Shown one piece after another: positions 1 through 64,000 of a stretch of DNA of 64,000 bases. This DNA is from Caldifarciminota bacterium (GTDB taxonomy: Bacteria; Hydrothermota; Tepidihabitantia; SM23-42). The position numbers were made by a program, and so were the translations under genes. Location of the stretch: contig CP070705.1 of NCBI GenBank assembly GCA_020349965.1, positions 1,808,458 through 1,872,457 on the forward strand. The letters are read 5' to 3'. The notes beneath the pieces are model-generated. The model searched no databases and was not told the DNA's origin. It saw only the letters and a list, made by a program, of their open reading frames with translations. Numbering within the stretch: position 1 is the stretch's first letter; every line of letters begins with the position of its first letter.

Positions 1-375
1 GTATCCATACCCGGCGAGTAATGGTGACACTGTATCGATGATCGTCTTGTCTGTATAATGCGAATAGGTAGGCGGAACAATGGCGTAGTGCTTCTTTCCA
101 TCGACGTCGAAACTCAAACTCGTCTTTGGCTGCGGAACCGCAGTGATGATGACTGACCTTGCGGCACCGACGTTCGCCGGCGGCTCGAAATGCCACCGAA
201 GGTCCAAACGTTCGACTATCTGACCGTAAAAATTCTTATCCAGTTGCTTGTCCCCGAGAAGTTGTTCAAAACTCTGTCGGAGTTCGGGCAAGTGCCGAGT
301 TGAAACAACCGCACACCTGAAGTCAGCATCTTCCATTCTTTGCTTCAGTTCTTCGACAATCCTTTCAGCATCCAT
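1..375 (-). CDS. 4Fe-4S double-cluster (QueG-like) protein, N-terminal part
   Basis: Reading the minus strand from ATG at 375 gives an open frame of 125 codons that runs off the left edge, so only the N-terminus is seen. It starts MDAERIVEELKQRMEDADF and contains EPPANVGAARSVIITAVPQP, which resembles the N-terminal region of epoxyqueuosine-reductase-like proteins of the '4Fe-4S double cluster binding domain' type. The Fe-S cysteines would lie outside the window, so the call rests on general resemblance only. It begins 17 bases after the glnS stop and is probably co-transcribed with it. A weak purine-rich stretch precedes the ATG. No other function is supported. Confidence 0.5.
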   Translation of the reverse strand, partial: MDAERIVEELKQRMEDADFRCAVVSTRHLPELRQSFEQLLGDKQLDKNFYGQIVERLDLRWHFEPPANVGAARSVIITAVPQPKTSLSFDVDGKKHYAIVPPTYSHYTDKTIIDTVSPLLAGYGY

Positions 376-392
376 ATTTCAACGTTCCAGTT

Positions 393-2093
393 CTATTGCC
401 TCATCTGGGCCTTTTCTATCTTCGCCCATGTATCCCGCAGTTGTACGGTGCGGTTGAAAACCAACTTTTTTGCACTTGAATCTGGATCAGTACAGAAATA
501 GCCGAGACGTTCGAACTGGTAGTGGTCTCCTGACTTTGCACCGCTCAAACCGGGTTCGAGTTTGCATCCGGTCAAAATTTGGAGAGAATCACTGTTCACA
601 TTTGAACGGAAATCCTCGGCTTCACCTTCGACTTCGTCAGGATCGGGTTTTGAGAACAATCGGTCATACAATCGCACTTCCGCATCGACAGCATGCCTCG
701 CAGAAACCCAGTGCAGCGTTGCCTTGACCTTTCTACCGTCCGGTGAATCGCCACCACGCGTTTTGGGATCATAAGTGCAGTGCAGCTCGATGATCCTGCC
801 AGCGCCATCCTTTATTGCATCAACGCACTTCAAGAAATAGGCATAGCGCAATCTGACTTCCCTCCCTGGTGTCAGCCGATAATACTTTGGCGGAGGGTCT
901 TCTTTGAAATCATCCTGTTCTATGTAGAGAACACGAGAGAATGGTATCTTTCGCGTCCCCATTTCCGGATCTTCGGGATTGTTAATTGCATCCAATTCCT
1001 CAATCTTCTCTTCGGGATAGTTATCAATGATAACCTTGAGCGGACGCAAGACCGCCATGACGCGCGGCGCCCTTTTGTTCAGATCCTCCCGTACGTAATG
1101 TTCGAGTTTAGCGATATCGATAACGCTCTCAGTCTTTGCCACACCGATCTCGTCACAAAAATTGCGTATCGCTTCCGGTGTATAACCACGCCTGCGCATG
1201 GCCGACAGTGTAGGCATTCGCGGGTCATCCCAGCCGCTGACATATTTCTCCTCGACAAGTCTACGGAGTTTACGGGTACTAGTAATGGTATAACTAAGGT
1301 TTAGACGGGCGAATTCGATCTGCTGTGGGTGATGCACTCCGAGTTCTTCAAGGAACCAGTCGTAAAGCGGCCGGTGGTCCTCGAATTCTAACGAACAAAG
1401 TGAATGGGTTATCCCTTCGATTGAATCGGATTGGCCATGAGCCCAGTCATAAGTCGGATATATACACCATCTATCACCGGTACGATGGTGCGTCGCCCGC
1501 AATATTCGATACATCACGGGGTCGCGCATATTCATGTTACCCGCGGACATATCGATCTTGGCACGCAACACCTTGCCACCGTTCGGGAATTCTCCCGCCC
1601 GCATTTTCTCAAACAATTCATGGTTTTCTCCAACCGAACGGTTGCGGTGAGGACTGTCCGTCCCCGGTGATGTCAGGGTACCACGGTGTTCGCGTATTTG
1701 TTCGGCACTCAGATCATCCACGTACGCTTTTCCTTTTTCAATCAACTTAACCGCCCATTCATATAGCTTGTCATAGTAATCAGAAGCATAGCATTCGCGG
1801 TCGCCCCAGTCAAACCCCAGCCAATGAATGTCTTCCTTTATTGAATCTATGAATTGCTGCTCTTCACGCGTTGGGTTGGTGTCGTCGAATCGCAAGTTGC
1901 ACAGACCACCGTACTTTGATGCAATCCCGAAGTCGATGCAGATCGCTTTTGCATGTCCGATATGCAAATACCCATTCGGCTCGGGGGGAAAGCGCGTATG
2001 TACACGACCGCCATACTTACCCGTCCGCATATGTTCTTCTACGATCTCCTCTATGAAGTTGGCGGAACTGCCGACGCTCTTCGCATTCATCAT
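393..2093 (-). CDS. glnS: Glutaminyl-tRNA synthetase
   Basis: Class I aminoacyl-tRNA synthetase charging tRNA-Gln in the cytoplasm. About 566 residues, close to the usual ~550. The ATP-binding signature [15 protein letters not shown] lies near residue 36, the FDDTNP substrate motif follows, and the C-terminal third resembles the anticodon-binding beta-barrels. The frame is open upstream to 2135, but ATG at 2093 is preferred because it has TAGGAG four bases upstream, overlapping the stop of the preceding gene. Oddity: the second signature, normally MSKRKL, reads ITSTRKL, so the catalytic-loop lysine appears to be threonine. A dedicated GlnRS suggests direct Gln charging in this organism. The family assignment is firm; activity of the altered loop is unknown. 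Confidence 0.93.
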
Positions 2094-2100
2094 CTTTCTC

Positions 2101-2787
2101 CTACGGAAGGTGGATGGCAATAGTACAGACATCATCGCCCTTGAGCACGCTCTCGAGCAACTCCACCCTCACTCGCTCCTGGAGTATCTCTTCCCATATG
2201 CCTCTGTAATACCCGGCGCCGCAATAGCAATAGGTCGAGGAAATGCTCACGCCTGACATAAGGGCGCCGCGGATCCTCGGACAATGGCAGTAGATCGCCC
2301 TCTTCTTGACCGGATCTGTTTCCTTCAAATAGTCTGCGATATAGGCGCTCTTCGGGATCTTCGTTGCGATGATCTTGCCGCCCTCCCTGCGACCGGCCAG
2401 ACCCCATCCCTTCCTGATTATAACATCGACGACTGTTGCACTCAGTTTCAGTTCGTCCTTGAGAAAAGATACGAACTTCTTCTGCAGCATCTCAAGCACG
2501 ATATCGATGTCACTCGTTTCCTCGTATTTCGCTCTTATACCCCGCAGTTCTGTATTCGGGCATTGACATGCACATCCGGTCATCACGTCGAAACGCTTGG
2601 CTGCCTCGACACGCTCATCTAGTAAGGCCATTGCCCGCGCCGACCATGCGACGACCTCGCTTCTGTCCGTGCCGTCTGACAGGTCTTCGCTTCCCTCCAT
2701 TATCTTCGCCCGGATGTCAGGACCCACCGATCGCTCCAAGGAAGTAGAGAGCTTGCTGAGCCAGTATCTTTCAAAATCTTGTTTCAT
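2101..2787 (-). CDS. Cys-rich conserved protein (DUF6144-like)
   Basis: A 228-residue soluble protein with no signal peptide or membrane segment. It carries paired cysteine motifs: CACQCPN near residue 72, CHCPRIR near 166 and [16 protein letters not shown] near 187, followed by [15 protein letters not shown] at the C-terminus. This layout recalls the DUF6144 family of presumed metal-binding proteins with a fold related to L-2-amino-thiazoline-4-carboxylate hydrolase. That match is from memory of the pattern and was not searched. It is immediately upstream of glnS (7 bases), suggesting one transcript. The reaction is not known. Confidence 0.6.
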
Positions 2788-2818
2788 GCTCGGTTACCGA
2801 TCAAGGTTTTCTATATTA

Positions 2819-3103
2819 CTACGTGCCTTTATCAATATATTCCTCAATCTTCTTCTCTTCCCATTCTTTCGTGAAGACTCCGAAGAGACCGAAACCGAAA
2901 ACCGCGTGGAAGAAAAGACCTATCCCCCATCCGACAAGAGGAATCAAAAACCATAAGAATCCCGGCGAGGTCCATAGATTTATCAAAACCAAAAGAGCGT
3001 TGACGGCAACGAAGATGATCAGATGTGCATAGAAACCTTTTATCTCTTCAACACGCTTCTTGGCTCGCCTATATGCTTCATCATCCTTTGCGACTTTCTT
3101 CAT
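2819..3103 (-). CDS. 2TM-domain small membrane protein
   Basis: A 94-residue protein with a charged N-terminus (KKVAKDDEAYRRAKKRVEEI), two hydrophobic helices at about residues 26-43 and 49-73, and a charged C-terminal tail. The order EIKGFYAHLIIFVAVNALL then FLWFLIPLVGWGIGLFFHA matches the 2TM domain family (PF13239), small inner-membrane proteins sometimes fused to histidine kinases. The ATG has a near-perfect AGGAGG Shine-Dalgarno six bases upstream. It appears to be a single gene between tnaA (downstream) and the DUF6144-like gene. Its function is not known. Confidence 0.8.
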   Translation of the reverse strand: MKKVAKDDEAYRRAKKRVEEIKGFYAHLIIFVAVNALLVLINLWTSPGFLWFLIPLVGWGIGLFFHAVFGFGLFGVFTKEWEEKKIEEYIDKGT

Positions 3104-3139
3104 TCTACCTCCTGTGCACTAATACAACGCAAAACCGGC

Positions 3140-4624
3140 CTATTTGAACTCAAACCGGGCCTTGAAATGACGCAAAGAAAGTTCACGACCGTACGCCACA
3201 CGAACACCCGGAATCACATCCTTATTGTCATGCAGAGCTTTCATTGCCTGGACGACAGCATCCAAATCCTCCCTCTCATATCTTAATCTAGGCACGGCAA
3301 AACGTACGAAATTCACTTCGGGCACGACCTCTAACTTTCTTTCCCTATCGTAGCGTCCGAATGTAAAATACCCGAGCTCGCAAGCTCTATGCCCATATGC
3401 ACCAAGAAGGACTGCACACAGAGATACGCCTCCGAAATCATCCGGCTTCATGTCGGTACCTTCAAAGAATTTATTGACGTCCACATACACCGCATGTCCT
3501 CCGGTAGGAGTAATGATCGGTATCCCCGCTCTCCGCATGCCTTCGCCGAATTCACGGACCTGACTTATTCGATGTGCGAGATATTCCCCCTTGGTAACGA
3601 GCTTCAGACCGACAGCCAGCGCCATGATATCGCGTCCCGAAAGACCACCATATGTGGGATGCCCCTCTTTCAATATCTGGTAATCAAGTATCCTTTCAGC
3701 CACCCCGGGGTATTTTTTGGAGAATAAACCATCATTTCTTATGAACAAACCGCCGCCCATGTTCACCAACCCATCCTTCTTATAACTGATGGTGAATCCG
3801 TCAACGGATCCAAACATCTCGCGCACAATGGCATCGATCTCTTTACCTTTATATTTGGCTTCGTGGTTTTGTATGAACCAGGCATTCTCAGCGAACCGGC
3901 AGGCATCAAAGAAAAGCGGTATACCGTATCCGTGAGCGACCTCAGCAACTTCCTTGATGTTCGCCATCGACACAGGCTGCCCGCCAGCCGTGTTGTTGGT
4001 TACGGTCAGGTATACAAGGGGAACCCGGTCTGCAGACTCCGCCAGTAGCGACCTCAATCGCTCCACGTTCATGTTGCCCTTGAAATGATTGGCACTATTG
4101 CTGCTCAAATCATCGGCAAAGAGGTTGAGAGCGGTCATCCCGTTGGCTTCAATGTTGGCCCCGGTCGTGTCAAAATGCCCGTTACTGGGAATGACAAGCT
4201 CACTGCCGAATCCGCCGATCTGGGTGAATAGAGCATCCTCGCTCGCCCTGCCCTGATGGAATAGAAAGGCATTTGGTGCTTCTTTGCCGGGCTCATTGAA
4301 GAAATGATCGCCGAATGTAGTCCTTATCTGATCTCTCAGCAAGAAATACCCACGGTTCGATCCATACGCCTCATCACCGACGTGGAGTGCCGCCCATTGC
4401 TCATTGGTCATGGTCGTCACTCCCGAATCAGACAGGAGGTCGCATCCGGTGATCATCTCCGATGGAAAGAAGAAAACATTGAGGCCCACTTTCTGCAGAA
4501 TATCGGCCCTTTCCTCGGCAGTGAATATCTTCTTCATTTCTACTGAATGATTGAAGTAAGGCCTCGGCCGCGAAGCGAGGTCCTTTTCATTGGGAAACTT
4601 CTTTAAGAGTGACCTAAAGCTCAT
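3140..4624 (-). CDS. tnaA: Tryptophanase (tyrosine phenol-lyase family)
   Basis: PLP-dependent beta-eliminating lyase, 494 residues; tryptophanases convert L-tryptophan to indole, pyruvate and ammonia. The PLP lysine is in SYKKDGLVNMGGG (about residue 283). GDEAYGSNRGY, FHQGRASED, LTVTNNTAGGQPVSMAN and the C-terminal LRHFKARF are family motifs. Two discriminating sites point to tryptophanase rather than tyrosine phenol-lyase: FDTT (about 151-154) carries the Asp that binds indole NH, where the phenol-lyase has Thr, and CELGYF (about 420) has Leu where the phenol-lyase has its phenol-binding Arg. The gene sits 18 bases downstream of the HdrBC fusion, at the end of the Etf/Hdr operon. The start has no clear Shine-Dalgarno. 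A broader beta-lyase activity is possible. Confidence 0.82.
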   Translation of the reverse strand: MSFRSLLKKFPNEKDLASRPRPYFNHSVEMKKIFTAEERADILQKVGLNVFFFPSEMITGCDLLSDSGVTTMTNEQWAALHVGDEAYGSNRGYFLLRDQIRTTFGDHFFNEPGKEAPNAFLFHQGRASEDALFTQIGGFGSELVIPSNGHFDTTGANIEANGMTALNLFADDLSSNSANHFKGNMNVERLRSLLAESADRVPLVYLTVTNNTAGGQPVSMANIKEVAEVAHGYGIPLFFDACRFAENAWFIQNHEAKYKGKEIDAIVREMFGSVDGFTISYKKDGLVNMGGGLFIRNDGLFSKKYPGVAERILDYQILKEGHPTYGGLSGRDIMALAVGLKLVTKGEYLAHRISQVREFGEGMRRAGIPIITPTGGHAVYVDVNKFFEGTDMKPDDFGGVSLCAVLLGAYGHRACELGYFTFGRYDRERKLEVVPEVNFVRFAVPRLRYEREDLDAVVQAMKALHDNKDVIPGVRVAYGRELSLRHFKARFEFK

Positions 4625-4642
4625 CGCAACATACAGTTCAAA

Positions 4643-5842
4643 TCATTTCTGTTCACGGATCGAATCATGGAGGATTTCACTGACATCCATCACCGGGACG
4701 TCGACGCCCATCGCCTTAAGCGTTTCCTCGAACATCTGCAGACAGTACGGGCAGGCGACCGCAATGACTTCTGCGCCCGTATCGAGTAGCTGTTTAATCC
4801 GTATATCAGCCATTCGTTCTCCTTTTTCCCAGTCGATCCAGAGCGCCCCACTCCCTGCACCGCAGCAGAGGCTCAGATTACGTGAAAAGTCTTCGACCTC
4901 GAGCAACTCCAAACCGGGGATGCTCTTCAGTATATTTCGCGGAGCTTCATATATACCGCTCTGTCGCCCCAGTGTACAGGGATCATGATACACGACCTTC
5001 TTCTGAAAACTGCGCTTTGGTGTCAACTTCCCAGAATCGATGCAATTCCAAAAATATTCCATAGCGTGAATCACATCGAATTCACCGCCCAGGTCAGGAT
5101 ATTCTTTCTTGAAAGTGACGTAGCAATGGGGCGAAGTAACAAGCACCTTCCTGACACCGACCTCCCTGAAATTCTCGATATTGGAGCGTGCCGTCTCGTT
5201 ATATACTTTCTCTGCACCAATCCTGCGAATAGCCTCACCGCAACAACTCTCTTTTACCCCAAGAATACCATAACTAACACCGACAATTTCAAGAATGCCC
5301 GCGGTCGCCATAGCGACATTCTGAAGCCTTCTGTCATACGAAGGCAGACAACACGCAAAATACATCAAATCCATACGCGACTCGAAATTCTTCACCGCTG
5401 CCTTACTTGCCCAATCCGACCGCCTTTCGCGCAGTTCGCCGAGAGGATTTCCTGCATTCCGTATCTTCTGAACGACGGATTTAAGATTCTCCGGGTACGA
5501 GCCAAAATCAACGAGTATCCTGCGCGCCGACCTGAGAATCTGCGGCATCTTCACGCCTAACGGACATTGATCCACGCACGCCTCACATCCAACACATCGG
5601 TACAGTTTTTCAACTTCTCTCGCCAGATCATCTTTGTCCTCGCTGCTCGCGATCAAGCCGAGAACGGTCTCCAGAGGAAATCGAAAAACGAGAAACTCAT
5701 AGGTGCCCACCTGAAACCAAGGGCAGACACTCGCACACTTCCCGCACTGATAGCATTTGTAGGCATCTATCGCCCCCATTTCAACGAGAGCATCCCTGAT
5801 TTCGGGGTTTATCTCAACGACGACGTTCTTCTTATTGGCCAA
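4643..5842 (-). CDS. HdrC-HdrB-like Fe-S fusion protein
   Basis: A 399-residue cytoplasmic electron-transfer protein. The N-terminal HdrC-like part has two 4Fe-4S motifs, CYQCGKCASVCP (about 30) and CVGCEACVDQCPLG (about 88). The HdrB-like part has two CCG domains, first with FACCLPSYD, SCCGEAIRR and SPHCYVTF, second with HDPCTLGR, LSLCCGAGSGALW and ACPYCLQMF. In HdrB such domains bind the noncubane clusters that reduce a disulfide; in relatives they serve as quinone or dehydrogenase modules. Translation likely starts at TTG 5842 with GGAGG six bases upstream, overlapping the HdrA stop by 11 bases. The partner is therefore almost certainly the HdrA-GltD protein. The physiological acceptor is not evident. 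Confidence 0.85.
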   Translation of the reverse strand: MANKKNVVVEINPEIRDALVEMGAIDAYKCYQCGKCASVCPWFQVGTYEFLVFRFPLETVLGLIASSEDKDDLAREVEKLYRCVGCEACVDQCPLGVKMPQILRSARRILVDFGSYPENLKSVVQKIRNAGNPLGELRERRSDWASKAAVKNFESRMDLMYFACCLPSYDRRLQNVAMATAGILEIVGVSYGILGVKESCCGEAIRRIGAEKVYNETARSNIENFREVGVRKVLVTSPHCYVTFKKEYPDLGGEFDVIHAMEYFWNCIDSGKLTPKRSFQKKVVYHDPCTLGRQSGIYEAPRNILKSIPGLELLEVEDFSRNLSLCCGAGSGALWIDWEKGERMADIRIKQLLDTGAEVIAVACPYCLQMFEETLKAMGVDVPVMDVSEILHDSIREQK

Positions 5843-8800
5843 GGATTACCTCCACCATTCTCGATATTTGCTTTCCAATCAGATTCTTCTGCTGCGAAGC
5901 ACCACTCGGACAGGCAGCAACACAACAACCACATCCCATACAGAGCGCTTCGTTGATCCTTACGATATTCTTCTCCTCGTCGATCTCCCGTGCTTCGTAT
6001 GGACAAGTAACGACACAGAGTCTGCAGCCGCTGCACATTTCCTCATCGATTACAACAACCATCGGTTCGGCGGTGAGTTCTCTCTTTGAAAACATCTCGA
6101 GTACCTTCGAAGCTGCTGCCGAGGATTGAGCAACGCTCTCCGGGATATCTTTCGGTGTCTGTGCGCAACCGGCCAAGAAGAATCCGGGAACGAGCGATTC
6201 AACCGGACGCAATTTTGGGTGTGCCTCATTGAAGAACCCGTGTCCATTGGTCTGTATCCTCAGCGTCCTGGCAAGACCGATGGCATCTGCCGACGGTAGA
6301 ACAGCCATCGACAGCACCACCATGTCACACTTGACCTTGAGCGGTCTCCCGGTCAGCGTATCCGTTGTCCACACGACCAGACCACTTCCTTCTCTTATCA
6401 CCCGGGAGGGCTTGCCACGCAGGTAAAGTACGTTCTCATCTTCTTTTGCGCGCATGAAGAACTCTTCATAATTCTTGCCCGCAGTCCTGACATCGATCGA
6501 GAACACGATGGCCTCACCGTCGGGTACGCGCTCTTTGTATAACAACGCATGTTTGGTATTGTACATGCAACAGATCTTGGAACAGTACGGCAGGTGATGT
6601 TCTGGTTCCCGCGAACCAACACACGAGATGAACGCAATCCTTTTCGGCACGCTATTGTCAGACGGTCTACGAATCTCGCCACCAGTCGGACCGGATGCAG
6701 ACAGCAGACGCTCAAACTGAAGACCGTCGATCACATCCTCATACTTACCTGCCCCATACTCGCGAATCTTGGTGAGGGGGTATAGCTCAAATCCTGTCGC
6801 TACTACTATCGCACCGACTTCCTCCTCCACAATCTCATCCCTCATACCATGCACAATCGCATCCCTCTCACAGACCTTTTCGCACTCATGGCACTCCACG
6901 CACCCCCCGCAGGCAAAACACCGCGATGCCTCGACCTTGACCTGTTCCGCGGTGAGACCGAGACTTACCTCGCTGAAGCCGCTCACTCGTTCTGGTACGG
7001 GCAGGGTTCGCGCTGCTTGCCGCAGGTTATCCTTGACCATCCTCGGCAGGACTATGTCGCTGATTGCCTCAGGTCTCGTGCGGTTCGCCTTCATATCGTT
7101 ACCGGCAAGATACCGATCAATGGAAACCGCTGCTTCCTTTCCGTCGGCTATTGCCCAGATCACGGTATCGGGTCCGCGCACCGCATCACCACCCGCGAAA
7201 ATCCCAGGTACCGACGTTTGTTTTGTAGTGTCATCGACAAGAATACTGCCCCACGCGCTCAACCTTATCTCTGTGTCTGGTGGCAGATACGAAAGGTCTG
7301 GCGCCTGGCCGATCGTTACGACGACGGTATCGACGCCAATAGTGAATGCGGACCCTGGTATGGGTTCGGGGCGCCTCCGGCCTGATTCATCTGGTAAACC
7401 GAGGCGCATCTGTACGCACGTCATCTCCGTTAAAATGCCAGCTTCACCGCCGAAGGAAACAGGGGTAGCGAGGAATTTGATTTTGATGCCTTCCTTCATC
7501 GCCTCTTCAATCTCATCTCGATCAGCGGGCATTTCTGTCAGTGAGCGCCTGTAGATGATAGTCACCTCTTTCGCACCCAATCTCAATGCCGTGCGTGCTG
7601 CATCGATTGCTGAATTGCCTCCACCGACAACGGCAACACGCTCCCCTACTTCGAGTTTCTCTCCGAGATTCACCCTGCGCAAAAAATCAATGCCATAGAA
7701 TACGCCTTTGGAATCCTCACCATCAATGCCGAGTTTCTTTTCAACATGAGCGCCACTGCTCAGATACACGGCGTCGAACCCATCCTTCAGAAGATCGAGA
7801 GGATCACCAATCTTCTGACCGGTTTTAATATCGACACCCCATGATTTTATGAATTCAATATCCTGTTGGAGATTATGTCTCGGCAGTCTGAACTCAGGTA
7901 TACCGGTCAACAGCATCCCGCCGGCGACGGGCAGCGCCTCAAATACCTCAGGCTTGTAACCCTGCTTGGCGAGAAAGTAAGCACAACTCAAGCCTGAAGG
8001 ACCAGCACCGACGATGGCAACCTTCTGTGTCTTGGGCTCGGGCAGTTCATGCTCGGGCAATTGTTTCTCATAATCAGAGATGAAACGCTTGAGCGCCCTT
8101 ATCGAAACGGCATCGCCGTATTCGGTTCTCTTACAATCGCTTTCACATGGATGCGTGCAAACACGCCCGCAAACCGAGGCAAAGGGATTATCTTCACGCT
8201 CAAGGGCGAGTGCTTCCTCGAATTTGCCATGCCCAGCTAGTGCAACATAACCTTGCACATTGACACCGGCAGGGCAAGCTACACGGCAGGGAGGCACACC
8301 TTTCTTATCGATTGTATAGATATTGGGCACAGCCTGTGGGAATGGCCTATATATGGCCTTTCTCCCAGATAACCCTGCGTCGAATTCATTCACCATTAAG
8401 ACCGGGCACGCCGGTTCGCAATCCGAGCAGCCGTTACATTTCTTTCTGTCGACGTATGAAGCCTTTTTTCTGATCTTCACACGGAAGTTGCCGACCGAGC
8501 CAGCCAGCTCCTCAACCTCGGAATACGTGTAGAGTCTTATCTTTTGGTGGTGTGAGACGTCGACCATCTTGGGCGTGAGGATACACTGTGAGCAGTCAAG
8601 GGTAGGGAAAGTCTCTGACAATTGAGCCATATGGCCACCGACCGAGGGAGTTTTTTCAACCAGTATTACCTCATAACCGGAATTGGCGATATCCAGTGCC
8701 GCCTGAATGCCGGCGATCCCGCCGCCCAGCACCAGTGCCCTCTGATTTACGGGTATCTTTGCCGGCTCCAACGCATCATTATACTTTGCCTTCTCCACAG

Positions 8801-9164
8801 CCGCCTTGATAATCTCAATTGCCTTTTTTGTCGCCTCTTCGCTCTCCGCATGAATCCAACTGCATTGCTCCCTGATGTTTGCCATCTCCAGCAAGTGGGG
8901 ATTCAAACCAACCTCCTCGATCGCACGCCGAAATGTAATCTCATGCAGCAGCGGGCTGCAGGAGGCCACGACGATGGCATCGAGGGATTTTTCTTTCAGC
9001 TTTTCCTTAATGATCACCTGGCCCGGGTCTGAACACATGTACGTGTAATCCTCACAGTGTTCAACACCCTGATACTTAGCAATCTCCTTGACCAGCGAGT
9101 TAATATCGACGTTCGTGCTTATGTTCCTCCCGCAGTGACAGATGAAGACGCCTATTCTCTTCAT
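5832..9164 (-). CDS. HdrA-like flavoprotein with inserted GltD-type NAD(P)H module
   Basis: 1110 residues. An HdrA N-terminal domain (1-135) is followed by an FAD site ALVLGGGIAGIQAAL (143-157), the HdrA motif LDCSQCILTPKM (189-200) and a CNGCSDCEPACP ferredoxin site (243-254). A GltD-like block (about 290-690) follows, with CRVACPAG, CGRVCTHPCESDC, a second FAD site VAIVGAGPSGLS and an NAD(P)H site AVVGGGNSAIDAA with IIYRRSLTEMPA. The HdrA core then resumes, and two ferredoxin motifs close the protein (CSGCRLCVVTCP, CMGCGCCVAACP). HdrA is the flavin-bifurcating subunit of heterodisulfide reductases; the GltD insert suggests NAD(P)H as a partner. It starts 2 bases after the etfA stop and so appears translationally coupled. 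Bifurcation itself is inferred. Confidence 0.88.
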   Translation of the reverse strand: MKRIGVFICHCGRNISTNVDINSLVKEIAKYQGVEHCEDYTYMCSDPGQVIIKEKLKEKSLDAIVVASCSPLLHEITFRRAIEEVGLNPHLLEMANIREQCSWIHAESEEATKKAIEIIKAAVEKAKYNDALEPAKIPVNQRALVLGGGIAGIQAALDIANSGYEVILVEKTPSVGGHMAQLSETFPTLDCSQCILTPKMVDVSHHQKIRLYTYSEVEELAGSVGNFRVKIRKKASYVDRKKCNGCSDCEPACPVLMVNEFDAGLSGRKAIYRPFPQAVPNIYTIDKKGVPPCRVACPAGVNVQGYVALAGHGKFEEALALEREDNPFASVCGRVCTHPCESDCKRTEYGDAVSIRALKRFISDYEKQLPEHELPEPKTQKVAIVGAGPSGLSCAYFLAKQGYKPEVFEALPVAGGMLLTGIPEFRLPRHNLQQDIEFIKSWGVDIKTGQKIGDPLDLLKDGFDAVYLSSGAHVEKKLGIDGEDSKGVFYGIDFLRRVNLGEKLEVGERVAVVGGGNSAIDAARTALRLGAKEVTIIYRRSLTEMPADRDEIEEAMKEGIKIKFLATPVSFGGEAGILTEMTCVQMRLGLPDESGRRRPEPIPGSAFTIGVDTVVVTIGQAPDLSYLPPDTEIRLSAWGSILVDDTTKQTSVPGIFAGGDAVRGPDTVIWAIADGKEAAVSIDRYLAGNDMKANRTRPEAISDIVLPRMVKDNLRQAARTLPVPERVSGFSEVSLGLTAEQVKVEASRCFACGGCVECHECEKVCERDAIVHGMRDEIVEEEVGAIVVATGFELYPLTKIREYGAGKYEDVIDGLQFERLLSASGPTGGEIRRPSDNSVPKRIAFISCVGSREPEHHLPYCSKICCMYNTKHALLYKERVPDGEAIVFSIDVRTAGKNYEEFFMRAKEDENVLYLRGKPSRVIREGSGLVVWTTDTLTGRPLKVKCDMVVLSMAVLPSADAIGLARTLRIQTNGHGFFNEAHPKLRPVESLVPGFFLAGCAQTPKDIPESVAQSSAAASKVLEMFSKRELTAEPMVVVIDEEMCSGCRLCVVTCPYEAREIDEEKNIVRINEALCMGCGCCVAACPSGASQQKNLIGKQISRMVEVILGQ

Positions 9165-9166
9165 GG

Positions 9167-10141
9167 TTATTTTTTTATCTCCAGTATCTTGCTTTTCAAC
9201 GCCGGCAAGACTTTGAAAAGATCGTCGACAATACCATAATCTGCCTCGTTGAAGATAGGTGCATTCGAATCCTTGTTGATCGCAATGATCGTATCTGAGT
9301 TCTTCATTCCTGCAATGTGCTGAAATGCACCGGAAATGCCGATCGCTATGTACAGTTTCGGCTTGACGGTTTTTCCGGAAGATCCGACCTGCCGGTCTTT
9401 CGGCAACCAGTTTGCGTCGACTATCGGCCGTGAACAGGCAACCACACCTCCGATCGCCTTGGCAAAATCCTCTACCAGGGGCAGATTTGCCTGCTCCTTG
9501 ATGCCCCTGCCTACACCGACGACCACATCGGCCTTCGTTATATCAACATCACCAACTACGGCCTCGATGTATTCTATGAACTTCTTGTAGTCGGGCTGGC
9601 TCACGACAGGTGATTCGATCTTCTGTATCTCTGCAGAAAGATTGCCCTGCTCAGCAGGACAGATCCCGCTTCTCACTGTGAGCACATATGAACTACTTTC
9701 TGCTAGTTGCACGTGGGCATCCATCTTGCCATCGTAGAGTTGGCGCGTCACCCTTATTCTGCCATCTACCATTTCGACGCCGATACAATCTGTCGTGAAC
9801 GGAACACCAAGCTGTGTCGCAAGAGAAGGGCAGAAATCTATGCCGAAAGCAGTATTGCCGACAAGTGTCAGAAAAGGATTTTCCTTCTTGATTATCGCGG
9901 TAAGAGCTTGCTGATATGTCTCACCGTTGAAATCACTGAACACCTCATGATCTACCACAAGGAGGCGGTGCACATGTGTCCTGAGGCTTTCTGCCAGACT
10001 TTGGGTGTCGTGACCCAACAGTACACCGGTCAATTGAGCATTATTTTTCTCCACCAGCTTCCTTCCGAGTGTGAGCAATTCAAACGTAATGTCCCTAATC
10101 ACACCCTGTCGGTGTTCAATAACAGCTAGAATCGTCGCCAT
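9167..10141 (-). CDS. etfA: Electron transfer flavoprotein alpha subunit
   Basis: EtfA, 324 residues, the FAD-binding subunit of the cytoplasmic EtfAB dimer that exchanges electrons with acyl-CoA dehydrogenases. The conserved C-terminal FAD domain is clear: QVGSSGKTVKPKLYIAIGIS, then GAFQHIAGMKNSDTIIAIN and DYGIVDDLFKVLP. A GGAGG site lies just upstream of the ATG. It is the second gene of etfB-etfA-HdrA-HdrBC, with 9 bases after etfB and 2 bases before HdrA. This neighbourhood suggests direct electron transfer between Etf and Hdr. Whether this Etf belongs to the bifurcating group cannot be decided by eye. Confidence 0.95.
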   Translation of the reverse strand: MATILAVIEHRQGVIRDITFELLTLGRKLVEKNNAQLTGVLLGHDTQSLAESLRTHVHRLLVVDHEVFSDFNGETYQQALTAIIKKENPFLTLVGNTAFGIDFCPSLATQLGVPFTTDCIGVEMVDGRIRVTRQLYDGKMDAHVQLAESSSYVLTVRSGICPAEQGNLSAEIQKIESPVVSQPDYKKFIEYIEAVVGDVDITKADVVVGVGRGIKEQANLPLVEDFAKAIGGVVACSRPIVDANWLPKDRQVGSSGKTVKPKLYIAIGISGAFQHIAGMKNSDTIIAINKDSNAPIFNEADYGIVDDLFKVLPALKSKILEIKK

Positions 10142-10150
10142 CCTTCCTCC

Positions 10151-10921
10151 TTAGATCAATCCCTTCTCTTTTATTATCGTAGCCGCCTTCGCAGAGATCT
10201 CGTCAGTGCTGCCACTCAGAATTTCGGCTCTCTTTCCGACGGGTGGCAGGAAAAGTTCTTCCAGTGTACTATTGGACTTCAATTCGAGGGATATGTCCTC
10301 TTTGCCAACGACTCTTATCTCTTTCCCTGCTGCCCTTCGTATCGCTATGAGAGAGGCATAACGTGGTTCGTTGATACCTGTCTGGACCGCGAAGACTGCT
10401 GGTAGAGACATTTCGAGGTGTTCGATCAAACCGCCCTCGAGCTCACGATTCACTTGAGCCTTACCATCAGCGACTTCAACCTTGCTCACCAAGGTGGCAT
10501 GACCCACACGGAGCAGCTCAGCCAGCACAGGACCAACCTGGTAATAACTATCATCGGTCGCCATACATCCGGTGAATATCGCATCGAACTTGATGTCTTT
10601 TATCACCTCTTTCAACAATGCAGCAGTCTTGAATCCATCCAATTCAACGAACTCCTCTGCCCTTATTCTGATTGCACTATCAGCACCTTTTGCCAAAGCA
10701 ATGCGTAACGTATCCTCTGCATCGGCAGTACCCAACGATAACGCGGTAATTGTCCCGCCGAATTTTTCCTTTAATAAGATCGCTGCTTCGAGCGCGTAAG
10801 AATCCGCTTCATTCATGTCAAATGTCAGGCGATCTCTAACAATATCCTTGCCCGAGGAATCAATCTTCACTTCGGCTTCGGCAGTTTGAGGAACTCTCTT
10901 AATACAGACGATCAGATCCAA
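10151..10921 (-). CDS. etfB: Electron transfer flavoprotein beta subunit
   Basis: EtfB, 256 residues, partner of EtfA. Family features include VCIKRVPQT at the N-terminus, the DMNEADSYALEAA segment and GTADAEDTLRIALAKGAD, with the AMP/FAD-binding region at about 118-135. The C-terminal extension differs from classical EtfB, as is common in anaerobe Etfs. The start codon is TTG at 10921, chosen because GGAGG lies five bases upstream and no ATG is available. It leads the etfBA-Hdr-tnaA string. The 142-base gap to the upstream acyl-CoA dehydrogenase shows no consensus promoter that I could read, so read-through from the dehydrogenase genes is likely. Confidence 0.93.
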   Translation of the reverse strand: MDLIVCIKRVPQTAEAEVKIDSSGKDIVRDRLTFDMNEADSYALEAAILLKEKFGGTITALSLGTADAEDTLRIALAKGADSAIRIRAEEFVELDGFKTAALLKEVIKDIKFDAIFTGCMATDDSYYQVGPVLAELLRVGHATLVSKVEVADGKAQVNRELEGGLIEHLEMSLPAVFAVQTGINEPRYASLIAIRRAAGKEIRVVGKEDISLELKSNSTLEELFLPPVGKRAEILSGSTDEISAKAATIIKEKGLI

Positions 10922-11063
10922 AATGACCTCCTTCCTTCTGAAAAATACTACATCCGAATATCCAGGCTCTAAACAAATTCCAATTCCGAATTTTAAGAGC
11001 GTATGAGAGTTGTTATTCTGCTCATTTGAGATTACTTAGAGTCTCGTGTTTCATCCTTGAACA

Positions 11064-12206
11064 TCAGCGTGTAAGTTCTCTTGCGATCACGATCTTCTGT
11101 ACCTCGGAAGTACCCTCATACAATTCGAGAATTTTCGCGTCGCGATACAGCCTCTCGACCGCGTAATCCCTTGAATAACCATAGCCGCCGTGTATCTGTA
11201 CAGCTTTTCTTGCCACATCTACGGCAATGTCCGAGGCATAGTACTTTGACATCGCGGACTCTTTGGAAAATCTCTGCATTCCCTTGTCTTTGCAGTAACC
11301 TGCATAGTGCACAAGAAGCCGCGCAGCTTGTATCTTGCTCGCCATTTCTGCGATCATCGATTGGATCATTTCAAAATTACAGATTGGCTGGCCGAAAGCC
11401 TTGCGTTCCTTCGAATATTTTATCGCCTCGTCCAAAGCTGCCTGCGCGATCCCCACGGCTTGAGCACCGATATCGATCCGCGATACATCCAACGTGTTCA
11501 TGCAGATCTTGAAACCTTCTCCTTCCTTGCTAAGCAGGTTTTCTTTCGGTATCTTCACATCTTCAAAGATCAACTCACAATTCGCAGTCGCGCGGATACC
11601 CATCAAATCCTCGTGCTTGCCGAGACTAAAACCCGGCGTATCACGCTCCACTATGAACGCGCTGATCCCTTTGTGTTTGAGCTCTTTGTTCGTGTATGCA
11701 AACACGACAAATGTGCCGGCCTCGCCGGCATTGGTGATGAAGCGCTTCGTCCCATTGAGTACATAGCAATCGCCTTCCAGCCTCGCCGTCGATTCCATCG
11801 CTGCCACATCTGAGCCAGCGTCTGGTTCGGTAAGACCAAATGCCCCGATCTTCTCCCCGTTGCACAATGGTGGGAGATATCTCATTTTCTGATCTTCGCT
11901 GCCAAACTGCAGAATCGGATATGCCGCCAGCGAATTGTTGACCGCAACGATAACGCCGGTTGAAGCACAAGCACGAGAAATTTCCTCAACGGCAATTGCC
12001 AAAGAAACGAAATCGAACCCCGAGCCACCGTATTGCTCGGGCACAATCACGCCGAGCAGCCCCATGTGCGCCATTTTCTTGATGTTCGACCACGGAAACT
12101 CCCCGGATTTATCGATCTCCGGCGCCAGCGGAGCCAATTCGGTCTGCGCAAACTTGCGCACCTCTTCCTGTAACATCTTTTGATCATTTGTAAGGTCGAA
12201 ATTCAT
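11064..12206 (-). CDS. Acyl-CoA dehydrogenase (short-chain type)
   Basis: FAD acyl-CoA dehydrogenase, 380 residues, oxidising acyl-CoA to 2-enoyl-CoA (or the reverse) with Etf as electron partner. The three canonical domains are present: helical N-domain (1-115), beta-domain with the FAD/substrate loop GAFGLTEPDAGSD (about 121-133), and C-domain with IHGGYGYSRDYAVERLYRDA and the catalytic-base motif LYEGTSEVQ. The first in-frame codon is TTG at 12209, but ATG at 12206 is preferred (GGAGG four bases upstream). It resembles butyryl-CoA dehydrogenases; the true substrate chain cannot be read. It is followed by etfB. Confidence 0.92.
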   Translation of the reverse strand: MNFDLTNDQKMLQEEVRKFAQTELAPLAPEIDKSGEFPWSNIKKMAHMGLLGVIVPEQYGGSGFDFVSLAIAVEEISRACASTGVIVAVNNSLAAYPILQFGSEDQKMRYLPPLCNGEKIGAFGLTEPDAGSDVAAMESTARLEGDCYVLNGTKRFITNAGEAGTFVVFAYTNKELKHKGISAFIVERDTPGFSLGKHEDLMGIRATANCELIFEDVKIPKENLLSKEGEGFKICMNTLDVSRIDIGAQAVGIAQAALDEAIKYSKERKAFGQPICNFEMIQSMIAEMASKIQAARLLVHYAGYCKDKGMQRFSKESAMSKYYASDIAVDVARKAVQIHGGYGYSRDYAVERLYRDAKILELYEGTSEVQKIVIARELTR

Positions 12207-12354
12207 CAAACCTCCTTCATCGGTAAGACCTCAAACTCCAAACTTCAAATCTCAGATAATGGACACATCTTAATATCCAAACGCTTCTTGCCATCGTTGG
12301 TTTGTTAAGTGATTATTTGTTATTTGAATTTTTGTGATTTGATATTTCGGCAAG

Positions 12355-13491
12355 TTACTTGCCCAGAATCTGTCTCGCGATGACGATCTTCTGTATCTCG
12401 CTCGTCCCTTCGCCGATTTCCATCAGCTTCTCATCTCTGATGAAACGTTCAACCGGATATGCATCTGTAATACCACACAACCCATGGATGTCGATCGCCA
12501 TATTTGCCGCCTTCATGCCAATTGTCGACGCATAGTATTTCGCCATTGCAGATTCCTTGACATACGGTAATCCGGCATCCTTCAGTTCAGCTGCATGATA
12601 TACGAGCAGACGGGCAGCCTCGATTTCCGTCGCCATCTCAGCGATCATCGACTGGATCGATTGAGATTTTGACAGTGGTTTCCCCGATACCGTATTCTCC
12701 TTACTGAACCTCACTGAGGCGTCCAGGGCGCCCTGTCCTATGCCGAGCGCAAGAGCCCCGATCGATATTCGTCCTCCATCAAGCGTCTCCATGAATATTC
12801 TAAACCCATCGCCTTCGGTGCCCAACAGACTGTCCATGGGTATTGCACAATCTTCGAAAATCAATTCGGACGTAATCGAACCGTGAAGTCCCAACTTCTC
12901 TTCGTCTTTGCCGTAAGTAAATCCGGGCGTTCCCTTTTCGACGACGAATGCAGAAATACCCCCGTATCCCTTCGTGGGGTCTTGCGTTGCCGTCACAATT
13001 ACGACGTCGGCGACCCTCCCGGAAGTGATGAATCGCTTCGTACCATTCAGAACGTACATCCCGCCGTCGGATCTGGCGGTGGTCTTCGTCCCTGCGGCAT
13101 CAGAACCGGCTTCGGGTTCGGTCAGTCCGAATGCACCGATCTTTTCGCCCTTGGCAAGAGGTACAAGCCACTTCTTCTTCTGGATTTCATTGCCGGCAAG
13201 ATATATGGGAAACACACCGAGTGAAGAATGCGCGGCAAGAAAGATGCCCGTGGAACCGCATACCCGTCCTATCTCTTCAACGGCAATCGCATAGTGTAGC
13301 ATATCCAACCCTGACCCACCGTATTCCTTTGGTACATAAATGCCCGCAAGTTGGAGTTCTGCAATACGCTTGACCAAATCCTCAGGAAACTTGCCGCTTC
13401 TGTCCATTTCCCGAGCGCGCGGCGCAACCTCCTGATCGGCAAAATCCTTGACCTTCTGCCTGAATTTTCTGTGTTCTTTCGTTAGTATCAT
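12355..13491 (-). CDS. Acyl-CoA dehydrogenase
   Basis: Second acyl-CoA dehydrogenase, 378 residues and complete. FAD/substrate loop GAFGLTEPEAGSDAAG (about 117-132); C-terminal DIHGLCGITDAYPVERFIRD and catalytic glutamate in IGEGTSEIQKIVIARQ. The helix usually reading HGGYGY is HGLCGI here, a mild deviation near the flavin and acyl pocket. Its ATG overlaps the stop of the upstream dehydrogenase-like gene by four bases (ATGA), so the two products are translationally coupled and may form a heteromer. A 148-base AT-rich spacer separates it from the third dehydrogenase. Confidence 0.92.
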   Translation of the reverse strand: MILTKEHRKFRQKVKDFADQEVAPRAREMDRSGKFPEDLVKRIAELQLAGIYVPKEYGGSGLDMLHYAIAVEEIGRVCGSTGIFLAAHSSLGVFPIYLAGNEIQKKKWLVPLAKGEKIGAFGLTEPEAGSDAAGTKTTARSDGGMYVLNGTKRFITSGRVADVVIVTATQDPTKGYGGISAFVVEKGTPGFTYGKDEEKLGLHGSITSELIFEDCAIPMDSLLGTEGDGFRIFMETLDGGRISIGALALGIGQGALDASVRFSKENTVSGKPLSKSQSIQSMIAEMATEIEAARLLVYHAAELKDAGLPYVKESAMAKYYASTIGMKAANMAIDIHGLCGITDAYPVERFIRDEKLMEIGEGTSEIQKIVIARQILGK

Positions 13492-14585
13492 AAGAGGATC
13501 TCCTGCGCAATTCTGCTCTTGATATTCACAGGCACTTCTCCAAGTAACTGGAGCGATTTCGCGTCACGGAAATACCGCTCTACCGGATAGTCCTGAATAT
13601 ATCCGTATCCGCCGTGTACCTGTATCGCTTTAAGCGTAGACGCCACTGCTCCGTCGCAACTCGTCAGACAAGCAACACGGGCAGCCATTTTGAAATCTTC
13701 ATCTTCATCGAACCTGCTCGCTGCATCATACACCGCCAGTCTGGACCTCTCCTCACAGAGTTTTATATCGGCAAGCATCTCCCGGACCATCGGGAACTCA
13801 CATATCGCTCGTCCGAATTGTTTCCTTTCCTTCGAATACTTGAGCGCACAATCCAACGATGCTCTTATCAATCCGAGTGCGACCGCCGAATATCCAATCC
13901 GGGCGAACTCAAGTGAATACTCGACTGCCTCGGGATTCAGGCGGTTATCCCGAATCACTGGAGTACCCTGACATCCCATTCCGACCGCACCGGAAGCCCG
14001 TAATCCCATCATGGCAGTGGGGTGGACAACCATTCCAGCCTGCCCCTTATCCACCAAGTAGAGTGAACGAACGTCGTTTTCTTTCACTGGCACAACGATG
14101 AACCCGGCCAGTGCTCCATTTAATACTACGTCGCACTTGCCTGATATCTGCCGGCCGTCGCCGCGTTCATCAAGGGTGAAACCTTTACCTTGTGTCTCGA
14201 TCTCTGAGAAGGGGACATAACCGCCGATCATGCCTTTTCCGAGCCTACGCAGGTAATCTTCCTGCATAGACGCAGAACCGAATTTTAAAATTGGCTGCGC
14301 GATGAGGCAGTTGTTTACGGCAACGACCAAAGCCAGTGAAGAACACGACCTGCCCAGCTCTTCCAGAGCAACACAAAGACTCACTCCATCCAATCCTGAG
14401 CCGCCATATTTCTCAGGAACGGTCAAGCCGAACAAACCCATCTGAGCAGTCTTACCAAGGATTGCTTCTGGTACTCGACCTTCTCTTTCAATATCACTGC
14501 TGATCGGATCGAGTTCAACTGAGGCGAATTTCTTGACCTCGTTTCTGATCAATTTCTGTTCGCTGTTCATCTTAACGATGCTCAT
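13488..14585 (-). CDS. Degenerate acyl-CoA dehydrogenase paralogue (likely non-catalytic)
   Basis: 365 residues with the overall acyl-CoA dehydrogenase layout: VPEKYGGSGLDGVSL, KYSKERKQFGRAICEFPMVR and QVHGGYGYIQDYPVERYFRD are conserved. Two active features are missing. The FAD/substrate loop, normally GLTEPxAGSD, reads GYVPFSEIETQG, and the catalytic-base motif, normally YEGTSE, reads LGEVPVN, leaving Gly at the base position. It is the first gene of the operon and its stop overlaps the ATG of the next dehydrogenase by four bases. This suggests a structural or regulatory subunit, as in heterotetrameric dehydrogenases with one active subunit type. AGGAG lies about ten bases upstream of the ATG. 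Confidence 0.85.
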   Translation of the reverse strand: MSIVKMNSEQKLIRNEVKKFASVELDPISSDIEREGRVPEAILGKTAQMGLFGLTVPEKYGGSGLDGVSLCVALEELGRSCSSLALVVAVNNCLIAQPILKFGSASMQEDYLRRLGKGMIGGYVPFSEIETQGKGFTLDERGDGRQISGKCDVVLNGALAGFIVVPVKENDVRSLYLVDKGQAGMVVHPTAMMGLRASGAVGMGCQGTPVIRDNRLNPEAVEYSLEFARIGYSAVALGLIRASLDCALKYSKERKQFGRAICEFPMVREMLADIKLCEERSRLAVYDAASRFDEDEDFKMAARVACLTSCDGAVASTLKAIQVHGGYGYIQDYPVERYFRDAKSLQLLGEVPVNIKSRIAQEILL

Positions 14586-14751
14586 ATTCTTATTTCTCCT
14601 GTAAATACTTCCTTTGTGACGGGTTCATGAATATTGACTGAGTGGATATTAGCTATATTTAAGCTACCGCCCTTGTCAGCGGTCAGAGGATACGAGGAAG
14701 TGAAACTGCTGACCTCTTCGCGGGTGGTAATTGAGTTTTTTCAACCAGTTT
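14586..14751 (-). other. Long 5' leader of the acyl-CoA dehydrogenase operon
   Basis: About 160 bases lie between the predicted transcription start (near 14745) and the first ATG at 14585. On the minus strand it contains GGTCAG and CTGACC repeated as inverted arms around 14670-14715, so a hairpin is possible, but no riboswitch class is recognised. Most other promoters in this window have almost no leader, which makes this one stand out. Confidence 0.4.
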
Positions 14752-14779
14752 ATTATATCCATTTTTCATCGGTTGTCAA
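14752..14779 (-). promoter_or_regulatory. Promoter of the acyl-CoA dehydrogenase operon
   Basis: Minus-strand TTGACA (14774-14779), 16-base spacer, TATAAT (14752-14757): both boxes are perfect sigma70-type consensus. It would drive the three dehydrogenase genes and possibly etfBA-Hdr-tnaA. Confidence 0.8.
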
Positions 14780-14866
14780 CTGCAGCCAGTTTACGCAGAA
14801 TGTCGACCATAAGCCCAAAAGTCACGAAATTACATGATATATTAGTCTACGAGGGGCACCGGGTGC

Positions 14867-15868
14867 TCAATCGAGCGAGATCGTGGCGCCTCTTTCACGC
14901 ATTGATTTCTCGACTGCCGAGAGGATTCCCACCATGCGCATACCGGCCAGACCATCGGTCAGGGGGTCACGGTGGTCTGTGATCGATCGGAAGAATTCAT
15001 CGAGCATCGCCAACATGGGTTCGCTTGACGTGTATTCGACCGTTCGGCATCCAATCGCACGGTATGTGACATCCTGTCTCTGTGCTTCATGACCCGTTGA
15101 CACATCGACACCGGAATCGTAAAGCTTTACCTTTTCGGCATCGAGTGTATCGTCGAATACGATCATATTTTTCGTCCCTCCGATGACCATCCTTCTTATC
15201 CGAATAGGTGAGATCCAACTGACATGGACGTGGGCGACCACACCATTCCTATAGAATAGCGTGGCGTGGGCTATCTCCTCCTGCGAACCATGATGGGCAG
15301 ATCCGACACCGGTAACTGCAGCCGGCACTTCACCCAACAGATAATCCAGCATGGCGAATTCATGTATTGCCAGATCCCATACGACATTCACGTCATACTG
15401 TAGCATGCCCAGGTTTGAACGGACGGCATCGAAGTACAGTATCTTACCCAATTCGTCGTTCATGATCAGTTCCTTCAGCTTACGTGCTACACCGCTGTAT
15501 ACGGTGATGTGATCAACCATTAACCTCAAATCGCGACTGGCCGCCAGTTTCACGAGTGCCCTTGCGTCTTCCATAGAACTGGTCAACGGTTTCTCGAGTA
15601 GCACATGTTTGTCATGCTCCAGGGCTTGCCGTGCGAGATCAAAGTGTGTGGCGACGGGTGTGGCAATTATCACCGCACCGATCTCCGGGTTTTCAATAAT
15701 CTGACGATAGTTCGATTCGATGATCACATCGTGCAGCTCCCCGCCCATTCTGACTTGCACCGACGTATCACTGTCGTACCCGTAGATTGCATCCACCATC
15801 ACGTGGCTGCGCAGTTTGGTTACCAGACGCGGACCCCAACGACCGAGACCTACTACGGCGACTTTCAT
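14867..15868 (-). CDS. Gfo/Idh/MocA family oxidoreductase
   Basis: NAD(P)-dependent sugar or nucleotide-sugar dehydrogenase family, 333 residues. Rossmann motif VAVVGLGRWGPRLV at the N-terminus, VIIATPVATHFDLA (about 69-82) and the family signature HVLLEKPLTSS (about 88-98); the C-terminal alpha/beta domain has WDLAIHEFAMLDYLLG. The GxWGP-type start and the HExxxLDYLLG pattern are common in UDP-N-acetylhexosamine-uronate 3-dehydrogenases (WlbA/WbpB type), but the substrate is not proven. The ATG follows directly after the TAG of the response-regulator gene, so the two are coupled. It is the last gene of the three-gene operon from 17710. Confidence 0.85.
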   Translation of the reverse strand: MKVAVVGLGRWGPRLVTKLRSHVMVDAIYGYDSDTSVQVRMGGELHDVIIESNYRQIIENPEIGAVIIATPVATHFDLARQALEHDKHVLLEKPLTSSMEDARALVKLAASRDLRLMVDHITVYSGVARKLKELIMNDELGKILYFDAVRSNLGMLQYDVNVVWDLAIHEFAMLDYLLGEVPAAVTGVGSAHHGSQEEIAHATLFYRNGVVAHVHVSWISPIRIRRMVIGGTKNMIVFDDTLDAEKVKLYDSGVDVSTGHEAQRQDVTYRAIGCRTVEYTSSEPMLAMLDEFFRSITDHRDPLTDGLAGMRMVGILSAVEKSMRERGATISLD

Positions 15869-16969
15869 CTAAAGTAATTCAACCGATATGAGCATGATCG
15901 CCGCAAGGCGCTTGCTCCTTACGTTCACCGGATTCGCAATGACATGAACATCCTTCTCCCGGCCATGTCCATCAACGATCTTCGACCGAAAACTACCTCC
16001 CCTGTTGCGCAGCCGTTCCATCAGGCTGTTGACAGCGCGCTCCGAGAGCAAAGGAACGAACAGATTGGCCAACGGCATGTTGAAGATCATACCCGGCTCC
16101 CGGGCGAGGAATTCCAGCGCCCTCCGGTTCGCGTCGACAACCTTATAGTCTTCCACGTCGATCAACAGAATCGGCACCAGTGACTCATCGAAAACGTGTT
16201 CGTACGTTGTCATCAATTCGGTCTGCGTCTCATAACTGATGACCGGTGCGTGCAGATGGTGCACGAGACCGCCTCCCGAAAAAACCTGGGGATAGACGTC
16301 GCAAGACAGTCTTTCACCAAGTCCCTTGAAATGCATGACATCGGATACCATCGTCCCTCCAGTCGTCGCCCTCTTTCCAGGACAATCACGCGGAGGACGC
16401 TCAGCGCAGTGGAATATCTCGTAGCACTTGCCGCCCAGCACTTTGTCAACACCCTTGCCGAGCATGCGGTACGTCATGAGATTAGCCCTCAAGACGTTAT
16501 ACTCGAAATCGGTCAGGAAGATGGGGTCGTCAATCGCATCGACCGTTGCTTCCCACTGTTTTTTTGCCGCGGTTACATTTGAGAGCAAACGACGCCGCTC
16601 GCGCGAAATCATTGCCTGTCTCAGAGCTCGGCTGACAACGTTTCTGATTTTGTCATCGGTTAGAGGTTGGACAAGGTATGACATCACATGACTGGTATCA
16701 TAGGTCGAAACGTAGGGGAATGCATAATTTGTGATAGAAACGATCTCTGCATCGGGCAGGATACTCCGCATTAGTTCTGCGATCTTTTCATACTGAACAT
16801 CACGCACGTGTACATCAATGAATACAAGGTCAAAATCCTTACCTTTGACAATGGATACCACGTCAGCGGGTTTGCTGCAGACGCAGACGTCGTGGCCTTC
16901 GTTCTTGAGCGACCTCGTCGTTGTATCGATGATTTCAAGATCCTGACTTATCACAATTATCTTAGCCAA
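15869..16969 (-). CDS. Response-regulator receiver with two PAS domains
   Basis: 366-residue cytoplasmic signalling protein. Receiver domain (1-118) with phosphoacceptor Asp in LVFIDVHVRD (about 52), but the conserved Lys of the KP pair is replaced (SYLVQPLTDD). A short coiled linker (SRERRRLLSNVTAAKKQWEA) leads to a PAS domain (about 135-240) carrying a cysteine cluster CYEIFHCAERPPRDCPG, then a second PAS (about 255-366). There is no kinase, GGDEF, HTH or other output domain, so it probably acts by protein contact. TTG start at 16969 with GGAG/AGG upstream. It lies 15 bases after the TonB-like lipoprotein gene and directly before the dehydrogenase gene. Confidence 0.82.
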   Translation of the reverse strand: MAKIIVISQDLEIIDTTTRSLKNEGHDVCVCSKPADVVSIVKGKDFDLVFIDVHVRDVQYEKIAELMRSILPDAEIVSITNYAFPYVSTYDTSHVMSYLVQPLTDDKIRNVVSRALRQAMISRERRRLLSNVTAAKKQWEATVDAIDDPIFLTDFEYNVLRANLMTYRMLGKGVDKVLGGKCYEIFHCAERPPRDCPGKRATTGGTMVSDVMHFKGLGERLSCDVYPQVFSGGGLVHHLHAPVISYETQTELMTTYEHVFDESLVPILLIDVEDYKVVDANRRALEFLAREPGMIFNMPLANLFVPLLSERAVNSLMERLRNRGGSFRSKIVDGHGREKDVHVIANPVNVRSKRLAAIMLISVELL

Positions 16970-16984
16970 TAACCTGCTCCGACG

Positions 16985-17710
16985 TTACAATTTTACTGCT
17001 TCCAGTATCCGGTTGATAAGCGTATCCGTCCGAACGGGATCCAGACTATGCCGCATCTTTATCTTCTCCTGCTCCATAAAGTTATTAAGATCTGCACGTG
17101 CTTTAAGCGCGGTGAATGAATCAGGATAGCGCGTTATGATGTCGACAAACAGCACAACACGGGCAGGATAGACCGACCAGTAGCTTTCCCAGATCTTTGC
17201 TGCCCCTTCGACTACCACCGCCTTCACATACTCGTTGAACTCCACATCCCTCACATCCCAGGGCGAAAAGATCATCTGCCTGTACAGTTCATACAATTCG
17301 TCGACTGCCTCCCGGTCGTATTGGCGCTCGATCCTTTTCTGCAGCACTTCAACCTCGGCAAACCATTCCGTATATTCGACTTCGCGAAACTTGAATTCGA
17401 TCGGTACCATCACCCATGACTGAAGCACTTCTTCACCCGCCATTGCTGGGGAGAACCTGAATGTCCTAGCCGTCCTTATTGCCGCCGAATCCAAAATCTG
17501 ATTGCCCGAGGTCTTGGCGATCATCGCATTACTGGCCTTGCCGCTGCGGCCGACAAGGACTCGCACGTATACTGTACCCTCCATGCCTTGACGCCTTGCC
17601 TCGTCCGGATAGTCCAGATCGTAATCGAGCAGCACAGGTACCAACATTTCTCTCTTTGTCGCGCACGAGAACAAAAGAACGCAGAACACGGCGCAAACTA
17701 CGTATTTCAC
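16985..17710 (-). CDS. TonB C-terminal domain lipoprotein
   Basis: 241 residues. A lipoprotein signal with lipobox LLFSC places Cys16 at the mature N-terminus. Residues about 25-105 match the TonB C-terminal fold: PDEARRQGMEGTVYVRVLVG, then AAIRTARTFRFSPAM. The rest (about 110-241) is a helical, TPR-like region with no clear family. Free TonB-type domains on lipoproteins without the N-terminal anchor of energy transducers suggest an envelope binding or scaffold role instead of TonB energy transfer. The start is GTG at 17710, only 5 bases from a TATATT -10 box, so the mRNA is probably leaderless. First gene of the operon with the PAS regulator and the dehydrogenase. Confidence 0.8.
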   Translation of the reverse strand: MKYVVCAVFCVLLFSCATKREMLVPVLLDYDLDYPDEARRQGMEGTVYVRVLVGRSGKASNAMIAKTSGNQILDSAAIRTARTFRFSPAMAGEEVLQSWVMVPIEFKFREVEYTEWFAEVEVLQKRIERQYDREAVDELYELYRQMIFSPWDVRDVEFNEYVKAVVVEGAAKIWESYWSVYPARVVLFVDIITRYPDSFTALKARADLNNFMEQEKIKMRHSLDPVRTDTLINRILEAVKL

Positions 17711-17715
17711 TGAAA

Positions 17716-17744
17716 AATATAACCATTTGAGGCGATGCCGTCAA
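17716..17744 (-). promoter_or_regulatory. Leaderless-type promoter of the TonB-lipoprotein operon
   Basis: Minus-strand TTGACG (17739-17744), 17-base spacer, TATATT (17716-17721), then 5 bases to the GTG start at 17710. A start at the usual 6-7 bases after the -10 would place the 5' end at the start codon. Confidence 0.75.
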
Positions 17745-17768
17745 TAGTGCATCAGATGCACCTCTCAC

Positions 17769-17796
17769 TTGAATCTACAGAGAAAATGTTTATACT
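17769..17796 (+). promoter_or_regulatory. Promoter of hisC-ptb-mfd
   Basis: TTGAAT (17769-17774), 16-base spacer, TATACT (17791-17796). Transcription would begin near 17802, right at the GGAGG that precedes the GTG at 17812, so the ATG at 17797 would not be in the mRNA. It is divergent from the 17716-17744 promoter. Confidence 0.7.
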
Positions 17797-17811
17797 ATGT
17801 CCGGAGGTACC

Positions 17812-18900
17812 GTGATCGAGCTTAGGAATTTCGTCAAAAACATAAAGCCGTACAAACCCGGAAAACCGATCGAAGAGGTGATTAAGGAGCTCGGACTGAC
17901 GGGCGAAATCATAAAACTTGCATCAAACGAGAACCCCTTGGGGGCTTCGCCGCTTGCAATAAAGGCAATGAGCGAGAAAATAGACGACTCACACCTTTAT
18001 CCCGATGATAATTGTTTTTACCTGAAACACCGGTTGAGCGAAAAATTCGGCATTCCGACGGCCAACACGATCGTAGGAAGCGGCTCGGTAGAATTGATCG
18101 AGTTGATCTTCAAGGCGTATGTCAACCCCGGTGACGAAGTGATAATGAGCGAACCGTCTTTCATTATGTACAAAATAGCCTGCCAGATCTTTGGAGGCGA
18201 GCGAGTTGCAGTACCACTCGTCGGACATGCCCACGATATTGACGCAATGGCACAAAAGATCAACAGTAAAACCAAGATAGTAATTCTCGATAATCCCATA
18301 AATCCAACTGGCACGATCGTTGCGAAAAAGAAAATGGATCATTTCGTCGACGCGGTACCGCCCGATGTCATCCTTGTGCTCGATGAAGCATATCACGAAT
18401 ACATCGAAGATGCAACATACCCTAACGGCCTCGATTACCTGAAAAAGCACAGCAACATCATGGTGCTCCATACATTCTCGAAGATATACGGGCTCGCCGG
18501 ATTGCGCGTTGGCTACGGGTTTGGGAGCGAAGAGATCGTCGGTGCGATGATGAAGGTGAGACTTCCCTTCAACGTGAACCGTATCGGACAGATCGCTGCC
18601 GGCGCCGCACTCGGCGATGAGGATTTTGTGAAGCACAGCCGGAATAACAACGAAGCCGGTAAGGAGTTTCTATACAACGAACTCCGCAGCCTCGGCCTGA
18701 AATACACGCCCACTTTCGGCAATTTTATTCTCGTCGATTTCAAGCGTGATGCAAAGGATATCTTCGAAGCAGCACAGCGCAAAGGAGTCATCACCCGGAC
18801 CGTATATGAATATGGCCTCCCGACCTCGCTGCGGATCACGATCGGCTCGCCTTCACAAAACAAACAACTCATAAACACTCTGCAGGAATTCTTACGGTGA
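17812..18900 (+). CDS. hisC: Histidinol-phosphate aminotransferase
   Basis: PLP aminotransferase of fold type I converting imidazole-acetol phosphate to histidinol phosphate; relatives also act on aromatic keto acids. 362 residues from GTG at 17812. This start is chosen over the ATG at 17797 because GGAGG lies four bases before the GTG and the -10 box abuts the ATG; the resulting MIELRNFVKNIKPYKPGKP matches normal HisC N-termini. Motifs: LASNENPLGASP, DNPINPTGT, VLDEAYHEY, PLP Lys in HTFSKIYGLAGLRVGYG, and the C-terminal Arg in SLRITIGS. No other his genes are nearby. ptb overlaps its stop by four bases. Confidence 0.88.
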   Translation: MIELRNFVKNIKPYKPGKPIEEVIKELGLTGEIIKLASNENPLGASPLAIKAMSEKIDDSHLYPDDNCFYLKHRLSEKFGIPTANTIVGSGSVELIELIFKAYVNPGDEVIMSEPSFIMYKIACQIFGGERVAVPLVGHAHDIDAMAQKINSKTKIVILDNPINPTGTIVAKKKMDHFVDAVPPDVILVLDEAYHEYIEDATYPNGLDYLKKHSNIMVLHTFSKIYGLAGLRVGYGFGSEEIVGAMMKVRLPFNVNRIGQIAAGAALGDEDFVKHSRNNNEAGKEFLYNELRSLGLKYTPTFGNFILVDFKRDAKDIFEAAQRKGVITRTVYEYGLPTSLRITIGSPSQNKQLINTLQEFLR

Positions 18901-19793
18901 AATCATTCAAAGATCTCCTCAATCTGGCGAAAACAAAGGGCAAGGTACGATGTGTAGTAGCTATGGCCGAAGATGAAGCAGTACTCGAGGGCATTCGCCT
19001 CGCCCAGGAACTCGGCATAATTTCTCCGGTACTTGTTGGAAACGGCATGCATATCGAAGAAATCGCGAAGAAGGTAAGACTGAATACTGCAGGTTGTGAA
19101 ATTCAAGATGCAACAGGGGAGAATGAATCGATTTTTCAGGCGATAGAACTCGTCAAGAAAAAGGGCGGTTTCCTGATGAAGGGTATGCTCTCGTCCTCGG
19201 CTTTTCTGAAGGGGATTTTGAATAAAGAAACTGGACTCAGGAAAGGTAAGATACTTAGCCATATCGCCGTCTTTCAGATTCCAGGCTACCACAAGCTGCT
19301 ATTCATGTCTGATGGAGGTATGAATCCCAACCTCAACCTTCAAACGCGCATCGAGATCATAAAGAACGCGATCAGTACCCTTTCGCACATCGGAATCGAA
19401 AACCCCAAGATAGGGCTGGTCGCTGCGAGTGAAACAGTGAACCCGGATATGGCTGAAACTGCCGACGCTGCGAAGATCTCCGAATTGAACCGGGATGGAC
19501 AAATTTCTGGTGCCACGATCGATGGTCCGTTCGGATTCGATGTGGCTGTCTCGGCCAGGGCAGCGGCAATCAAGAAGATCGATAGTCCAATCGCGGGAGA
19601 CGTAGATTTCATACTCATGCCCAACATCTCAGCGGCTAATATCTGGGCAAAGGGATTGATCTATTTCAGTAAAACCACAGCCGCGGGTATGGTCGTCGGC
19701 GCATCGCATCCGATCATCATGCTGTCGCGTGCCGATGATCCTCAAACGAAATTGAACTCCATCGCCTTGGGCGTCGTAATTGCACAAGAGTAA
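18897..19793 (+). CDS. ptb: Phosphate butyryltransferase / phosphotransacetylase family
   Basis: Transfers an acyl group between CoA and phosphate (acyl-CoA + Pi to acyl-phosphate + CoA), the first step of substrate-level ATP formation with a kinase. 298 residues, the usual length of Ptb and shorter than Pta with its regulatory domain. Features: VVAMAEDEAVLEGIRLAQEL, SDGGMNPNLNLQTRIEIIKN, LVAASETVNPDMAET, and IDGPFGFDVAVS, all Ptb-like. GTG start overlapping the hisC stop (GTGA). No butyrate kinase gene is seen in the window. Its presence within a few kilobases of the dehydrogenase/Etf cluster supports an acyl-CoA based fermentation. The acyl chain specificity is not known. Confidence 0.85.
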   Translation: MKSFKDLLNLAKTKGKVRCVVAMAEDEAVLEGIRLAQELGIISPVLVGNGMHIEEIAKKVRLNTAGCEIQDATGENESIFQAIELVKKKGGFLMKGMLSSSAFLKGILNKETGLRKGKILSHIAVFQIPGYHKLLFMSDGGMNPNLNLQTRIEIIKNAISTLSHIGIENPKIGLVAASETVNPDMAETADAAKISELNRDGQISGATIDGPFGFDVAVSARAAAIKKIDSPIAGDVDFILMPNISAANIWAKGLIYFSKTTAAGMVVGASHPIIMLSRADDPQTKLNSIALGVVIAQE

Positions 19794-22653
19794 TATCGAG
19801 ACGCACACTGGCAAGAAGTTGGGCAAACGGGAGAACGGCATCCACACCGGCGGCATCACCTTCTTTCCCGCAGAGCAGCTGATCGATGAACTGATGAGGA
19901 GGAAATCACTCGTCATCGGGGGTCTCCGCGGCTCTTCAGCGACACTTCTCGTCTACGAATTGTCAAAGCTACAACCCGTGATCGTATTGCCCGATGATGA
20001 GAATATCAACCGTTACCACCGCGAGTTGAGAAAACTGGGTGTGCTGGTCACTTTGATAAACGAAGATCACCCCTATTTTCTCGAATCACGCGTAATCGTC
20101 GCCGCTCAGCCCTTGCTTTCCACTCGCATCGCAGAAGAAGAAGTGGTAAGACTCACCGTCGGCCAGGAAATTGCTTTTCAGCAGTTCGTCGCACGCTTGG
20201 AGGCATCCGGTTATTCACGCGAGGACAACGTCGAGGACGAAAACGAGTACGCGGCACGTGGTGGCATCATCGACTTCTTCGAAAGCGGCGGCATTCCCAT
20301 CAGAATCGAGATGTACGGAGACAAAATATTTTCCATCCGCAAGTTTGACACACAAACGCAAAGATCGACGGACAGCATTGACAGAACTCGTGTCACGATC
20401 GTTAACGCAGACTCAGATCCACGTCCGCTGACAGAATGGTTCGCTGAACGTTATGTTACTGTATCTGAGTCTGAGTTACACGGAATGAATAGATCGGTCA
20501 TCCTCTCGGAACGTGGAGACATCCAATATCACTTCTCGTCTCCGAGGCGCTATTTTGGCGACCTCAAGAGTCTCATCGCCGACATGAAGGACACGGAATA
20601 CTCTTTCAAGTTCTTGGTCTCCGCGTCGCTGGCAAGAAAATTACGATCTCTTCTCGGCGAGGTCGAGATCCATCAAATACCCGTTGAACTCGGTTTTGTC
20701 GACGAGCAGCGTCGCATCGCCTACCTTACTGAAAGCGAAATCTTCGGCACAGTACGAAAGCATAAGAGAGCGTATAAGGGTCCCTTCGTCGATGACCTCA
20801 TGGGCCTGACCGAAAACGATTACGTGGTTCATTACGATTACGGAATCGGCCAGTACAAAGGTCTTACCCTCGTTGATTTCGAGGGCAAAAGCATAGAATG
20901 CCTCCAGATAGCCTATGCTGGCAAAGATAGACTATTCCTGCCCATCGAACGCCTGAACCTGCTCGAGCGATTCATCGCTAGCGATGGGAGGCCTCCCCGC
21001 CTCTCCAAACTCGGTGGAGAATTATGGCTCCGTACGAAGAAGCGCGCTAGAAAAGCCACCGAGCGGTTGGCTCTGGAACTGCTCAAATTATACGCACGGC
21101 GGATGCAGGAACCCGGTTTTGCCTTTTCGCCCGACTCATCAGAAATGAAGGCGCTGGAAGCCTCATTCCCTTACGTGGAGACAAAAGACCAATTAAAGGC
21201 GATCAATGATCTGAAGAAAGAAATGGAGCTACCAAAACCCACTGAGAGGTTGATCTGCGGCGACGTCGGCTACGGCAAGACTGAGATAGCACTACGAGCC
21301 GCCTTCAAGGCGGCACTCGACGGCAAGCAAACGATGATCCTCTGCCCGACGACACTACTCGCATTCCAACACTACAATACGTTCATGAACAGATTGGATG
21401 CATTTCCCGTGCGCGTTGAAATGGTATCGCGCTTCCGGAAGAAAGACGAGATTGCGGGAATACTCGAAGGGATATCAGAAGGTAAGATCGATATCGTGAT
21501 CGGTACTCACCGGCTGTTGCAACCCGATGTACGTTTTCGCGATCTCGGTTTATTGATCATCGACGAGGAACAGAGATTTGGCGTTGCTCAGAAAGAAAAG
21601 ATCACGAGAATAAAACCCGGTGTCGACGTGGTATATTTGTCGGCAACACCCATTCCACGGACACTGTATATGGCGCTCACTGGACTGAAGAATGTGTCGA
21701 ACATACATACTCCACCCATCGGCCGAAAAGATGTCATAACGCATATCATTCATTCTGACGAAGAGGCTTTCGAGGAAATCATTCGCCGCGAACTCCAAAG
21801 AGGAGGACAGGTATTCTTTGTCCACAACCGTATACAGACTATCGAGACCATCCGTAACCGGCTGATCAGAATAATGCCCGATCTCAGGATATGCTTGTTA
21901 CACGGAAGAGTGCGTGAAGACATAAGTGCAAGAAGAATGGTTAAATTCATCAATGGTGAATATGACCTCCTTCTGTCGACCGCCATCATTGAATCGGGAC
22001 TCGATATTCCGCGTGTCAACACGATCATCATCGACCAAGCGCACAAGTTCGGCCTGGCTGACCTCCACCAATTGAGGGGCCGTGTAGGACGTGGCGAACT
22101 TCAGGGCTATGCCTATTTTATCGTACCGCCACGCGCCAGAATTACCGACGAGGCAAACAAGAGATTGGGCGCCCTCGTGTCGTACACTTCGCTTGGGTCT
22201 GGATTCCGCCTTGCACTGCGCGACATGGAGATACGGGGCGTTGGCAACCTCCTTGGCAGGGAACAATCAGGGCACATGAATTCGATCGGGTATCACCACT
22301 ACATACGATTACTCAACGAATCAGTGAACGAATTGCAGGGTAGGACCGTCGCTCATGAACCCGTCCTTGACCTCAAACTGGATGCCTATTTTCCTTCCAC
22401 GTATGTCACAAGCACATATGAAAGAACGGCGCTCTACAAGAGACTTCTCGAAATAGAATCTGTCCAGGAGTTGAAGACAATAAAGGAAGAGATCCTCGAC
22501 CGCTTCGGCCGATATCCATCGGAAGTGGAGAATCTATTCGTACTTTCAAATATCAGACTGGAGGCAAAGACGGTCGGTGCATCCGAGGTCATCCGCAAGG
22601 GGTCACAATTCGTATTCTACAGGAATGGAAAAGTAATACACCAAACCGATTGA
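19780..22653 (+). CDS. mfd: Transcription-repair coupling factor Mfd (compact)
   Basis: DNA translocase that removes stalled RNA polymerase and recruits UvrA. Order: UvrB-like N-terminal module (to about 290, with YAARGGIIDFFESGG), RNA-polymerase interaction domain (DYVVHYDYGIGQYKGL, about 345), then a RecG-like motor with Walker A GDVGYGKTE, IIDEEQRFGV, LSATPIPRTLY and QLRGRVGRG, and a short C-terminal domain. At 957 residues it is well short of the ~1150 of E. coli; the C-terminal UvrA-masking domain ends about 45 residues early. The only upstream start in frame is TTG at 19780, overlapping ptb by 14 bases without a clear Shine-Dalgarno, so the exact start is uncertain. Confidence 0.92.
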   Translation: MHKSNIETHTGKKLGKRENGIHTGGITFFPAEQLIDELMRRKSLVIGGLRGSSATLLVYELSKLQPVIVLPDDENINRYHRELRKLGVLVTLINEDHPYFLESRVIVAAQPLLSTRIAEEEVVRLTVGQEIAFQQFVARLEASGYSREDNVEDENEYAARGGIIDFFESGGIPIRIEMYGDKIFSIRKFDTQTQRSTDSIDRTRVTIVNADSDPRPLTEWFAERYVTVSESELHGMNRSVILSERGDIQYHFSSPRRYFGDLKSLIADMKDTEYSFKFLVSASLARKLRSLLGEVEIHQIPVELGFVDEQRRIAYLTESEIFGTVRKHKRAYKGPFVDDLMGLTENDYVVHYDYGIGQYKGLTLVDFEGKSIECLQIAYAGKDRLFLPIERLNLLERFIASDGRPPRLSKLGGELWLRTKKRARKATERLALELLKLYARRMQEPGFAFSPDSSEMKALEASFPYVETKDQLKAINDLKKEMELPKPTERLICGDVGYGKTEIALRAAFKAALDGKQTMILCPTTLLAFQHYNTFMNRLDAFPVRVEMVSRFRKKDEIAGILEGISEGKIDIVIGTHRLLQPDVRFRDLGLLIIDEEQRFGVAQKEKITRIKPGVDVVYLSATPIPRTLYMALTGLKNVSNIHTPPIGRKDVITHIIHSDEEAFEEIIRRELQRGGQVFFVHNRIQTIETIRNRLIRIMPDLRICLLHGRVREDISARRMVKFINGEYDLLLSTAIIESGLDIPRVNTIIIDQAHKFGLADLHQLRGRVGRGELQGYAYFIVPPRARITDEANKRLGALVSYTSLGSGFRLALRDMEIRGVGNLLGREQSGHMNSIGYHHYIRLLNESVNELQGRTVAHEPVLDLKLDAYFPSTYVTSTYERTALYKRLLEIESVQELKTIKEEILDRFGRYPSEVENLFVLSNIRLEAKTVGASEVIRKGSQFVFYRNGKVIHQTD

Positions 22654-22677
22654 CTTTGGTTACGCTTCCATTATAAT
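22650..22677 (+). promoter_or_regulatory. Promoter of the small membrane gene at 22695
   Basis: TTGACT (22650-22655), 16-base spacer, TATAAT (22672-22677). The predicted 5' end (about 22684) falls on the AAAGGAGG stretch, giving a leader that is little more than the ribosome-binding site. Confidence 0.7.
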
Positions 22678-22694
22678 GGATGAAAGGAGGAATG

Positions 22695-22994
22695 GTGGAG
22701 AAAAAATTCAGGACATTGAGGACGATTACGATAATCTTTAAGATAATTGCCTGGACCATTGCTGCGCTGACCCTCATCGGTTTCATTGCTATTCTCGTCG
22801 GGGGTGCGGCACTTGCACAATTCGGCGGCCGTTTTGGTGGCTTCGGTGCCCTTGGGCCGTTCGGCGCGGTTGGTGTTGCTTTCTACGTTCTGATAATCGG
22901 TATCATCTGGTTTATCAGCCTACTCGCTGGCGCAGAATTGATACTCGTCATACTGGCGATCGAAGAACATACACGTCCGCGAGACGCAAGCTGA
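22695..22994 (+). CDS. Small two-helix membrane protein
   Basis: About 99 residues with a basic start (MEKKFRTLRTI), a first membrane helix (about 10-37) rich in Ile/Ala, a Gly/Phe-rich linker FGGRFGGFGALGPFG, and a second helix (about 58-85) before a charged tail. I recognise no family. GTG at 22695 is preferred since GGAGG ends four bases upstream; ATG at 22692 and at 22680 are in the same frame, but the latter lies upstream of the predicted transcription start. It is a single gene on its own promoter, facing the minus-strand gene at 23077. Confidence 0.6.
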   Translation: MEKKFRTLRTITIIFKIIAWTIAALTLIGFIAILVGGAALAQFGGRFGGFGALGPFGAVGVAFYVLIIGIIWFISLLAGAELILVILAIEEHTRPRDAS

Positions 22995-23076
22995 ACTCCG
23001 CTTCGCCAACTGCACCCGGCAGGCTTTTTTGCTACGATCCTGAACGTGCTCTTTTGCCCGCGCGATTACTCGATGT

Positions 23077-23259
23077 CTATCGTTCGGGAAAGAGAAAATG
23101 GAATGTCAACGCAAACAACAGCATGGCGACGGTCAGCCTTAAGTAGGTCAGGCCCGCAAGCCCAAGCAGAACGTTGCCCGGTGTCAGCAGGCGACAGATG
23201 ACGGCCAGCACCATGGTAACAACACCTAACACAAAAGCTACATACTTCAGAACTTTCAT
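23077..23259 (-). CDS. Small membrane protein, 60 residues
   Basis: Starts at ATG 23259 with an excellent GGAGGAGG upstream; the longer open frame to 23487 lies inside the ACT gene in another frame and is rejected. The product MKVLKYVAFVLGVVTMVLAV... has two hydrophobic segments (about 5-25 and 30-56) around RLLTPGN and ends FLFPER. No family is recognised. It is the last gene of the envelope operon (lipoprotein, GT2, Trm112, C25, ACT). Confidence 0.65.
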   Translation of the reverse strand: MKVLKYVAFVLGVVTMVLAVICRLLTPGNVLLGLAGLTYLRLTVAMLLFALTFHFLFPER

Positions 23260-23294
23260 AGCCTCCTCCTCTCTCCAAACGTGTCGTTGCGTTC

Positions 23295-23750
23295 TTATTG
23301 AAATTCTTTCTGTATCGCCTCGGCTGCAGTTTTGATCTTTCCTTTTTCGACTACTATACTTAGCACCGTGAGCGAGGCGCTGATCATGTCTATGTTGATC
23401 CCGCTTTCGGAGAGTGTCTTGAATATCTTTCCGGCAACGCCTGGGGTCGTAGCCAGTTTTGCACCGTAGATTGTCAACAATGCGCAATTCTTATCAACCA
23501 GAAGTTCCTGAGCGCCGAAGCTACTCTTGGTAGTCTCCAGAAGCCTTACGACTTCGTCGAGATCAGACTGGAGGACGGCGAATGAAATGTCGGCGCGGCC
23601 CCGTCCACTTGAACTACTTGAGATGAGTTCAACATTCAAACCGTGTTCACCCAACGCGCTGAAAACATCCGCGGCAATACCATAGCGATCCACCACGTTA
23701 TGTAACGTCACCTTGGCAATATTTGTGTTTTGTTCGATCTTTTCTATCAT
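23295..23750 (-). CDS. Tandem ACT-domain protein (aspartokinase regulatory-domain like)
   Basis: 151 residues made of two ACT domains (about 10-75 and 88-148). The first has KVTLHNVVDRYGIAADVFSAL, matching the allosteric part of aspartate kinase; the second has PGVAGKIFKTLSESGINIDM. No kinase domain is attached, so it may be a free amino-acid sensor or trans-acting regulatory subunit. ATG at 23750 is preferred over GTG at 23756 because GAGGAG lies seven bases upstream of the ATG. It begins 17 bases after the C25 peptidase stop. The ligand is not evident. Confidence 0.8.
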   Translation of the reverse strand: MIEKIEQNTNIAKVTLHNVVDRYGIAADVFSALGEHGLNVELISSSSSGRGRADISFAVLQSDLDEVVRLLETTKSSFGAQELLVDKNCALLTIYGAKLATTPGVAGKIFKTLSESGINIDMISASLTVLSIVVEKGKIKTAAEAIQKEFQ

Positions 23751-23767
23751 TTGCACTCTCCTCAGGT

Positions 23768-26700
23768 CTATCGGGCAACAATGAATTTCTCTACAGCATC
23801 GTCCCGCGAATTATCGGCTTCCACATAAGTCTTAACGATGTATACACCATTGCTGATCGAATCACCGTAATTGTCGCGGCCATCCCAGTAGATCTGATTG
23901 TAGCCCGCAAGGCAAGAAATATTATCAATAACCTTTACCAGACGGCCGGCGATCGTGAAAACCTTGATCGTTGCCATACCGCCTCGTGTAACATTGAAAG
24001 TGAACCAGAGTCCTTCGTCCGTCTGTACTGGATTCGGATAGATGAGAAGATCTTCGATCTCAATCTGACCGTACAATTCGGTATTGAGTGTGATCCTTCT
24101 CACCGTCTGGTTGAAATTATTATCAACGACGTTTATCGTGAGGGTGTCGACCCTCTCAGGCAGTTCTAATTCCACATGGAACTCACCGGCGGTAAACGAG
24201 TTCTTGTCATAGGAAAAGTAATCACGTAGATCAACCTTACTGTCGAGATTGCTGTTTATGTAAAGAAAGAACCCGTTCGTGCTCTCGACCGAATACAGCA
24301 AATTGAGACCGCTGCTGTCGGCTACCCGCCCAGTAAGAGTGAATACCTTGTCAACCCAATCTCCATCTTTCAACTCCCTCCCTCCGTCATACATTACTAC
24401 TTCAGGTCCGTTGTTGTCGGCAGAGGGAAGGGCCGTTCCGTACATGCGGATCGAGTCCTGCACGCCGCTGCGGTTACCATATATCCCGCTGATTTTCAGC
24501 ACCGGCAGGTTAGTGGTCAAAACCCTCGGTGCAATGATCGTTGCCGTATCACTATCCCAGTATCCAGTATATACCTCTTTACCGTCGATGTAGTACCCAT
24601 AAGGAACATATGATGGTGTGTTACTGACCTGCACCAAACGGTACACATAACCACTGATCTTATCCGCCGTGCTCGCATCGAATCTTTCGATATGAGTGGT
24701 ATCGCGTACAAAAGCTTTAAGGTGATAGCGGTCGGCGTCGCAGATTGCATCGAGCTCCTCCAATGGCCTCACCGAATCAGGAGTATGCGTAAAATGCATC
24801 GACTCCGTCATCTTCCTGAATTTCGTTGCCGGATCACCGATGAGCAGATGCTGTTGAAACCAGACTCCACTGCGGGCGATCACACTGCACTCACCCATTG
24901 TCAAAGTTGTATCAGGGTTCGTGATACTCTCACACAAACGCCCGCCGATTGCTTGGTTAGTGCCAGCAAAGGTACCGGCCGTGGCTCCCATCGTGCCGAT
25001 CGCGCCCGACCTGATGCGCACGAATTCTTCACCAAGACATTCGTAGTCAGAATCATTAAAACGGCTGACATTACACGACCCGAAGTAGAAGAAAGGTAAG
25101 CGTCTGCCGTTCCTGAGTTGGCCGATATAGGGGCTCAAGAACAGTATTTCGTGCGCCAGTTGGTGTGTATTACCATGGCCGTAGAACAAACCGAGCAGAG
25201 AACCTTTATTGAACTCCCGAATGAACACCTCTCGGGCATTCGCCTTTTCCGCAGTGCCCCCACCGAGCGGCGGGTAGCTGATCATATACACCTTGACGAA
25301 ATCATACAGCGAGTCAGGGATGAATGCACTGTTTGCCTCAGCGGCTCCTGTATGCATACTCGGGTTCTCGAAGCTGTAAGCGTATTCATCATCTGCGGAC
25401 AGTAGCACGCGCTTTGTCCATGGACCCGTGATATCACCAGTTTCATAAGTAAGGAGTTTGTCAATGAAGTCCCTCACTTCCTGCCTGGTGCGTACCGTGA
25501 TCCTTCCCAAACACATTGCCTCGCCTTGCCCGAAATTGACGTATTCACCTTCGTAAAGATCGTTGTCCGAGAAAACAGGACTGCCTGAAAGGAATGTGCC
25601 GTATTCATACATGGGAACGAAATTTGGAGCATTTTCTTTTCGCAGGTTGTTCTTGTAATCGTACGTGGCATCTCCAACGAGTAGAACATATTTTGGATAG
25701 GGTGACCAATTATTGGTTGTATAATACAGAAAATGCTTTATCGCCAATGGATCAAAACGTCCAAAGGAAAAATCATCGTATATATCATCAACAACAACAA
25801 CCCTGGTGAGGTATTCCTGACTTCGGTATTCGACGAGCGGCATGATCGCGTTGTAGAAATCTTCGTGGGTAATGATGACGTAGTCACAAGCCTCACCCAC
25901 GGTTCGCAATCTACCTGGATTGGCCGGAATCAACTCTGCCGATTCTGCAAAAGCGAGTGCAGAGACATACAGCATCTGAAAGGAATCGACTGCTCCCGAA
26001 AAGCGCATTATACTACCTTCGAGCTCCAGATTGGATAGCATTCTCGGCACAGTCAAATCCGTGACATCGATGACGAACGGTTGAGTCCCAATATCAGTGT
26101 ACCGTATTGAATAATTCCTCGGCACGTTGAACAATACATGGTGAGGTGCCTCGAGCGTAGCACGGCGCTCGTAACTGATGTCCACCGCGTTAAGATAGGC
26201 CGTTAGACTCGTCAAGACGCCCGTTGGCCGTATGATCTCAAACAGGAAGGTCGAGGAATCTCCGCTCAAGGTTCCATTGCCAGTCATGTATATTGGCGGC
26301 ATTCTGCTCCGTAGGGGCACGAGAACGGTGTCGCTAAAGAACGTGAGGCCGTCTAATGAGAACCGGAACCAAAAAGTTGCCGTGTCCAGTGTGAACAACG
26401 CTGCCCTTGCCTCTGCATTGCCGATCGCACCGGGGTGCGCAACGGTAACCTGAGCCATGCCTTGCGGACCGCTCAGCGGTGACATGTCTGCCCAATACCA
26501 ATTCGTTCCGGAACGCGTGGGATTGCCAACATCAATCTCGTTGTGACATATCGCGCTGACAGTAGTGTCCGGCGTTGCCCCGTTCCATGCGGCATCCACC
26601 CCTACCATGCGCCTGCCGTCGGCACCGCCAAAGGTGAACCAGTAGATATTATTAGTGGCATATCCGTTTTCATACCACGTAATACCGGTGTCCGGTACAA

Positions 26701-27592
26701 AGTGACTGGCACCATGACCATAGAAGACTAAGTAATCTTCGGCGTCGAACACACCGTCCTCAGCGCCATGTACGTATACCGGTATTTCGATGAGCGAATC
26801 GAGCGAATCGGGCAGCGGTACGCTCTGCGGCAGCACATCGTACGGCGCGGTAAAGATCTTCATCGTCCTCGGGTCGAATTGACCAGGATCGAGCCCTGCA
26901 TCTCTGATCTCGGTCGGCCCGATCTTATACAGCCCGGAATTCTCGACTTCTATCTTGAACCAGACCGAGCCGGCGAACGGGTTTCGCCGCATTGGATTTG
27001 GTGTTCTCAGCCAATCACGACATTGCTCATAATTGATGACCGTCTGACTGTAGATCTGGGCATACGCATCATCGAGTGCACGTCTCGTTCTTGGTTCGCC
27101 CTTGAATGCTACATAGATTTTTACGTCGTTGGCAACTCTCAGCTCCTTAGTCACCGGATTATAACGTACTGGGTTGAGGCGCACATCGACCGTATATAGA
27201 TCACGGAAATAGCCCGGTTCCGACACGGAGATCATTGCCTCCGGGTAAAGACTGTTCCGACGATAAACATCTGAATAGAATCTACCTTCACCTCGAGCAC
27301 CACTCTCGTCAATTGCCGTGTAGTATGCAGGCTCGATGACCACATCCTCGAAGACCGTTTCATTGTAACCGATGACACTTACTTCTACTCCACCATCCTG
27401 AGGAATGCCAACCTTATAATATAGCGAAGGGACATTCGGCTCACCGCGCCGGCTGAACCACATCGCTTCCGGAAACGAGTACTTATCACGACTCAACTCA
27501 TCGAATGAAAAAGTAACCTCGACTCCTTGCGTTCCTACCTCATTGATCGTCGTTGCACCAACGACCAAGATGAGCATTGCAAAACTAACCAT
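23768..27592 (-). CDS. Gingipain-type C25 peptidase, PorU-like, with C-terminal sorting domain
   Basis: 1274 residues. A short signal sequence ([15 protein letters not shown]), a long beta-rich N-terminal region (about 20-560), a C25 peptidase domain (about 568-930) with [12 protein letters not shown], catalytic His806 in FYGHGN and catalytic Cys840 in [10 protein letters not shown], Ig-like segments, and a C-terminal sorting domain (about 1185-1274) with [23 protein letters not shown] and NGVYIVK. PorU is the surface sortase of type IX secretion that removes sorting domains and attaches cargo; the N-terminal prodomain and size fit, but a gingipain-like secreted protease is possible. GAGGT lies seven bases before the ATG, within the overlapping Trm112-like gene. 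Confidence 0.85.
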
Positions 27593-27755
27593 CCAACGAC
27601 CTCGCTTCTTCGACCAACATTATTGGTATATCATCCTTAATGCCATAAGCCAACCTGCATTTATGGCAGACAAGTTCTTCGTTCTTCTTATCATACTCTA
27701 GTTCGCCCTTGCACTTCGGGCAAACGAGGATCTCTAGGAGCTCTCTCTTGAGCAT
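27585..27755 (-). CDS. Trm112-family zinc-ribbon protein
   Basis: A 56-residue gene. It reads [20 protein letters not shown], then [20 protein letters not shown], the full Trm112p/YcaR signature with two CPxCK/CHxC zinc knuckles. In eukaryotes and archaea Trm112 activates methyltransferases; bacterial versions often sit beside cell-envelope enzymes and their partner is unclear. GGGAGG lies five bases before the ATG. Its 5' end overlaps the glycosyltransferase gene by 21 bases and its 3' end overlaps the C25 gene by 8, so it is embedded in the operon and likely coupled to both. Confidence 0.85.
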
Positions 27756-29203
27756 AGAACCTCCCGAGGTTCCAGTGTATATATTTTGTCTTTCAGAGAC
27801 ATTAAACCAAGGTTTAGAAATCCGAAGCTGTAAAATAACAAAAATGGAATGAGTATCAGCTGCAGGTTCACAATTACATAGATAAGCGCGACGAATATGT
27901 AGACACCAAGCAGAATTTCGACAAAAGGCAGTACGGATTTGGACTCAACGCGATAACCCCTTGATTCACCGCCAGACTTAGGAGTGCGGCGGAAGACATT
28001 CTTCCGATTCAACCATCCCTCGATGACCGCATTTGAATTCGAGACTGACAGACCCATGCTGTAGGCTATTACACCCATAATGAAAGGTATCCGCCGCCGG
28101 TAATCCGGGTACAATTCACGTTGCGAAAGAAAATACAGATAAGGGTATCCCAATGCTCCGATGGTAAAGAATGACGCAAAGATGAAGTATCCGTCGGCGA
28201 CAATATGTTCGACCTTAAAGTAAACAATGATCGGTGAAAACAAAGCCAACCCGAGCATTGCCAGAAAATTTATGTGGCACGTCAGATGCACAAACGCTTC
28301 ATACTTTGCTACCTTTGCCAACCGGGCTCGCAGAACCCGTGGCAGTAATTTGCGCGCAACTTGGATCGTGCCTTTTGCCCAACGATTCTGTTGGATCTTA
28401 AAACTCTCCGCAGTAGCGGGTAATTCACCAAGAACGGCAAAATCATCGCGAAACTTAATCTTCCAGCCACGAAGTTGCACGCGGTACGATAGGTCAAGAT
28501 CTTCAGCAAGGGTATCGGTATGCCATCCACCGGCATCGGTAATAGCATCTTTGCGCCAGATGCCGCAGGTACCATTGAAATTGATGAAAAAACCAGCCCT
28601 ATAACGCAGTCGCTGCTCCATTGCGAAATGGTTATCGAGACCAATGGCTTGTGCCCGCGTAAGCAGGGAATCATCATGGTTGAGATGCCCCCAACGGGAT
28701 TGAACGCCGGCAACCTTGGGTGAAGTGAACTCGGGCAGCAATTCTTTCAGAAAATCGGGCGAAGGTACGAAATCCGCGTCAAAGATGGCGATATATTCCC
28801 CCTTTGCAGAGGCAAGGCCATATTGCAGTGCCCCTGCCTTATAACCGTCACGCGAACCCCGCCGTATGTGACAGATATCGAAACGCCGCTTCCTGTATTC
28901 GTCAATCAGCCGCGCCGCAATGTCGCTCGTATCGTCACTCGAATCGTCAAGCACTTGGATCTCGAGTTTGCTCTGCGGGTAGTCCAACTCGGTAACACTC
29001 TTGATAAGCCGGTGCACCACATACTTCTCATTGTAGATTGGCAGTTGGACCGTTACCCGTGGATACTCGCTGAGTTTCTTTGGCTTTCTATGACGACGAT
29101 TCCTGAGTTTGTAATAATAGTATATGAGAATGAACGAGTGCATTGAATAGAAGAACAAGATGACGAGAAGTGCAGTATAGAAGGCAAGTATGGCGCTAAT
29201 CAA
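27734..29203 (-). CDS. Membrane glycosyltransferase, GT2 (cellulose/mannan-synthase like)
   Basis: 489 residues. An N-terminal membrane helix (about 3-28) is followed by a GT2 catalytic domain with [26 protein letters not shown], the metal-binding FDADF (about 142), the acceptor motif [11 protein letters not shown] (about 228) and the processive signature QQNRWAKG (about 269). Several membrane helices lie after residue 310. The QxxRW motif marks a processive or CslA-type enzyme making a beta-linked polysaccharide or lipid-linked sugar. The ATG overlaps the stop of the upstream lipoprotein gene by four bases (ATGA). Product sugar unknown; a role in surface glycan for the neighbouring secretion genes is inference. 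Confidence 0.88.
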
Positions 29204-30405
29204 TGAATTGCTCCGCCTGAGAATATGATTCGGAGTGTGTCCAGCGGCTGGAGAATATACGCCCTTAGGATTTCCATTTCATGGTATTGCATTTCGGGAT
29301 ATAAATCTATTCTATTCAATCTCTTCAACGTGTCAATAGTCACGGTGGCCACCAGTATGGAGTCCACCAGGAGTGCCATCGTGGAAGGCAGGTTACGCTT
29401 TTTCCGCAAGACCAGAGAAAGATACGGTGTAGAGCGCTGATCGAAATGGACACTGACATCGCGAATGTCATGTTCCGTCATCAGGCTATCCGACAGAAAA
29501 ATCGGCTTGTTGTGGTCGTCACCAAGATACGCCACCCGGCACGCGAGCTCGGCCCTTGTTGCAACGGCATGAAGAACCATGCCGCCTGGCCGCAGCAATG
29601 CCTCAATATCTCCGATCCCATAATGGGCAGGAACGGAAAGATGCAACCCCTCTTTAATTCTCCTAATCCGGTAGTCAATATTCAATATTCCCAACCTCTT
29701 TTTCAGCAAGCGCAGACCCTCATTGTTCAATGCCCCAGTCACCAGGTAATCCAGCCGATCCTTTTTCGGCGGTTTCACCCTGCCCCTCGAATTGAAACCC
29801 CAGACCCTGGCAGACCAGAATGTCGAAGAATCGGGCAACCCTGCCCAGACATAGGATGGCAGGAAATCATCATCCGATATTTTGATCAAACCGATCATCT
29901 CTTTACGCCGTTCAGGCTCGAGAAACGGAACGTTAGCCACGAAACGGTACCAGTATCCATGGTCAAAGCCCTGGTATTCGTACCTGTCCGTCGTCAGGAT
30001 CCGGCTCAGCTGTGTCAGAAAGTCGGACTGCTCACCGCGCGAATTCTTCTCCCAACTACCATTTCCTCTTGTATACTCTAAATGACCCAAACCTATGTAT
30101 TCAAAATCTTGGGTCTCACCGGCACCCAACCACGAACCCGATACGCGCTCGCCCATGCCGACCTCGCAGTAACCTCTTGCTTTCACACTCACTGACCGCA
30201 TCTTCGTCTCGTATTCGTAACTGAACGACCTCTGCCGACTGACATTCGCGATCCACTCGTAGACGTCCTTCTCTGGATCAGGAACGTATTTAACGTATTG
30301 CACACAGCCGGTGAGAACGACCAGGAGCAGAATGATACTGCTATATATGAAGGCAACGAGCTGCGCACGGAGGAACCTAATCACTCCAAGACACGCCTCG
30401 CTCAT
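29200..30405 (-). CDS. Lipoprotein with SecD P1-like C-terminal region
   Basis: 401 residues from ATG 30405; the open frame extends to 30477, but the TAATAT -10 box lies just 5 bases before 30405, so the shorter form is chosen. A hydrophobic stretch ends in lipobox VVLTGC. The middle (about 60-225) has no recognised family. The last ~170 residues (EGLRLLKKRLGILNIDYRI, LLRPGGMVLHAV, LMTEHDIRDVSVHFD, VDSILVATVTID) resemble the periplasmic P1 head of SecD, without SecD's membrane helices. An export-associated role is therefore inferred, not shown. First gene of the GT2-Trm112-C25-ACT operon. Confidence 0.65.
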   Translation of the reverse strand: MSEACLGVIRFLRAQLVAFIYSSIILLLVVLTGCVQYVKYVPDPEKDVYEWIANVSRQRSFSYEYETKMRSVSVKARGYCEVGMGERVSGSWLGAGETQDFEYIGLGHLEYTRGNGSWEKNSRGEQSDFLTQLSRILTTDRYEYQGFDHGYWYRFVANVPFLEPERRKEMIGLIKISDDDFLPSYVWAGLPDSSTFWSARVWGFNSRGRVKPPKKDRLDYLVTGALNNEGLRLLKKRLGILNIDYRIRRIKEGLHLSVPAHYGIGDIEALLRPGGMVLHAVATRAELACRVAYLGDDHNKPIFLSDSLMTEHDIRDVSVHFDQRSTPYLSLVLRKKRNLPSTMALLVDSILVATVTIDTLKRLNRIDLYPEMQYHEMEILRAYILQPLDTLRIIFSGGAIH

Positions 30406-30410
30406 CGTCA

Positions 30411-30438
30411 ATATTAGCGGAAAAATTACCAAAATCAA
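30411..30438 (-). promoter_or_regulatory. Leaderless-type promoter of the envelope operon
   Basis: Minus-strand TTGATT (30433-30438), 16-base spacer, TAATAT (30411-30416), 5 bases, ATG at 30405. It fixes the start of the SecD-like lipoprotein gene. Confidence 0.65.
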
Positions 30439-30614
30439 TAGTAACGTCTTAAAACAGGAACACCCGGCTCTCGACAAATACGAGTATCAAGACGACTGCC
30501 GAGAAATACACATTTTGAAATTCGAATGGCCGAAAACACAGGGCGTGGCTGACCAGGTCGGCAGGGTATCGGTCAAGGAAGACCAGCAGAGTCTCGTTTC
30601 CGCAACAAAACGAG

Positions 30615-30642
30615 TTGACATCCATCTCTTTTTGATTACTAT
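30615..30642 (+). promoter_or_regulatory. Leaderless-type promoter of the LpoA-like gene
   Basis: TTGACA (30615-30620), 16-base spacer, TACTAT (30637-30642), 7 bases, ATG at 30650. No Shine-Dalgarno is present. Divergent from the 30411-30438 promoter. Confidence 0.7.
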
Positions 30643-30649
30643 TTGGAAC

Positions 30650-32302
30650 ATGAACCGGCGAAAGGTCCTCCTCTTGCTCGTTGTATCCTTACTCGGGTGT
30701 GCGACGTTCGGACCGAGACCTGCCACCGATATACCGAGAGAGAGAGCAGAAGAAAACGCCGCCATTATCTTCGAAAGAGGCAACGATCTCTTCAAACGCA
30801 GGGACTATGAAAACGCCCTGCTGGCATTTGAAGAAATTGTCAGTCGGTATGCGGCGACCGATCCGTACGAACCAGCAATTTACCTGACAGCGTTCTGCCA
30901 TTACAAGCTGGCACGATATAAAAATGCGGTGTCATTCGGGGAAAGATACATAAAAGAATTCTACAAATCCAAGTACTACCTCAATGCCGTATCGCTCGTG
31001 GGAGAATCCTACTTCAGTCTGAGAGAGGAATACGAAGCCACGTACTACCTAACTAAGTTCTATGTCCAGACGCCTGACACCTCGGCCAAACAGAAGGCAT
31101 TTGAGCGCATTATCGAACTCTTACCGACACTGTCCATGGCCGAGCTGGAAAAGCTACATCGTTTGTTCATGGCCGACGACATCGATGAGCATTTCCTTTA
31201 CCACCTTGCGCAAGCAGAGGCCCAGAAGGGAAGGAAGGAAGATGCTGAGAGAGACTTCAACCTGCTGGTGCGTCGCTTCCCGGAAACACAGTATCTCTAC
31301 GAAGCGGAGGAATACAAGAGATTCATCAGCTTAGGGCAAGCTTCTGGACAGGCTGGCGTACTGCTTCCGCTAACCGGTAAGTTTTCAAACATCGGACAAG
31401 ATCTGCTTCAGGTTGTCCGTACGTTCGAGAGGAACAAAACGCTACCATTCTCCTTACATGTATTGGACACAAAGTCGGATCCGATCGAAGCTACACTCGC
31501 CGCGCACAGGCTGGCTGAAGAATTACGTGTAGATTTCCTCATAGCACCCATCAGCTCATTCGAAACATTCGCAGTGTGCGGCTACGCATACGGTAAGGCG
31601 ATCCCGATCATATTACCGATAAGCGGAGAAGCAAGGCTTGAGTCAATACCACTGGTCTTCACGCGGGGGCAGTCCAATGAGGACCAGGCGCGCATGGCCG
31701 CGCGGTTCGGTGCTTACGATAAAGGTCTGAACAGGTTCGCTATTCTCTATCCTGAGGACGGCCACCATCGTAGTGTGGCCCAAGCCTTCGCTCAGGAAGT
31801 AGTAAGAAACAACCGCGAAGTCGTGGCCATGGTCAGCTTTCCACCGGATTCGATCACCCTTCAAAAAGAAATCGAAGCGATCAAGAAAAAGGAACCGGGC
31901 GCACTATTTCTCGCAATGGGTACCGACATGATCATTAATGTGGCACCACAGGTTGCATACTACGGGCTCGAGTCAATCACGCTGCTCGGCACGGACGGGT
32001 TCCACAGCGAGCGTGTTCCACGACTTGGTGAGAAGTACGTTGAGGGAGCCATATTCGTCGCACCGTCGACAATCGACGACGCGATTTCGAAGCAACTCAA
32101 GACCGCGGGTCTTACCATCAATGAATTTACGGCATCATTCTACACGTTGCTCCAGCAACTGCAGGCAATCACCAACTACGAGCGTGCACAACTTCCACGG
32201 ATGATCAAGGAAACGCTTCACGGCACCGAGATTTTCGGTGTCTACGAAATCAAAGATGGTGAATTCATCAAACTCGCCGACATCACGAAAAGCCAGGGGT
32301 GA
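30650..32302 (+). CDS. LpoA-like lipoprotein: TPR plus periplasmic-binding domain
   Basis: 550 residues from ATG 30650; the frame is open to 30311 but the promoter geometry and a lipoprotein signal (MNRRKVLLLLVVSLLGC) fix this start. Residues about 35-235 form TPR-like repeats (FERGNDLFKRRDYENALLAFEE). Residues about 240-550 form a type I periplasmic-binding fold (QAGVLLPLTGKFSNIGQDLL, RFAILYPEDGHHRSVAQAF, SITLLGTDGFHSE). TPR plus this fold on a lipoprotein is the architecture of LpoA, the outer-membrane activator of penicillin-binding protein 1A; amino-acid ABC receptors share only the second part. No ABC transporter genes are adjacent, which favours the LpoA-like reading. Confidence 0.78.
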   Translation: MNRRKVLLLLVVSLLGCATFGPRPATDIPRERAEENAAIIFERGNDLFKRRDYENALLAFEEIVSRYAATDPYEPAIYLTAFCHYKLARYKNAVSFGERYIKEFYKSKYYLNAVSLVGESYFSLREEYEATYYLTKFYVQTPDTSAKQKAFERIIELLPTLSMAELEKLHRLFMADDIDEHFLYHLAQAEAQKGRKEDAERDFNLLVRRFPETQYLYEAEEYKRFISLGQASGQAGVLLPLTGKFSNIGQDLLQVVRTFERNKTLPFSLHVLDTKSDPIEATLAAHRLAEELRVDFLIAPISSFETFAVCGYAYGKAIPIILPISGEARLESIPLVFTRGQSNEDQARMAARFGAYDKGLNRFAILYPEDGHHRSVAQAFAQEVVRNNREVVAMVSFPPDSITLQKEIEAIKKKEPGALFLAMGTDMIINVAPQVAYYGLESITLLGTDGFHSERVPRLGEKYVEGAIFVAPSTIDDAISKQLKTAGLTINEFTASFYTLLQQLQAITNYERAQLPRMIKETLHGTEIFGVYEIKDGEFIKLADITKSQG

Positions 32303-32371
32303 TGAGATGCCTCCTTGTCATCTCGCGACTCGCTTCTTTCATAGAGTATGAAACACACAAAGGAGTAAAAG

Positions 32372-32593
32372 ATGGCAAAGAAGGAGAAGAAGAAAAAGGA
32401 GAAACCAACAAAGAAGGAAACATCTCTTGCCACGGTTAGATTCTCCAGGAAGAACACCTTATTCTTCGGAATCGGACTAATTCTCATTATCGCCGGCTTT
32501 GTGCTGCTTGCAAAAGGTGACATAGTTGTTGCACCCATTCTCCTCATTGTCGGTTATCTCGTCTTTTTCCCGCTCGGCATACTGCTTAAGTAG
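32372..32593 (+). CDS. Small membrane protein (DUF3098-like)
   Basis: 73 residues: a Lys/Glu-rich N-terminus (MAKKEKKKKEKPTKKE), then FSRKNTLFFGIGLILIIAGF and a second hydrophobic segment APILLIVGYLVFFPLGILL. The FxxKN start of helix one and the small Gly-rich turn (LAKGD) resemble DUF3098, a family of short inner-membrane proteins often found near division genes in Bacteroidota. AGGAG is six bases upstream of the ATG. It lies between the LpoA-like gene (69 bases) and the QueG-like gene. Function unknown. Confidence 0.7.
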   Translation: MAKKEKKKKEKPTKKETSLATVRFSRKNTLFFGIGLILIIAGFVLLAKGDIVVAPILLIVGYLVFFPLGILLK

Positions 32594-32627
32594 CATACAG
32601 TAAGGGTAAGACAAACCAAGATAGTTC

Positions 32628-33647
32628 GTGATTGATGCTGAGATTATTAGGACCCTCGGGCGACAATTCGGAATAGATCAATTACGAATAACAACAGCAC
32701 AACCGTTCACTGACGCGAAACGCCGTATCAATCAACAGCGTGATGCCGGTCTCTTCTTGAACAGTGAACGCTGGCACCGCAGGGACATCGACCGTTATTG
32801 TGACGCAAGAACCCTGTTGACCGGTGCAAAATCGATCATTGTGGCATGCCAGTGTTACCTTACTTCGGAAACGGATGACTCGAACACACCGGGTAATCCG
32901 CGTGGTCTGATCGCCCGCTACACCTGGCGCAATCACTATGCCGATCTGAAAGGACGCCTCAGTAAACTCGCCGCTCTCCTGAAACGTCAATACTCGGCAC
33001 GATCTCTTGCACTGTCAAACGGTGAGATCGCTGAAAAACCAACCGCAGAACGCAGTGGCCTCGGTCATTACGGTAAGAATAGTCTTCTGATAAATGAAGA
33101 GTATGGTTCGAGGATCGTACTGGGCGAAATCATCACCGACATTGAGATACAACCAGATCGACCCGTCACTCTCGAATGTGGTGAATGCGGACAATGTCTG
33201 ACCGCATGCCCGACCAATGCATTCGTCGAACCGTTCATTCTCGACCGGAGACGGTGCATCCAGGCACTAACTAATTGGTATGGAGTCCTGCCAGATGAAA
33301 TCGCACGAGTCTGGAAGAACCGGCTGTACGGATGCTCAGACTGTCAGGATGCATGCCCGGCAAACGCACATGTCAAGGCACAACCTCCCCGGACCGACAT
33401 TGGTTATGTGGGGCCCTCAGTTCCTTTGATGGATATCCTGACGATGTCCGAAGATGTATACCGACAAAGATTCGCCCGCAATCAGATGGGCGCTCACTGG
33501 GTCGATTTCAGAGCCATACAGCGAAATGCCCTCGTTGCACTCGGTAATGTCCGGGATCGCGAGATGCTGCCCCTGCTCCGGCAATATTGTACGAACACAG
33601 ACCCTGTACTCAGGCAGACTGCGACCTGGGCAGCGGCACAATTCTGA
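32628..33647 (+). CDS. QueG-family 4Fe-4S double-cluster protein
   Basis: 339 residues. N-terminal cobalamin-type region (AKSIIVACQCYL; GLGHYGKNSLLI at about 146), two 4Fe-4S motifs CGECGQCLTACP (about 186) and CSDCQDACP (about 237), and a C-terminal HEAT-like repeat (QRNALVALGNVRDREMLPLL). QueG reduces epoxyqueuosine to queuosine in tRNA using cobalamin and two clusters. The overall plan fits, but the segment before EKPTAERSGLG reads LALSNGEIA where QueG has a catalytic Asp (VD), so the chemistry may differ or the family may be a sister group. GTG start, weak Shine-Dalgarno. No other queuosine gene is in the window. Confidence 0.75.
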   Translation: MIDAEIIRTLGRQFGIDQLRITTAQPFTDAKRRINQQRDAGLFLNSERWHRRDIDRYCDARTLLTGAKSIIVACQCYLTSETDDSNTPGNPRGLIARYTWRNHYADLKGRLSKLAALLKRQYSARSLALSNGEIAEKPTAERSGLGHYGKNSLLINEEYGSRIVLGEIITDIEIQPDRPVTLECGECGQCLTACPTNAFVEPFILDRRRCIQALTNWYGVLPDEIARVWKNRLYGCSDCQDACPANAHVKAQPPRTDIGYVGPSVPLMDILTMSEDVYRQRFARNQMGAHWVDFRAIQRNALVALGNVRDREMLPLLRQYCTNTDPVLRQTATWAAAQF

Positions 33648-33892
33648 CACACAATCGCTCCCGGGTGATCGGGAAACCCGGAGAAAGACAGAAGTTAAGA
33701 CGTTCAGACATAAGCACACCAGCGGAACATATTATCGACCCCAAGACGAACAGCGGAAAAGCATATCGCCGACAAGACGGGTCTTGCATTTCCTGGTGTA
33801 TCAGTACTCTGATAATCTGTCCACTGATTTTCTGATTACCTGATGCACCTGTTGTCATATCGTGAACCGTATATCTACCTTTGAACGAATCA
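33648..33892. other. Intergenic region, no gene seen
   Basis: About 245 bases between the QueG-like gene and the DUF1844 promoter. A GC-rich imperfect hairpin (CTCCCGGGT pairing with ACCCGGAG, near 33658-33682) could end upstream transcription but lacks a T-run. No plausible small gene is visible. Confidence 0.5.
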
Positions 33893-33920
33893 TTGACTTT
33901 TTGCGAGGTGTTCATATAAT
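33893..33920 (+). promoter_or_regulatory. Leaderless-type promoter of the DUF1844-DUF2723 pair
   Basis: TTGACT (33893-33898), 16-base spacer, TATAAT (33915-33920), 5 bases, ATG at 33926. There is no room for a Shine-Dalgarno after the expected transcription start. Confidence 0.8.
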
Positions 33921-33925
33921 CTCCC

Positions 33926-34246
33926 ATGATTGAAACGAACGACGAAGAGAAAAAAGACGAGAAACAAGACGAATCGAAGGAAACACCAAAGCTGCTCGAT
34001 GAGCCGATCGCGGTTAAAGACATCGTCTACATGACCATACTATCGCTGGAGAGCAAAGCCTGGGCATATCTTGACCTCGTTGCGCACCCAGAAACTCAAA
34101 AACACAAAAAAGACCCCAAGGAAGCAAAAGCGGCGATCGACGCCATAGATGCCCTTTATAAGATAATCGAAGCAGATCTCGACCCAAAAGAAAAAAAAGA
34201 TATCCAGGTTCGGCTGACTAATCTACGACTCAATTTTGCCAAGTAG
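33926..34246 (+). CDS. DUF1844 protein
   Basis: 106 residues: a highly charged N-terminus (about 1-28) followed by the DUF1844 core, IVYMTILSLESKAWAYLDLV, AHPETQKHKKDPKEAKAAID and LYKIIEADLDPKE. In many bacteria this family is a small alpha-helical protein of unknown function found near division or tRNA-modification genes. The gene begins five bases after a consensus -10 box. Its stop overlaps the possible TTG start of the DUF2723 gene by 11 bases. Confidence 0.85.
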   Translation: MIETNDEEKKDEKQDESKETPKLLDEPIAVKDIVYMTILSLESKAWAYLDLVAHPETQKHKKDPKEAKAAIDAIDALYKIIEADLDPKEKKDIQVRLTNLRLNFAK

Positions 34247-35957
34247 CCAGATCGCACTACCGCTGCGCCGTTTCGGCATCATAATTGTCGTCCTCGCGTC
34301 AATTCTGACCGTTTATCTATTCTCACTGTGCCCGGATGTATACACCATCGACTCGGGTGAACTAGCAACGGTCTCTTATACCCTTGGCATCGCACACCCC
34401 ACAGGGTACCCCCTTTATACACTCATCTCCTACTTCTTTGCTCACATTCCCGGTGAACCGATACGGAATCTTAATGCTCTGTCAGCACTATTCTCGGCCG
34501 CGGCCGCCGCCTTCCTGTTTCTCATATCGCGGCACGTGACGAGAAATGCTTATGCATCCGTTCTCATTGTCTCTCTTTTCGCATTCTCGCCGATCATCTG
34601 GCGCATGTCTGTCACCAACGAAGTGTACCCTTTGACCGTTCTATTCTCGGCCATCCTCATATTCTTGCTCTTCCGCCTGGAGAGCGACCGTATATACTAT
34701 CTGTTGTTGTACGTCGCCGGATTGAGCCTCACTAACCACATGATGGTCTTTTCGCTTGTCCTGCCATTATTCCTGTACGCCTTATTCATACATCGCCCAG
34801 GTCTGCACAAAACAATCATAGGCTTGCTCTTCCTCTTTCTGGGATTATCACTATACATGTACCTGATGACACGCACGATGGGTAATGCCAAATATGCCTG
34901 GGGAAATACCGAGAATCTTCAGCGACTGCTCTGGCACATGACTGGAAAACAATACCAGATATGGATGTTTTCATCGTCGCCTGCCGAAGTATTGACGAAT
35001 CTCGCCGGTGCTGCGAAATTCCTACTCCGCAATCTACTCTATATCTTGATCATACCCTCTGTCTACGGTTTTTATGTGTTGTACAGAAAAGATCGTGCAA
35101 AATTGTGGCTTCTGCTTACCATACTCGTTCTGAATATTCTGTATACAATCAACTATTCGATTCCCGACATCGAAGCGTACTTCATACCCAGCTTCATCGT
35201 ACTTCTCGTCAGCCTTGCATACGCGATGGTAAATTTTTCAAAATACCTCAGATTATTCGTTATCCTCCCCATAGCATTGGCAATCCCGTTCCTCAATTAT
35301 AGATCCTGTACGCTGCGGGACAATTATTTTGCTGTAGACCTGGCGCGCGCAAACATGTCATCCCTCCCTGATTCAAGTCTCTTCATCACAACCTACTGGG
35401 ATATCTACTCGCCCATTATGTACCTCAGGGAAATCAAAAAAGAGCGAACCGACATCGTAGTGATCGACAAGGAGCTATTGCGCCGAACATGGTATCTGAA
35501 GTATCTCGAACGTGAATACCCCGATTTCTTCAGATCCACTCGTCAGGATATCGAAGCATATCTCATTGAATTGATGAAGTTCGAGTACGACCGCCCATAT
35601 TTGCCGCACGTCATCCAATCCAGATTTCTCAATATGATCGAGAGTTTCGTCGACGCCAAAACACAAGAAGGCGTGTACATTGCATCATCTCCCCAAGACA
35701 TGGACCTGAACGCGATCAAGCCACAATATCGTCGGCTCCCATATGGACTCGCGATCAGGATCACCCCTGACTCGACCATTGATCCCTTTGACTTCAACCG
35801 TTTCCTTCTGAAGAGACCTCCGGTGGTCAATGATCCCCGGCAGGAATACAACATGCAGATCGTCCGCGGTATGCTTATCGCCAATATCAATTACCTCGTA
35901 AGAACCGGACGGGCGGCGAAAGCGGCAAAGGTCCAAGCAATACTCAATTCCCTCTAA
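34236..35957 (+). CDS. DUF2723 membrane protein (GT-C-like glycosyltransferase)
   Basis: 573 residues with about ten membrane helices in the first 375 and a soluble C-terminal region. The N-terminal motif CPDVYTIDSGELATVSYTLG and GIAHPTGYPLYT are the hallmark of DUF2723, related to GT-C protein O-mannosyltransferases that use lipid-linked sugars on the periplasmic side. FSPIIWRMSVTNEVYPL follows as in the family. The start is uncertain; TTG at 34236 gives a short soluble start, and no Shine-Dalgarno is clear, so coupling to the overlapping DUF1844 gene is likely. In Bacteroidota the family glycosylates secreted proteins; here that is inference. Confidence 0.85.
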   Translation: MPSSQIALPLRRFGIIIVVLASILTVYLFSLCPDVYTIDSGELATVSYTLGIAHPTGYPLYTLISYFFAHIPGEPIRNLNALSALFSAAAAAFLFLISRHVTRNAYASVLIVSLFAFSPIIWRMSVTNEVYPLTVLFSAILIFLLFRLESDRIYYLLLYVAGLSLTNHMMVFSLVLPLFLYALFIHRPGLHKTIIGLLFLFLGLSLYMYLMTRTMGNAKYAWGNTENLQRLLWHMTGKQYQIWMFSSSPAEVLTNLAGAAKFLLRNLLYILIIPSVYGFYVLYRKDRAKLWLLLTILVLNILYTINYSIPDIEAYFIPSFIVLLVSLAYAMVNFSKYLRLFVILPIALAIPFLNYRSCTLRDNYFAVDLARANMSSLPDSSLFITTYWDIYSPIMYLREIKKERTDIVVIDKELLRRTWYLKYLEREYPDFFRSTRQDIEAYLIELMKFEYDRPYLPHVIQSRFLNMIESFVDAKTQEGVYIASSPQDMDLNAIKPQYRRLPYGLAIRITPDSTIDPFDFNRFLLKRPPVVNDPRQEYNMQIVRGMLIANINYLVRTGRAAKAAKVQAILNSL

Positions 35958-36006
35958 GCCCTTGGGCCAGCGATCTTTTCATAGGTGATTCCAGAATTGA
36001 AACATC

Positions 36007-36034
36007 TTGACAATTCCACACTCAAGTCTATAAT
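36007..36034 (+). promoter_or_regulatory. Leaderless-type promoter of carbamate kinase
   Basis: TTGACA (36007-36012), 16-base spacer, TATAAT (36029-36034), both perfect, then TTGAG and ATG at 36040. The clearest case of the -10 box abutting a start codon. Confidence 0.85.
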
Positions 36035-36039
36035 TTGAG

Positions 36040-36975
36040 ATGAAAAAGGCGGTCGTCGCCCTCGGCGGCAACGCAATATCATCTACTGGCAAAGAGGACA
36101 TTCATGAACAGTTTGCCAACACACGCCAGAGCTTAGAGGGTATCGTCGAACTCATCAAAGAAGGTTATAAACTTGCCATAACCCATGGCAATGGTCCCCA
36201 AGTAGGCAATGCTCTTCTACGGGTGGAGAGGACGATGCGCAGCATTCCAGCCCTACCCCTTGGCGTCATCGTCGCCGACACTGAAGGCGGTATGGGATAT
36301 ATGATCGAACAGAGCCTTCAAAACAAACTGATGGCGCTCGGTATAAAGCGCGACGTGATCACCATTGTCACCCAGGTTGTGGTCGATCCAAACGATCCCT
36401 CAATAATAAATCCCAGTAAATACATTGGGCCATTCTATACTAAGAAGCAGGCCGAGAGCCTCGCAAGAATCTTCAACTGGGTGACGAAAGAAGATTCAGG
36501 TCGCGGGTACCGCCGTGTCGTCCCCTCACCAATTCCGAGGAGGATTGTCAATCGTAAGACCATCGAGACGCTGGTAGACCTCGGAACGATAGTGATCGCT
36601 GCAGGAGGCGGTGGGATTCCCGTTTACATCGAAAATGACGGCTCATATGAAGGAGTCGATGCGGTTGTCGACAAAGATCGTGCCTCAGCAGTGCTTGCCC
36701 ATGACATTGACGCGACAACCCTGTTGTTTCTTACCAACGTTGACTGTGTATACCTAGATTACAAGAAAGAAAACCAGCAACCTCTGAGGAAAATAACTCT
36801 TGCCGAGGCAAAGAAACACATGGATGCAGGACAGTTCCCCGCAGGAAACATGGGTCCGAAAATCGAAGCAGCGATCAGCTTCCTGCAAAGTGGTGGTCAA
36901 GAGGTGATCATCACGTCACTCAGTAAGGCACTACAGGCCATACTGGGTGACGAAGGTACTAAGATCGTCCGGTAG
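36040..36975 (+). CDS. arcC: Carbamate kinase
   Basis: 311 residues, the usual length. Catalyses carbamoyl phosphate + ADP to ATP + carbamate, the last step of arginine deiminase, agmatine or purine fermentation. Motifs: VVALGGNAI, THGNGPQVGN, TQVVVDPNDPS, IVIAAGGGGIPV, VVDKDRASAVLA and FPAGNMGPKIEAA. No arginine deiminase or transcarbamylase gene is nearby, so the source of carbamoyl phosphate is unknown. Single gene with a perfect leaderless-type promoter, suggesting strong expression. It converges with the Yip1 gene with only 8 bases between stops. Confidence 0.95.
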   Translation: MKKAVVALGGNAISSTGKEDIHEQFANTRQSLEGIVELIKEGYKLAITHGNGPQVGNALLRVERTMRSIPALPLGVIVADTEGGMGYMIEQSLQNKLMALGIKRDVITIVTQVVVDPNDPSIINPSKYIGPFYTKKQAESLARIFNWVTKEDSGRGYRRVVPSPIPRRIVNRKTIETLVDLGTIVIAAGGGGIPVYIENDGSYEGVDAVVDKDRASAVLAHDIDATTLLFLTNVDCVYLDYKKENQQPLRKITLAEAKKHMDAGQFPAGNMGPKIEAAISFLQSGGQEVIITSLSKALQAILGDEGTKIVR

Positions 36976-36983
36976 AATTCTTC

Positions 36984-37574
36984 CTACAGAATTATCGGGC
37001 GCCACATCGCCGCCATCACGGCGCTGGAGATAGCACCGACAACAAAATAGATAACGATCATCAAGATCAGTGTAACGACGTAGTATCCGACCAATTTATC
37101 TTTGGGTGTCTCCATCATAATCGGCATGCCGATGTAAAGCAGGTAAAAACCATAAAGACTCAATAGGAAGACCAGTATACCAAGGGCAGGAAGGATATTC
37201 AGGATGCCTGCTACGAACATCGGTGTGGAAGAATAGACAGCCAATTTGAAGGCATTTACAGAGCTCTGCTTTGATCCAAAAGATGGCGCCAGTAAGTTTA
37301 TGACCAGTCCTTCGACGTATAGTGCAACGAGGATGAGCACGTACCACACAACCGCCCATACAACGGAATATGTGAATGGTATCCTGAAGAAACCGGTGAT
37401 CGGTCCGAAACTCTGACCGACCAGCGTGAAACCCAGCAACCCGCAGATTGCAGGAATTGCAGCCAGGATCATGGCATAGCCAGTCAGTACCTGTCCGATG
37501 CCCGTAGTTTCGGCCTTGATTTGCGGCCATGTTTCTTTGGGTTTGAAAAGAATGTCTTTAATGCGCTGAATCAT
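36984..37574 (-). CDS. Yip1-domain membrane protein
   Basis: 196 residues. Starts MIQRIKDILFKPKETWPQIK, the characteristic amphipathic lead of bacterial Yip1 proteins, then five hydrophobic segments (about 30-55, 68-90, 110-132, 135-153, 165-190). ATG at 37574 is chosen for its AAGGAGG site; an upstream in-frame start at 37592 overlaps that site. Function in bacteria is unknown, presumably membrane organisation or a transporter accessory. It lies 52 bases downstream of the DUF4870 gene and probably shares its transcript. Confidence 0.85.
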   Translation of the reverse strand: MIQRIKDILFKPKETWPQIKAETTGIGQVLTGYAMILAAIPAICGLLGFTLVGQSFGPITGFFRIPFTYSVVWAVVWYVLILVALYVEGLVINLLAPSFGSKQSSVNAFKLAVYSSTPMFVAGILNILPALGILVFLLSLYGFYLLYIGMPIMMETPKDKLVGYYVVTLILMIVIYFVVGAISSAVMAAMWRPIIL

Positions 37575-37626
37575 ACTACCTCCTTTTCCCACTTCTTACT
37601 TGTTGCCCGGCGAGGCATCCATGTAA

Positions 37627-37950
37627 CTATATCTTGATCTTTTCAGCAATGTCTCCAAGCACCGGCATCTTCCAATAGTTACCCTGCAAGGATTTAACCA
37701 TACCGATTATTGCAAGAATGATCCAGATGATACTTCCGACCGGACCGATTATGAACCAACCGATGACTGGTATATAACTCAACAGCCACACCAGCACCGC
37801 AAAAACGAACAGCACCAATCCTTGCTTGCCGTGAAACAGAGCGAATTTGTTTTCTTTCTTACCTAATAAGGGAACGAGAAAAAGAATCCACCAGTATCCG
37901 ATGAAAGCCCAGATCTTGCCTTCCTCGATCTCCTTGTTAGCCTCCGGCAT
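37627..37950 (-). CDS. DUF4870 (Tic20-like) membrane protein
   Basis: 107 residues with three hydrophobic helices. IWAFIGYWWILFLVPLL, then KFALFHGKQGLVLFVFAVLV and IIGPVGSIIWIILAIIGMVK are typical of the DUF4870/Tic20-like family, whose conserved FHxxQ motif is present as FHGKQ. ATG at 37950 is favoured by AAAGGAGGAGAT directly upstream; the open frame extends to 37989 through the promoter and is rejected. Function unknown. Confidence 0.85.
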   Translation of the reverse strand: MPEANKEIEEGKIWAFIGYWWILFLVPLLGKKENKFALFHGKQGLVLFVFAVLVWLLSYIPVIGWFIIGPVGSIIWIILAIIGMVKSLQGNYWKMPVLGDIAEKIKI

Positions 37951-37968
37951 ATCTCCTCCTTTTGAAAA

Positions 37969-37996
37969 AGTATAGCATGATACATACAAAAGTCAA
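37969..37996 (-). promoter_or_regulatory. Promoter of the DUF4870-Yip1 pair
   Basis: Minus-strand TTGACT (37991-37996), 16-base spacer, TATACT (37969-37974). The expected 5' end near 37962 leaves a 12-base leader consisting of the Shine-Dalgarno. Confidence 0.75.
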
Positions 37997-38082
37997 TAAC
38001 CCACCTGAACCAATCACCTTCTCAAATTCTCCGTTTCTCCGGCTCACCGACGCCCCGGTTCATTTCTCTCTGTCCCCATATC

Positions 38083-39537
38083 TCATTCCGGCAATCCCGG
38101 ATCTACGAATACCACTTCTTCCCTCATCATTGTGACACTACCGACCTTAGCCCTTTTGCTTTTCTTCAGATACTTACGCTGCGTATACGATACCGGCACA
38201 TTCCGCTGCTTTCTTGCTTTGCTGAAGTGCGCCGCGATGGCTCCGGCCGTGCGGATCTCATCCTTGCCTGGACGCTGCCCCCTCGGTACGTTGGCACGCA
38301 GAATCACATGTGCACCTTCGACGCCGCGGGCGTGGAAGAAATAGTCAGCCGGACGCGCACGTGTGAACGTCAGCTGTTCATTGCTGCGCGCATTCTTGCC
38401 GACATAAACAATCGAACCTGAGTTAAGGGTGAACTTATGGAAAGGTTCGTGCACGGGGCCGGTCTTTGAATCGATCTTCTCACGGGCCACACCCGAGCCC
38501 GCGCCGGATTTCAATACTACTATCTCCTTTTCCAATTTGGCGATCTGCTCTCTCAGCTTTGGCTGCCCTCTCTTCTCCTTCTTGTATTTAGCGAAATATT
38601 TCTGGGCGTTCGCCTGTGGTGTAAGGCGTGGATCGATGATGATCTGACGCTGCCTTTTCAGATAGGGATCGAGAAAACTCACCGTTGAAGAACCCTTCTT
38701 GATGCGCGTCACATTCGAAAGCAACAGGTCTCCCGCTGTGCGCAGTCCTTCGATGTGTGCGGGTTGAAGGATCTTCTTCCGCAAACGCGCGATGCGCCTC
38801 TTCATGTTTTTCACCAGTAGCCGTTTGTCTTGTTCACTGCGCTTCCTCTCACGTTCCTCTTCGAAACGTGTGATCGCTGCCTTGAACAGCCGATTGAACG
38901 AAGGATAGCTCCGCGCGTCTTCATTAGAACTCAAGCTTATATTCAGTGGATCGCCTGAGACCAGTTTTGGACGAACTCTTGCACCACGTAAAGCTGATTT
39001 CACTCTCCGCAGGATTTCCGCATCGATCTCCTGCGCCAATTTCTTGTCGATGCCTTCGATATTTCTTATCAAGTAATCAACATCCGCGCCAGCGATTTGC
39101 GCCTCGCTCAAATCGAATATCGACGACTTAGGTTTTTTCTCGACGTAACGTGGAAAAGCATTCCTTTGCCACGATTCCGTTCTCAGGCTGAAATTAGGAG
39201 CCTCCGGATAAAATGATACGATCAATTCCAGAATTTCCTTGCCAGGGAAAGATTTCTCCAGCTGCATTCTCACCACCGGCATGAAACATTCCTGGACTAC
39301 CTCCGTGATCCGACACGATCTGACCGTATCGCTAATTGCCTTCATCGTATCGAAACCACAGTCGCTCTTCGTGTCCAAGAACATCCCCATAACCGTCGGG
39401 TACAGAGATATATGGAGCGAATGCCCTCTGAGCAGCAGTATGATCAACCTGTCCTTCATACGGACATCCCTGACAAAGGTTCCTATCAGGTCTTTACGGA
39501 TTTCTGCGAGCAGCAAATGAAGGTATATACCGTTCAT
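38083..39537 (-). CDS. NFACT-family protein (RqcH-like)
   Basis: 484 residues. An N-terminal NFACT domain (about 1-190), a helix-hairpin-helix and coiled-coil middle (about 195-345, LVKNMKRRIARLRKKI), and the NFACT-R RNA-binding domain (about 365-455) with GSIVYVGKNARSNEQLTF, PADYFFHARGVEGAHVILR and PGKDEIRTAGAIAAHFSKAR. RqcH binds stalled 50S-peptidyl-tRNA and adds alanine tails for ribosome rescue; many annotations call it fibronectin-binding protein. It is shorter than B. subtilis RqcH (~570). Last gene of the smpB-led operon, so two ribosome-rescue genes share one transcription unit. No Shine-Dalgarno is clear at ATG 39537. Confidence 0.88.
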   Translation of the reverse strand: MNGIYLHLLLAEIRKDLIGTFVRDVRMKDRLIILLLRGHSLHISLYPTVMGMFLDTKSDCGFDTMKAISDTVRSCRITEVVQECFMPVVRMQLEKSFPGKEILELIVSFYPEAPNFSLRTESWQRNAFPRYVEKKPKSSIFDLSEAQIAGADVDYLIRNIEGIDKKLAQEIDAEILRRVKSALRGARVRPKLVSGDPLNISLSSNEDARSYPSFNRLFKAAITRFEEERERKRSEQDKRLLVKNMKRRIARLRKKILQPAHIEGLRTAGDLLLSNVTRIKKGSSTVSFLDPYLKRQRQIIIDPRLTPQANAQKYFAKYKKEKRGQPKLREQIAKLEKEIVVLKSGAGSGVAREKIDSKTGPVHEPFHKFTLNSGSIVYVGKNARSNEQLTFTRARPADYFFHARGVEGAHVILRANVPRGQRPGKDEIRTAGAIAAHFSKARKQRNVPVSYTQRKYLKKSKRAKVGSVTMMREEVVFVDPGLPE

Positions 39538-39605
39538 GGATTTATCGTGTGTGACTGATCTGGAGCACGTCTCATATCTTCAGCTCATAGTGCCGCGGAT
39601 CTGGG

Positions 39606-40589
39606 CTATCGCGCTGAGTGCTCGCGCAAATAGGAGAGCACTGTACGCATGTCTTCCGGCAATGGTATTTCGAAATGCATCCTTCGCTCAGTCCGAGGGT
39701 GCAGGAAATCCAGTTCAACAGCATGGAGGGCCTGGCGGTCGATGAGACCAAGTATACTCCTGAACACAGGTAAGCCACTGCTTTTGCTAATCACGCCCGG
39801 ACTACGGCCTCCGTAGTCCTTATCCCCGATGATAGGACATCCAATGTGTTTGAAATGCACCCTGATCTGATGGGTCCGGCCGGTTATCAAAGCCACTCTG
39901 AGATAAGTCGCAATACGGAACCGTTCGCGCACATTGAATTTCGTCGTGGCGATTTTTGAAGACAAAGGCGTTACGATCATCTTCTTTCGATCCAGACCAC
40001 TCCGACCTATTGGCGCCTCGATGACGCCCTCGGGTAAACCCGGATAGTTCCAGCAGAGAACGTCGTATTTCTTCGTCACTTCGCGGCGTTCGATTGCCCG
40101 GCTGAGCATACTCAGGGCCTTATCAGTTTTTGCGAAAAAGATCAGTCCGGTAGTATCCTTATCCAAACGATGCAGCACGCCCGGGCGGACTTTGTCACCA
40201 AGCGTCGGCAAATGGCCACAATGGTGGAGAAGAGCGTTGACCATCGTATGTTCGAAATTCCCGCGCGCCGGGTGAACGACCATGCCTTTACTCTTATTCA
40301 CAACGATGATGTCCCTGTCTTCATGGACTATGTCCAAAGGAATTGATTCCGGCTTCATCTGCGGTGCGGTCTCGACCCTGAAATGGACGAATATTTCATC
40401 ACCCATTCTTACGCGGTACGAGCTTTTCACAGGTTTCTTGTTGACAAGTACTTTTCCGCTCTGGATCAGTTTCTGCGTAAGGTTCCTCGAAATTCCGATA
40501 CCAGCGCTTATCAGATAATGATCAATTCTACGGCCTTTCTGCTTTTCAGCAACAACACGGGAGAATTCCCTAGATGTCTCTTGACTCAA
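39606..40589 (-). CDS. rluD: RluA-family pseudouridine synthase
   Basis: 327 residues. S4 RNA-binding domain (about 18-75, GRRIDHYLISAGIGISRNLT) followed by the RluA catalytic domain with VNKSKGMVVHPARGNFEHT, catalytic Asp in GVLHRLDKDTTGL (about 143) and RTHQIRVHFKHIGCPIIGD. RluD modifies 23S rRNA helix 69 and is the most common member; RluA/RluC cannot be excluded. TTG start at 40589, AAAGG a few bases upstream, overlapping the rph gene by 20 bases. Part of the smpB operon. Confidence 0.9.
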   Translation of the reverse strand: MSQETSREFSRVVAEKQKGRRIDHYLISAGIGISRNLTQKLIQSGKVLVNKKPVKSSYRVRMGDEIFVHFRVETAPQMKPESIPLDIVHEDRDIIVVNKSKGMVVHPARGNFEHTMVNALLHHCGHLPTLGDKVRPGVLHRLDKDTTGLIFFAKTDKALSMLSRAIERREVTKKYDVLCWNYPGLPEGVIEAPIGRSGLDRKKMIVTPLSSKIATTKFNVRERFRIATYLRVALITGRTHQIRVHFKHIGCPIIGDKDYGGRSPGVISKSSGLPVFRSILGLIDRQALHAVELDFLHPRTERRMHFEIPLPEDMRTVLSYLREHSAR

Positions 40590-41295
40590 TTACCTTTTTC
40601 TCCAACTCGATTATCTTCTGAATGCCGGCAGTACCCAGATCCAGCAATTCGGCAAGACGATCGCGTGTGACCGGCATCTTCTCGGCGGTCGCCTGCATTT
40701 CGATGATCTTACCACGGCCGGTCATTACCAGATTCATGTCTATCTCTGCACTACTGTCTTCATCGTAGTCCAGATCGAGCATGACCTGGCCTTTGACAAT
40801 ACCCAAACTCACTGCTGCCACTTGATCGAGGATTGGCGATCTGGTAAACTGTTTGTTCACCATCATCTTTGACACCGCGCTGTGCAGCGCAATATAAGCC
40901 CCGTTAACCGCGGCCGTCCGCGTACCTCCATCGGCCTGTAGCACATCGCAGTCTATGATGAATGTCCTCTCACCTACTAACTTCAGGTCAAAAATCGGCC
41001 GCAGAGAGCGACCGATGAACCTTTTGATCTCCTGAGTGCGTCCAGTAAGGCGGCCGGTGTGTGCCTCACGTACGACGCGTTCGTGAGTCGCAAATGGGAG
41101 CAGCGAATATTCGGCAGTCAACCAGCCCGTACCTCTACCAATAAGGAAAGGAGGAACTTTATTATCGACAGTCACCGCGCACAGAACACGCGTGCGTCCG
41201 GTCGTTACCAAACAGGACCCGGCAGGGTAATCAAGATAGTCGATCTGAAAATCCATATCGCGCAATTCGCTCAGGCCCCGATCATCTTTTCTCAT
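40570..41295 (-). CDS. rph: Ribonuclease PH
   Basis: Phosphorolytic 3' exoribonuclease trimming tRNA precursors, 241 residues. Motifs: GSCLVTTGRTRVLCAV, GTGWLTAEYSLLPFATHERV, GRTQEIKRFIGRSLRPIFDL, TFIIDCDVLQADGGTRTAAV and DLDYDEDSSAEIDMN, all at the family positions. ATG at 41295 has AGGAGG four bases upstream. Its start overlaps the murI stop by four bases and its end overlaps rluD, so translation along the operon is coupled. Confidence 0.96.
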   Translation of the reverse strand: MRKDDRGLSELRDMDFQIDYLDYPAGSCLVTTGRTRVLCAVTVDNKVPPFLIGRGTGWLTAEYSLLPFATHERVVREAHTGRLTGRTQEIKRFIGRSLRPIFDLKLVGERTFIIDCDVLQADGGTRTAAVNGAYIALHSAVSKMMVNKQFTRSPILDQVAAVSLGIVKGQVMLDLDYDEDSSAEIDMNLVMTGRGKIIEMQATAEKMPVTRDRLAELLDLGTAGIQKIIELEKKVIESRDI

Positions 41296-42128
41296 TTTGC
41301 CTCCTTTCCTCCATGGCTGCTTTTTTCATCATACCGCTTGAGCGATACGCGAGAAAAATTCTTCATGGGCTCACCCAGAAAACGTTCTCCTATCTCCTTG
41401 AAATTCATCGAAAGGTCGGTCAAGTATATCGAAGTGCTGCCCATGCCGTCGGGATTCTGGAGACCGAGACGGCGGAGATTCTGTGCCAACTCAACGCCGA
41501 CTTCAGTCGATGCGTCGACATAGTTGATGTCACCCAGGATGTCCCTTATCACCTTCATTAGCAGCGGATAGTGCGTGCACCCCAGCAGTAATGTATCGAT
41601 ACCATCTTTCTTGAGCGGCTCAAGATAGTCCTGAGCTACCATCCTGGAAACCGCATGGTCGACCCAACCTTCCTCTACGAGTGGTACGAACAAAGGACAT
41701 GCCCTGCCTAATATCTCAGCGCGGGCGCCCAGTTCTTTGAACGCTTTCTCGTATGCTCCGCTGTAGATCGTAAGTGACGTTCCGATGACACCTATTTTAC
41801 CGGTTCGGGCGACCTCCATGGCCTTACGCACGCCAGGTTGGATCACTCCAATGACCGGCACGGAAAATTCCTTTCTTATGACGTCGAGCGCCACAGATGC
41901 TGATGAGTAGCATGCAATGACAATATACTTTGCACCCCGATCGACAAGGAATTGAGTATCTTCTATCGAAAACTGAATTATCGCATCGACCGATTTCGTA
42001 CCGTAAGGTAAGCGCGCCGTGTCGCCCAGGTAGATAATATCCTCCCGCGGTAACATCTTTTTCACTGCTTTCACAACGGTCAATCCGCCGATCCCCGAAT
42101 CAAAAACGCCGATCGGATTATGTTTCAA
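41292..42128 (-). CDS. murI: Glutamate racemase
   Basis: Makes D-glutamate for peptidoglycan, 278 residues. GVFDSGIGGLTVVKAV and YLGDTARLPYG at the N-terminus, first catalytic Cys in VIACYSSASVAL (about 73) and second in LLLGCTHYPLL (about 184). The first motif normally reads CNTAS or CNSAS; here Asn is replaced by Tyr (TAC at 41907-41909), a residue that contacts substrate in known structures. Everything else looks complete. TTG start at 42128 with GGAGG eight bases upstream, overlapping the amidase stop by four bases. The family is certain; activity of the variant is not. Confidence 0.9.
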   Translation of the reverse strand: MKHNPIGVFDSGIGGLTVVKAVKKMLPREDIIYLGDTARLPYGTKSVDAIIQFSIEDTQFLVDRGAKYIVIACYSSASVALDVIRKEFSVPVIGVIQPGVRKAMEVARTGKIGVIGTSLTIYSGAYEKAFKELGARAEILGRACPLFVPLVEEGWVDHAVSRMVAQDYLEPLKKDGIDTLLLGCTHYPLLMKVIRDILGDINYVDASTEVGVELAQNLRRLGLQNPDGMGSTSIYLTDLSMNFKEIGERFLGEPMKNFSRVSLKRYDEKSSHGGKEAK

Positions 42129-43474
42129 TTGTTCAACCTCCTTTCATAATCTTCGATATAGTCATCTATCCCGCGATATATGCACAAAGCCAACCGTTTC
42201 TGGAAATCCTTCTGGCGCAGCAATTTTTCTTCCTCGGGATTGGAGATGAACGCACATTCGACAAGTATGGCCGGCATGAAAGCACCATGGAGAACATAGA
42301 AACCTGCTTGTTTCACACCCCTCGAAGGTATCTTCAGATTTCTTTCGGCAGATATCTGGATGCTCTCGGCCAAACGGTTCGACTCATCCAGAAATGCACT
42401 CTGGGCAAGATCGTACAGAATGAAACCCAAATCATCGCTGGGCATAACCAAGTTATCGAACCGAAGAGAGGCATTTTCAAGTGCCGCAACTGCACGTTCC
42501 TCACTCGTCTTTGCTTCTGAGAGGAAATACGTTTCAAACCCGCTGCGCATCGGGCCTCTCGAGTGGGCATTGCAGTGGACGCTGATAAAAATATCGGCCG
42601 CGTTGCGATTTGCTTCATTGGTCCGTTCCCTCAGGGAGAGATAGACGTCCCGATCTCTTGTCAAGACCACCTTGATCTTCAACGAATCTTCGATCAGATC
42701 CTTCAATATCCTGCATATTGCCAAGTTGGCGTCTTTTTCGTACAACCCCTTCTTACCCACTGCACCCGGGTCAATACCGCCATGACCCGCATCAATGACC
42801 ACACACCGCACTTGCTTACTTACTTTATTGTAGAATACTACCTCATCATCCCTCTCGATGACGGAATTCACGCCTTCGAGGTCGAATTCGATCGATGTGT
42901 ATGTATTGTGAGGTGTCAGCTTTGCGCTTCTAACCGCTCCCAGCGGCTTAATCGTTGGCTTACCTTTGTATACACCATCTACTTCCACAATCGCCTGTCG
43001 GACAGAAAATCTGACATCGAAATCTACGCTACGCGGCCAGCCGAATTTCAGGACCGTTGAATCCCCGCGGGATTGGAGGGTAATTCGCTCTATTAGTGGA
43101 ATCTCGGTGACGCTTTTTATAAAAACCAGTCTTTCAAATGCACTGGCCAATGTCATCGTTATCAGCTGTATTGGAAAATAGACCTCGCCGTCTCGGTAGA
43201 CCGGAGCAAACGGCACGTGGTAGTAGAGTCCTCCGTACTCGACGGTGGCTACATCCGGGATGAGAACGAATCTCCGTCCATCACCCGTCAGGTGCAACTG
43301 TTGCGTTGTGTGATCCATTATGTAGTTGAGCCTGAGCAATTCAGCGACGGGTTTGAGCGACACGTAATCCTGCAACTCGATCCTTAACGGTTCGACGAGA
43401 ACGGTCTTCTCGGCACACGTTATCTCATACTTATTGGGAATGGCACAAAGGAGTAAGAAGAACAATGAAGTCAT
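42125..43474 (-). CDS. N-acetylmuramoyl-L-alanine amidase (AmiC type)
   Basis: Zinc amidase splitting septal peptidoglycan, 449 residues. Signal peptide (MTSLFFLLLCA), copper-amine-oxidase-like N-terminal region (about 30-115), AMIN-type beta domain (about 125-215) and an Amidase_3 domain (about 225-440) with zinc ligands in VVIDAGHGGIDPGA, GLYEKDANL, SVHCNAH and catalytic Glu in LVECAFISNPEEE. Such enzymes are usually held inactive until EnvC or NlpD engages them. EnvC and FtsEX are encoded 700 bases away on the other strand, making a functional pairing likely. The ATG overlaps the smpB stop by four bases. Confidence 0.93.
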   Translation of the reverse strand: MTSLFFLLLCAIPNKYEITCAEKTVLVEPLRIELQDYVSLKPVAELLRLNYIMDHTTQQLHLTGDGRRFVLIPDVATVEYGGLYYHVPFAPVYRDGEVYFPIQLITMTLASAFERLVFIKSVTEIPLIERITLQSRGDSTVLKFGWPRSVDFDVRFSVRQAIVEVDGVYKGKPTIKPLGAVRSAKLTPHNTYTSIEFDLEGVNSVIERDDEVVFYNKVSKQVRCVVIDAGHGGIDPGAVGKKGLYEKDANLAICRILKDLIEDSLKIKVVLTRDRDVYLSLRERTNEANRNAADIFISVHCNAHSRGPMRSGFETYFLSEAKTSEERAVAALENASLRFDNLVMPSDDLGFILYDLAQSAFLDESNRLAESIQISAERNLKIPSRGVKQAGFYVLHGAFMPAILVECAFISNPEEEKLLRQKDFQKRLALCIYRGIDDYIEDYERRLNN

Positions 43475-43920
43475 CGTGCAATCTTCCTGAATTTGGCGAT
43501 CTTTCTCTCTTCCTCTTTCCTCAGTATCTTCTCTTTCTTATCATATAGACGCTTACGCCGGCACACACCCATCTCGACCTTCGCGTAACCGCGCTCTGTG
43601 AAATATATCTTTAGCGGAATGAGCGTATTCCCGCGCTGCTGCACCAAACCGTACAGCTTCTTGATTTCCCTCTTCTTCAGCAAAACCTTCCTCCTGCGCT
43701 TCGGATCCAGCTTCCCTGCGCTGCTGTACTTGTAGTTGGTGATATGTAGGTTAAAGAGATACACCTCCCCATCGCTGATATCACCGTAGGCATCGCTCAT
43801 CGATACAAGCCCCTGACGCAGGGACTTTACCTCACTTCCGGCAAGCACCAGCCCGGCCTCGAAAGATTCGAGAACGTGATAATCATGTAGCGCCTTGCGA
43901 TTATTGGCAACAATTTTCAC
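43471..43920 (-). CDS. smpB: SsrA-binding protein SmpB
   Basis: Partner of tmRNA in trans-translation, 149 residues. IVANNRKALHDYHVLESFEA, GLVLAGSEVKSLRQG, INDAYG-like SMSDAYGDI and the basic C-terminal tail (YDKKEKILRKEEERKIAKFR) are all typical. The start is GTG at 43920, five bases after a perfect TATAAT, so the mRNA is predicted leaderless. First gene of a six-gene overlapping operon (smpB, amidase, murI, rph, rluD, NFACT). No tmRNA gene was found in the window. Confidence 0.96.
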   Translation of the reverse strand: MKIVANNRKALHDYHVLESFEAGLVLAGSEVKSLRQGLVSMSDAYGDISDGEVYLFNLHITNYKYSSAGKLDPKRRRKVLLKKREIKKLYGLVQQRGNTLIPLKIYFTERGYAKVEMGVCRRKRLYDKKEKILRKEEERKIAKFRKIAR

Positions 43921-43925
43921 CGAGG

Positions 43926-43954
43926 ATTATAGCAGCAAAGAATGGCAAAGTCAA
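43926..43954 (-). promoter_or_regulatory. Leaderless-type promoter of the smpB operon
   Basis: Minus-strand TTGACT (43949-43954), 17-base spacer, TATAAT (43926-43931), then 5 bases to GTG 43920. Divergent from the ftsE promoter. Confidence 0.8.
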
Positions 43955-44108
43955 GATATTACGGCAAAAAATCTGAGGATACTACAGCAACTCTAGGATA
44001 CCAAGCATGTGGATGTACATCCGGGGCGACAGGAAAGACCATCAATGTAATCTGTTTCTTATCTCAGTAATCCAGGCTGCGATAGGCGCCGCGCACCGCA
44101 GCGTGCTG

Positions 44109-44136
44109 TTGACAAAAAAATAATTCTGGTTATATT
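44109..44136 (+). promoter_or_regulatory. Leaderless-type promoter of ftsE-ftsX-envC
   Basis: TTGACA (44109-44114), 16-base spacer, TATATT (44131-44136), 7 bases, ATG at 44144. No Shine-Dalgarno precedes the ATG. Confidence 0.78.
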
Positions 44137-44143
44137 AATTTTA

Positions 44144-44803
44144 ATGATATCATTCGATAAGGTGTCAAAAGTCTATCAGAAGGACTGGGTAGCACTCCAG
44201 GATATCACATTTGACATTACAAAAGGAGAGTTCGTATTTATCTGCGGCTCGACTGGTGCAGGAAAAACGACACTCCTTAAAATGATTTACAAAGATGAAG
44301 AACCTACGCGTGGTTCGATAAAAGTATTGAATCACGATCTGAAAGAATTACGGAAGAGAGAAATTCCGAAATTCCGGCGAAAAATCGGCGTTGTTTTTCA
44401 GGATTTCAAACTGCTTCAAGACCGGACCCTCGAGGAGAACGTCGCATTCTCTCTGGAGGTAACGGACACTCCGCCCCGTGAAGTGAGAAAGAAGCTGATG
44501 GAAATCCTCACTTATCTGCGTTTGAGTCATAAGAAATACGCATATCCATACCAACTCTCCGGTGGAGAACAGCAGAAAGTGGCAATTGCGCGTGCTCTGG
44601 TCAGAGACCCTTACATACTTCTAGCCGACGAACCAACCGGCAATCTTGACGCAAAAAGCTCAGAAGACATAACGAACATCCTGCTCGATATTAATTACAG
44701 AGGCACGACAGTAATCATGGCGACCCACAGTCTCAGTCTGGTGAAAAAGATGAAAAAGAGAATGCTCAGGATCGAGAACTGTCGGCTTATACAGGATAAG
44801 TGA
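44144..44803 (+). CDS. ftsE: Cell-division ATP-binding protein FtsE
   Basis: ABC ATPase of the FtsEX complex at the septum, 219 residues. Walker A GSTGAGKTTLL, Q-loop FQDFKLLQD, signature LSGGEQQKVAIARAL, Walker B YILLADEPTGNLD and H-loop MATHS. MISFDKVSKVYQKDWVALQD at the start is typical FtsE. FtsEX is not a transporter; its ATP cycle moves the periplasmic loop of FtsX to activate EnvC-type proteins. The next gene is ftsX, one base after the stop. Translation probably starts on a leaderless transcript. Confidence 0.96.
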   Translation: MISFDKVSKVYQKDWVALQDITFDITKGEFVFICGSTGAGKTTLLKMIYKDEEPTRGSIKVLNHDLKELRKREIPKFRRKIGVVFQDFKLLQDRTLEENVAFSLEVTDTPPREVRKKLMEILTYLRLSHKKYAYPYQLSGGEQQKVAIARALVRDPYILLADEPTGNLDAKSSEDITNILLDINYRGTTVIMATHSLSLVKKMKKRMLRIENCRLIQDK

Positions 44804-44804
44804 T

Positions 44805-45653
44805 ATGGCTTTACGTATCGGCATTAGGGAAGGTATTCGAACTATCACACGCAACAGCTCCCTCTTCCTCCTGTCGCTCCTCGTTGCTGCGATATCACTT
44901 TTCCTGCTCGCACTCTTTTCGCTGGTAACGATAAACCTTTATAAGGCGATCGAAGTGCTCGACCAGAAGATAGAGATAATAGCATTTCTGGACCGCCGCG
45001 CGAATGTAACATCTCTCAAAGAAAACATCGAGAAGATCAAGGGCGTCGAAGAAGTAATCTATGTTTCATCGGAGCAGGCGCTCGCCGACCTCAAGACTGA
45101 ATTACAGGACACAGAAGAAATTCTGAACATCTTCGAAGAAAACCCGCTGCCGGCTTCCTTCCGCATCAAATTGGCGCGTGACTTCCGCAACGCGCCCGGT
45201 CTACGGGAGATCAGCGGCAAGATAATGCTGTTGGCCGGCATTGAGGAAACGCTGTACGGCGGCGAACTGGTTGATCAACTGAAGAGGGTGACAAGCGTCA
45301 TCGTCGTGTTCGACCTCGGTCTGCTCGGTATCATAATTTTCTCGGTCATATTCGTGATCTTTCAAACGATAAAGTTAACCATATTTGCGCGCTCGACCGA
45401 AATCGAGATCATGAAATTGGTGGGTGCGTCCAATTTTTTCATCGCTATCCCCTTCACCTTTGAAGGCGTTATTCAGGGACTGCTGGGGGGAATAATCGCT
45501 TTCGTGCTGACGCTGAGCACGTATTACGTTGCCGGTCACTTCTTCGGTGACCTCTATTTCCCGCACTGGTGGTTCTTACTAGGCACCGTCGTTGCCGGCG
45601 TGTTTTTCGGGATAGTGGGATCGGGCATCGCCGTAAGGAGATTCTTGCAATGA
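44805..45653 (+). CDS. ftsX: Cell-division membrane protein FtsX
   Basis: 282 residues with four membrane helices (about 20-46, 167-193, 213-238, 250-275) and a large periplasmic loop between the first two (about 47-160) that binds the EnvC-type coiled coil. ARSTEIEIMKLVGASNFFI and FEGVIQGLLGGIIAF are the conserved cytoplasmic and helix-3 motifs of FtsX. Its stop overlaps the start of the envC-like gene by four bases (ATGA). Partner of FtsE. Confidence 0.95.
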   Translation: MALRIGIREGIRTITRNSSLFLLSLLVAAISLFLLALFSLVTINLYKAIEVLDQKIEIIAFLDRRANVTSLKENIEKIKGVEEVIYVSSEQALADLKTELQDTEEILNIFEENPLPASFRIKLARDFRNAPGLREISGKIMLLAGIEETLYGGELVDQLKRVTSVIVVFDLGLLGIIIFSVIFVIFQTIKLTIFARSTEIEIMKLVGASNFFIAIPFTFEGVIQGLLGGIIAFVLTLSTYYVAGHFFGDLYFPHWWFLLGTVVAGVFFGIVGSGIAVRRFLQ

Positions 45654-46759
45654 CCATACTTATCATAGCACTTTGTCTTTTTTCGCAGATCGCCGAAAAA
45701 CAGAAGGAACTCGATCAGTTGAAAACAAAACTGACCAACGTAAGACAGGAAATTAAGAATTTGGAAAAGCAGAAAGTTGGGACACTAGCGCGTATTGAGA
45801 AGATCGACGAGGGAATCAACCTCACGATCAAATACATAGACGAACTGACCGCACAGGAAAATCTTGAAAAATCCAAAGTCGCAGAACTCGAAAAGGAAAT
45901 AGCGCGTCTCGAATCGAAGATGAGGCTAAAGAAAGACGACATGCGCAATCGAATAGTACGTCTCTATAAATGGAAACCTTTCTACAAGATGAACCTGCTT
46001 TTTTCTTCAAAATCACTACCGCAAATCCTATCGTCCTCGCACTACCTCCAACTTCTTGCAAAGGACGACCAGAGGGCATTCTTCGAATTCGAGCATGATT
46101 GGAAGCGTTACCTAGCCGACAAGCAACTGCGCAATGATCTCATTAACACACTCGAAGGGAGGAAGCGCGACAAAGAGGGCGAACTGGCGACACTCAACGA
46201 CGAACGGAAGAAGAAGAGCCAGATCCTGAGCCAAGTGGCAAAGCAGGAGGACAAGAAGCGTAGCCTTGAAAAGGAATTGAAGAGTGCGCAGCGTAAGCTC
46301 GAGGAACTGATCGTATCTCTTGAGAAACAAAGGGAGAAAGCCCGCGCCGGTGCTGATTTCCTTGAAGCGAATCGTGGCAAACTTTCCTGGCCGTGCCGCG
46401 GTAACGTCATCACGAATTTCGGCAAAGTCATACATCCGAAATACAACACGACGACAAAGAACAACGGCATCGATATCAGCACGAACTACGGCGACAATGT
46501 CTACGCAGTCGCACCTGGTAAGATAGTCTACGCAGACCGCTTCATGGGGTACGGGAATCTTGTTCTGGTCGATCACCTGGACGGTTTCTATTCATTGTAT
46601 GGGCACCTTGCAGAGATGCTGGTCAACACCGGGGATGAAGTCACTGCCGGAAGAATAATCGGCAGGGTCGGTGAGAGTGGTTCACTATCCGGCCCGATAC
46701 TGCACTTTGAACTGCGCAAAGACGGCAAGCCGGTCGATCCACTTGCTTATCTCGACTAA
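45650..46759 (+). CDS. envC: EnvC-like murein hydrolase activator (coiled coil + degenerate M23)
   Basis: 369 residues from ATG 45650 (ATGA overlap with ftsX; the longer frame from 45569 lies inside ftsX). Signal-like start MTILIIALCLFS, a long coiled coil (about 17-240), then a LytM/M23 domain (about 245-369) with KNNGIDISTNYGDNVYAVAPG, YSLYGHLAEM and LHFELRKDGKPVDP. The first zinc His of active M23 enzymes (HxGxD) is Asn here (NNGID), so it is probably a non-catalytic activator like E. coli EnvC, acting through FtsEX on an amidase. The amidase gene at 42125 is the evident target. Confidence 0.9.
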   Translation: MTILIIALCLFSQIAEKQKELDQLKTKLTNVRQEIKNLEKQKVGTLARIEKIDEGINLTIKYIDELTAQENLEKSKVAELEKEIARLESKMRLKKDDMRNRIVRLYKWKPFYKMNLLFSSKSLPQILSSSHYLQLLAKDDQRAFFEFEHDWKRYLADKQLRNDLINTLEGRKRDKEGELATLNDERKKKSQILSQVAKQEDKKRSLEKELKSAQRKLEELIVSLEKQREKARAGADFLEANRGKLSWPCRGNVITNFGKVIHPKYNTTTKNNGIDISTNYGDNVYAVAPGKIVYADRFMGYGNLVLVDHLDGFYSLYGHLAEMLVNTGDEVTAGRIIGRVGESGSLSGPILHFELRKDGKPVDPLAYLD

Positions 46760-46947
46760 GTCCTCATTAGCACTTCTTGTTCGTTGTATGCATATCCACC
46801 AAGCAACAGACAACTCACTTCTTATAAATCCGAATATCTAAATCCGAAATACCAAACAAATACTAATGACCAAAATTCAAAATAGAAAACAGTTTTGAGC
46901 ATTGAAATTCCGGGCTTTGAATTTGTTTAGTATTTAGTGCTTGAAGA
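46760..46947. other. AT-rich convergent intergenic spacer
   Basis: Low-complexity A/T-rich sequence between two convergent genes (envC and trmI), with inverted AAATACTAA (46857-46865) and TTAGTATTT (46928-46936). It resembles the AT-rich spacers at 12240-12345 and 47800-47830, as if a degenerate repeat family fills gene ends. No gene is seen; a bidirectional terminator role is possible. Confidence 0.4.
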
Positions 46948-47733
46948 TCATTGCACGGCAATGATCTTTTGTGCTCTGGTAAGGTATGCGGTGTGGGTGA
47001 TGCCGCGCTCGCGAGGTCTCACACCCTGCTGACGGACCAGCAGCTCACGTTCGATAATCTCCTTGGTCTTGATGCATTTGAAATTGTTGACCTCGAGCGC
47101 GTCTATGGTTCTCCTGACCTGTTCCACGTTCGGACTCCAGCTCACCAGATGGTGTCCTCCCTTCAATGCTTCAACGGCTTTAGGCACTATGTCCCACGGT
47201 TCAGGCACATCGATGAATATCGCATCGACTTCGCGCTGCGCAAAACCTGTCTTCACAACATCGGCGCATATGAATTCCACGTTCTGGGCGTGTCCCACGC
47301 GTTCGAGATTTTTCCTTGCATTCTGAATAAAATCCTCGCGCCGTTCGTAACTGTATACGATGCCATCCGGTGCAATTAGCTTTGCCAGTACCATGGTCAG
47401 TGCACCGCTCCCAGTGCCCAATTCTAAGACCCTCGATCCCGGGCCGACTGCCGTTTCGAGCAGCAAATAACCAAGATCCTTGGGATATACGATTGTCGTC
47501 GTCCGTTTCATCTTCATCATCAGGTCGGCCGTACTGGGCTTAAGGCAGTAGAAATCCCTGCCCAGGTGCGTCTTGCCTACAAAGCCGAACGCCTTGCCTA
47601 CGATGTCGGTAAGATTCAGATCGCCGTGGTCGGTCGACAAGCGCAAACCAGGCACGATCTGTACGAGGAACTGCCTCTTTTCATCGAGATACACCATGAC
47701 CAGGTCTTTCTTGTTGATTAGGTTCGTTGACAT
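46948..47733 (-). CDS. trmI: tRNA (adenine-58-N1)-methyltransferase TrmI
   Basis: SAM-dependent methyltransferase making m1A58 in the T-loop of tRNA, 261 residues. N-terminal beta domain (about 1-60), SAM motif I VLELGTGSGALTMVLA (about 101-116), the YERREDF acidic loop, and DAIFIDVPEPWDIVPKAVEA as motif IV. C-terminal IIERELLVRQQGVRPRE is the tetramer-interface signature of TrmI/Gcd14. Predicted near-leaderless promoter: the -10 box ends nine bases before the ATG. Single gene. Thermophiles often carry this enzyme, but it is not limited to them. Confidence 0.93.
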   Translation of the reverse strand: MSTNLINKKDLVMVYLDEKRQFLVQIVPGLRLSTDHGDLNLTDIVGKAFGFVGKTHLGRDFYCLKPSTADLMMKMKRTTTIVYPKDLGYLLLETAVGPGSRVLELGTGSGALTMVLAKLIAPDGIVYSYERREDFIQNARKNLERVGHAQNVEFICADVVKTGFAQREVDAIFIDVPEPWDIVPKAVEALKGGHHLVSWSPNVEQVRRTIDALEVNNFKCIKTKEIIERELLVRQQGVRPRERGITHTAYLTRAQKIIAVQ

Positions 47734-47742
47734 ATTAATCCC

Positions 47743-47770
47743 AGTATAGCGGAATATGAAACGAAGTCAA
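47743..47770 (-). promoter_or_regulatory. Near-leaderless promoter of trmI
   Basis: Minus-strand TTGACT (47765-47770), 16-base spacer, TATACT (47743-47748), 9 bases, ATG at 47733. Confidence 0.72.
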
Positions 47771-47839
47771 TTGCTGCAAACTCGAATGGCGGATATTGCC
47801 AATTTCGTATTTCGAAATTCGAATTGTGATATTACAGAT

Positions 47840-47960
47840 CGCTTCGCCTACGCTCGCAGTGACAGTTAGGGGACTGGCTCCGTAAGGTGCCTGTCCCCGG
47901 GCGGCTTACGTCATTGCGAGGAATCACGCTATTGTCATCAACGGAATCTCATCTTCTATC
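47840..47960. repeat. Dispersed REP-like intergenic repeats
   Basis: Contains GGTGCCTGTCCCCGG (47886-47900) flanked by CGTAAG and CTTACG as hairpin arms, plus CTACGCTCGCAGTGACA and GTCATTGCGAGG motifs that recur in intergenic repeats of many bacteria. The GCCTGTCCCC core recurs at 52515-52648. No gene is present; copy number outside the window is unknown. Confidence 0.5.
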
Positions 47961-48013
47961 ACTGTAATCTATTTGCGAAGCAAAGACCTTAGAATATCGG
48001 TATGGTCAAAACA

Positions 48014-49111
48014 TTACGTTCTGACCATACCGAGCGCGTTTCCTATAATCTCAAACTTCTGCAGGCACTGGTCCAGATCTTCCTTGCTATGCTCAATGGA
48101 AAGACAGAGCCTGATGCGTTCTTTCTTCTGAGCAACGATGATCTGTTCATCGATGAGTTTCTTGGTGAATTCTCCGGCCTCTTCATTATTGTTGAATATA
48201 ACAACGGCCAGTGGGGTTTCGCTCATGGTATTGAATCCCATCTGTTTCAGATTTGTTATGAAATACCGGCTGTTCTTCCAAAGCTTATTGTACATCTCTT
48301 TGTTCTTACCCTTCTCCCTTATCATATCCAGACTGGCAAGATTCACCGCAAGCATGAACTGAGGTACGAAATCAGTAACGTACCCAACGTTCTCTCTGAT
48401 CTTATTGACCATATACTTCTTGGCACCGAGGTAACAGCCGAAGCCACCAAGATATTTGCTGAAACTTCCAACATCAATATTAATGGACGCATAAGCATTG
48501 CACAGATCCACGAAACCTCTACCTTCTCTTCCAAGGAGTCCGAATGAATTCAGTTCGTTCGCGACAATGACACATTCGTTTTCATGCGCGAGTTTGATCA
48601 ATTCATTTGCCGGGCTGACATTGCCCAGCCAATCGTATACACCGTCAACGAACATGACCTTCTCAGCGTGAGATGCCAGTAATTTACGCAGTTGATCGAG
48701 ATCGCGAAAATCGTAGTATTCGATGTTGCGGTACTGCAAAACACTGGCAAGACTGGAAGAACTCTCGTAATCGACAAAGAACGTCGTCCTCGGACCAAAA
48801 ATCGAAACGAGGGCGAAGATTGCCGATATCTCATCGGGAAAGACGAGCAGAGATTCCTGTCTCTTTATGTCGAACATCACACTCAGCAAATTCCCCATGA
48901 TCTCTGCCCGCGCTTCTGTCGGCACGATACCTTTGGCTTCAATGTTCGTGCGCGCCGTTTCCCGCAGGTACTCGCTATTTTTTAAATGAAAACAATCGAC
49001 ATGAAGAAAATTCAGATACCGCTTGTTCGCATACACAAATGACGGCTCGGGCGGGACGGATTCGGGGATCTTGCCTTCTTCATCGAAAAGATGAACTTGG
49101 AATGGTTTCAT
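48014..49111 (-). CDS. Alpha-oxoamine synthase-like PLP enzyme (altered active site)
   Basis: 365 residues of PLP fold type I, closest in pattern to 8-amino-7-oxononanoate synthase and 2-amino-3-ketobutyrate ligase: NFLHVDCFHLKNSEYL, FSKYLGGFGCYLGAKK with the PLP lysine, and LLGREGRGFVD. The strand that normally reads DEAHSxG carries NELNSFG, so both the Asp that binds the PLP ring nitrogen and the nearby His are Asn. That weakens a simple BioF or Kbl call. The ATG at 49111 overlaps the secA stop by four bases (ATGA), which fixes the start over the longer frame from 49165. Substrate unknown. Confidence 0.75.
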   Translation of the reverse strand: MKPFQVHLFDEEGKIPESVPPEPSFVYANKRYLNFLHVDCFHLKNSEYLRETARTNIEAKGIVPTEARAEIMGNLLSVMFDIKRQESLLVFPDEISAIFALVSIFGPRTTFFVDYESSSSLASVLQYRNIEYYDFRDLDQLRKLLASHAEKVMFVDGVYDWLGNVSPANELIKLAHENECVIVANELNSFGLLGREGRGFVDLCNAYASINIDVGSFSKYLGGFGCYLGAKKYMVNKIRENVGYVTDFVPQFMLAVNLASLDMIREKGKNKEMYNKLWKNSRYFITNLKQMGFNTMSETPLAVVIFNNNEEAGEFTKKLIDEQIIVAQKKERIRLCLSIEHSKEDLDQCLQKFEIIGNALGMVRT

Positions 49112-52100
49112 GATACATTCCTCCCGCAACATTTCTTGTATTTCTTTCCACTCCCGCAAGGACAAGGATCGTTTCTTCCAACTTTCTTTGTCGCGGTAAC
49201 CGGCGCCGAACCCTTCTGACCCGGTGCCGAGGCACCGGCATGGGCTGCGGCCACCTGCGCTCCGACCGGCTCAGGCACAGACTGGGGTCGGGCACTGGGT
49301 TTGTACTCACGTGTCCGCTGCGGCCGTCTCACCTGCGGCCTGGGTTGCGCGCGGAACACCAGACCCGACGCGTCCCTTGCCAGATCACGCTGTAGCTCGT
49401 TGAACATCTTGAACGATTCGTGTTTGTACTCGATCAGTGGATCCTTCTGGCCGTATGCCCTCAGGCTGATACCTTCCCTTAGCGCATCGAGCGAATAGAG
49501 GTGGTCGCGCCATTTGCCGTCGACCGTACCGAGTAACACGAACTTGAGCATCTCGCCAAACATCTGAGGATCGAACTCTTTCTCGCGCCAGTCGAGCCTC
49601 TCTCTTGCTCTCGCCAAAAAATGATCCAACAGCTCTTCCTGTTTCATCTTTGCAATACGCTCCTCAGGGATCATTACCTCCGTCAGGAAGAGCACGTTGA
49701 ATTCACCCTTGAGTGCTTCCCAATCCCATTCTTCCGGATTAATTTTGGGATCAGTGTATTTCATTAATATATCTTCGATCGCTTCTTCGAAGAACTTCAC
49801 CACGCGTTCTTTGAGGTTCTCGCCGAGCAACACTTCATCACGAATCTTGTATATCACTTCCCGCTGTTTGTTCATCACATCGTCATATTCGAGGAGGTGT
49901 TTCCTCACCTCGAAGTGATTCTCCTCGACGCGCTTCTGCGCATTGGCGATCGCCCTTGTCACCAGCGGATGGGTCAATGGTTTTTGCTCCTCGCCGCCGA
50001 AGCGATCCATGATTTCGGCAACGCGGTCCGAGCCGAAGATCCTCATCAAATTATCTTCTAAAGACAGGTAAAAACGCGAAGATCCAGGATCACCTTGGCG
50101 TCCGCTCCTGCCCCGCAGCTGGTTATCTATCCGGCGGGACTCATGGCGTTCGGTGCCAATGATATATAGACCACACGGCAGATCACCAGAACATTCTTTC
50201 TTCTCTTCGTGGTCACATTCTGAACAATTGTGATCGAGACACAGAATACAGCACTTACCACATTCAACTACTCTCTTACCTAACTTGATATCGGTTCCAC
50301 GACCCGCCATGTTCGTCGCGATCGTAACTGAACCAGGTTGTCCGGCACGCGACACAATGACCGCTTCCCGCTGGTGGTGCTTCGCGTTCAGTACTTCGTG
50401 CGGTATGCCGCGGCGCTGCAAGAGCCTCGACAATACTTCTGACACATCGACCGATGTCGTACCCACGAGTATTGGCCTCTTCTTCTCATACCAGCGGGCT
50501 ATTTCATCGACGATCGCATTGTATTTCTCGCGCTTTGACCGGTATACGATATCTTCATAATCGACCCTGCGCACCGGTTCCTTTGTCGGGATTTCGGCGA
50601 CATCCAGTTTGTAGATCTGCCAGAACTCATTGGCTTCGGTTGCAGCGGTACCGGTCATGCCCGCAAGTTTTTCATACATCCTGAAGTAGTTCTGAATGGT
50701 GATCGTGGCAAAAGTCTGGGTCTCTTCCTGTACGCGCACTCCTTCTTTTGCCTCAATCGCCTGATGCAAGCCGTCGGAATAACGGCGGCCCGGCATCAAC
50801 CGACCGGTGAATTGATCCACAATTATCACATGACCATCCTGTATGACGTACTCCACGTCTCTCTCGAAGAGCGAATATGCTTTCAATAGGGCGCGGAGGT
50901 TGGCGAGCGTTTCATTTTTCCGGGCATAATCCTGGTATGCTTTCTCTTTCTCGAACAGTTTTTCCTTTGCGGTTAAATGGACATCCTTGTCGATCTTCCC
51001 GATCGTTTCGCTCAGATCAGGAAGCACGAACATATTTGGATCCTTTGGAGATACAAACTGCCTGCCTTTTTCTGTCAAATCCACGATATTGGTTTTTTCC
51101 TCTATCGTGAAGTAATTCTCGTCGTCGACCTCGGCAAAGTTTTTTTCGCGTAAGTAGATATTTTCGGTTTGCTCGATAAGTTTCTTTATTCCAGGTTCTT
51201 GCTCGAGTTTCAACAATTGCTTGTTTTTAGGTGATGCGCGTCGTGCCCGCAGTAATTTCATGCCCGCTTCTTTTTCGTTACCTTCCTCAAGCAATTTCTT
51301 AGCCTCGGCAACATCGCGATTTGAAACAACGGTTTGCGCAGAGTTCAGGCGCTGAACGATAGGATTGAGTTCATTATAAGCCTTGGTTTCGTGCTCGACC
51401 GGGCCGGAAATGATCAGTGGTGTCCGTGCCTCATCGACGAGAATGCTGTCGACCTCGTCGACGATCGCATAGTTGTGCCCGCGTTGAACCTTATCCTCGA
51501 ATCGCCAGACCATGTTGTCGCGCAGATAGTCAAAGCCGAACTCGTTATTCGTACCGTAGGTGATGTCACATCTATAGACATTTATCCTATCTTCCTGCTC
51601 CATGCCCTGTTGGAGCACGCCCACGGTCATACCCAGAGATTCGTAAACGGGCCCCATCCACTCACGGTCGCGTCGCGCCAGGTAATCATTGACGGTCACC
51701 AGATGTGCGCCCTTTCCAGACAGGCCGTTGAGGTACAGGGGCATGGTCGCCACCAGCGTCTTACCTTCACCGGTCTTCATCTCGGCGATCTTACCCTGGT
51801 GGAGCACGATGGCACCGATCAGCTGGACGTCAAAAGGCACCATATTCCATTCGGTCTCGATGTCGACAACCTGCCACTTCTTACCTAGCAAACGGCGGCA
51901 GGCTTCTTTGACGAGAGCGAAAGCCTCGGGCATAATGTCATAAAGCGTCTCCCCATCCTCAATGCGTTTCTTGAACTCTTCGGTCTTTTGGATCAGGTCA
52001 ATGTCTTTGTATGTCGCGTAAAATGCGTTTATCTCATCGACCACAGGCCAGAGTTCTTTAAGCTCCCGATCGGTCTTCGTACCGAATATTTTACCCAAGA

Positions 52101-52113
52101 ATTTTTGTATCAT
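49108..52113 (-). CDS. secA: Preprotein translocase ATPase SecA
   Basis: 1001 residues, longer than E. coli SecA (901). NBD1 Walker A KTGEGKTLVA, the DEVDSILVDEARTPL box, preprotein cross-linking domain with an insertion (about 260-400), NBD2 with TNMAGRGTDIKLG and RIDNQLRGRSGRQGDPGSS, helical scaffold, and a C-terminal zinc SEC-C motif RNDPCPCGSGKKYKKCCG. Between the last two NBD2 motifs is an unusual insertion with eight cysteines (ECGKCCILCLDHNCSECD then ECSGDLPC), probably a zinc knuckle. TTGACA/TATAAT promoter 12 bases upstream of the ATG. The next gene overlaps its stop. Confidence 0.95.
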   Translation of the reverse strand: MIQKFLGKIFGTKTDRELKELWPVVDEINAFYATYKDIDLIQKTEEFKKRIEDGETLYDIMPEAFALVKEACRRLLGKKWQVVDIETEWNMVPFDVQLIGAIVLHQGKIAEMKTGEGKTLVATMPLYLNGLSGKGAHLVTVNDYLARRDREWMGPVYESLGMTVGVLQQGMEQEDRINVYRCDITYGTNNEFGFDYLRDNMVWRFEDKVQRGHNYAIVDEVDSILVDEARTPLIISGPVEHETKAYNELNPIVQRLNSAQTVVSNRDVAEAKKLLEEGNEKEAGMKLLRARRASPKNKQLLKLEQEPGIKKLIEQTENIYLREKNFAEVDDENYFTIEEKTNIVDLTEKGRQFVSPKDPNMFVLPDLSETIGKIDKDVHLTAKEKLFEKEKAYQDYARKNETLANLRALLKAYSLFERDVEYVIQDGHVIIVDQFTGRLMPGRRYSDGLHQAIEAKEGVRVQEETQTFATITIQNYFRMYEKLAGMTGTAATEANEFWQIYKLDVAEIPTKEPVRRVDYEDIVYRSKREKYNAIVDEIARWYEKKRPILVGTTSVDVSEVLSRLLQRRGIPHEVLNAKHHQREAVIVSRAGQPGSVTIATNMAGRGTDIKLGKRVVECGKCCILCLDHNCSECDHEEKKECSGDLPCGLYIIGTERHESRRIDNQLRGRSGRQGDPGSSRFYLSLEDNLMRIFGSDRVAEIMDRFGGEEQKPLTHPLVTRAIANAQKRVEENHFEVRKHLLEYDDVMNKQREVIYKIRDEVLLGENLKERVVKFFEEAIEDILMKYTDPKINPEEWDWEALKGEFNVLFLTEVMIPEERIAKMKQEELLDHFLARARERLDWREKEFDPQMFGEMLKFVLLGTVDGKWRDHLYSLDALREGISLRAYGQKDPLIEYKHESFKMFNELQRDLARDASGLVFRAQPRPQVRRPQRTREYKPSARPQSVPEPVGAQVAAAHAGASAPGQKGSAPVTATKKVGRNDPCPCGSGKKYKKCCGRNVS

Positions 52114-52125
52114 ATTTTCAAGTTA

Positions 52126-52153
52126 ATTATACGGATTAATCCCATATTGTCAA
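52126..52153 (-). promoter_or_regulatory. Promoter of secA
   Basis: Minus-strand TTGACA (52148-52153), 16-base spacer, TATAAT (52126-52131), perfect consensus. The predicted leader is only about 5-6 bases before ATG 52113, with no Shine-Dalgarno. Confidence 0.8.
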
Positions 52154-52281
52154 CAAACACCATGAAATTTCTAATGTTTAGACAGACAGGGATAGCTTAT
52201 GTTTAGCAGAAAAACGGTCAGGACACGACCTTTACGATTTTGAAATGGAAGGCTTTGGTACTCCGTGTCTCAGACAGACAA

Positions 52282-52309
52282 TTGACAACGCGTTGCTTTC
52301 TACTATAAT
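52282..52309 (+). promoter_or_regulatory. Promoter of tRNA-Thr
   Basis: TTGACA (52282-52287), 16-base spacer, TATAAT (52304-52309), perfect consensus, about 46 bases of precursor leader before the tRNA. Confidence 0.8.
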
Positions 52310-52361
52310 CAACTTATATAACCTTGCGTGCTGCTCAACATCGAGTCGGCCAATAGGCAAT

Positions 52362-52434
52362 GCCAGCGTAGCTCAGTCGGCAGAGCAGCTGTTTCGTAAA
52401 CAGCAGGTCTCCAGTTCGAATCTGGACGCTGGCT
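52362..52434 (+). tRNA. tRNA-Thr (anticodon CGT)
   Basis: Cloverleaf folds cleanly: acceptor GCCAGCG with CGCTGGC and discriminator T, D-arm GCTC/GAGC, anticodon stem GCTGT/ACAGC with loop TTCGTAA (anticodon CGT, reading ACG), short variable loop, T-arm TCCAG-TTCGAAT-CTGGA. 73 bases; CCA is not encoded. It has its own consensus promoter and a downstream hairpin terminator, so it is a monocistronic tRNA unit. Confidence 0.96.
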
Positions 52435-52471
52435 GTACGTCTCGAGAGAACCATGCGTTCTCGAGAGGCTT

Positions 52472-52493
52472 AAAGCCCCATTATGGGGCTTTT
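52472..52493 (+). terminator. Rho-independent terminator after tRNA-Thr
   Basis: AAAGCCCC-ATTAT-GGGGCTTTT: an 8-bp stem with five-base loop running into Ts, 38 bases after the tRNA. Confidence 0.8.
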
Positions 52494-52514
52494 CGATTAC
52501 GCCGAACAAGGCAC

Positions 52515-52648
52515 CGGGGACAGGCATACACTTCTGTAATTTTTGAGCTATGGCAAAGGCAATTCATATAGAGATCTCTTCATATTCGGCTGCCCTCATC
52601 ATTGAAAGTGATGAGAGCAAAAAGTATAAAAGTGTATGCCTGTCCCCG
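52515..52648. mobile_element. 134-bp inverted-repeat element (MITE or REP pair)
   Basis: Starts with CGGGGACAGGCATACACTT (52515-52533) and ends with its exact 19-base reverse complement (52630-52648). The similarity continues imperfectly inward for about 15 more bases on each side. The core is about 70 bases without a transposase. The arms share the GGGGACAGGC / GCCTGTCCCC sequence with the hairpin at 47886-47900. This fits a REP/BIME mobilised in trans by a Y1-type (RAYT) transposase or a small MITE; neither enzyme is in the window. Confidence 0.65.
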
Positions 52649-52664
52649 ATCTTTCTTCGCCGGA

Positions 52665-52868
52665 CTACTTCTTCTTCAGTTTTGCCACGAAGAATATCAG
52701 GTAGATTGCAGAGAGACCGACCAGTGTGTAGACGATACGTGAGATGACCGACACCGAACCGAAGATCGCCGCCACTAGGTCAAAACTGAATATACCAACC
52801 AAACCCCAGTTCAGACCGCCAACGATCACGAGTATGAGTGCAATCCAATCAAGTACGCTCAGCTTCAT
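52665..52868 (-). CDS. DUF378 small membrane protein
   Basis: 67 residues: MKLSVLDWIALILVIVGGLN then WGLVGIFSFDLVAAIFG and a second helix IVYTLVGLSAIYLIFFVAKL. This is the complete DUF378 (YuzA-like) pattern with the conserved GGLNWGLVG turn. AAAGGGGG lies five bases before ATG 52868 (an adjacent ATG at 52871 is also possible); the frame open to 52925 contains the Shine-Dalgarno and is rejected. Function unknown. Single gene. Confidence 0.88.
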   Translation of the reverse strand: MKLSVLDWIALILVIVGGLNWGLVGIFSFDLVAAIFGSVSVISRIVYTLVGLSAIYLIFFVAKLKKK

Positions 52869-52871
52869 CAT

Positions 52872-53067
52872 TACCCCCTTTCCCTCATTACTCAACAATT
52901 GTACAAACGTAACAGCCAGTGTCAATACTACTAGCCGGTCACGATTTCGAGACTATCTTCAGTTAATGATCTACCGAGCCTAAATATAAGGGCATTCCTA
53001 TCAGTCTATCAGCAGGAAAATGCAGGAATGCATGCCTGCTTCCCCTTCCTGCCCACTACCACCAATT
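52872..53067. other. Intergenic spacer with degenerate REP-like sequence
   Basis: About 195 bases with no gene. GCAGGAATGCATGCCTGC near 53023-53040 is an imperfect palindrome followed by TTCCCC, possibly a decayed relative of the GCCTGTCCCC repeats. Confidence 0.3.
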
Positions 53068-53781
53068 TTACGGATAGATTGTTAGCCCAATGCTGAAATG
53101 CGTATAGTGCCCGTCCAGACCTGGATTGATCAGGAAACCCGCCTCCGGGCGGATAGCCCATTTTCTGAGATCAGTGCTCATGCCCAAACCCAAGTTGAAA
53201 GCAAGGAGAACGTCCCCATCACCACCAAGGGGTATGAGCATCTTTGTCGATGGGTTTAACTCGAAGTTGCTTCCTGCCGATAGGGTAAAGTGCAATGTCG
53301 GATGGAATTGCCAAGTATCTGAGATGTCATCAATGTCGCCGCCAAATGCAAAGCCGATCGGCAAATTCACGGCAACCATATCCTTAATGAGCCTAATCTT
53401 CGGCCCGATACCGATGACATTTGCGCTCCCACTCATATCCTCGACTTTAAAACTAATGAATTCATAACGCAACTGAAGATCGACCCCATCTGCCAACCCA
53501 AAGGCCACCTGCAGACCGAACTCGTTCTGCACGTGTTCGGTGCTTTCAAACGATGCCAGCACCGTTGAGAACATCGGTGTTACTTCAATTCTCCCTTTCC
53601 CGGCCAATTTGGCGCTCTGCATGGCAGAAAAAGGGGGAACGCATCCGACCAAGAGAGTAAATACTATCGAGGTAAGACATACACGTGACAACATCAAAAG
53701 CAATGAGAAGAACCTGTTTCCTCTTTTCTCAGAGGGACTGTGACTGGATTCATTCCTGCTACCTACACACTCTACCTTCAT
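53068..53781 (-). CDS. Outer-membrane beta-barrel-like lipoprotein
   Basis: 237 residues. A long polar start (1-22) precedes a hydrophobic segment and lipobox TLLVGC (Cys about 47). The mature part consists of alternating beta strands with Gly/Asp turns (FGLQVAFGLADGVDLQLRYE, IGIGPKIRLIKDMVAVNLPI, FNLGLGMSTDLRKWAIRPE) and ends in TIYP, as in small outer-membrane porin-like or YfaZ-type barrels. I do not recognise a named family. AAGGAGG is five bases upstream of ATG 53781. The unusual length before the lipobox leaves the true start open. Confidence 0.65.
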   Translation of the reverse strand: MKVECVGSRNESSHSPSEKRGNRFFSLLLMLSRVCLTSIVFTLLVGCVPPFSAMQSAKLAGKGRIEVTPMFSTVLASFESTEHVQNEFGLQVAFGLADGVDLQLRYEFISFKVEDMSGSANVIGIGPKIRLIKDMVAVNLPIGFAFGGDIDDISDTWQFHPTLHFTLSAGSNFELNPSTKMLIPLGGDGDVLLAFNLGLGMSTDLRKWAIRPEAGFLINPGLDGHYTHFSIGLTIYP

Positions 53782-53817
53782 GCTACCTCCTTTTTACTAT
53801 CGCCTTAAAACGCCTCG

Positions 53818-53946
53818 ATGCATATCAAATATTACTGCAAAGATTGTATGGAAAATCACTCCGGCGTCAAGAAGTATGAAGTCAATAGATCTTCAATACC
53901 ATGTTGCACTCAATGCGGACGAAAAATACAGTTGAATGATATCTAA
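53818..53946 (+). CDS. Possible 42-residue zinc-ribbon protein
   Basis: A short frame reading MHIKYYCKDCMENHSGVKKY, then CCTQCGRKIQLNDI and stop. The CxxC...CxxC spacing (about 22 residues apart) makes a zinc ribbon or rubredoxin-like knuckle. No Shine-Dalgarno or clear promoter is seen, and the promoter of the cupin gene overlaps its 3' end. Reported because the paired CxxC pattern is unlikely by chance; it could be a remnant of a longer zinc-ribbon gene. Confidence 0.4.
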   Translation: MHIKYYCKDCMENHSGVKKYEVNRSSIPCCTQCGRKIQLNDI

Positions 53947-53959
53947 AAAGAAGTATAAT
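53932..53959 (+). promoter_or_regulatory. Promoter of the cupin gene
   Basis: TTGAAT (53932-53937), 16-base spacer, TATAAT (53954-53959). It gives a leader of about 64 bases before ATG 54029. Confidence 0.65.
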
Positions 53960-54028
53960 CAAATGGTATAATGCACTCAGGAAAACTAACGAGTATGTAT
54001 CCTGACATTTACCGAAAGGAAGTAACAA

Positions 54029-54400
54029 ATGGCAAAAGTCATAAGCATCGATGAATGCTTCAAGAGGTTCGATGATCTATTCTCACCGAAGGTTATAGGT
54101 GAGCTTAATGGACAACATGTTAAAGTCGTGCGGGTCGAAGGGGATAAGGTCCCGTGGCATATACATGAGAATGAAGATGAGATGTTCTTTGTCGTCGAGG
54201 GAAAGCTCGATGTCCAAGAGAAAGATGAAACCGTAACGCTGCAAGCCGGAGAATTCTGTATCGTCAAAAAGGGCAAGGAACATCGAGTGGTTCCCCAAGG
54301 ACATGTCAAGCTGATCTTATTCGAACCCATTGGCATTGCGCACACCGGTGCGGTGAGGGCAGAGATCACAAAAGACGAATACGACAGACTGGACGTATAG
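54029..54400 (+). CDS. Single-domain cupin protein
   Basis: 123 residues. One cupin barrel with metal-binding motif 1 VPWHIHENEDEMFFVVEGKL (His, His, Glu) and motif 2 LQAGEFCIVKKGKEHRVVPQ (His). Small cupins of this type include isomerases, dioxygenase-like and mannose-6-phosphate isomerase-like proteins; the sequence alone does not pick one. AAAGGAAG lies about seven bases before the ATG. Single gene with its own promoter. Confidence 0.88.
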   Translation: MAKVISIDECFKRFDDLFSPKVIGELNGQHVKVVRVEGDKVPWHIHENEDEMFFVVEGKLDVQEKDETVTLQAGEFCIVKKGKEHRVVPQGHVKLILFEPIGIAHTGAVRAEITKDEYDRLDV

Positions 54401-54500
54401 GAGAGACTCCCAGCCGCCTGACATATCGTGAGAATCGATAGGACAAGCAACCTTTTTCAAAACGGCAACACGGGTCTGACCCAATGATCGTACTGTACTG

Positions 54501-54863
54501 TCATACAGACCGCGGTTTCGACCTCATCGCCCAATTCGTCAGGAACAGGACGCCAATGAGCAGCAGCGGTCCTGACACCATCACGTAAGTCAACCACGGA
54601 AACCTACCCCAAGAGCCAATCAAGTACAGGATGCCGAGGGCACTAAAAACAACACCCCCCACGACCTCCCAGCGCCAGGAAATCAATAGCACGATTACTA
54701 CAAAGAATGTCGGAATTAGATGGACCGACAAGGCCTGGAACGTTTGCCAAAACCCTAATCCTTCACCTAACACGTCGAGAGCGAATATGCTCACGAACAA
54801 AGCGAATATCATACACAGTACTCTGGGTGTCCAGCGCAGAAGACGCTCTACGGATTTTTTCAT
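54501..54863 (-). CDS. Four-helix membrane protein (DUF7670-like)
   Basis: 120 residues with four membrane helices. LLRWTPRVLCMIFALFVSIF, then GFWQTFQALSVHLIPTFFVV, and LLISWRWEVVGGVVFSALGI resemble a widespread conserved membrane family (DUF7670 type) with WTPR and SWRWE motifs. ATG 54863 with GGAGG seven bases upstream is preferred over the adjacent GTG 54866. Convergent with the cupin gene. Function unknown. Confidence 0.75.
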   Translation of the reverse strand: MKKSVERLLRWTPRVLCMIFALFVSIFALDVLGEGLGFWQTFQALSVHLIPTFFVVIVLLISWRWEVVGGVVFSALGILYLIGSWGRFPWLTYVMVSGPLLLIGVLFLTNWAMRSKPRSV

Positions 54864-54886
54864 CACATTTCCTCCTATCCCTAATC

Positions 54887-54914
54887 ATTATAATACATCA
54901 ATGAAGAATATCAA
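54887..54914 (-). promoter_or_regulatory. Promoter of the four-helix membrane gene
   Basis: Minus-strand TTGATA (54909-54914), 16-base spacer, TATAAT (54887-54892); about 17 bases of leader holding only the Shine-Dalgarno. Confidence 0.72.
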
Positions 54915-54964
54915 GGGGATGTGAATGAGTAGCAGGTTTACACGAATATCTTAGGACTTAAGTA

Positions 54965-54992
54965 TTGACAACAATTCAATTTGCAATATAAT
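54965..54992 (+). promoter_or_regulatory. Promoter of the OmpA/FecR-diguanylate cyclase operon
   Basis: TTGACA (54965-54970), 16-base spacer, TATAAT (54987-54992), perfect consensus. It gives a leader of about 128 bases to ATG 55126, longer than most here; the leader includes GC-rich segments (55019-55070) that could fold, but no riboswitch is recognised. Confidence 0.75.
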
Positions 54993-55125
54993 GAGTTAAT
55001 CTTTTGATGATACACACCCGGCGGAGCCTACCCATCTTTCGCGGGAGGTAATAGTACCGTGCCATCTATCTTTGATCGGGATAATTGGCGTAGATGTGTT
55101 ATTTTACCAGAATTACAGGGGAGAA

Positions 55126-57033
55126 ATGGAAATATTGGCTAGTATCATCTTTCTTTTCATGATTTCCGAGCAACCAGATGCCGAGACGGTCCTCGGCCGG
55201 TTGTATTTTGACAGAACCGGATTCATGCTGACCATTGAATCAGAGAATATGCTGAGAAGAATCGCCAATAAGATGCGTGCCGAACCGAACATCATGATCG
55301 ATGTGAATGCGTACACAGATGATACCGGTACACCTTCAGTCAATGTACTCCTTTCTGAAAGAATGGCAGAGAGAGTACGAGCCTATCTCGCAGGTCTCGT
55401 AGACGAATCCGGCGGTAGAATCCGAACTACCGGCTATGGTCCGAAAAACCCAATCGCGTCTAATACGACTCCCGAAGGCCGAGCGAAAAACCGCAGGGTG
55501 GAGATAGTCATCCGTAAGCCGGACGCCATTCTTACCACATTCACCAATAATGTACAAGTACAGCCACCTGCTCTAAGACCGAACTGGTTAAATCCAGTTG
55601 GCGATTACTATCTCTACCGCGGCTACAAGGTGACGACTGGCAAGAGATCTACCGCCCGCATAGTCTACCCGAATAGGGGCGTACTGCGGATGGGCGAGGA
55701 AGCGATGGTCATCATTCACAGTCTTAGTACGCCGAGGAAGGAAAAGACGCAAGTCAAGGACATCCGACTGCAGGACGGGAGCTTGGCCGCAATATTGAAA
55801 GATGTACCCGGACAAGTCGATTCTTCCACTATAGTGACAGCGATACAAACAAGATCCGAACAAATCGATGATACACTCGTAACTGAGAAACTCCAGGATC
55901 TCGTCGTCGTGTACCAAAGTAACGCAGAAGTGGACGAAATAGGTGAAAGAGAAGTAGAAAGAGGTGAAGATCTTCTCATTGATAGAGAACTTAGCTTCGA
56001 GGAACGCCATCTGCCTCATGCCCCAAGGCTGATTTCTCCAAGGATGCATGAAGCAAGGTATTCGACAGATGAGATAGCTTTCGTGTGGAAACCGAGTGCA
56101 GTCGTTTCGCATCTTCAAGTCGCCGAGGATTCACTATTCCAGCAAATAGCGTTCGACGCGTATGCAGCAAGTGACTCGGTAATCACATCATTGGCTGAGA
56201 ATATCTATTACTGGCGTGTAAGTGGCATCAATGAAGATAGCCTGGAAGGTGAATACTCAGACTACTGGACGCTCGCCGTTCAGATCGACACGGTACCTCC
56301 GTACCTGAATATCACCTTATCCAGGGGCAAACGAGAGAATGAGTTCATACTAGCTGGCCACGCTGATAGCGACGCCCAATTGTACGTCGATGACACAAGA
56401 GTCGAGATGAATGATGACGGCTCATTCTCCTACGTAGTACGGCAAGATTATCGCAGCGCGTTCGTCGTGGCCAGAGCGATCGACCGTGCTGGTAATGTCA
56501 CAGAACGAAGTTGCAGAATACCGCAGAGACCGATGTCTGCAATGGGGATCACCGCCGGGATTTGTGCAGTTGACAATGATAGAGGAGATAAAGCAGAGAG
56601 GGGCTTCTGGTACGGCGTACAGTTCTCCAGAATCCTCTTGCCCGGCGTGAGTTTCTTCTTGAGCGCAACCGTCGCACGCAGTGTCGGAGAAATGGGTGAT
56701 GCGCTCAATGCGACGGATATGATGCCTGTGGAGATAGGCTTGAGGAAAAGTTTCTACATGGGTCGAGTCTCGCCTTTCCTTTATGTCAGGTCGGGATTCA
56801 TCTGGTCACAGATTAACCCGGTCCCTAATGCCCTCCCTGGCGATATCAATTATAGACGAGTGACAATTGATCCAGTCGCGGGCTTCGGTGCTGGGCTCTG
56901 GCTAAGTATAGGGTACAAATGGCATCTAAATCTACATGCAGACTACACGTACATCTTTGGTGAGAGCAGTGGTTCAGCCCATGCCAATGCGCTCACGAGA
57001 ATAGGTTTAGGGATCCAGGACAGGATACGATGA
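55126..57033 (+). CDS. OmpA / FecR-like / C-terminal beta-barrel envelope protein
   Basis: 635 residues from ATG 55126 (GGGGAG upstream; the frame opens at 55072). Signal peptide MEILASIIFLFMISEQ, an OmpA-type peptidoglycan-binding domain (about 20-125: YFDRTGFMLTIESENMLRRI, GPKNPIASNTTPEGRAKNRR), a FecR-like domain (about 145-215, YRGYKVTTGKRSTARIVYPN), a long middle with Ig-like beta domains, and a C-terminal beta-barrel (about 490-635) ending GLGIQDRIR. The usual order of OmpA (barrel first) is reversed, as in some FecR-type surface proteins. It is followed 39 bases later by a diguanylate cyclase. Confidence 0.82.
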   Translation: MEILASIIFLFMISEQPDAETVLGRLYFDRTGFMLTIESENMLRRIANKMRAEPNIMIDVNAYTDDTGTPSVNVLLSERMAERVRAYLAGLVDESGGRIRTTGYGPKNPIASNTTPEGRAKNRRVEIVIRKPDAILTTFTNNVQVQPPALRPNWLNPVGDYYLYRGYKVTTGKRSTARIVYPNRGVLRMGEEAMVIIHSLSTPRKEKTQVKDIRLQDGSLAAILKDVPGQVDSSTIVTAIQTRSEQIDDTLVTEKLQDLVVVYQSNAEVDEIGEREVERGEDLLIDRELSFEERHLPHAPRLISPRMHEARYSTDEIAFVWKPSAVVSHLQVAEDSLFQQIAFDAYAASDSVITSLAENIYYWRVSGINEDSLEGEYSDYWTLAVQIDTVPPYLNITLSRGKRENEFILAGHADSDAQLYVDDTRVEMNDDGSFSYVVRQDYRSAFVVARAIDRAGNVTERSCRIPQRPMSAMGITAGICAVDNDRGDKAERGFWYGVQFSRILLPGVSFFLSATVARSVGEMGDALNATDMMPVEIGLRKSFYMGRVSPFLYVRSGFIWSQINPVPNALPGDINYRRVTIDPVAGFGAGLWLSIGYKWHLNLHADYTYIFGESSGSAHANALTRIGLGIQDRIR

Positions 57034-57072
57034 TCAGCATAGGGATCATCTTTTCCGGTGGGGGGTTAACAA

Positions 57073-58707
57073 ATGCTTAAACAAATGCTGAGAAAGAGAA
57101 CAACTTTTCAGGAAATAGCGGTAACAACAATAACGATCGCAGGTGTCGCTGTCTTGAGCATCACCTACGCGCTCCTTAACGTCAATGCCGATGCTCTTAA
57201 GCGCTCGGCCCGCGATTATGCAGTTTCCGTTGCCGAGAACGTAGCATATAGGATATCCTACGAAGTCGAGGGTTTCGAAAATGCTGTAGACCAAATCATC
57301 AATGTATTCAGCAGCCCGGGGATATCTACCGAGGACAAAATTGAGATGGCAAAAGCAATCATGGTACTGGAATCTGTAGACTTCATCGCCGTATTCGACA
57401 AAACGGGAAAGAGGCAGGATGTTATTTCTTCAGGCAAGATTGTGCTTCCCGACAGGTTGCCTGATCAAGCACGTGAAACCTCTATCACACTAGGCAGATA
57501 CTATAGCCTTGTCAATGGGGACAAACGTAGTGGTAAGTTGGGTATCCTCATTCCATGGGTGCGACGGAACGAGATCTTTGCATTTCTCTATACTGAGATG
57601 GATCTGTCCGGCATTTCTTCGTACATCAAGGACATTTCATTGTCAAGGTTGGGCGCCGAAGATCTGGTTTGCGTATTTGACCGCGCCGGAAACACTGTCC
57701 TCCCCCTCGATGAACGCAGGCAGGAATTTCTCAAGTCCGTCCTGGGACATGGTTTTGTTCTTGACGATCCGACGATGGAAAATGTCTTCGGCAGTAATTT
57801 CATAGCCACTCACAATTATACCGATAAGGAAAAGGGCAAAATGCTCGGCGCTCTCATAAGCATGCCCGAACTTGCCTGGGCAGTATTCATCCAACAACCT
57901 TATGATGTCGTATACTGGAGCCTCGGACGAATGAGAAGGCTATCGATTCTGGTGGGTGTTCTCTCTCTCTGTTTTGCTATTCTCCTTGCCTTCCTCATTT
58001 CCCGGTATATCACCCGCTCTATAGCGAAACTCATCTACGGTGTGCGTCAAGTTGCAAATCGGAATTTCACGTTCAAGGTGGACATTCACGCAAAGAACGA
58101 GATCGGCGAACTTGCCGATACATTCAACCAGATGGTCGACGAATTGAATCTTCATCGTAACCAAATTGAAAAGCAGCAGAGGAAATTGGAACTCCTTGCC
58201 CAAACAGACGCGTTGACCGGACTGAGCAATCACCGACATTTCATGGAAGAACTGACAACAGAAGTACAAAGGGCAGTGCATTCTGGTTCTCCATTGAGCG
58301 TCATGATCCTCGACCTTGACGATTTCAAACGCATTAATGATACGTATGGCCATCTTATCGGAGACAGGGTACTTTTGATGACAGCCGAGATAATCAAGAA
58401 ACATGCCCGCTCGACTGACATTATTGCACGCTACGGCGGCGATGAGTTTTGCGTAGCGTTGACAAACACCACAGCACCAGGAGCACGGGCATTGGCTCAC
58501 AAAATACGGGAGGAAATTTCCGGCAAGGTCTTTGCCGCTGATGGCTCAGCCAAGTTTCAGATAACTTGCAGCATCGGTTTGACCCAGTTTCACAAAGATA
58601 TGGCTAGCACCCTCGATATCCTCAAACTTGCGGACCAAGCCCTCTATAACGCTAAGAAGGCAGGTAGGAATGAGGTGAAGGAAAAAGTGATCAAAGGACG
58701 CAAATGA
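57073..58707 (+). CDS. Membrane diguanylate cyclase (dCache-HAMP-GGDEF)
   Basis: 544 residues. Membrane helix (about 12-38), periplasmic dCache sensor (about 40-285), second helix (about 295-315), HAMP domain (SRYITRSIAKLIYGVRQVAN), coiled linker, and a GGDEF domain (about 375-540) with DALTGLSNHRHFMEE, ILDLDDFKRINDTYGH and RYGGDEF. The inhibitory I-site RxxD is present (RSTD five residues before GGDEF), so product inhibition by c-di-GMP is expected. It makes c-di-GMP in response to a periplasmic ligand and is co-transcribed with the OmpA/FecR gene. No PilZ or EAL protein is in the window. Confidence 0.93.
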   Translation: MLKQMLRKRTTFQEIAVTTITIAGVAVLSITYALLNVNADALKRSARDYAVSVAENVAYRISYEVEGFENAVDQIINVFSSPGISTEDKIEMAKAIMVLESVDFIAVFDKTGKRQDVISSGKIVLPDRLPDQARETSITLGRYYSLVNGDKRSGKLGILIPWVRRNEIFAFLYTEMDLSGISSYIKDISLSRLGAEDLVCVFDRAGNTVLPLDERRQEFLKSVLGHGFVLDDPTMENVFGSNFIATHNYTDKEKGKMLGALISMPELAWAVFIQQPYDVVYWSLGRMRRLSILVGVLSLCFAILLAFLISRYITRSIAKLIYGVRQVANRNFTFKVDIHAKNEIGELADTFNQMVDELNLHRNQIEKQQRKLELLAQTDALTGLSNHRHFMEELTTEVQRAVHSGSPLSVMILDLDDFKRINDTYGHLIGDRVLLMTAEIIKKHARSTDIIARYGGDEFCVALTNTTAPGARALAHKIREEISGKVFAADGSAKFQITCSIGLTQFHKDMASTLDILKLADQALYNAKKAGRNEVKEKVIKGRK

Positions 58708-58822
58708 CATCCAAAGGGGGCTATACCCGCACATTCAGCAATGACCTTCTTGACAGCGAACAAAAAATGAATAGCCTATAAACGTATTACAATGAGCAAT
58801 GTCGAACATACACTAAGGGGGT

Positions 58823-59284
58823 ATGATGAAATCAGCAATTAAATTTGCCATTATCGCCATCGCTATAATGGCTTTACCGGCGTTTCTCAATGCTCAATGC
58901 ACGGGCAAATGCGACGGCACGTGCCTGAAGACTGAAGCGGAAGCCTTCGTTAAATCCGTTCCCCAGAACAATATGTACCTGTTGTCAATTGAAGACCTCG
59001 CTACCATGGTTGACGAAGGCAGAACCGACTTCGTCGTCCTCGACATCAGGCCACCTAAACAATATGAAAGCGGACATATCAGGGGTGCGATGAACGTACC
59101 ACTGCCGATGATTGTGAACAAGCTCGATTCAATCCCGTCCGATAAGAAGATCGCAGTCGTGTGCTCCTTCGATACGAATTCGGCGTTTGCAGTCGCAGTA
59201 CTCAGGATGAACGGACGCGATGCCTGGATTGTTGAAGGCGGAGTATATGCGTGGGAAGGGCTGGACCGCAAGTTAGTGAACTAA
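58823..59284 (+). CDS. Exported single-domain rhodanese
   Basis: 153 residues. Signal peptide (MMKSAIKFAIIAIAIMALPAFLNAQ), a Cys-rich mature start CTGKCDGTC, then a rhodanese domain (about 55-150) with VVLDIRPPKQYESGHIRGAM and active-site Cys in VVCSFDTNSAFA. Periplasmic rhodaneses shuttle sulfane sulfur or act in quality control; the CxxxCxxxC start may bind metal. AAGGGGG is near the ATG. The Cys pocket and fold are clear; the substrate is not. It may be the last gene after the cyclase (115-base gap). Confidence 0.9.
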   Translation: MMKSAIKFAIIAIAIMALPAFLNAQCTGKCDGTCLKTEAEAFVKSVPQNNMYLLSIEDLATMVDEGRTDFVVLDIRPPKQYESGHIRGAMNVPLPMIVNKLDSIPSDKKIAVVCSFDTNSAFAVAVLRMNGRDAWIVEGGVYAWEGLDRKLVN

Positions 59285-59309
59285 ATCAACAATTATCCCG
59301 AATAAACAG

Positions 59310-59341
59310 AGGGTCGTAGTGATCCCGGTCATTACGGCCCT
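59310..59341. terminator. Hairpin terminator between convergent genes
   Basis: AGGGTCGTAGTGA (59310-59322) pairs across its whole length, with two G-T wobbles, with TCATTACGGCCCT (59329-59341) around a six-base loop. It lies 25 bases after the rhodanese stop and is followed by TTGCTTC. Likely serves the plus strand and perhaps both. Confidence 0.6.
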
Positions 59342-59473
59342 TTGCTTCAGCATACATTTAATCCTTCACAGATGGAACCAAACGCCGAATAGATCCTTTC
59401 TCAGTAAATCTAGTAGCCCTGCGCTGATCCTGCTACTTTATCCCGAGACTAACATTGCGGTAGCAGTGCCGCT

Positions 59474-60745
59474 TTACCACAGCAATACACACATCTTCGT
59501 TCGCGTGGCTGCACCGGTACTTAACCTGTAGAAATAGACTCCATTAGGCAGGCCCCTTCCGTCAAGAGTAATACTGTGATGGCCAGCTTCCATTTGTCCA
59601 TTGACGAGTTCAGCCACCTCTTGCCCGATCAAATCGTAGACCGTTAGCCTGACATGTGCCGCTTCAGGAATGCTGAAACGTATAGCAGTCACATCACGGA
59701 ATGGATTCGGACTGTTCTGCGCCAGAATGACATCGCCGGTTGTTCCTTTGAAAACTTGAGTTTCTTCAATACCTGTTCCGCCGGTCGTCGTGTGGATAAT
59801 AGTACCATCGAAACCTACAGCCCAACCGGTGTCCGCGTCGAGGAAGAAAAATCCATACAGATAATTGTCAGCTCCGGCATCCTGCATTACCCACGTTCCG
59901 CCACCGTCTGTTGTATGTAGAATTGTTGCATGCGTGTTGTCGCCACCTGAGATCCAACCGGTCAAATCATCGATAAATTGAATATGGCTAAAATGATGCA
60001 GTGTACCGAGGTACAAAGAATCCCATGTCGAACCCCCATCAACCGTCCTCACAACTAATCCGTTAACGCCGACAGCCCATGCCGTATCAGGAGTCACTGC
60101 GCTGACACTTGAAAACTCACGCAGGGTTCCAGATGTTTGCTCAATCCAGTTTGCCCCACCGTCTGTCGTATTGAATATGGCACCCGCCTGACCAACCGCA
60201 TAGCCTATATCTGAATCGAGGAAATGTATACCATGGAGTGCATATTCATCGTTTTCGTATAACTGAGTACTCCACGTGTTCCCTCCATTACTCGTATAGA
60301 GCACAAAGCGCGTCGGATCCGGACCAGGAAAACCTTCAGGCCTGCCTCCAGCGATCCACCCGTGATCTTCGTCAATGAAATACATATCCCAAAGATAACC
60401 ATCGACCGTCGAATTCTGATCAACCCATGTAGTCCCACCATCAGTAGTGTATCTAAGCTGTCCGAAATTGCCGCCTGCCCAGCCTTCTTGCGCGCTCACG
60501 AAGTGTATTGAGTAATAGTTGACGGACGGCGGCGGTTGGAGATCGACCCAATTTGCGCCCCCATCCGTTGTATGAAAAATACTGTTAGTGATGCTCGCTA
60601 TCCACCCATTTTGACCATCGGCGAAGTGAACATCGAAAAGCGGTTTGTTAGTACCTGAATTCTGTAAGACCCAACCCTGTGAAAGAGCAAGAACGGGCAT
60701 CACCAACATTACGATCCACACGAACAACTTCATTTCATACTTCAT
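59474..60745 (-). CDS. Secreted Ycf48-like repeat protein with C-terminal sorting domain
   Basis: 423 residues. Signal peptide MKYEMKLFVWIVMLVMPVLA, about seven beta-propeller repeats of the Ycf48/BNR type (FVSAQEGWAGG, TTDGGTTWVDQN, IHFLDSDIGYAVGQ, TTDGGANWIEQTSG), then a type IX-like sorting domain (about 335-423) with ILAQNSPNPFRDVTAIRFSI, DLIGQEVAELV and LPNGVYFYRL. Similar proteins are abundant surface proteins in FCB-group bacteria; the propeller ligand is unknown. GGGAGG lies seven bases before ATG 60745. It probably depends on a PorU-type sortase such as the one at 23768. Confidence 0.88.
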   Translation of the reverse strand: MKYEMKLFVWIVMLVMPVLALSQGWVLQNSGTNKPLFDVHFADGQNGWIASITNSIFHTTDGGANWVDLQPPPSVNYYSIHFVSAQEGWAGGNFGQLRYTTDGGTTWVDQNSTVDGYLWDMYFIDEDHGWIAGGRPEGFPGPDPTRFVLYTSNGGNTWSTQLYENDEYALHGIHFLDSDIGYAVGQAGAIFNTTDGGANWIEQTSGTLREFSSVSAVTPDTAWAVGVNGLVVRTVDGGSTWDSLYLGTLHHFSHIQFIDDLTGWISGGDNTHATILHTTDGGGTWVMQDAGADNYLYGFFFLDADTGWAVGFDGTIIHTTTGGTGIEETQVFKGTTGDVILAQNSPNPFRDVTAIRFSIPEAAHVRLTVYDLIGQEVAELVNGQMEAGHHSITLDGRGLPNGVYFYRLSTGAATRTKMCVLLW

Positions 60746-60908
60746 ACCTCACCTCCCGTACAATTGACACATCCCGTTTATTCTCTCTTCGTTATCTACA
60801 TTTTCGACAATACAAAGGAATATCGGTTTAGTCGCTCATGGATGAGGATTTATGCATCTGAGGACTCGGACTGGTATGGGAAAGAGATGAAAAAGATAGT
60901 CTGCGTTT

Positions 60909-62327
60909 CTAGCGCACCAGGGTCACTCGCCTGCTCTCAGCAAACTCACCCTGCATGAGGTGTATGACGTATACGCCTGATGGTACGCTTCTTCCGTGAA
61001 CGTCTTTACCGTCCCAGATAATATCGTGTGTTCCGCTTTGGAGCACGCCGTTCACAAGGGCCTGGACCTTCCTGCCTGAGGCATCATATATGACAAGACG
61101 GACCCTTTCCCCACCCCAAATCGAGATCCTGATTGTACATTGCTGACTGAAAGGATTCGGATAGACCCGGCTGAGACCAAAGATCGTCGAGTCGCCACCA
61201 CCTGGGGTCTGACCGAGTATTTCGCCGAGCGCCACGATGAACTGCTGCATCTCATCGATCGTTCCAGTAGAAACACGTATGTGCTGGGGCATTCCCCAAC
61301 CGACGCGCACCAGAAAACCCGCGTTGGCGAGCGAAGCAGCAACCGTACTCGCACTCGTACCCGTATCGAACATCATGAAGTTCGTCTCTGATGGAATATA
61401 ACCCAACCTGAGAGCACGGAATCCCTCAATAAGAATCTCCTTTGCCTGTTCGTTAAGTGCGATGGTGTTATTTAAGTGTTGAGTATCTGCGAGAGCTGCG
61501 ATTGCCGCTGCCTGTGCCAATCTGCTGACCATACCTATATTCTGCGAAGATTGTATCATCGATGTATAGCCGGCTGATGCCACTGTATATCCGATACGGA
61601 CACCGGCAAGACCATAAGCCTTGGAAAAGGTCCGTATCACGACGAGGGGATATCCTTCAGTTACATAACGGATACAACTTTCGTAGTCTGAGGAATGCAC
61701 ATAGTGATGGTAAGCTTCGTCCACAACGACCACGATGCCCGAGGGAAGTGAGTCCATGAACGACTGCATAGCGGTCTTAGAGAATATCGTCGCCTGGGGG
61801 TTGTTTGGGTTGACCAGCGAGACTAGCTTCGTATTGCCCGTTATCGCATCACGAATCGCACTCAGATCGATCATGTAGTTTTCATCCACCGGTACGTACA
61901 CAATTGATGCGCCATTTGCAGCCGCCTCAGACGCCATCTGTGAGTATGTCGGATTGGCTGTCACCAGTTCGCCTCCGGCATACAGAAAAGCATCTGCCAC
62001 GAGACGGATCATTTCGGTAGCCCCTGCGCCGGCGCATATCATATTCGAACTCACGCCATGTTGAAGCGCAATATTCGCCTCAAGTGTGGAGCTGAACCAG
62101 TCCGGATACCGGTTGCCCTCAGCAGCAGCCTGTTGCATCGCCCCCAGAGCAAGGGGTGAAGGTCCCAACGGATTTTCATTATAGCACAACCTGCCGAACG
62201 TGTCTTCTGTTGCTGTTGTACCGAATGGACGCGCTTTTATCCGACCAACGCCGGGCAGGTACATGAAACTCAAACCAGCTGCAGATGCCTTTAGGAATTG
62301 CCTGCGGGTAAAACCTTTATTATCCAA
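60909..62327 (-). CDS. Exported HisC-like aminotransferase with Tat signal and sorting domain
   Basis: 472 residues in three parts. A twin-arginine signal FTRRQFLKASAAG (6-18), a complete fold-type I aminotransferase (about 40-365: NENPLGPSPLA, NPNNPQAT, VVDEAYHHYV, PLP Lys236 in RTFSKAYGLAGVRIGY), and a C-terminal sorting domain (about 380-472: RVYPNPFSQQCTIRISI, RLVIYDASGRKVQALV, VPSGVYVIHLM). It therefore seems to be folded with PLP in the cytoplasm, exported by Tat and then handed to a type IX-like outer-membrane route. TTG start at 62327 with GGTGA upstream; perfect promoter at 62345-62372. Confidence 0.9.
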   Translation of the reverse strand: MDNKGFTRRQFLKASAAGLSFMYLPGVGRIKARPFGTTATEDTFGRLCYNENPLGPSPLALGAMQQAAAEGNRYPDWFSSTLEANIALQHGVSSNMICAGAGATEMIRLVADAFLYAGGELVTANPTYSQMASEAAANGASIVYVPVDENYMIDLSAIRDAITGNTKLVSLVNPNNPQATIFSKTAMQSFMDSLPSGIVVVVDEAYHHYVHSSDYESCIRYVTEGYPLVVIRTFSKAYGLAGVRIGYTVASAGYTSMIQSSQNIGMVSRLAQAAAIAALADTQHLNNTIALNEQAKEILIEGFRALRLGYIPSETNFMMFDTGTSASTVAASLANAGFLVRVGWGMPQHIRVSTGTIDEMQQFIVALGEILGQTPGGGDSTIFGLSRVYPNPFSQQCTIRISIWGGERVRLVIYDASGRKVQALVNGVLQSGTHDIIWDGKDVHGRSVPSGVYVIHLMQGEFAESRRVTLVR

Positions 62328-62344
62328 GTGTCACCGTCCGAACA

Positions 62345-62372
62345 ATTATAAGAGTATTATCAAAGGTGTCAA
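62345..62372 (-). promoter_or_regulatory. Promoter of the exported aminotransferase
   Basis: Minus-strand TTGACA (62367-62372), 16-base spacer, TATAAT (62345-62350), perfect consensus; predicted leader about 11 bases before TTG 62327. Confidence 0.8.
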
Positions 62373-62463
62373 TGGTAGAGAAAAAGCAAATTGGCGGGGA
62401 AGTGTTGCCACTCCCCCGCCCAGTGTCTTCCAGGTATAGTCTTCGCTTTACTTATGCCATCCG

Positions 62464-64000
62464 CTAGAACAGATCGCGCAGGGTAAGTATTATATCCTTC
62501 ACTTCCTTATCACGTAATATCTTGATTGCGTATGTCGTGCCGGCTTTTTCTCTCATGAGGTTCCGTAAAGCGATCAGTCCACCATAGTATTGGACGTCAA
62601 TTCCGTTCACAGATTTGATAATATCCCCCTTCCTAAAACCTGCATCTTCTGCCGGGGTCTGGGGTGACACAAAAACTACCTCAACGTCGCCGTCATCGTT
62701 GTAATAGAATTGCAGCCCGCTCTTGTGCTTCGGAAATTCCCTGCCGAAGTCACCGCCCTTTTCAAGTATCACCCTCTGCCTGTGATAATCAAGAACGAGC
62801 ACGAAATTCCTCAAGATCGAGTTTCCGATATTTCCGATTGTAGTCCTTTGAGCAAAAGCACCTGTTCCTTCTTCGCGAGGTGTTCCGACAATGGGATTAT
62901 TGATCAAGAAACCACCAATATCGGCTGTACGATACCTCGACAAATTGACAGTGGTCAAACCCGCAGCGTCGCCGACCATAACGATAACCCCTTTCCTGTC
63001 CAGAAGACCTTTTTCCTTGGCATAAGGGTAGTGGAAATCTATGTCTGGCGCACCGATATCCATCCTCCATTTACCCGAATACTTGCCGTCAACCGTAACT
63101 GGAAGGCTGAACATGTTGCCCTCCAACGGTGAATCAAAGACCTTCCCTTCACCTTTATACTCGTATTTCTCCGGGTGATAGAAGGAAATCGTTTTGCTCG
63201 CATAGTCGATTTTTGTTACAAACCGCGATAGAAAATCATAGCCGAGGATACCGACGACCTCCAAACCCAAAGCCTTCCGAAACAAATGGCCGAAGTTATG
63301 AGCCACCACTTTCTGCTCTCTGAAACTGACGTCACCAATGGTATACGCGGGTAGCGTTACCAAATAGAAGTTTACAATACCAGATGCACCCTTTCCCTTC
63401 AATGGACCCTCAAAGGTAAGACCCAATTCAGCAGCAAAGCTTGAATCGATGACGTTGGCCGAAGCTCCGCAATCAAGAACCCAGAGCCGCTCCTTGCCCA
63501 TGATATTCACCGGTAAATACATGTGATCCTCGATGAATTCAACCGGAACGTTCTCCGCACTTACGCCATTCGCGATGACGAAATCCTCGACTTCCTGAGA
63601 GGGCGGTTCAAAAAGTGCCTCGTCGATGCCCATGCCGAGTTCAATTGCAGAATACTCAAACGAAACCGTTTCATTCGTGGGATACTCGCTAATAACCTCA
63701 CTGAACGGCAAGACGAATCCATCAACCTTACGGAAATCTGAGTACGTAATATGCACCTCGTTATCGGGAGTCGTGGTTATCGTTTTCAACACATAGAAAC
63801 TCGCTACTTCATAATAGTTCACCTGAATGTCCTGATTTATGTTGTTTGCTATTTTTACAGCGTAGCAATTCTTGCCATCTATTTTCTCGATGCCCTCGAG
63901 CGTTAGAGTAAAATACCTTGATGCAGGACGTAAGAACTCATACTCCTCCATCAACCTTCTTACTTCGCGTTCCTTCATTGTATTTTCATCCCGTTTGATC
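62464..64000 (-). CDS. Retropepsin-like aspartic protease with PDZ domain, partial
   Basis: The frame is still open at the right edge, so the N-terminus is missing; at least 511 codons are seen. The first visible part (YEFLRPASRYFTLTLEGIEK) resembles the end of a LolA-like or outer-membrane sorting domain. Two aspartyl-protease half-sites follow, LWVLDCGASANVID and KWRMDIGAPDIDF, with a flap-like ILGYDFLSRF and IGNSILRNF, then a C-terminal PDZ (about 430-504, VEVVFVSPQTPAEDAGFRKG). The first site has Cys where Thr or Ser is usual (DCGA). Such proteins are periplasmic proteases in FCB bacteria. An internal ATG at 63978 could be the start but lacks a clear Shine-Dalgarno. Confidence 0.82.
   Translation of the reverse strand, partial: IKRDENTMKEREVRRLMEEYEFLRPASRYFTLTLEGIEKIDGKNCYAVKIANNINQDIQVNYYEVASFYVLKTITTTPDNEVHITYSDFRKVDGFVLPFSEVISEYPTNETVSFEYSAIELGMGIDEALFEPPSQEVEDFVIANGVSAENVPVEFIEDHMYLPVNIMGKERLWVLDCGASANVIDSSFAAELGLTFEGPLKGKGASGIVNFYLVTLPAYTIGDVSFREQKVVAHNFGHLFRKALGLEVVGILGYDFLSRFVTKIDYASKTISFYHPEKYEYKGEGKVFDSPLEGNMFSLPVTVDGKYSGKWRMDIGAPDIDFHYPYAKEKGLLDRKGVIVMVGDAAGLTTVNLSRYRTADIGGFLINNPIVGTPREEGTGAFAQRTTIGNIGNSILRNFVLVLDYHRQRVILEKGGDFGREFPKHKSGLQFYYNDDGDVEVVFVSPQTPAEDAGFRKGDIIKSVNGIDVQYYGGLIALRNLMREKAGTTYAIKILRDKEVKDIILTLRDLF

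Follow-up and report, generated by a model that had tools for sequence, protein, structure and literature searches.

A predicted PLP-dependent aminotransferase with a twin-arginine signal and a type IX sorting domain in candidate division WOR-3

The minus-strand gene at positions 60909–62327 of the window (the whole 64,000-nucleotide stretch of DNA analysed), from a candidate division WOR-3 / Stahlbacteria bacterium, encodes a 472-residue protein in which a twin-arginine (Tat) signal, a HisC-like aminotransferase domain and a sorting domain of the type IX secretion system (T9SS) follow one another. The pairing of the two signals suggests a fully assembled enzyme acting on or outside the cell, and the best explanation, which we hold to be probable, is Tat export of the PLP-loaded aminotransferase followed by T9SS passage to the surface. 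Tat export of PLP transaminases is already known; what is new here is that such an enzyme also carries a type IX tag, as the cargo of the T9SS is exported by way of Sec according to reviews (PMC5445135; PMC9251779). No described example of a Tat-exported T9SS cargo was found in the open-access literature searched.

Domain layout and the aminotransferase

The gene starts with TTG, at about the same position as the ATG of its orthologues, and residues are numbered here with the Met encoded by TTG as 1; the coordinates of all parts of the gene refer to the minus strand. The protein consists of a signal (residues 1–32), the aminotransferase domain (approximately 45–372), a linker (373–387) and a C-terminal sandwich (388–472). 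Pairwise identity among orthologues is 73% in the signal, 73% in the enzyme domain and 66% in the tail, compared to 41% in the variable linker (61167–61211), where the structure model has low pLDDT at residues 373–380. A three-part architecture had been proposed in a first-pass annotation, and it holds: Tat signal, complete enzyme and sorting domain are each recovered by profile match. The layout also recurs in relatives, with no stop separating the parts. Of 147 genomes surveyed in the phylum, 11 have an orthologue (67–74% identity), and all of these belong to a single family of 23 genomes; ten orthologues are full length, and a scaffold gap divides the copy in genome G076. The MAG Gpa_5, from a species-level set of public genomes, shares the layout (56–57% identity), and in a plasmid collection no protein with all three parts was seen among the matches listed.

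The class I/II aminotransferase domain (61212–62195) matches PF00155 with 158.6 bits (cut-off 19.7). The predicted structure has a mean pLDDT of 80.7, and its best Foldseek match is 3ly1, with a TM-score of 0.91 by target length and an rmsd of 1.6. The PLP lysine and NPNNP motif, previously noted as intact, are indeed present: NPNNP at residues 173–177 (61797–61811) and the Schiff-base lysine as K236 (TFSKAYGLAGVR; 61620–61622), which aligns with the HisC lysine. In an alignment with E. coli HisC, the HisC encoded in the window and other homologues, K236, N176, D203, Y206, R244, R341 and R351 are invariant; D203 and Y206 belong to DEAY, R244 is the PLP-phosphate arginine and R351 the substrate arginine. 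On these features the gene product is a predicted fold-type-I (subfamily I-beta) PLP aminotransferase. The arginine pair R341...R351 (61275–61307) corresponds to Arg322/Arg330 in the ArAT of M. tuberculosis, where the pair holds a dicarboxylate mimicking the glutamate donor (PMC4703992). Its retention therefore favours a transaminase with a dicarboxylate in the donor/acceptor pair.

Fold, PLP site and arginine pair are common to this enzyme and HisC. However, the score against the HisC equivalog TIGR01141 is 246.4 bits, below the cut-off of 276.55, and a separate true HisC at 17797–18900 of the window scores 341.7 bits. Consequently, the enzyme is probably not a HisC, and its earlier description as HisC-like stands for fold and family but not for identity. 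The lid of HisC contains a PY motif, whereas the present protein has PF at the aligned position, immediately behind the predicted cleavage site. A tree of 41 sequences, built without members of the PtaA and PRK09105 groups, unites the orthologues with strong support in one clade; its stem is long, and the HisC sequences of WOR-3 lie outside it. A recent duplication of the organism's own HisC was rejected on the basis of this separation, while the deeper placement of the clade is uncertain because of long branches.

A functional precedent is PtaA of Pseudomonas fluorescens, a Tat-exported, PLP-loaded periplasmic transaminase (PMC6206403). The PtaA profile (NF051461) aligns over residues 6–365 of the present protein, signal included, but its 359 positions leave no space for a sorting domain. 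With 199 bits, where the cut-off is 500, the protein is not a PtaA orthologue, and, unlike for PtaA, no pyoverdine genes were recognised among its neighbours. Similarly, the PRK09105 profile (NF006580) aligns from residue 5 with 223.2 bits, against a cut-off of 444; neither this profile nor 3ly1 includes the C-terminal sorting domain. The Zymomonas mobilis plasmid pZMOB01 (L109) and a Novosphingobium humi plasmid (L070) also encode HisC-like enzymes whose N termini are of the RR type and which lack a sorting domain; the Zymomonas enzyme is annotated as histidinol-phosphate transaminase and adjoins a TonB-dependent receptor. The first-pass view that extracellular PLP aminotransferases are very unusual needs correcting: exported ones are unusual, yet PtaA and the alphaproteobacterial enzymes are precedents. 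Given that PtaA was already known, Tat export of a transaminase is less unusual than had been supposed.

Terminal signals and export machinery

The N-terminal signal (MDNKGFTRRQFLKASAAGLSFMYLPGVGRIKA; residues 1–32, 62232–62327) contains the motif TRRQFLK, with twin arginines R8 and R9 (62301–62306) that are invariant in all orthologues compared and whose [ST]RRxF context is kept. TIGR01409 matches the first 46 residues with 18.5 bits (cut-off 16.7) and PF10518 with 22.6 bits (cut-off 22.7), and the isolated N termini of some orthologues fall below the TIGR01409 cut-off. The hydrophobic core is weak, with a KD value of 1.3–1.5; for six signals of this genome that are presumed to be of the Sec type the values are 2.2–2.75. 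The probability that [ST]RRxF[LMIF] turns up by chance in the N-terminal region of one or more of the genome's 67 sorting-domain genes was estimated as approximately 0.005. At the end of the signal the aligned orthologues share an aliphatic residue (I/V/L)-x-Ala, followed by x-P-aromatic, and this conservation points to a putative signal peptidase I site after A32, giving a mature chain that would begin RPF. With its motif, weakly hydrophobic core and A-x-A-like site the protein has the sequence traits of a Tat substrate, and its export is predicted accordingly to be of the Tat type, in agreement with the initial assignment.

The tail (residues 388–472, 60912–61166) lies at the extreme C terminus and ends in RVTLVR, a typical basic/aliphatic ending. 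Scanned alone, it matches the T9SS type A sorting-domain profiles TIGR04183 (34.8 bits, cut-off 23) and PF18962 (29.9 bits, cut-off 27), and the type IX-like sorting domain recognised earlier is confirmed at profile level. In the whole-protein scan PF18962 reaches 25.5 bits, just under its cut-off, which is exceeded in the orthologues L055, L056 and L059. FlgD-Ig is also among the best tail matches (PF13860, 38.8 bits on the tail alone). The tail is modelled as a seven-strand sandwich with a pLDDT of 86, resembling the C-terminal domains (CTDs) of PorU (TM-score 0.75 by query length) and RemA as well as PorZ (0.64), and also FlgD. In having such a sandwich, and SprA and PorV in the genome, the protein resembles T9SS type A cargo; known cargo of this type is described as entering the periplasm via Sec. 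Since its signal is of the Tat type instead, it would represent a variant and not a standard T9SS cargo.

The host genome (2.3 Mb, one contig) encodes TatA and TatC. It also encodes a SprA homologue with a total of 242 bits (cut-off 200), part of the start of which is N, three PorV-family proteins over the cut-off and ten clear C25 peptidase matches. Sorting-domain matches number 67. The GldM profile gave no match in the host genome and, likewise, none in the control genomes. Within the window, positions 23768–27592 of the minus strand encode a C25 (gingipain/PorU-like) peptidase of 1274 residues that itself ends in a sorting-type domain.

The genome's other strong Tat signal belongs to a DUF362 protein (L004:8013–9332, plus strand; about G000:C1 2253012–2254331). 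This protein carries both end signals as the aminotransferase does (TIGR01409, 20.4 bits, cut-off 16.7; TIGR04183, 29.6 bits, cut-off 23) around an unrelated central domain, and it is conserved with both in nine genomes of the family. Thus, the pairing of Tat and T9SS signals is not a one-off: at least two unrelated cargo families of predicted exported proteins have it in this family. That Tat export of type IX-like cargo is uncommon, as previously stated, agrees with the reviews, which mention Sec signals only, but within this family the combination occurs at least twice. Just upstream of the DUF362 gene (G000:C1:2252912–2252956, and L100) a 39-residue ORF repeats its Tat signal (MNDISRRDFMKYCSVGAS...); it is present in two genomes and is probably a truncated duplicate.

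Proposed export route and competing explanations

In the route that we favour, the enzyme would fold and be loaded with PLP in the cytoplasm, and Tat would carry the folded holoenzyme over the inner membrane, where signal peptidase I would cut next to A32. The T9SS (SprA/PorV) would then recognise the C-terminal beta-sandwich and move the folded enzyme through the outer membrane; removal of the tail, with attachment or release of the enzyme, may be the work of a C25 sortase-like peptidase. At the surface, the most likely reaction would be transamination of free amino acids, or of an amino acid moiety in a larger molecule (cf. PtaA), the other partner being a dicarboxylate, for instance glutamate/2-oxoglutarate. 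We infer this route from the conserved layout, a signal that is as strongly conserved as the enzyme, the presence of the machinery genes, the DUF362 protein with both signals, the distinct clade beside a separate true HisC, the PtaA precedent, and models that match transaminases and T9SS CTDs. Against it were counted the FlgD-Ig-like character of the tail, a Tat score only modestly above the cut-off, the lack of a GldM match in the host, as in the controls, and neighbours that point to no substrate. Aminotransferases are moreover dimers, and a dimer would have to pass through SprA. That the T9SS moves its cargo in a folded state has been reported (PMC9251779).

The chemistry could differ on the same Tat–T9SS route, the protein acting in vivo as a decarboxylase, lyase, racemase or cyclase on a single substrate. 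CobD, capreomycidine synthase and GntC are such enzymes in the same superfamily, and the profiles of CobD, GntC and VioD match the protein, which scores below every curated transaminase cut-off among the matches listed. The residues after NPNNP are QA, LA, LP or QG in place of the usual TG, and with a single substrate no amino acceptor would be required outside the cell. On the other hand, HisC-type transaminases give the best matches by profile as well as by structure, and the arginine pair of dual-substrate enzymes is kept, although CobD-type enzymes may keep it too; we regard such a chemistry as unlikely, if plausible. Less probable still is that Tat exports the transaminase but the enzyme remains periplasmic, as PtaA does, with the Ig tail as a structural or docking domain. 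This would fit the alignment of the PtaA and PRK09105 profiles from the RR motif across the enzyme domain, the FlgD-Ig matches of the tail and the lack of a GldM profile match in the host, a lack that the controls share. However, the tail exceeds T9SS sorting-domain cut-offs, has the typical ending and is modelled like the CTDs of PorU, PorZ and RemA, in a genome with SprA, PorV and 67 sorting-domain matches, and RR-signal transaminases elsewhere do without a tail.

Sec export with incidental twin arginines would agree with the assignment of T9SS cargo to Sec in the reviews, and with those orthologue N termini that score below the TIGR01409 cut-off. Yet the RR pair is invariant, [ST]RRxF is kept and the core is less hydrophobic than the presumed Sec signals of the genome, while a PLP holoenzyme is expected to require folding in the cytoplasm and TatA and TatC are both present, making Sec export improbable. 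An annotation or assembly artefact, in which an ordinary cytoplasmic HisC has its N-terminal motif by coincidence and its tail by misjoining, could draw on the HisC-like enzyme domain. It is hardly credible in view of the same layout in at least ten assemblies, across genera, the separate true HisC above cut-off, the distinct clade and the low chance of the motif.

Returning to the Tat–T9SS route, a conserved set of proteins with Tat signal and sorting domain would bring cofactor enzymes assembled in the cytoplasm to the cell surface and widen the T9SS repertoire. A lineage represented in this analysis solely by metagenome-assembled genomes also gains a predicted trait, and whether transamination takes place outside a cell becomes directly testable. 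More tentatively, and with a good deal of doubt, WOR-3 bacteria might use a dedicated Tat-to-T9SS relay for cofactor-loaded surface enzymes, with true extracellular transamination feeding nutrition; possible substrates would be, for example, amino acids freed by the many secreted peptidases.

Gene neighbourhood, scaffold gaps and further RR-type proteins

Immediately downstream of the aminotransferase gene, positions 59474–60745 of the minus strand encode a sorting-domain protein with YCF48-like repeats, which recurs close to the aminotransferase gene in five genomes within the genus. Other neighbours are a rhodanese, an aspartyl-protease/PDZ protein and, as judged by eye, an ArsR-like regulator and a glycyl-radical enzyme pair. 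Assignment of a function from the neighbours was rejected, as the conserved genes recur mainly inside the genus and none points to a substrate.

Two MAGs have a 100-N scaffold gap within the aminotransferase gene, at the conserved TFSKxYGLAG stretch (L061:9729–9828 and L062:9717–9816). In G076 the gene halves overlap at RTFSKVYGLAGARIGY and each adjoins a run of N, 100 N where measured; in bin522, from the species-level public genome set, a scaffold gap cuts the gene and the N-terminal half only is present. An inversion inside the G076 gene was rejected in view of this overlap, the N runs beside both halves and the gap of bin522 at the same place, which therefore looks like assembly breakage. 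The shared gap position at TFSKxYGLAG likewise suggests breakage at a common sequence.

Finally, proteins of approximately 380 residues with a Tat-like SRRDFLKK at the N terminus occur in most genomes of the family (L008:7250–8425, plus strand; L079–L083, L087–L089, L106 and L107). By eye they have the look of AmmeMemoRadiSam-type radical SAM proteins, and the SRRDFLKK stretch is odd for a radical SAM enzyme expected to be cytoplasmic.
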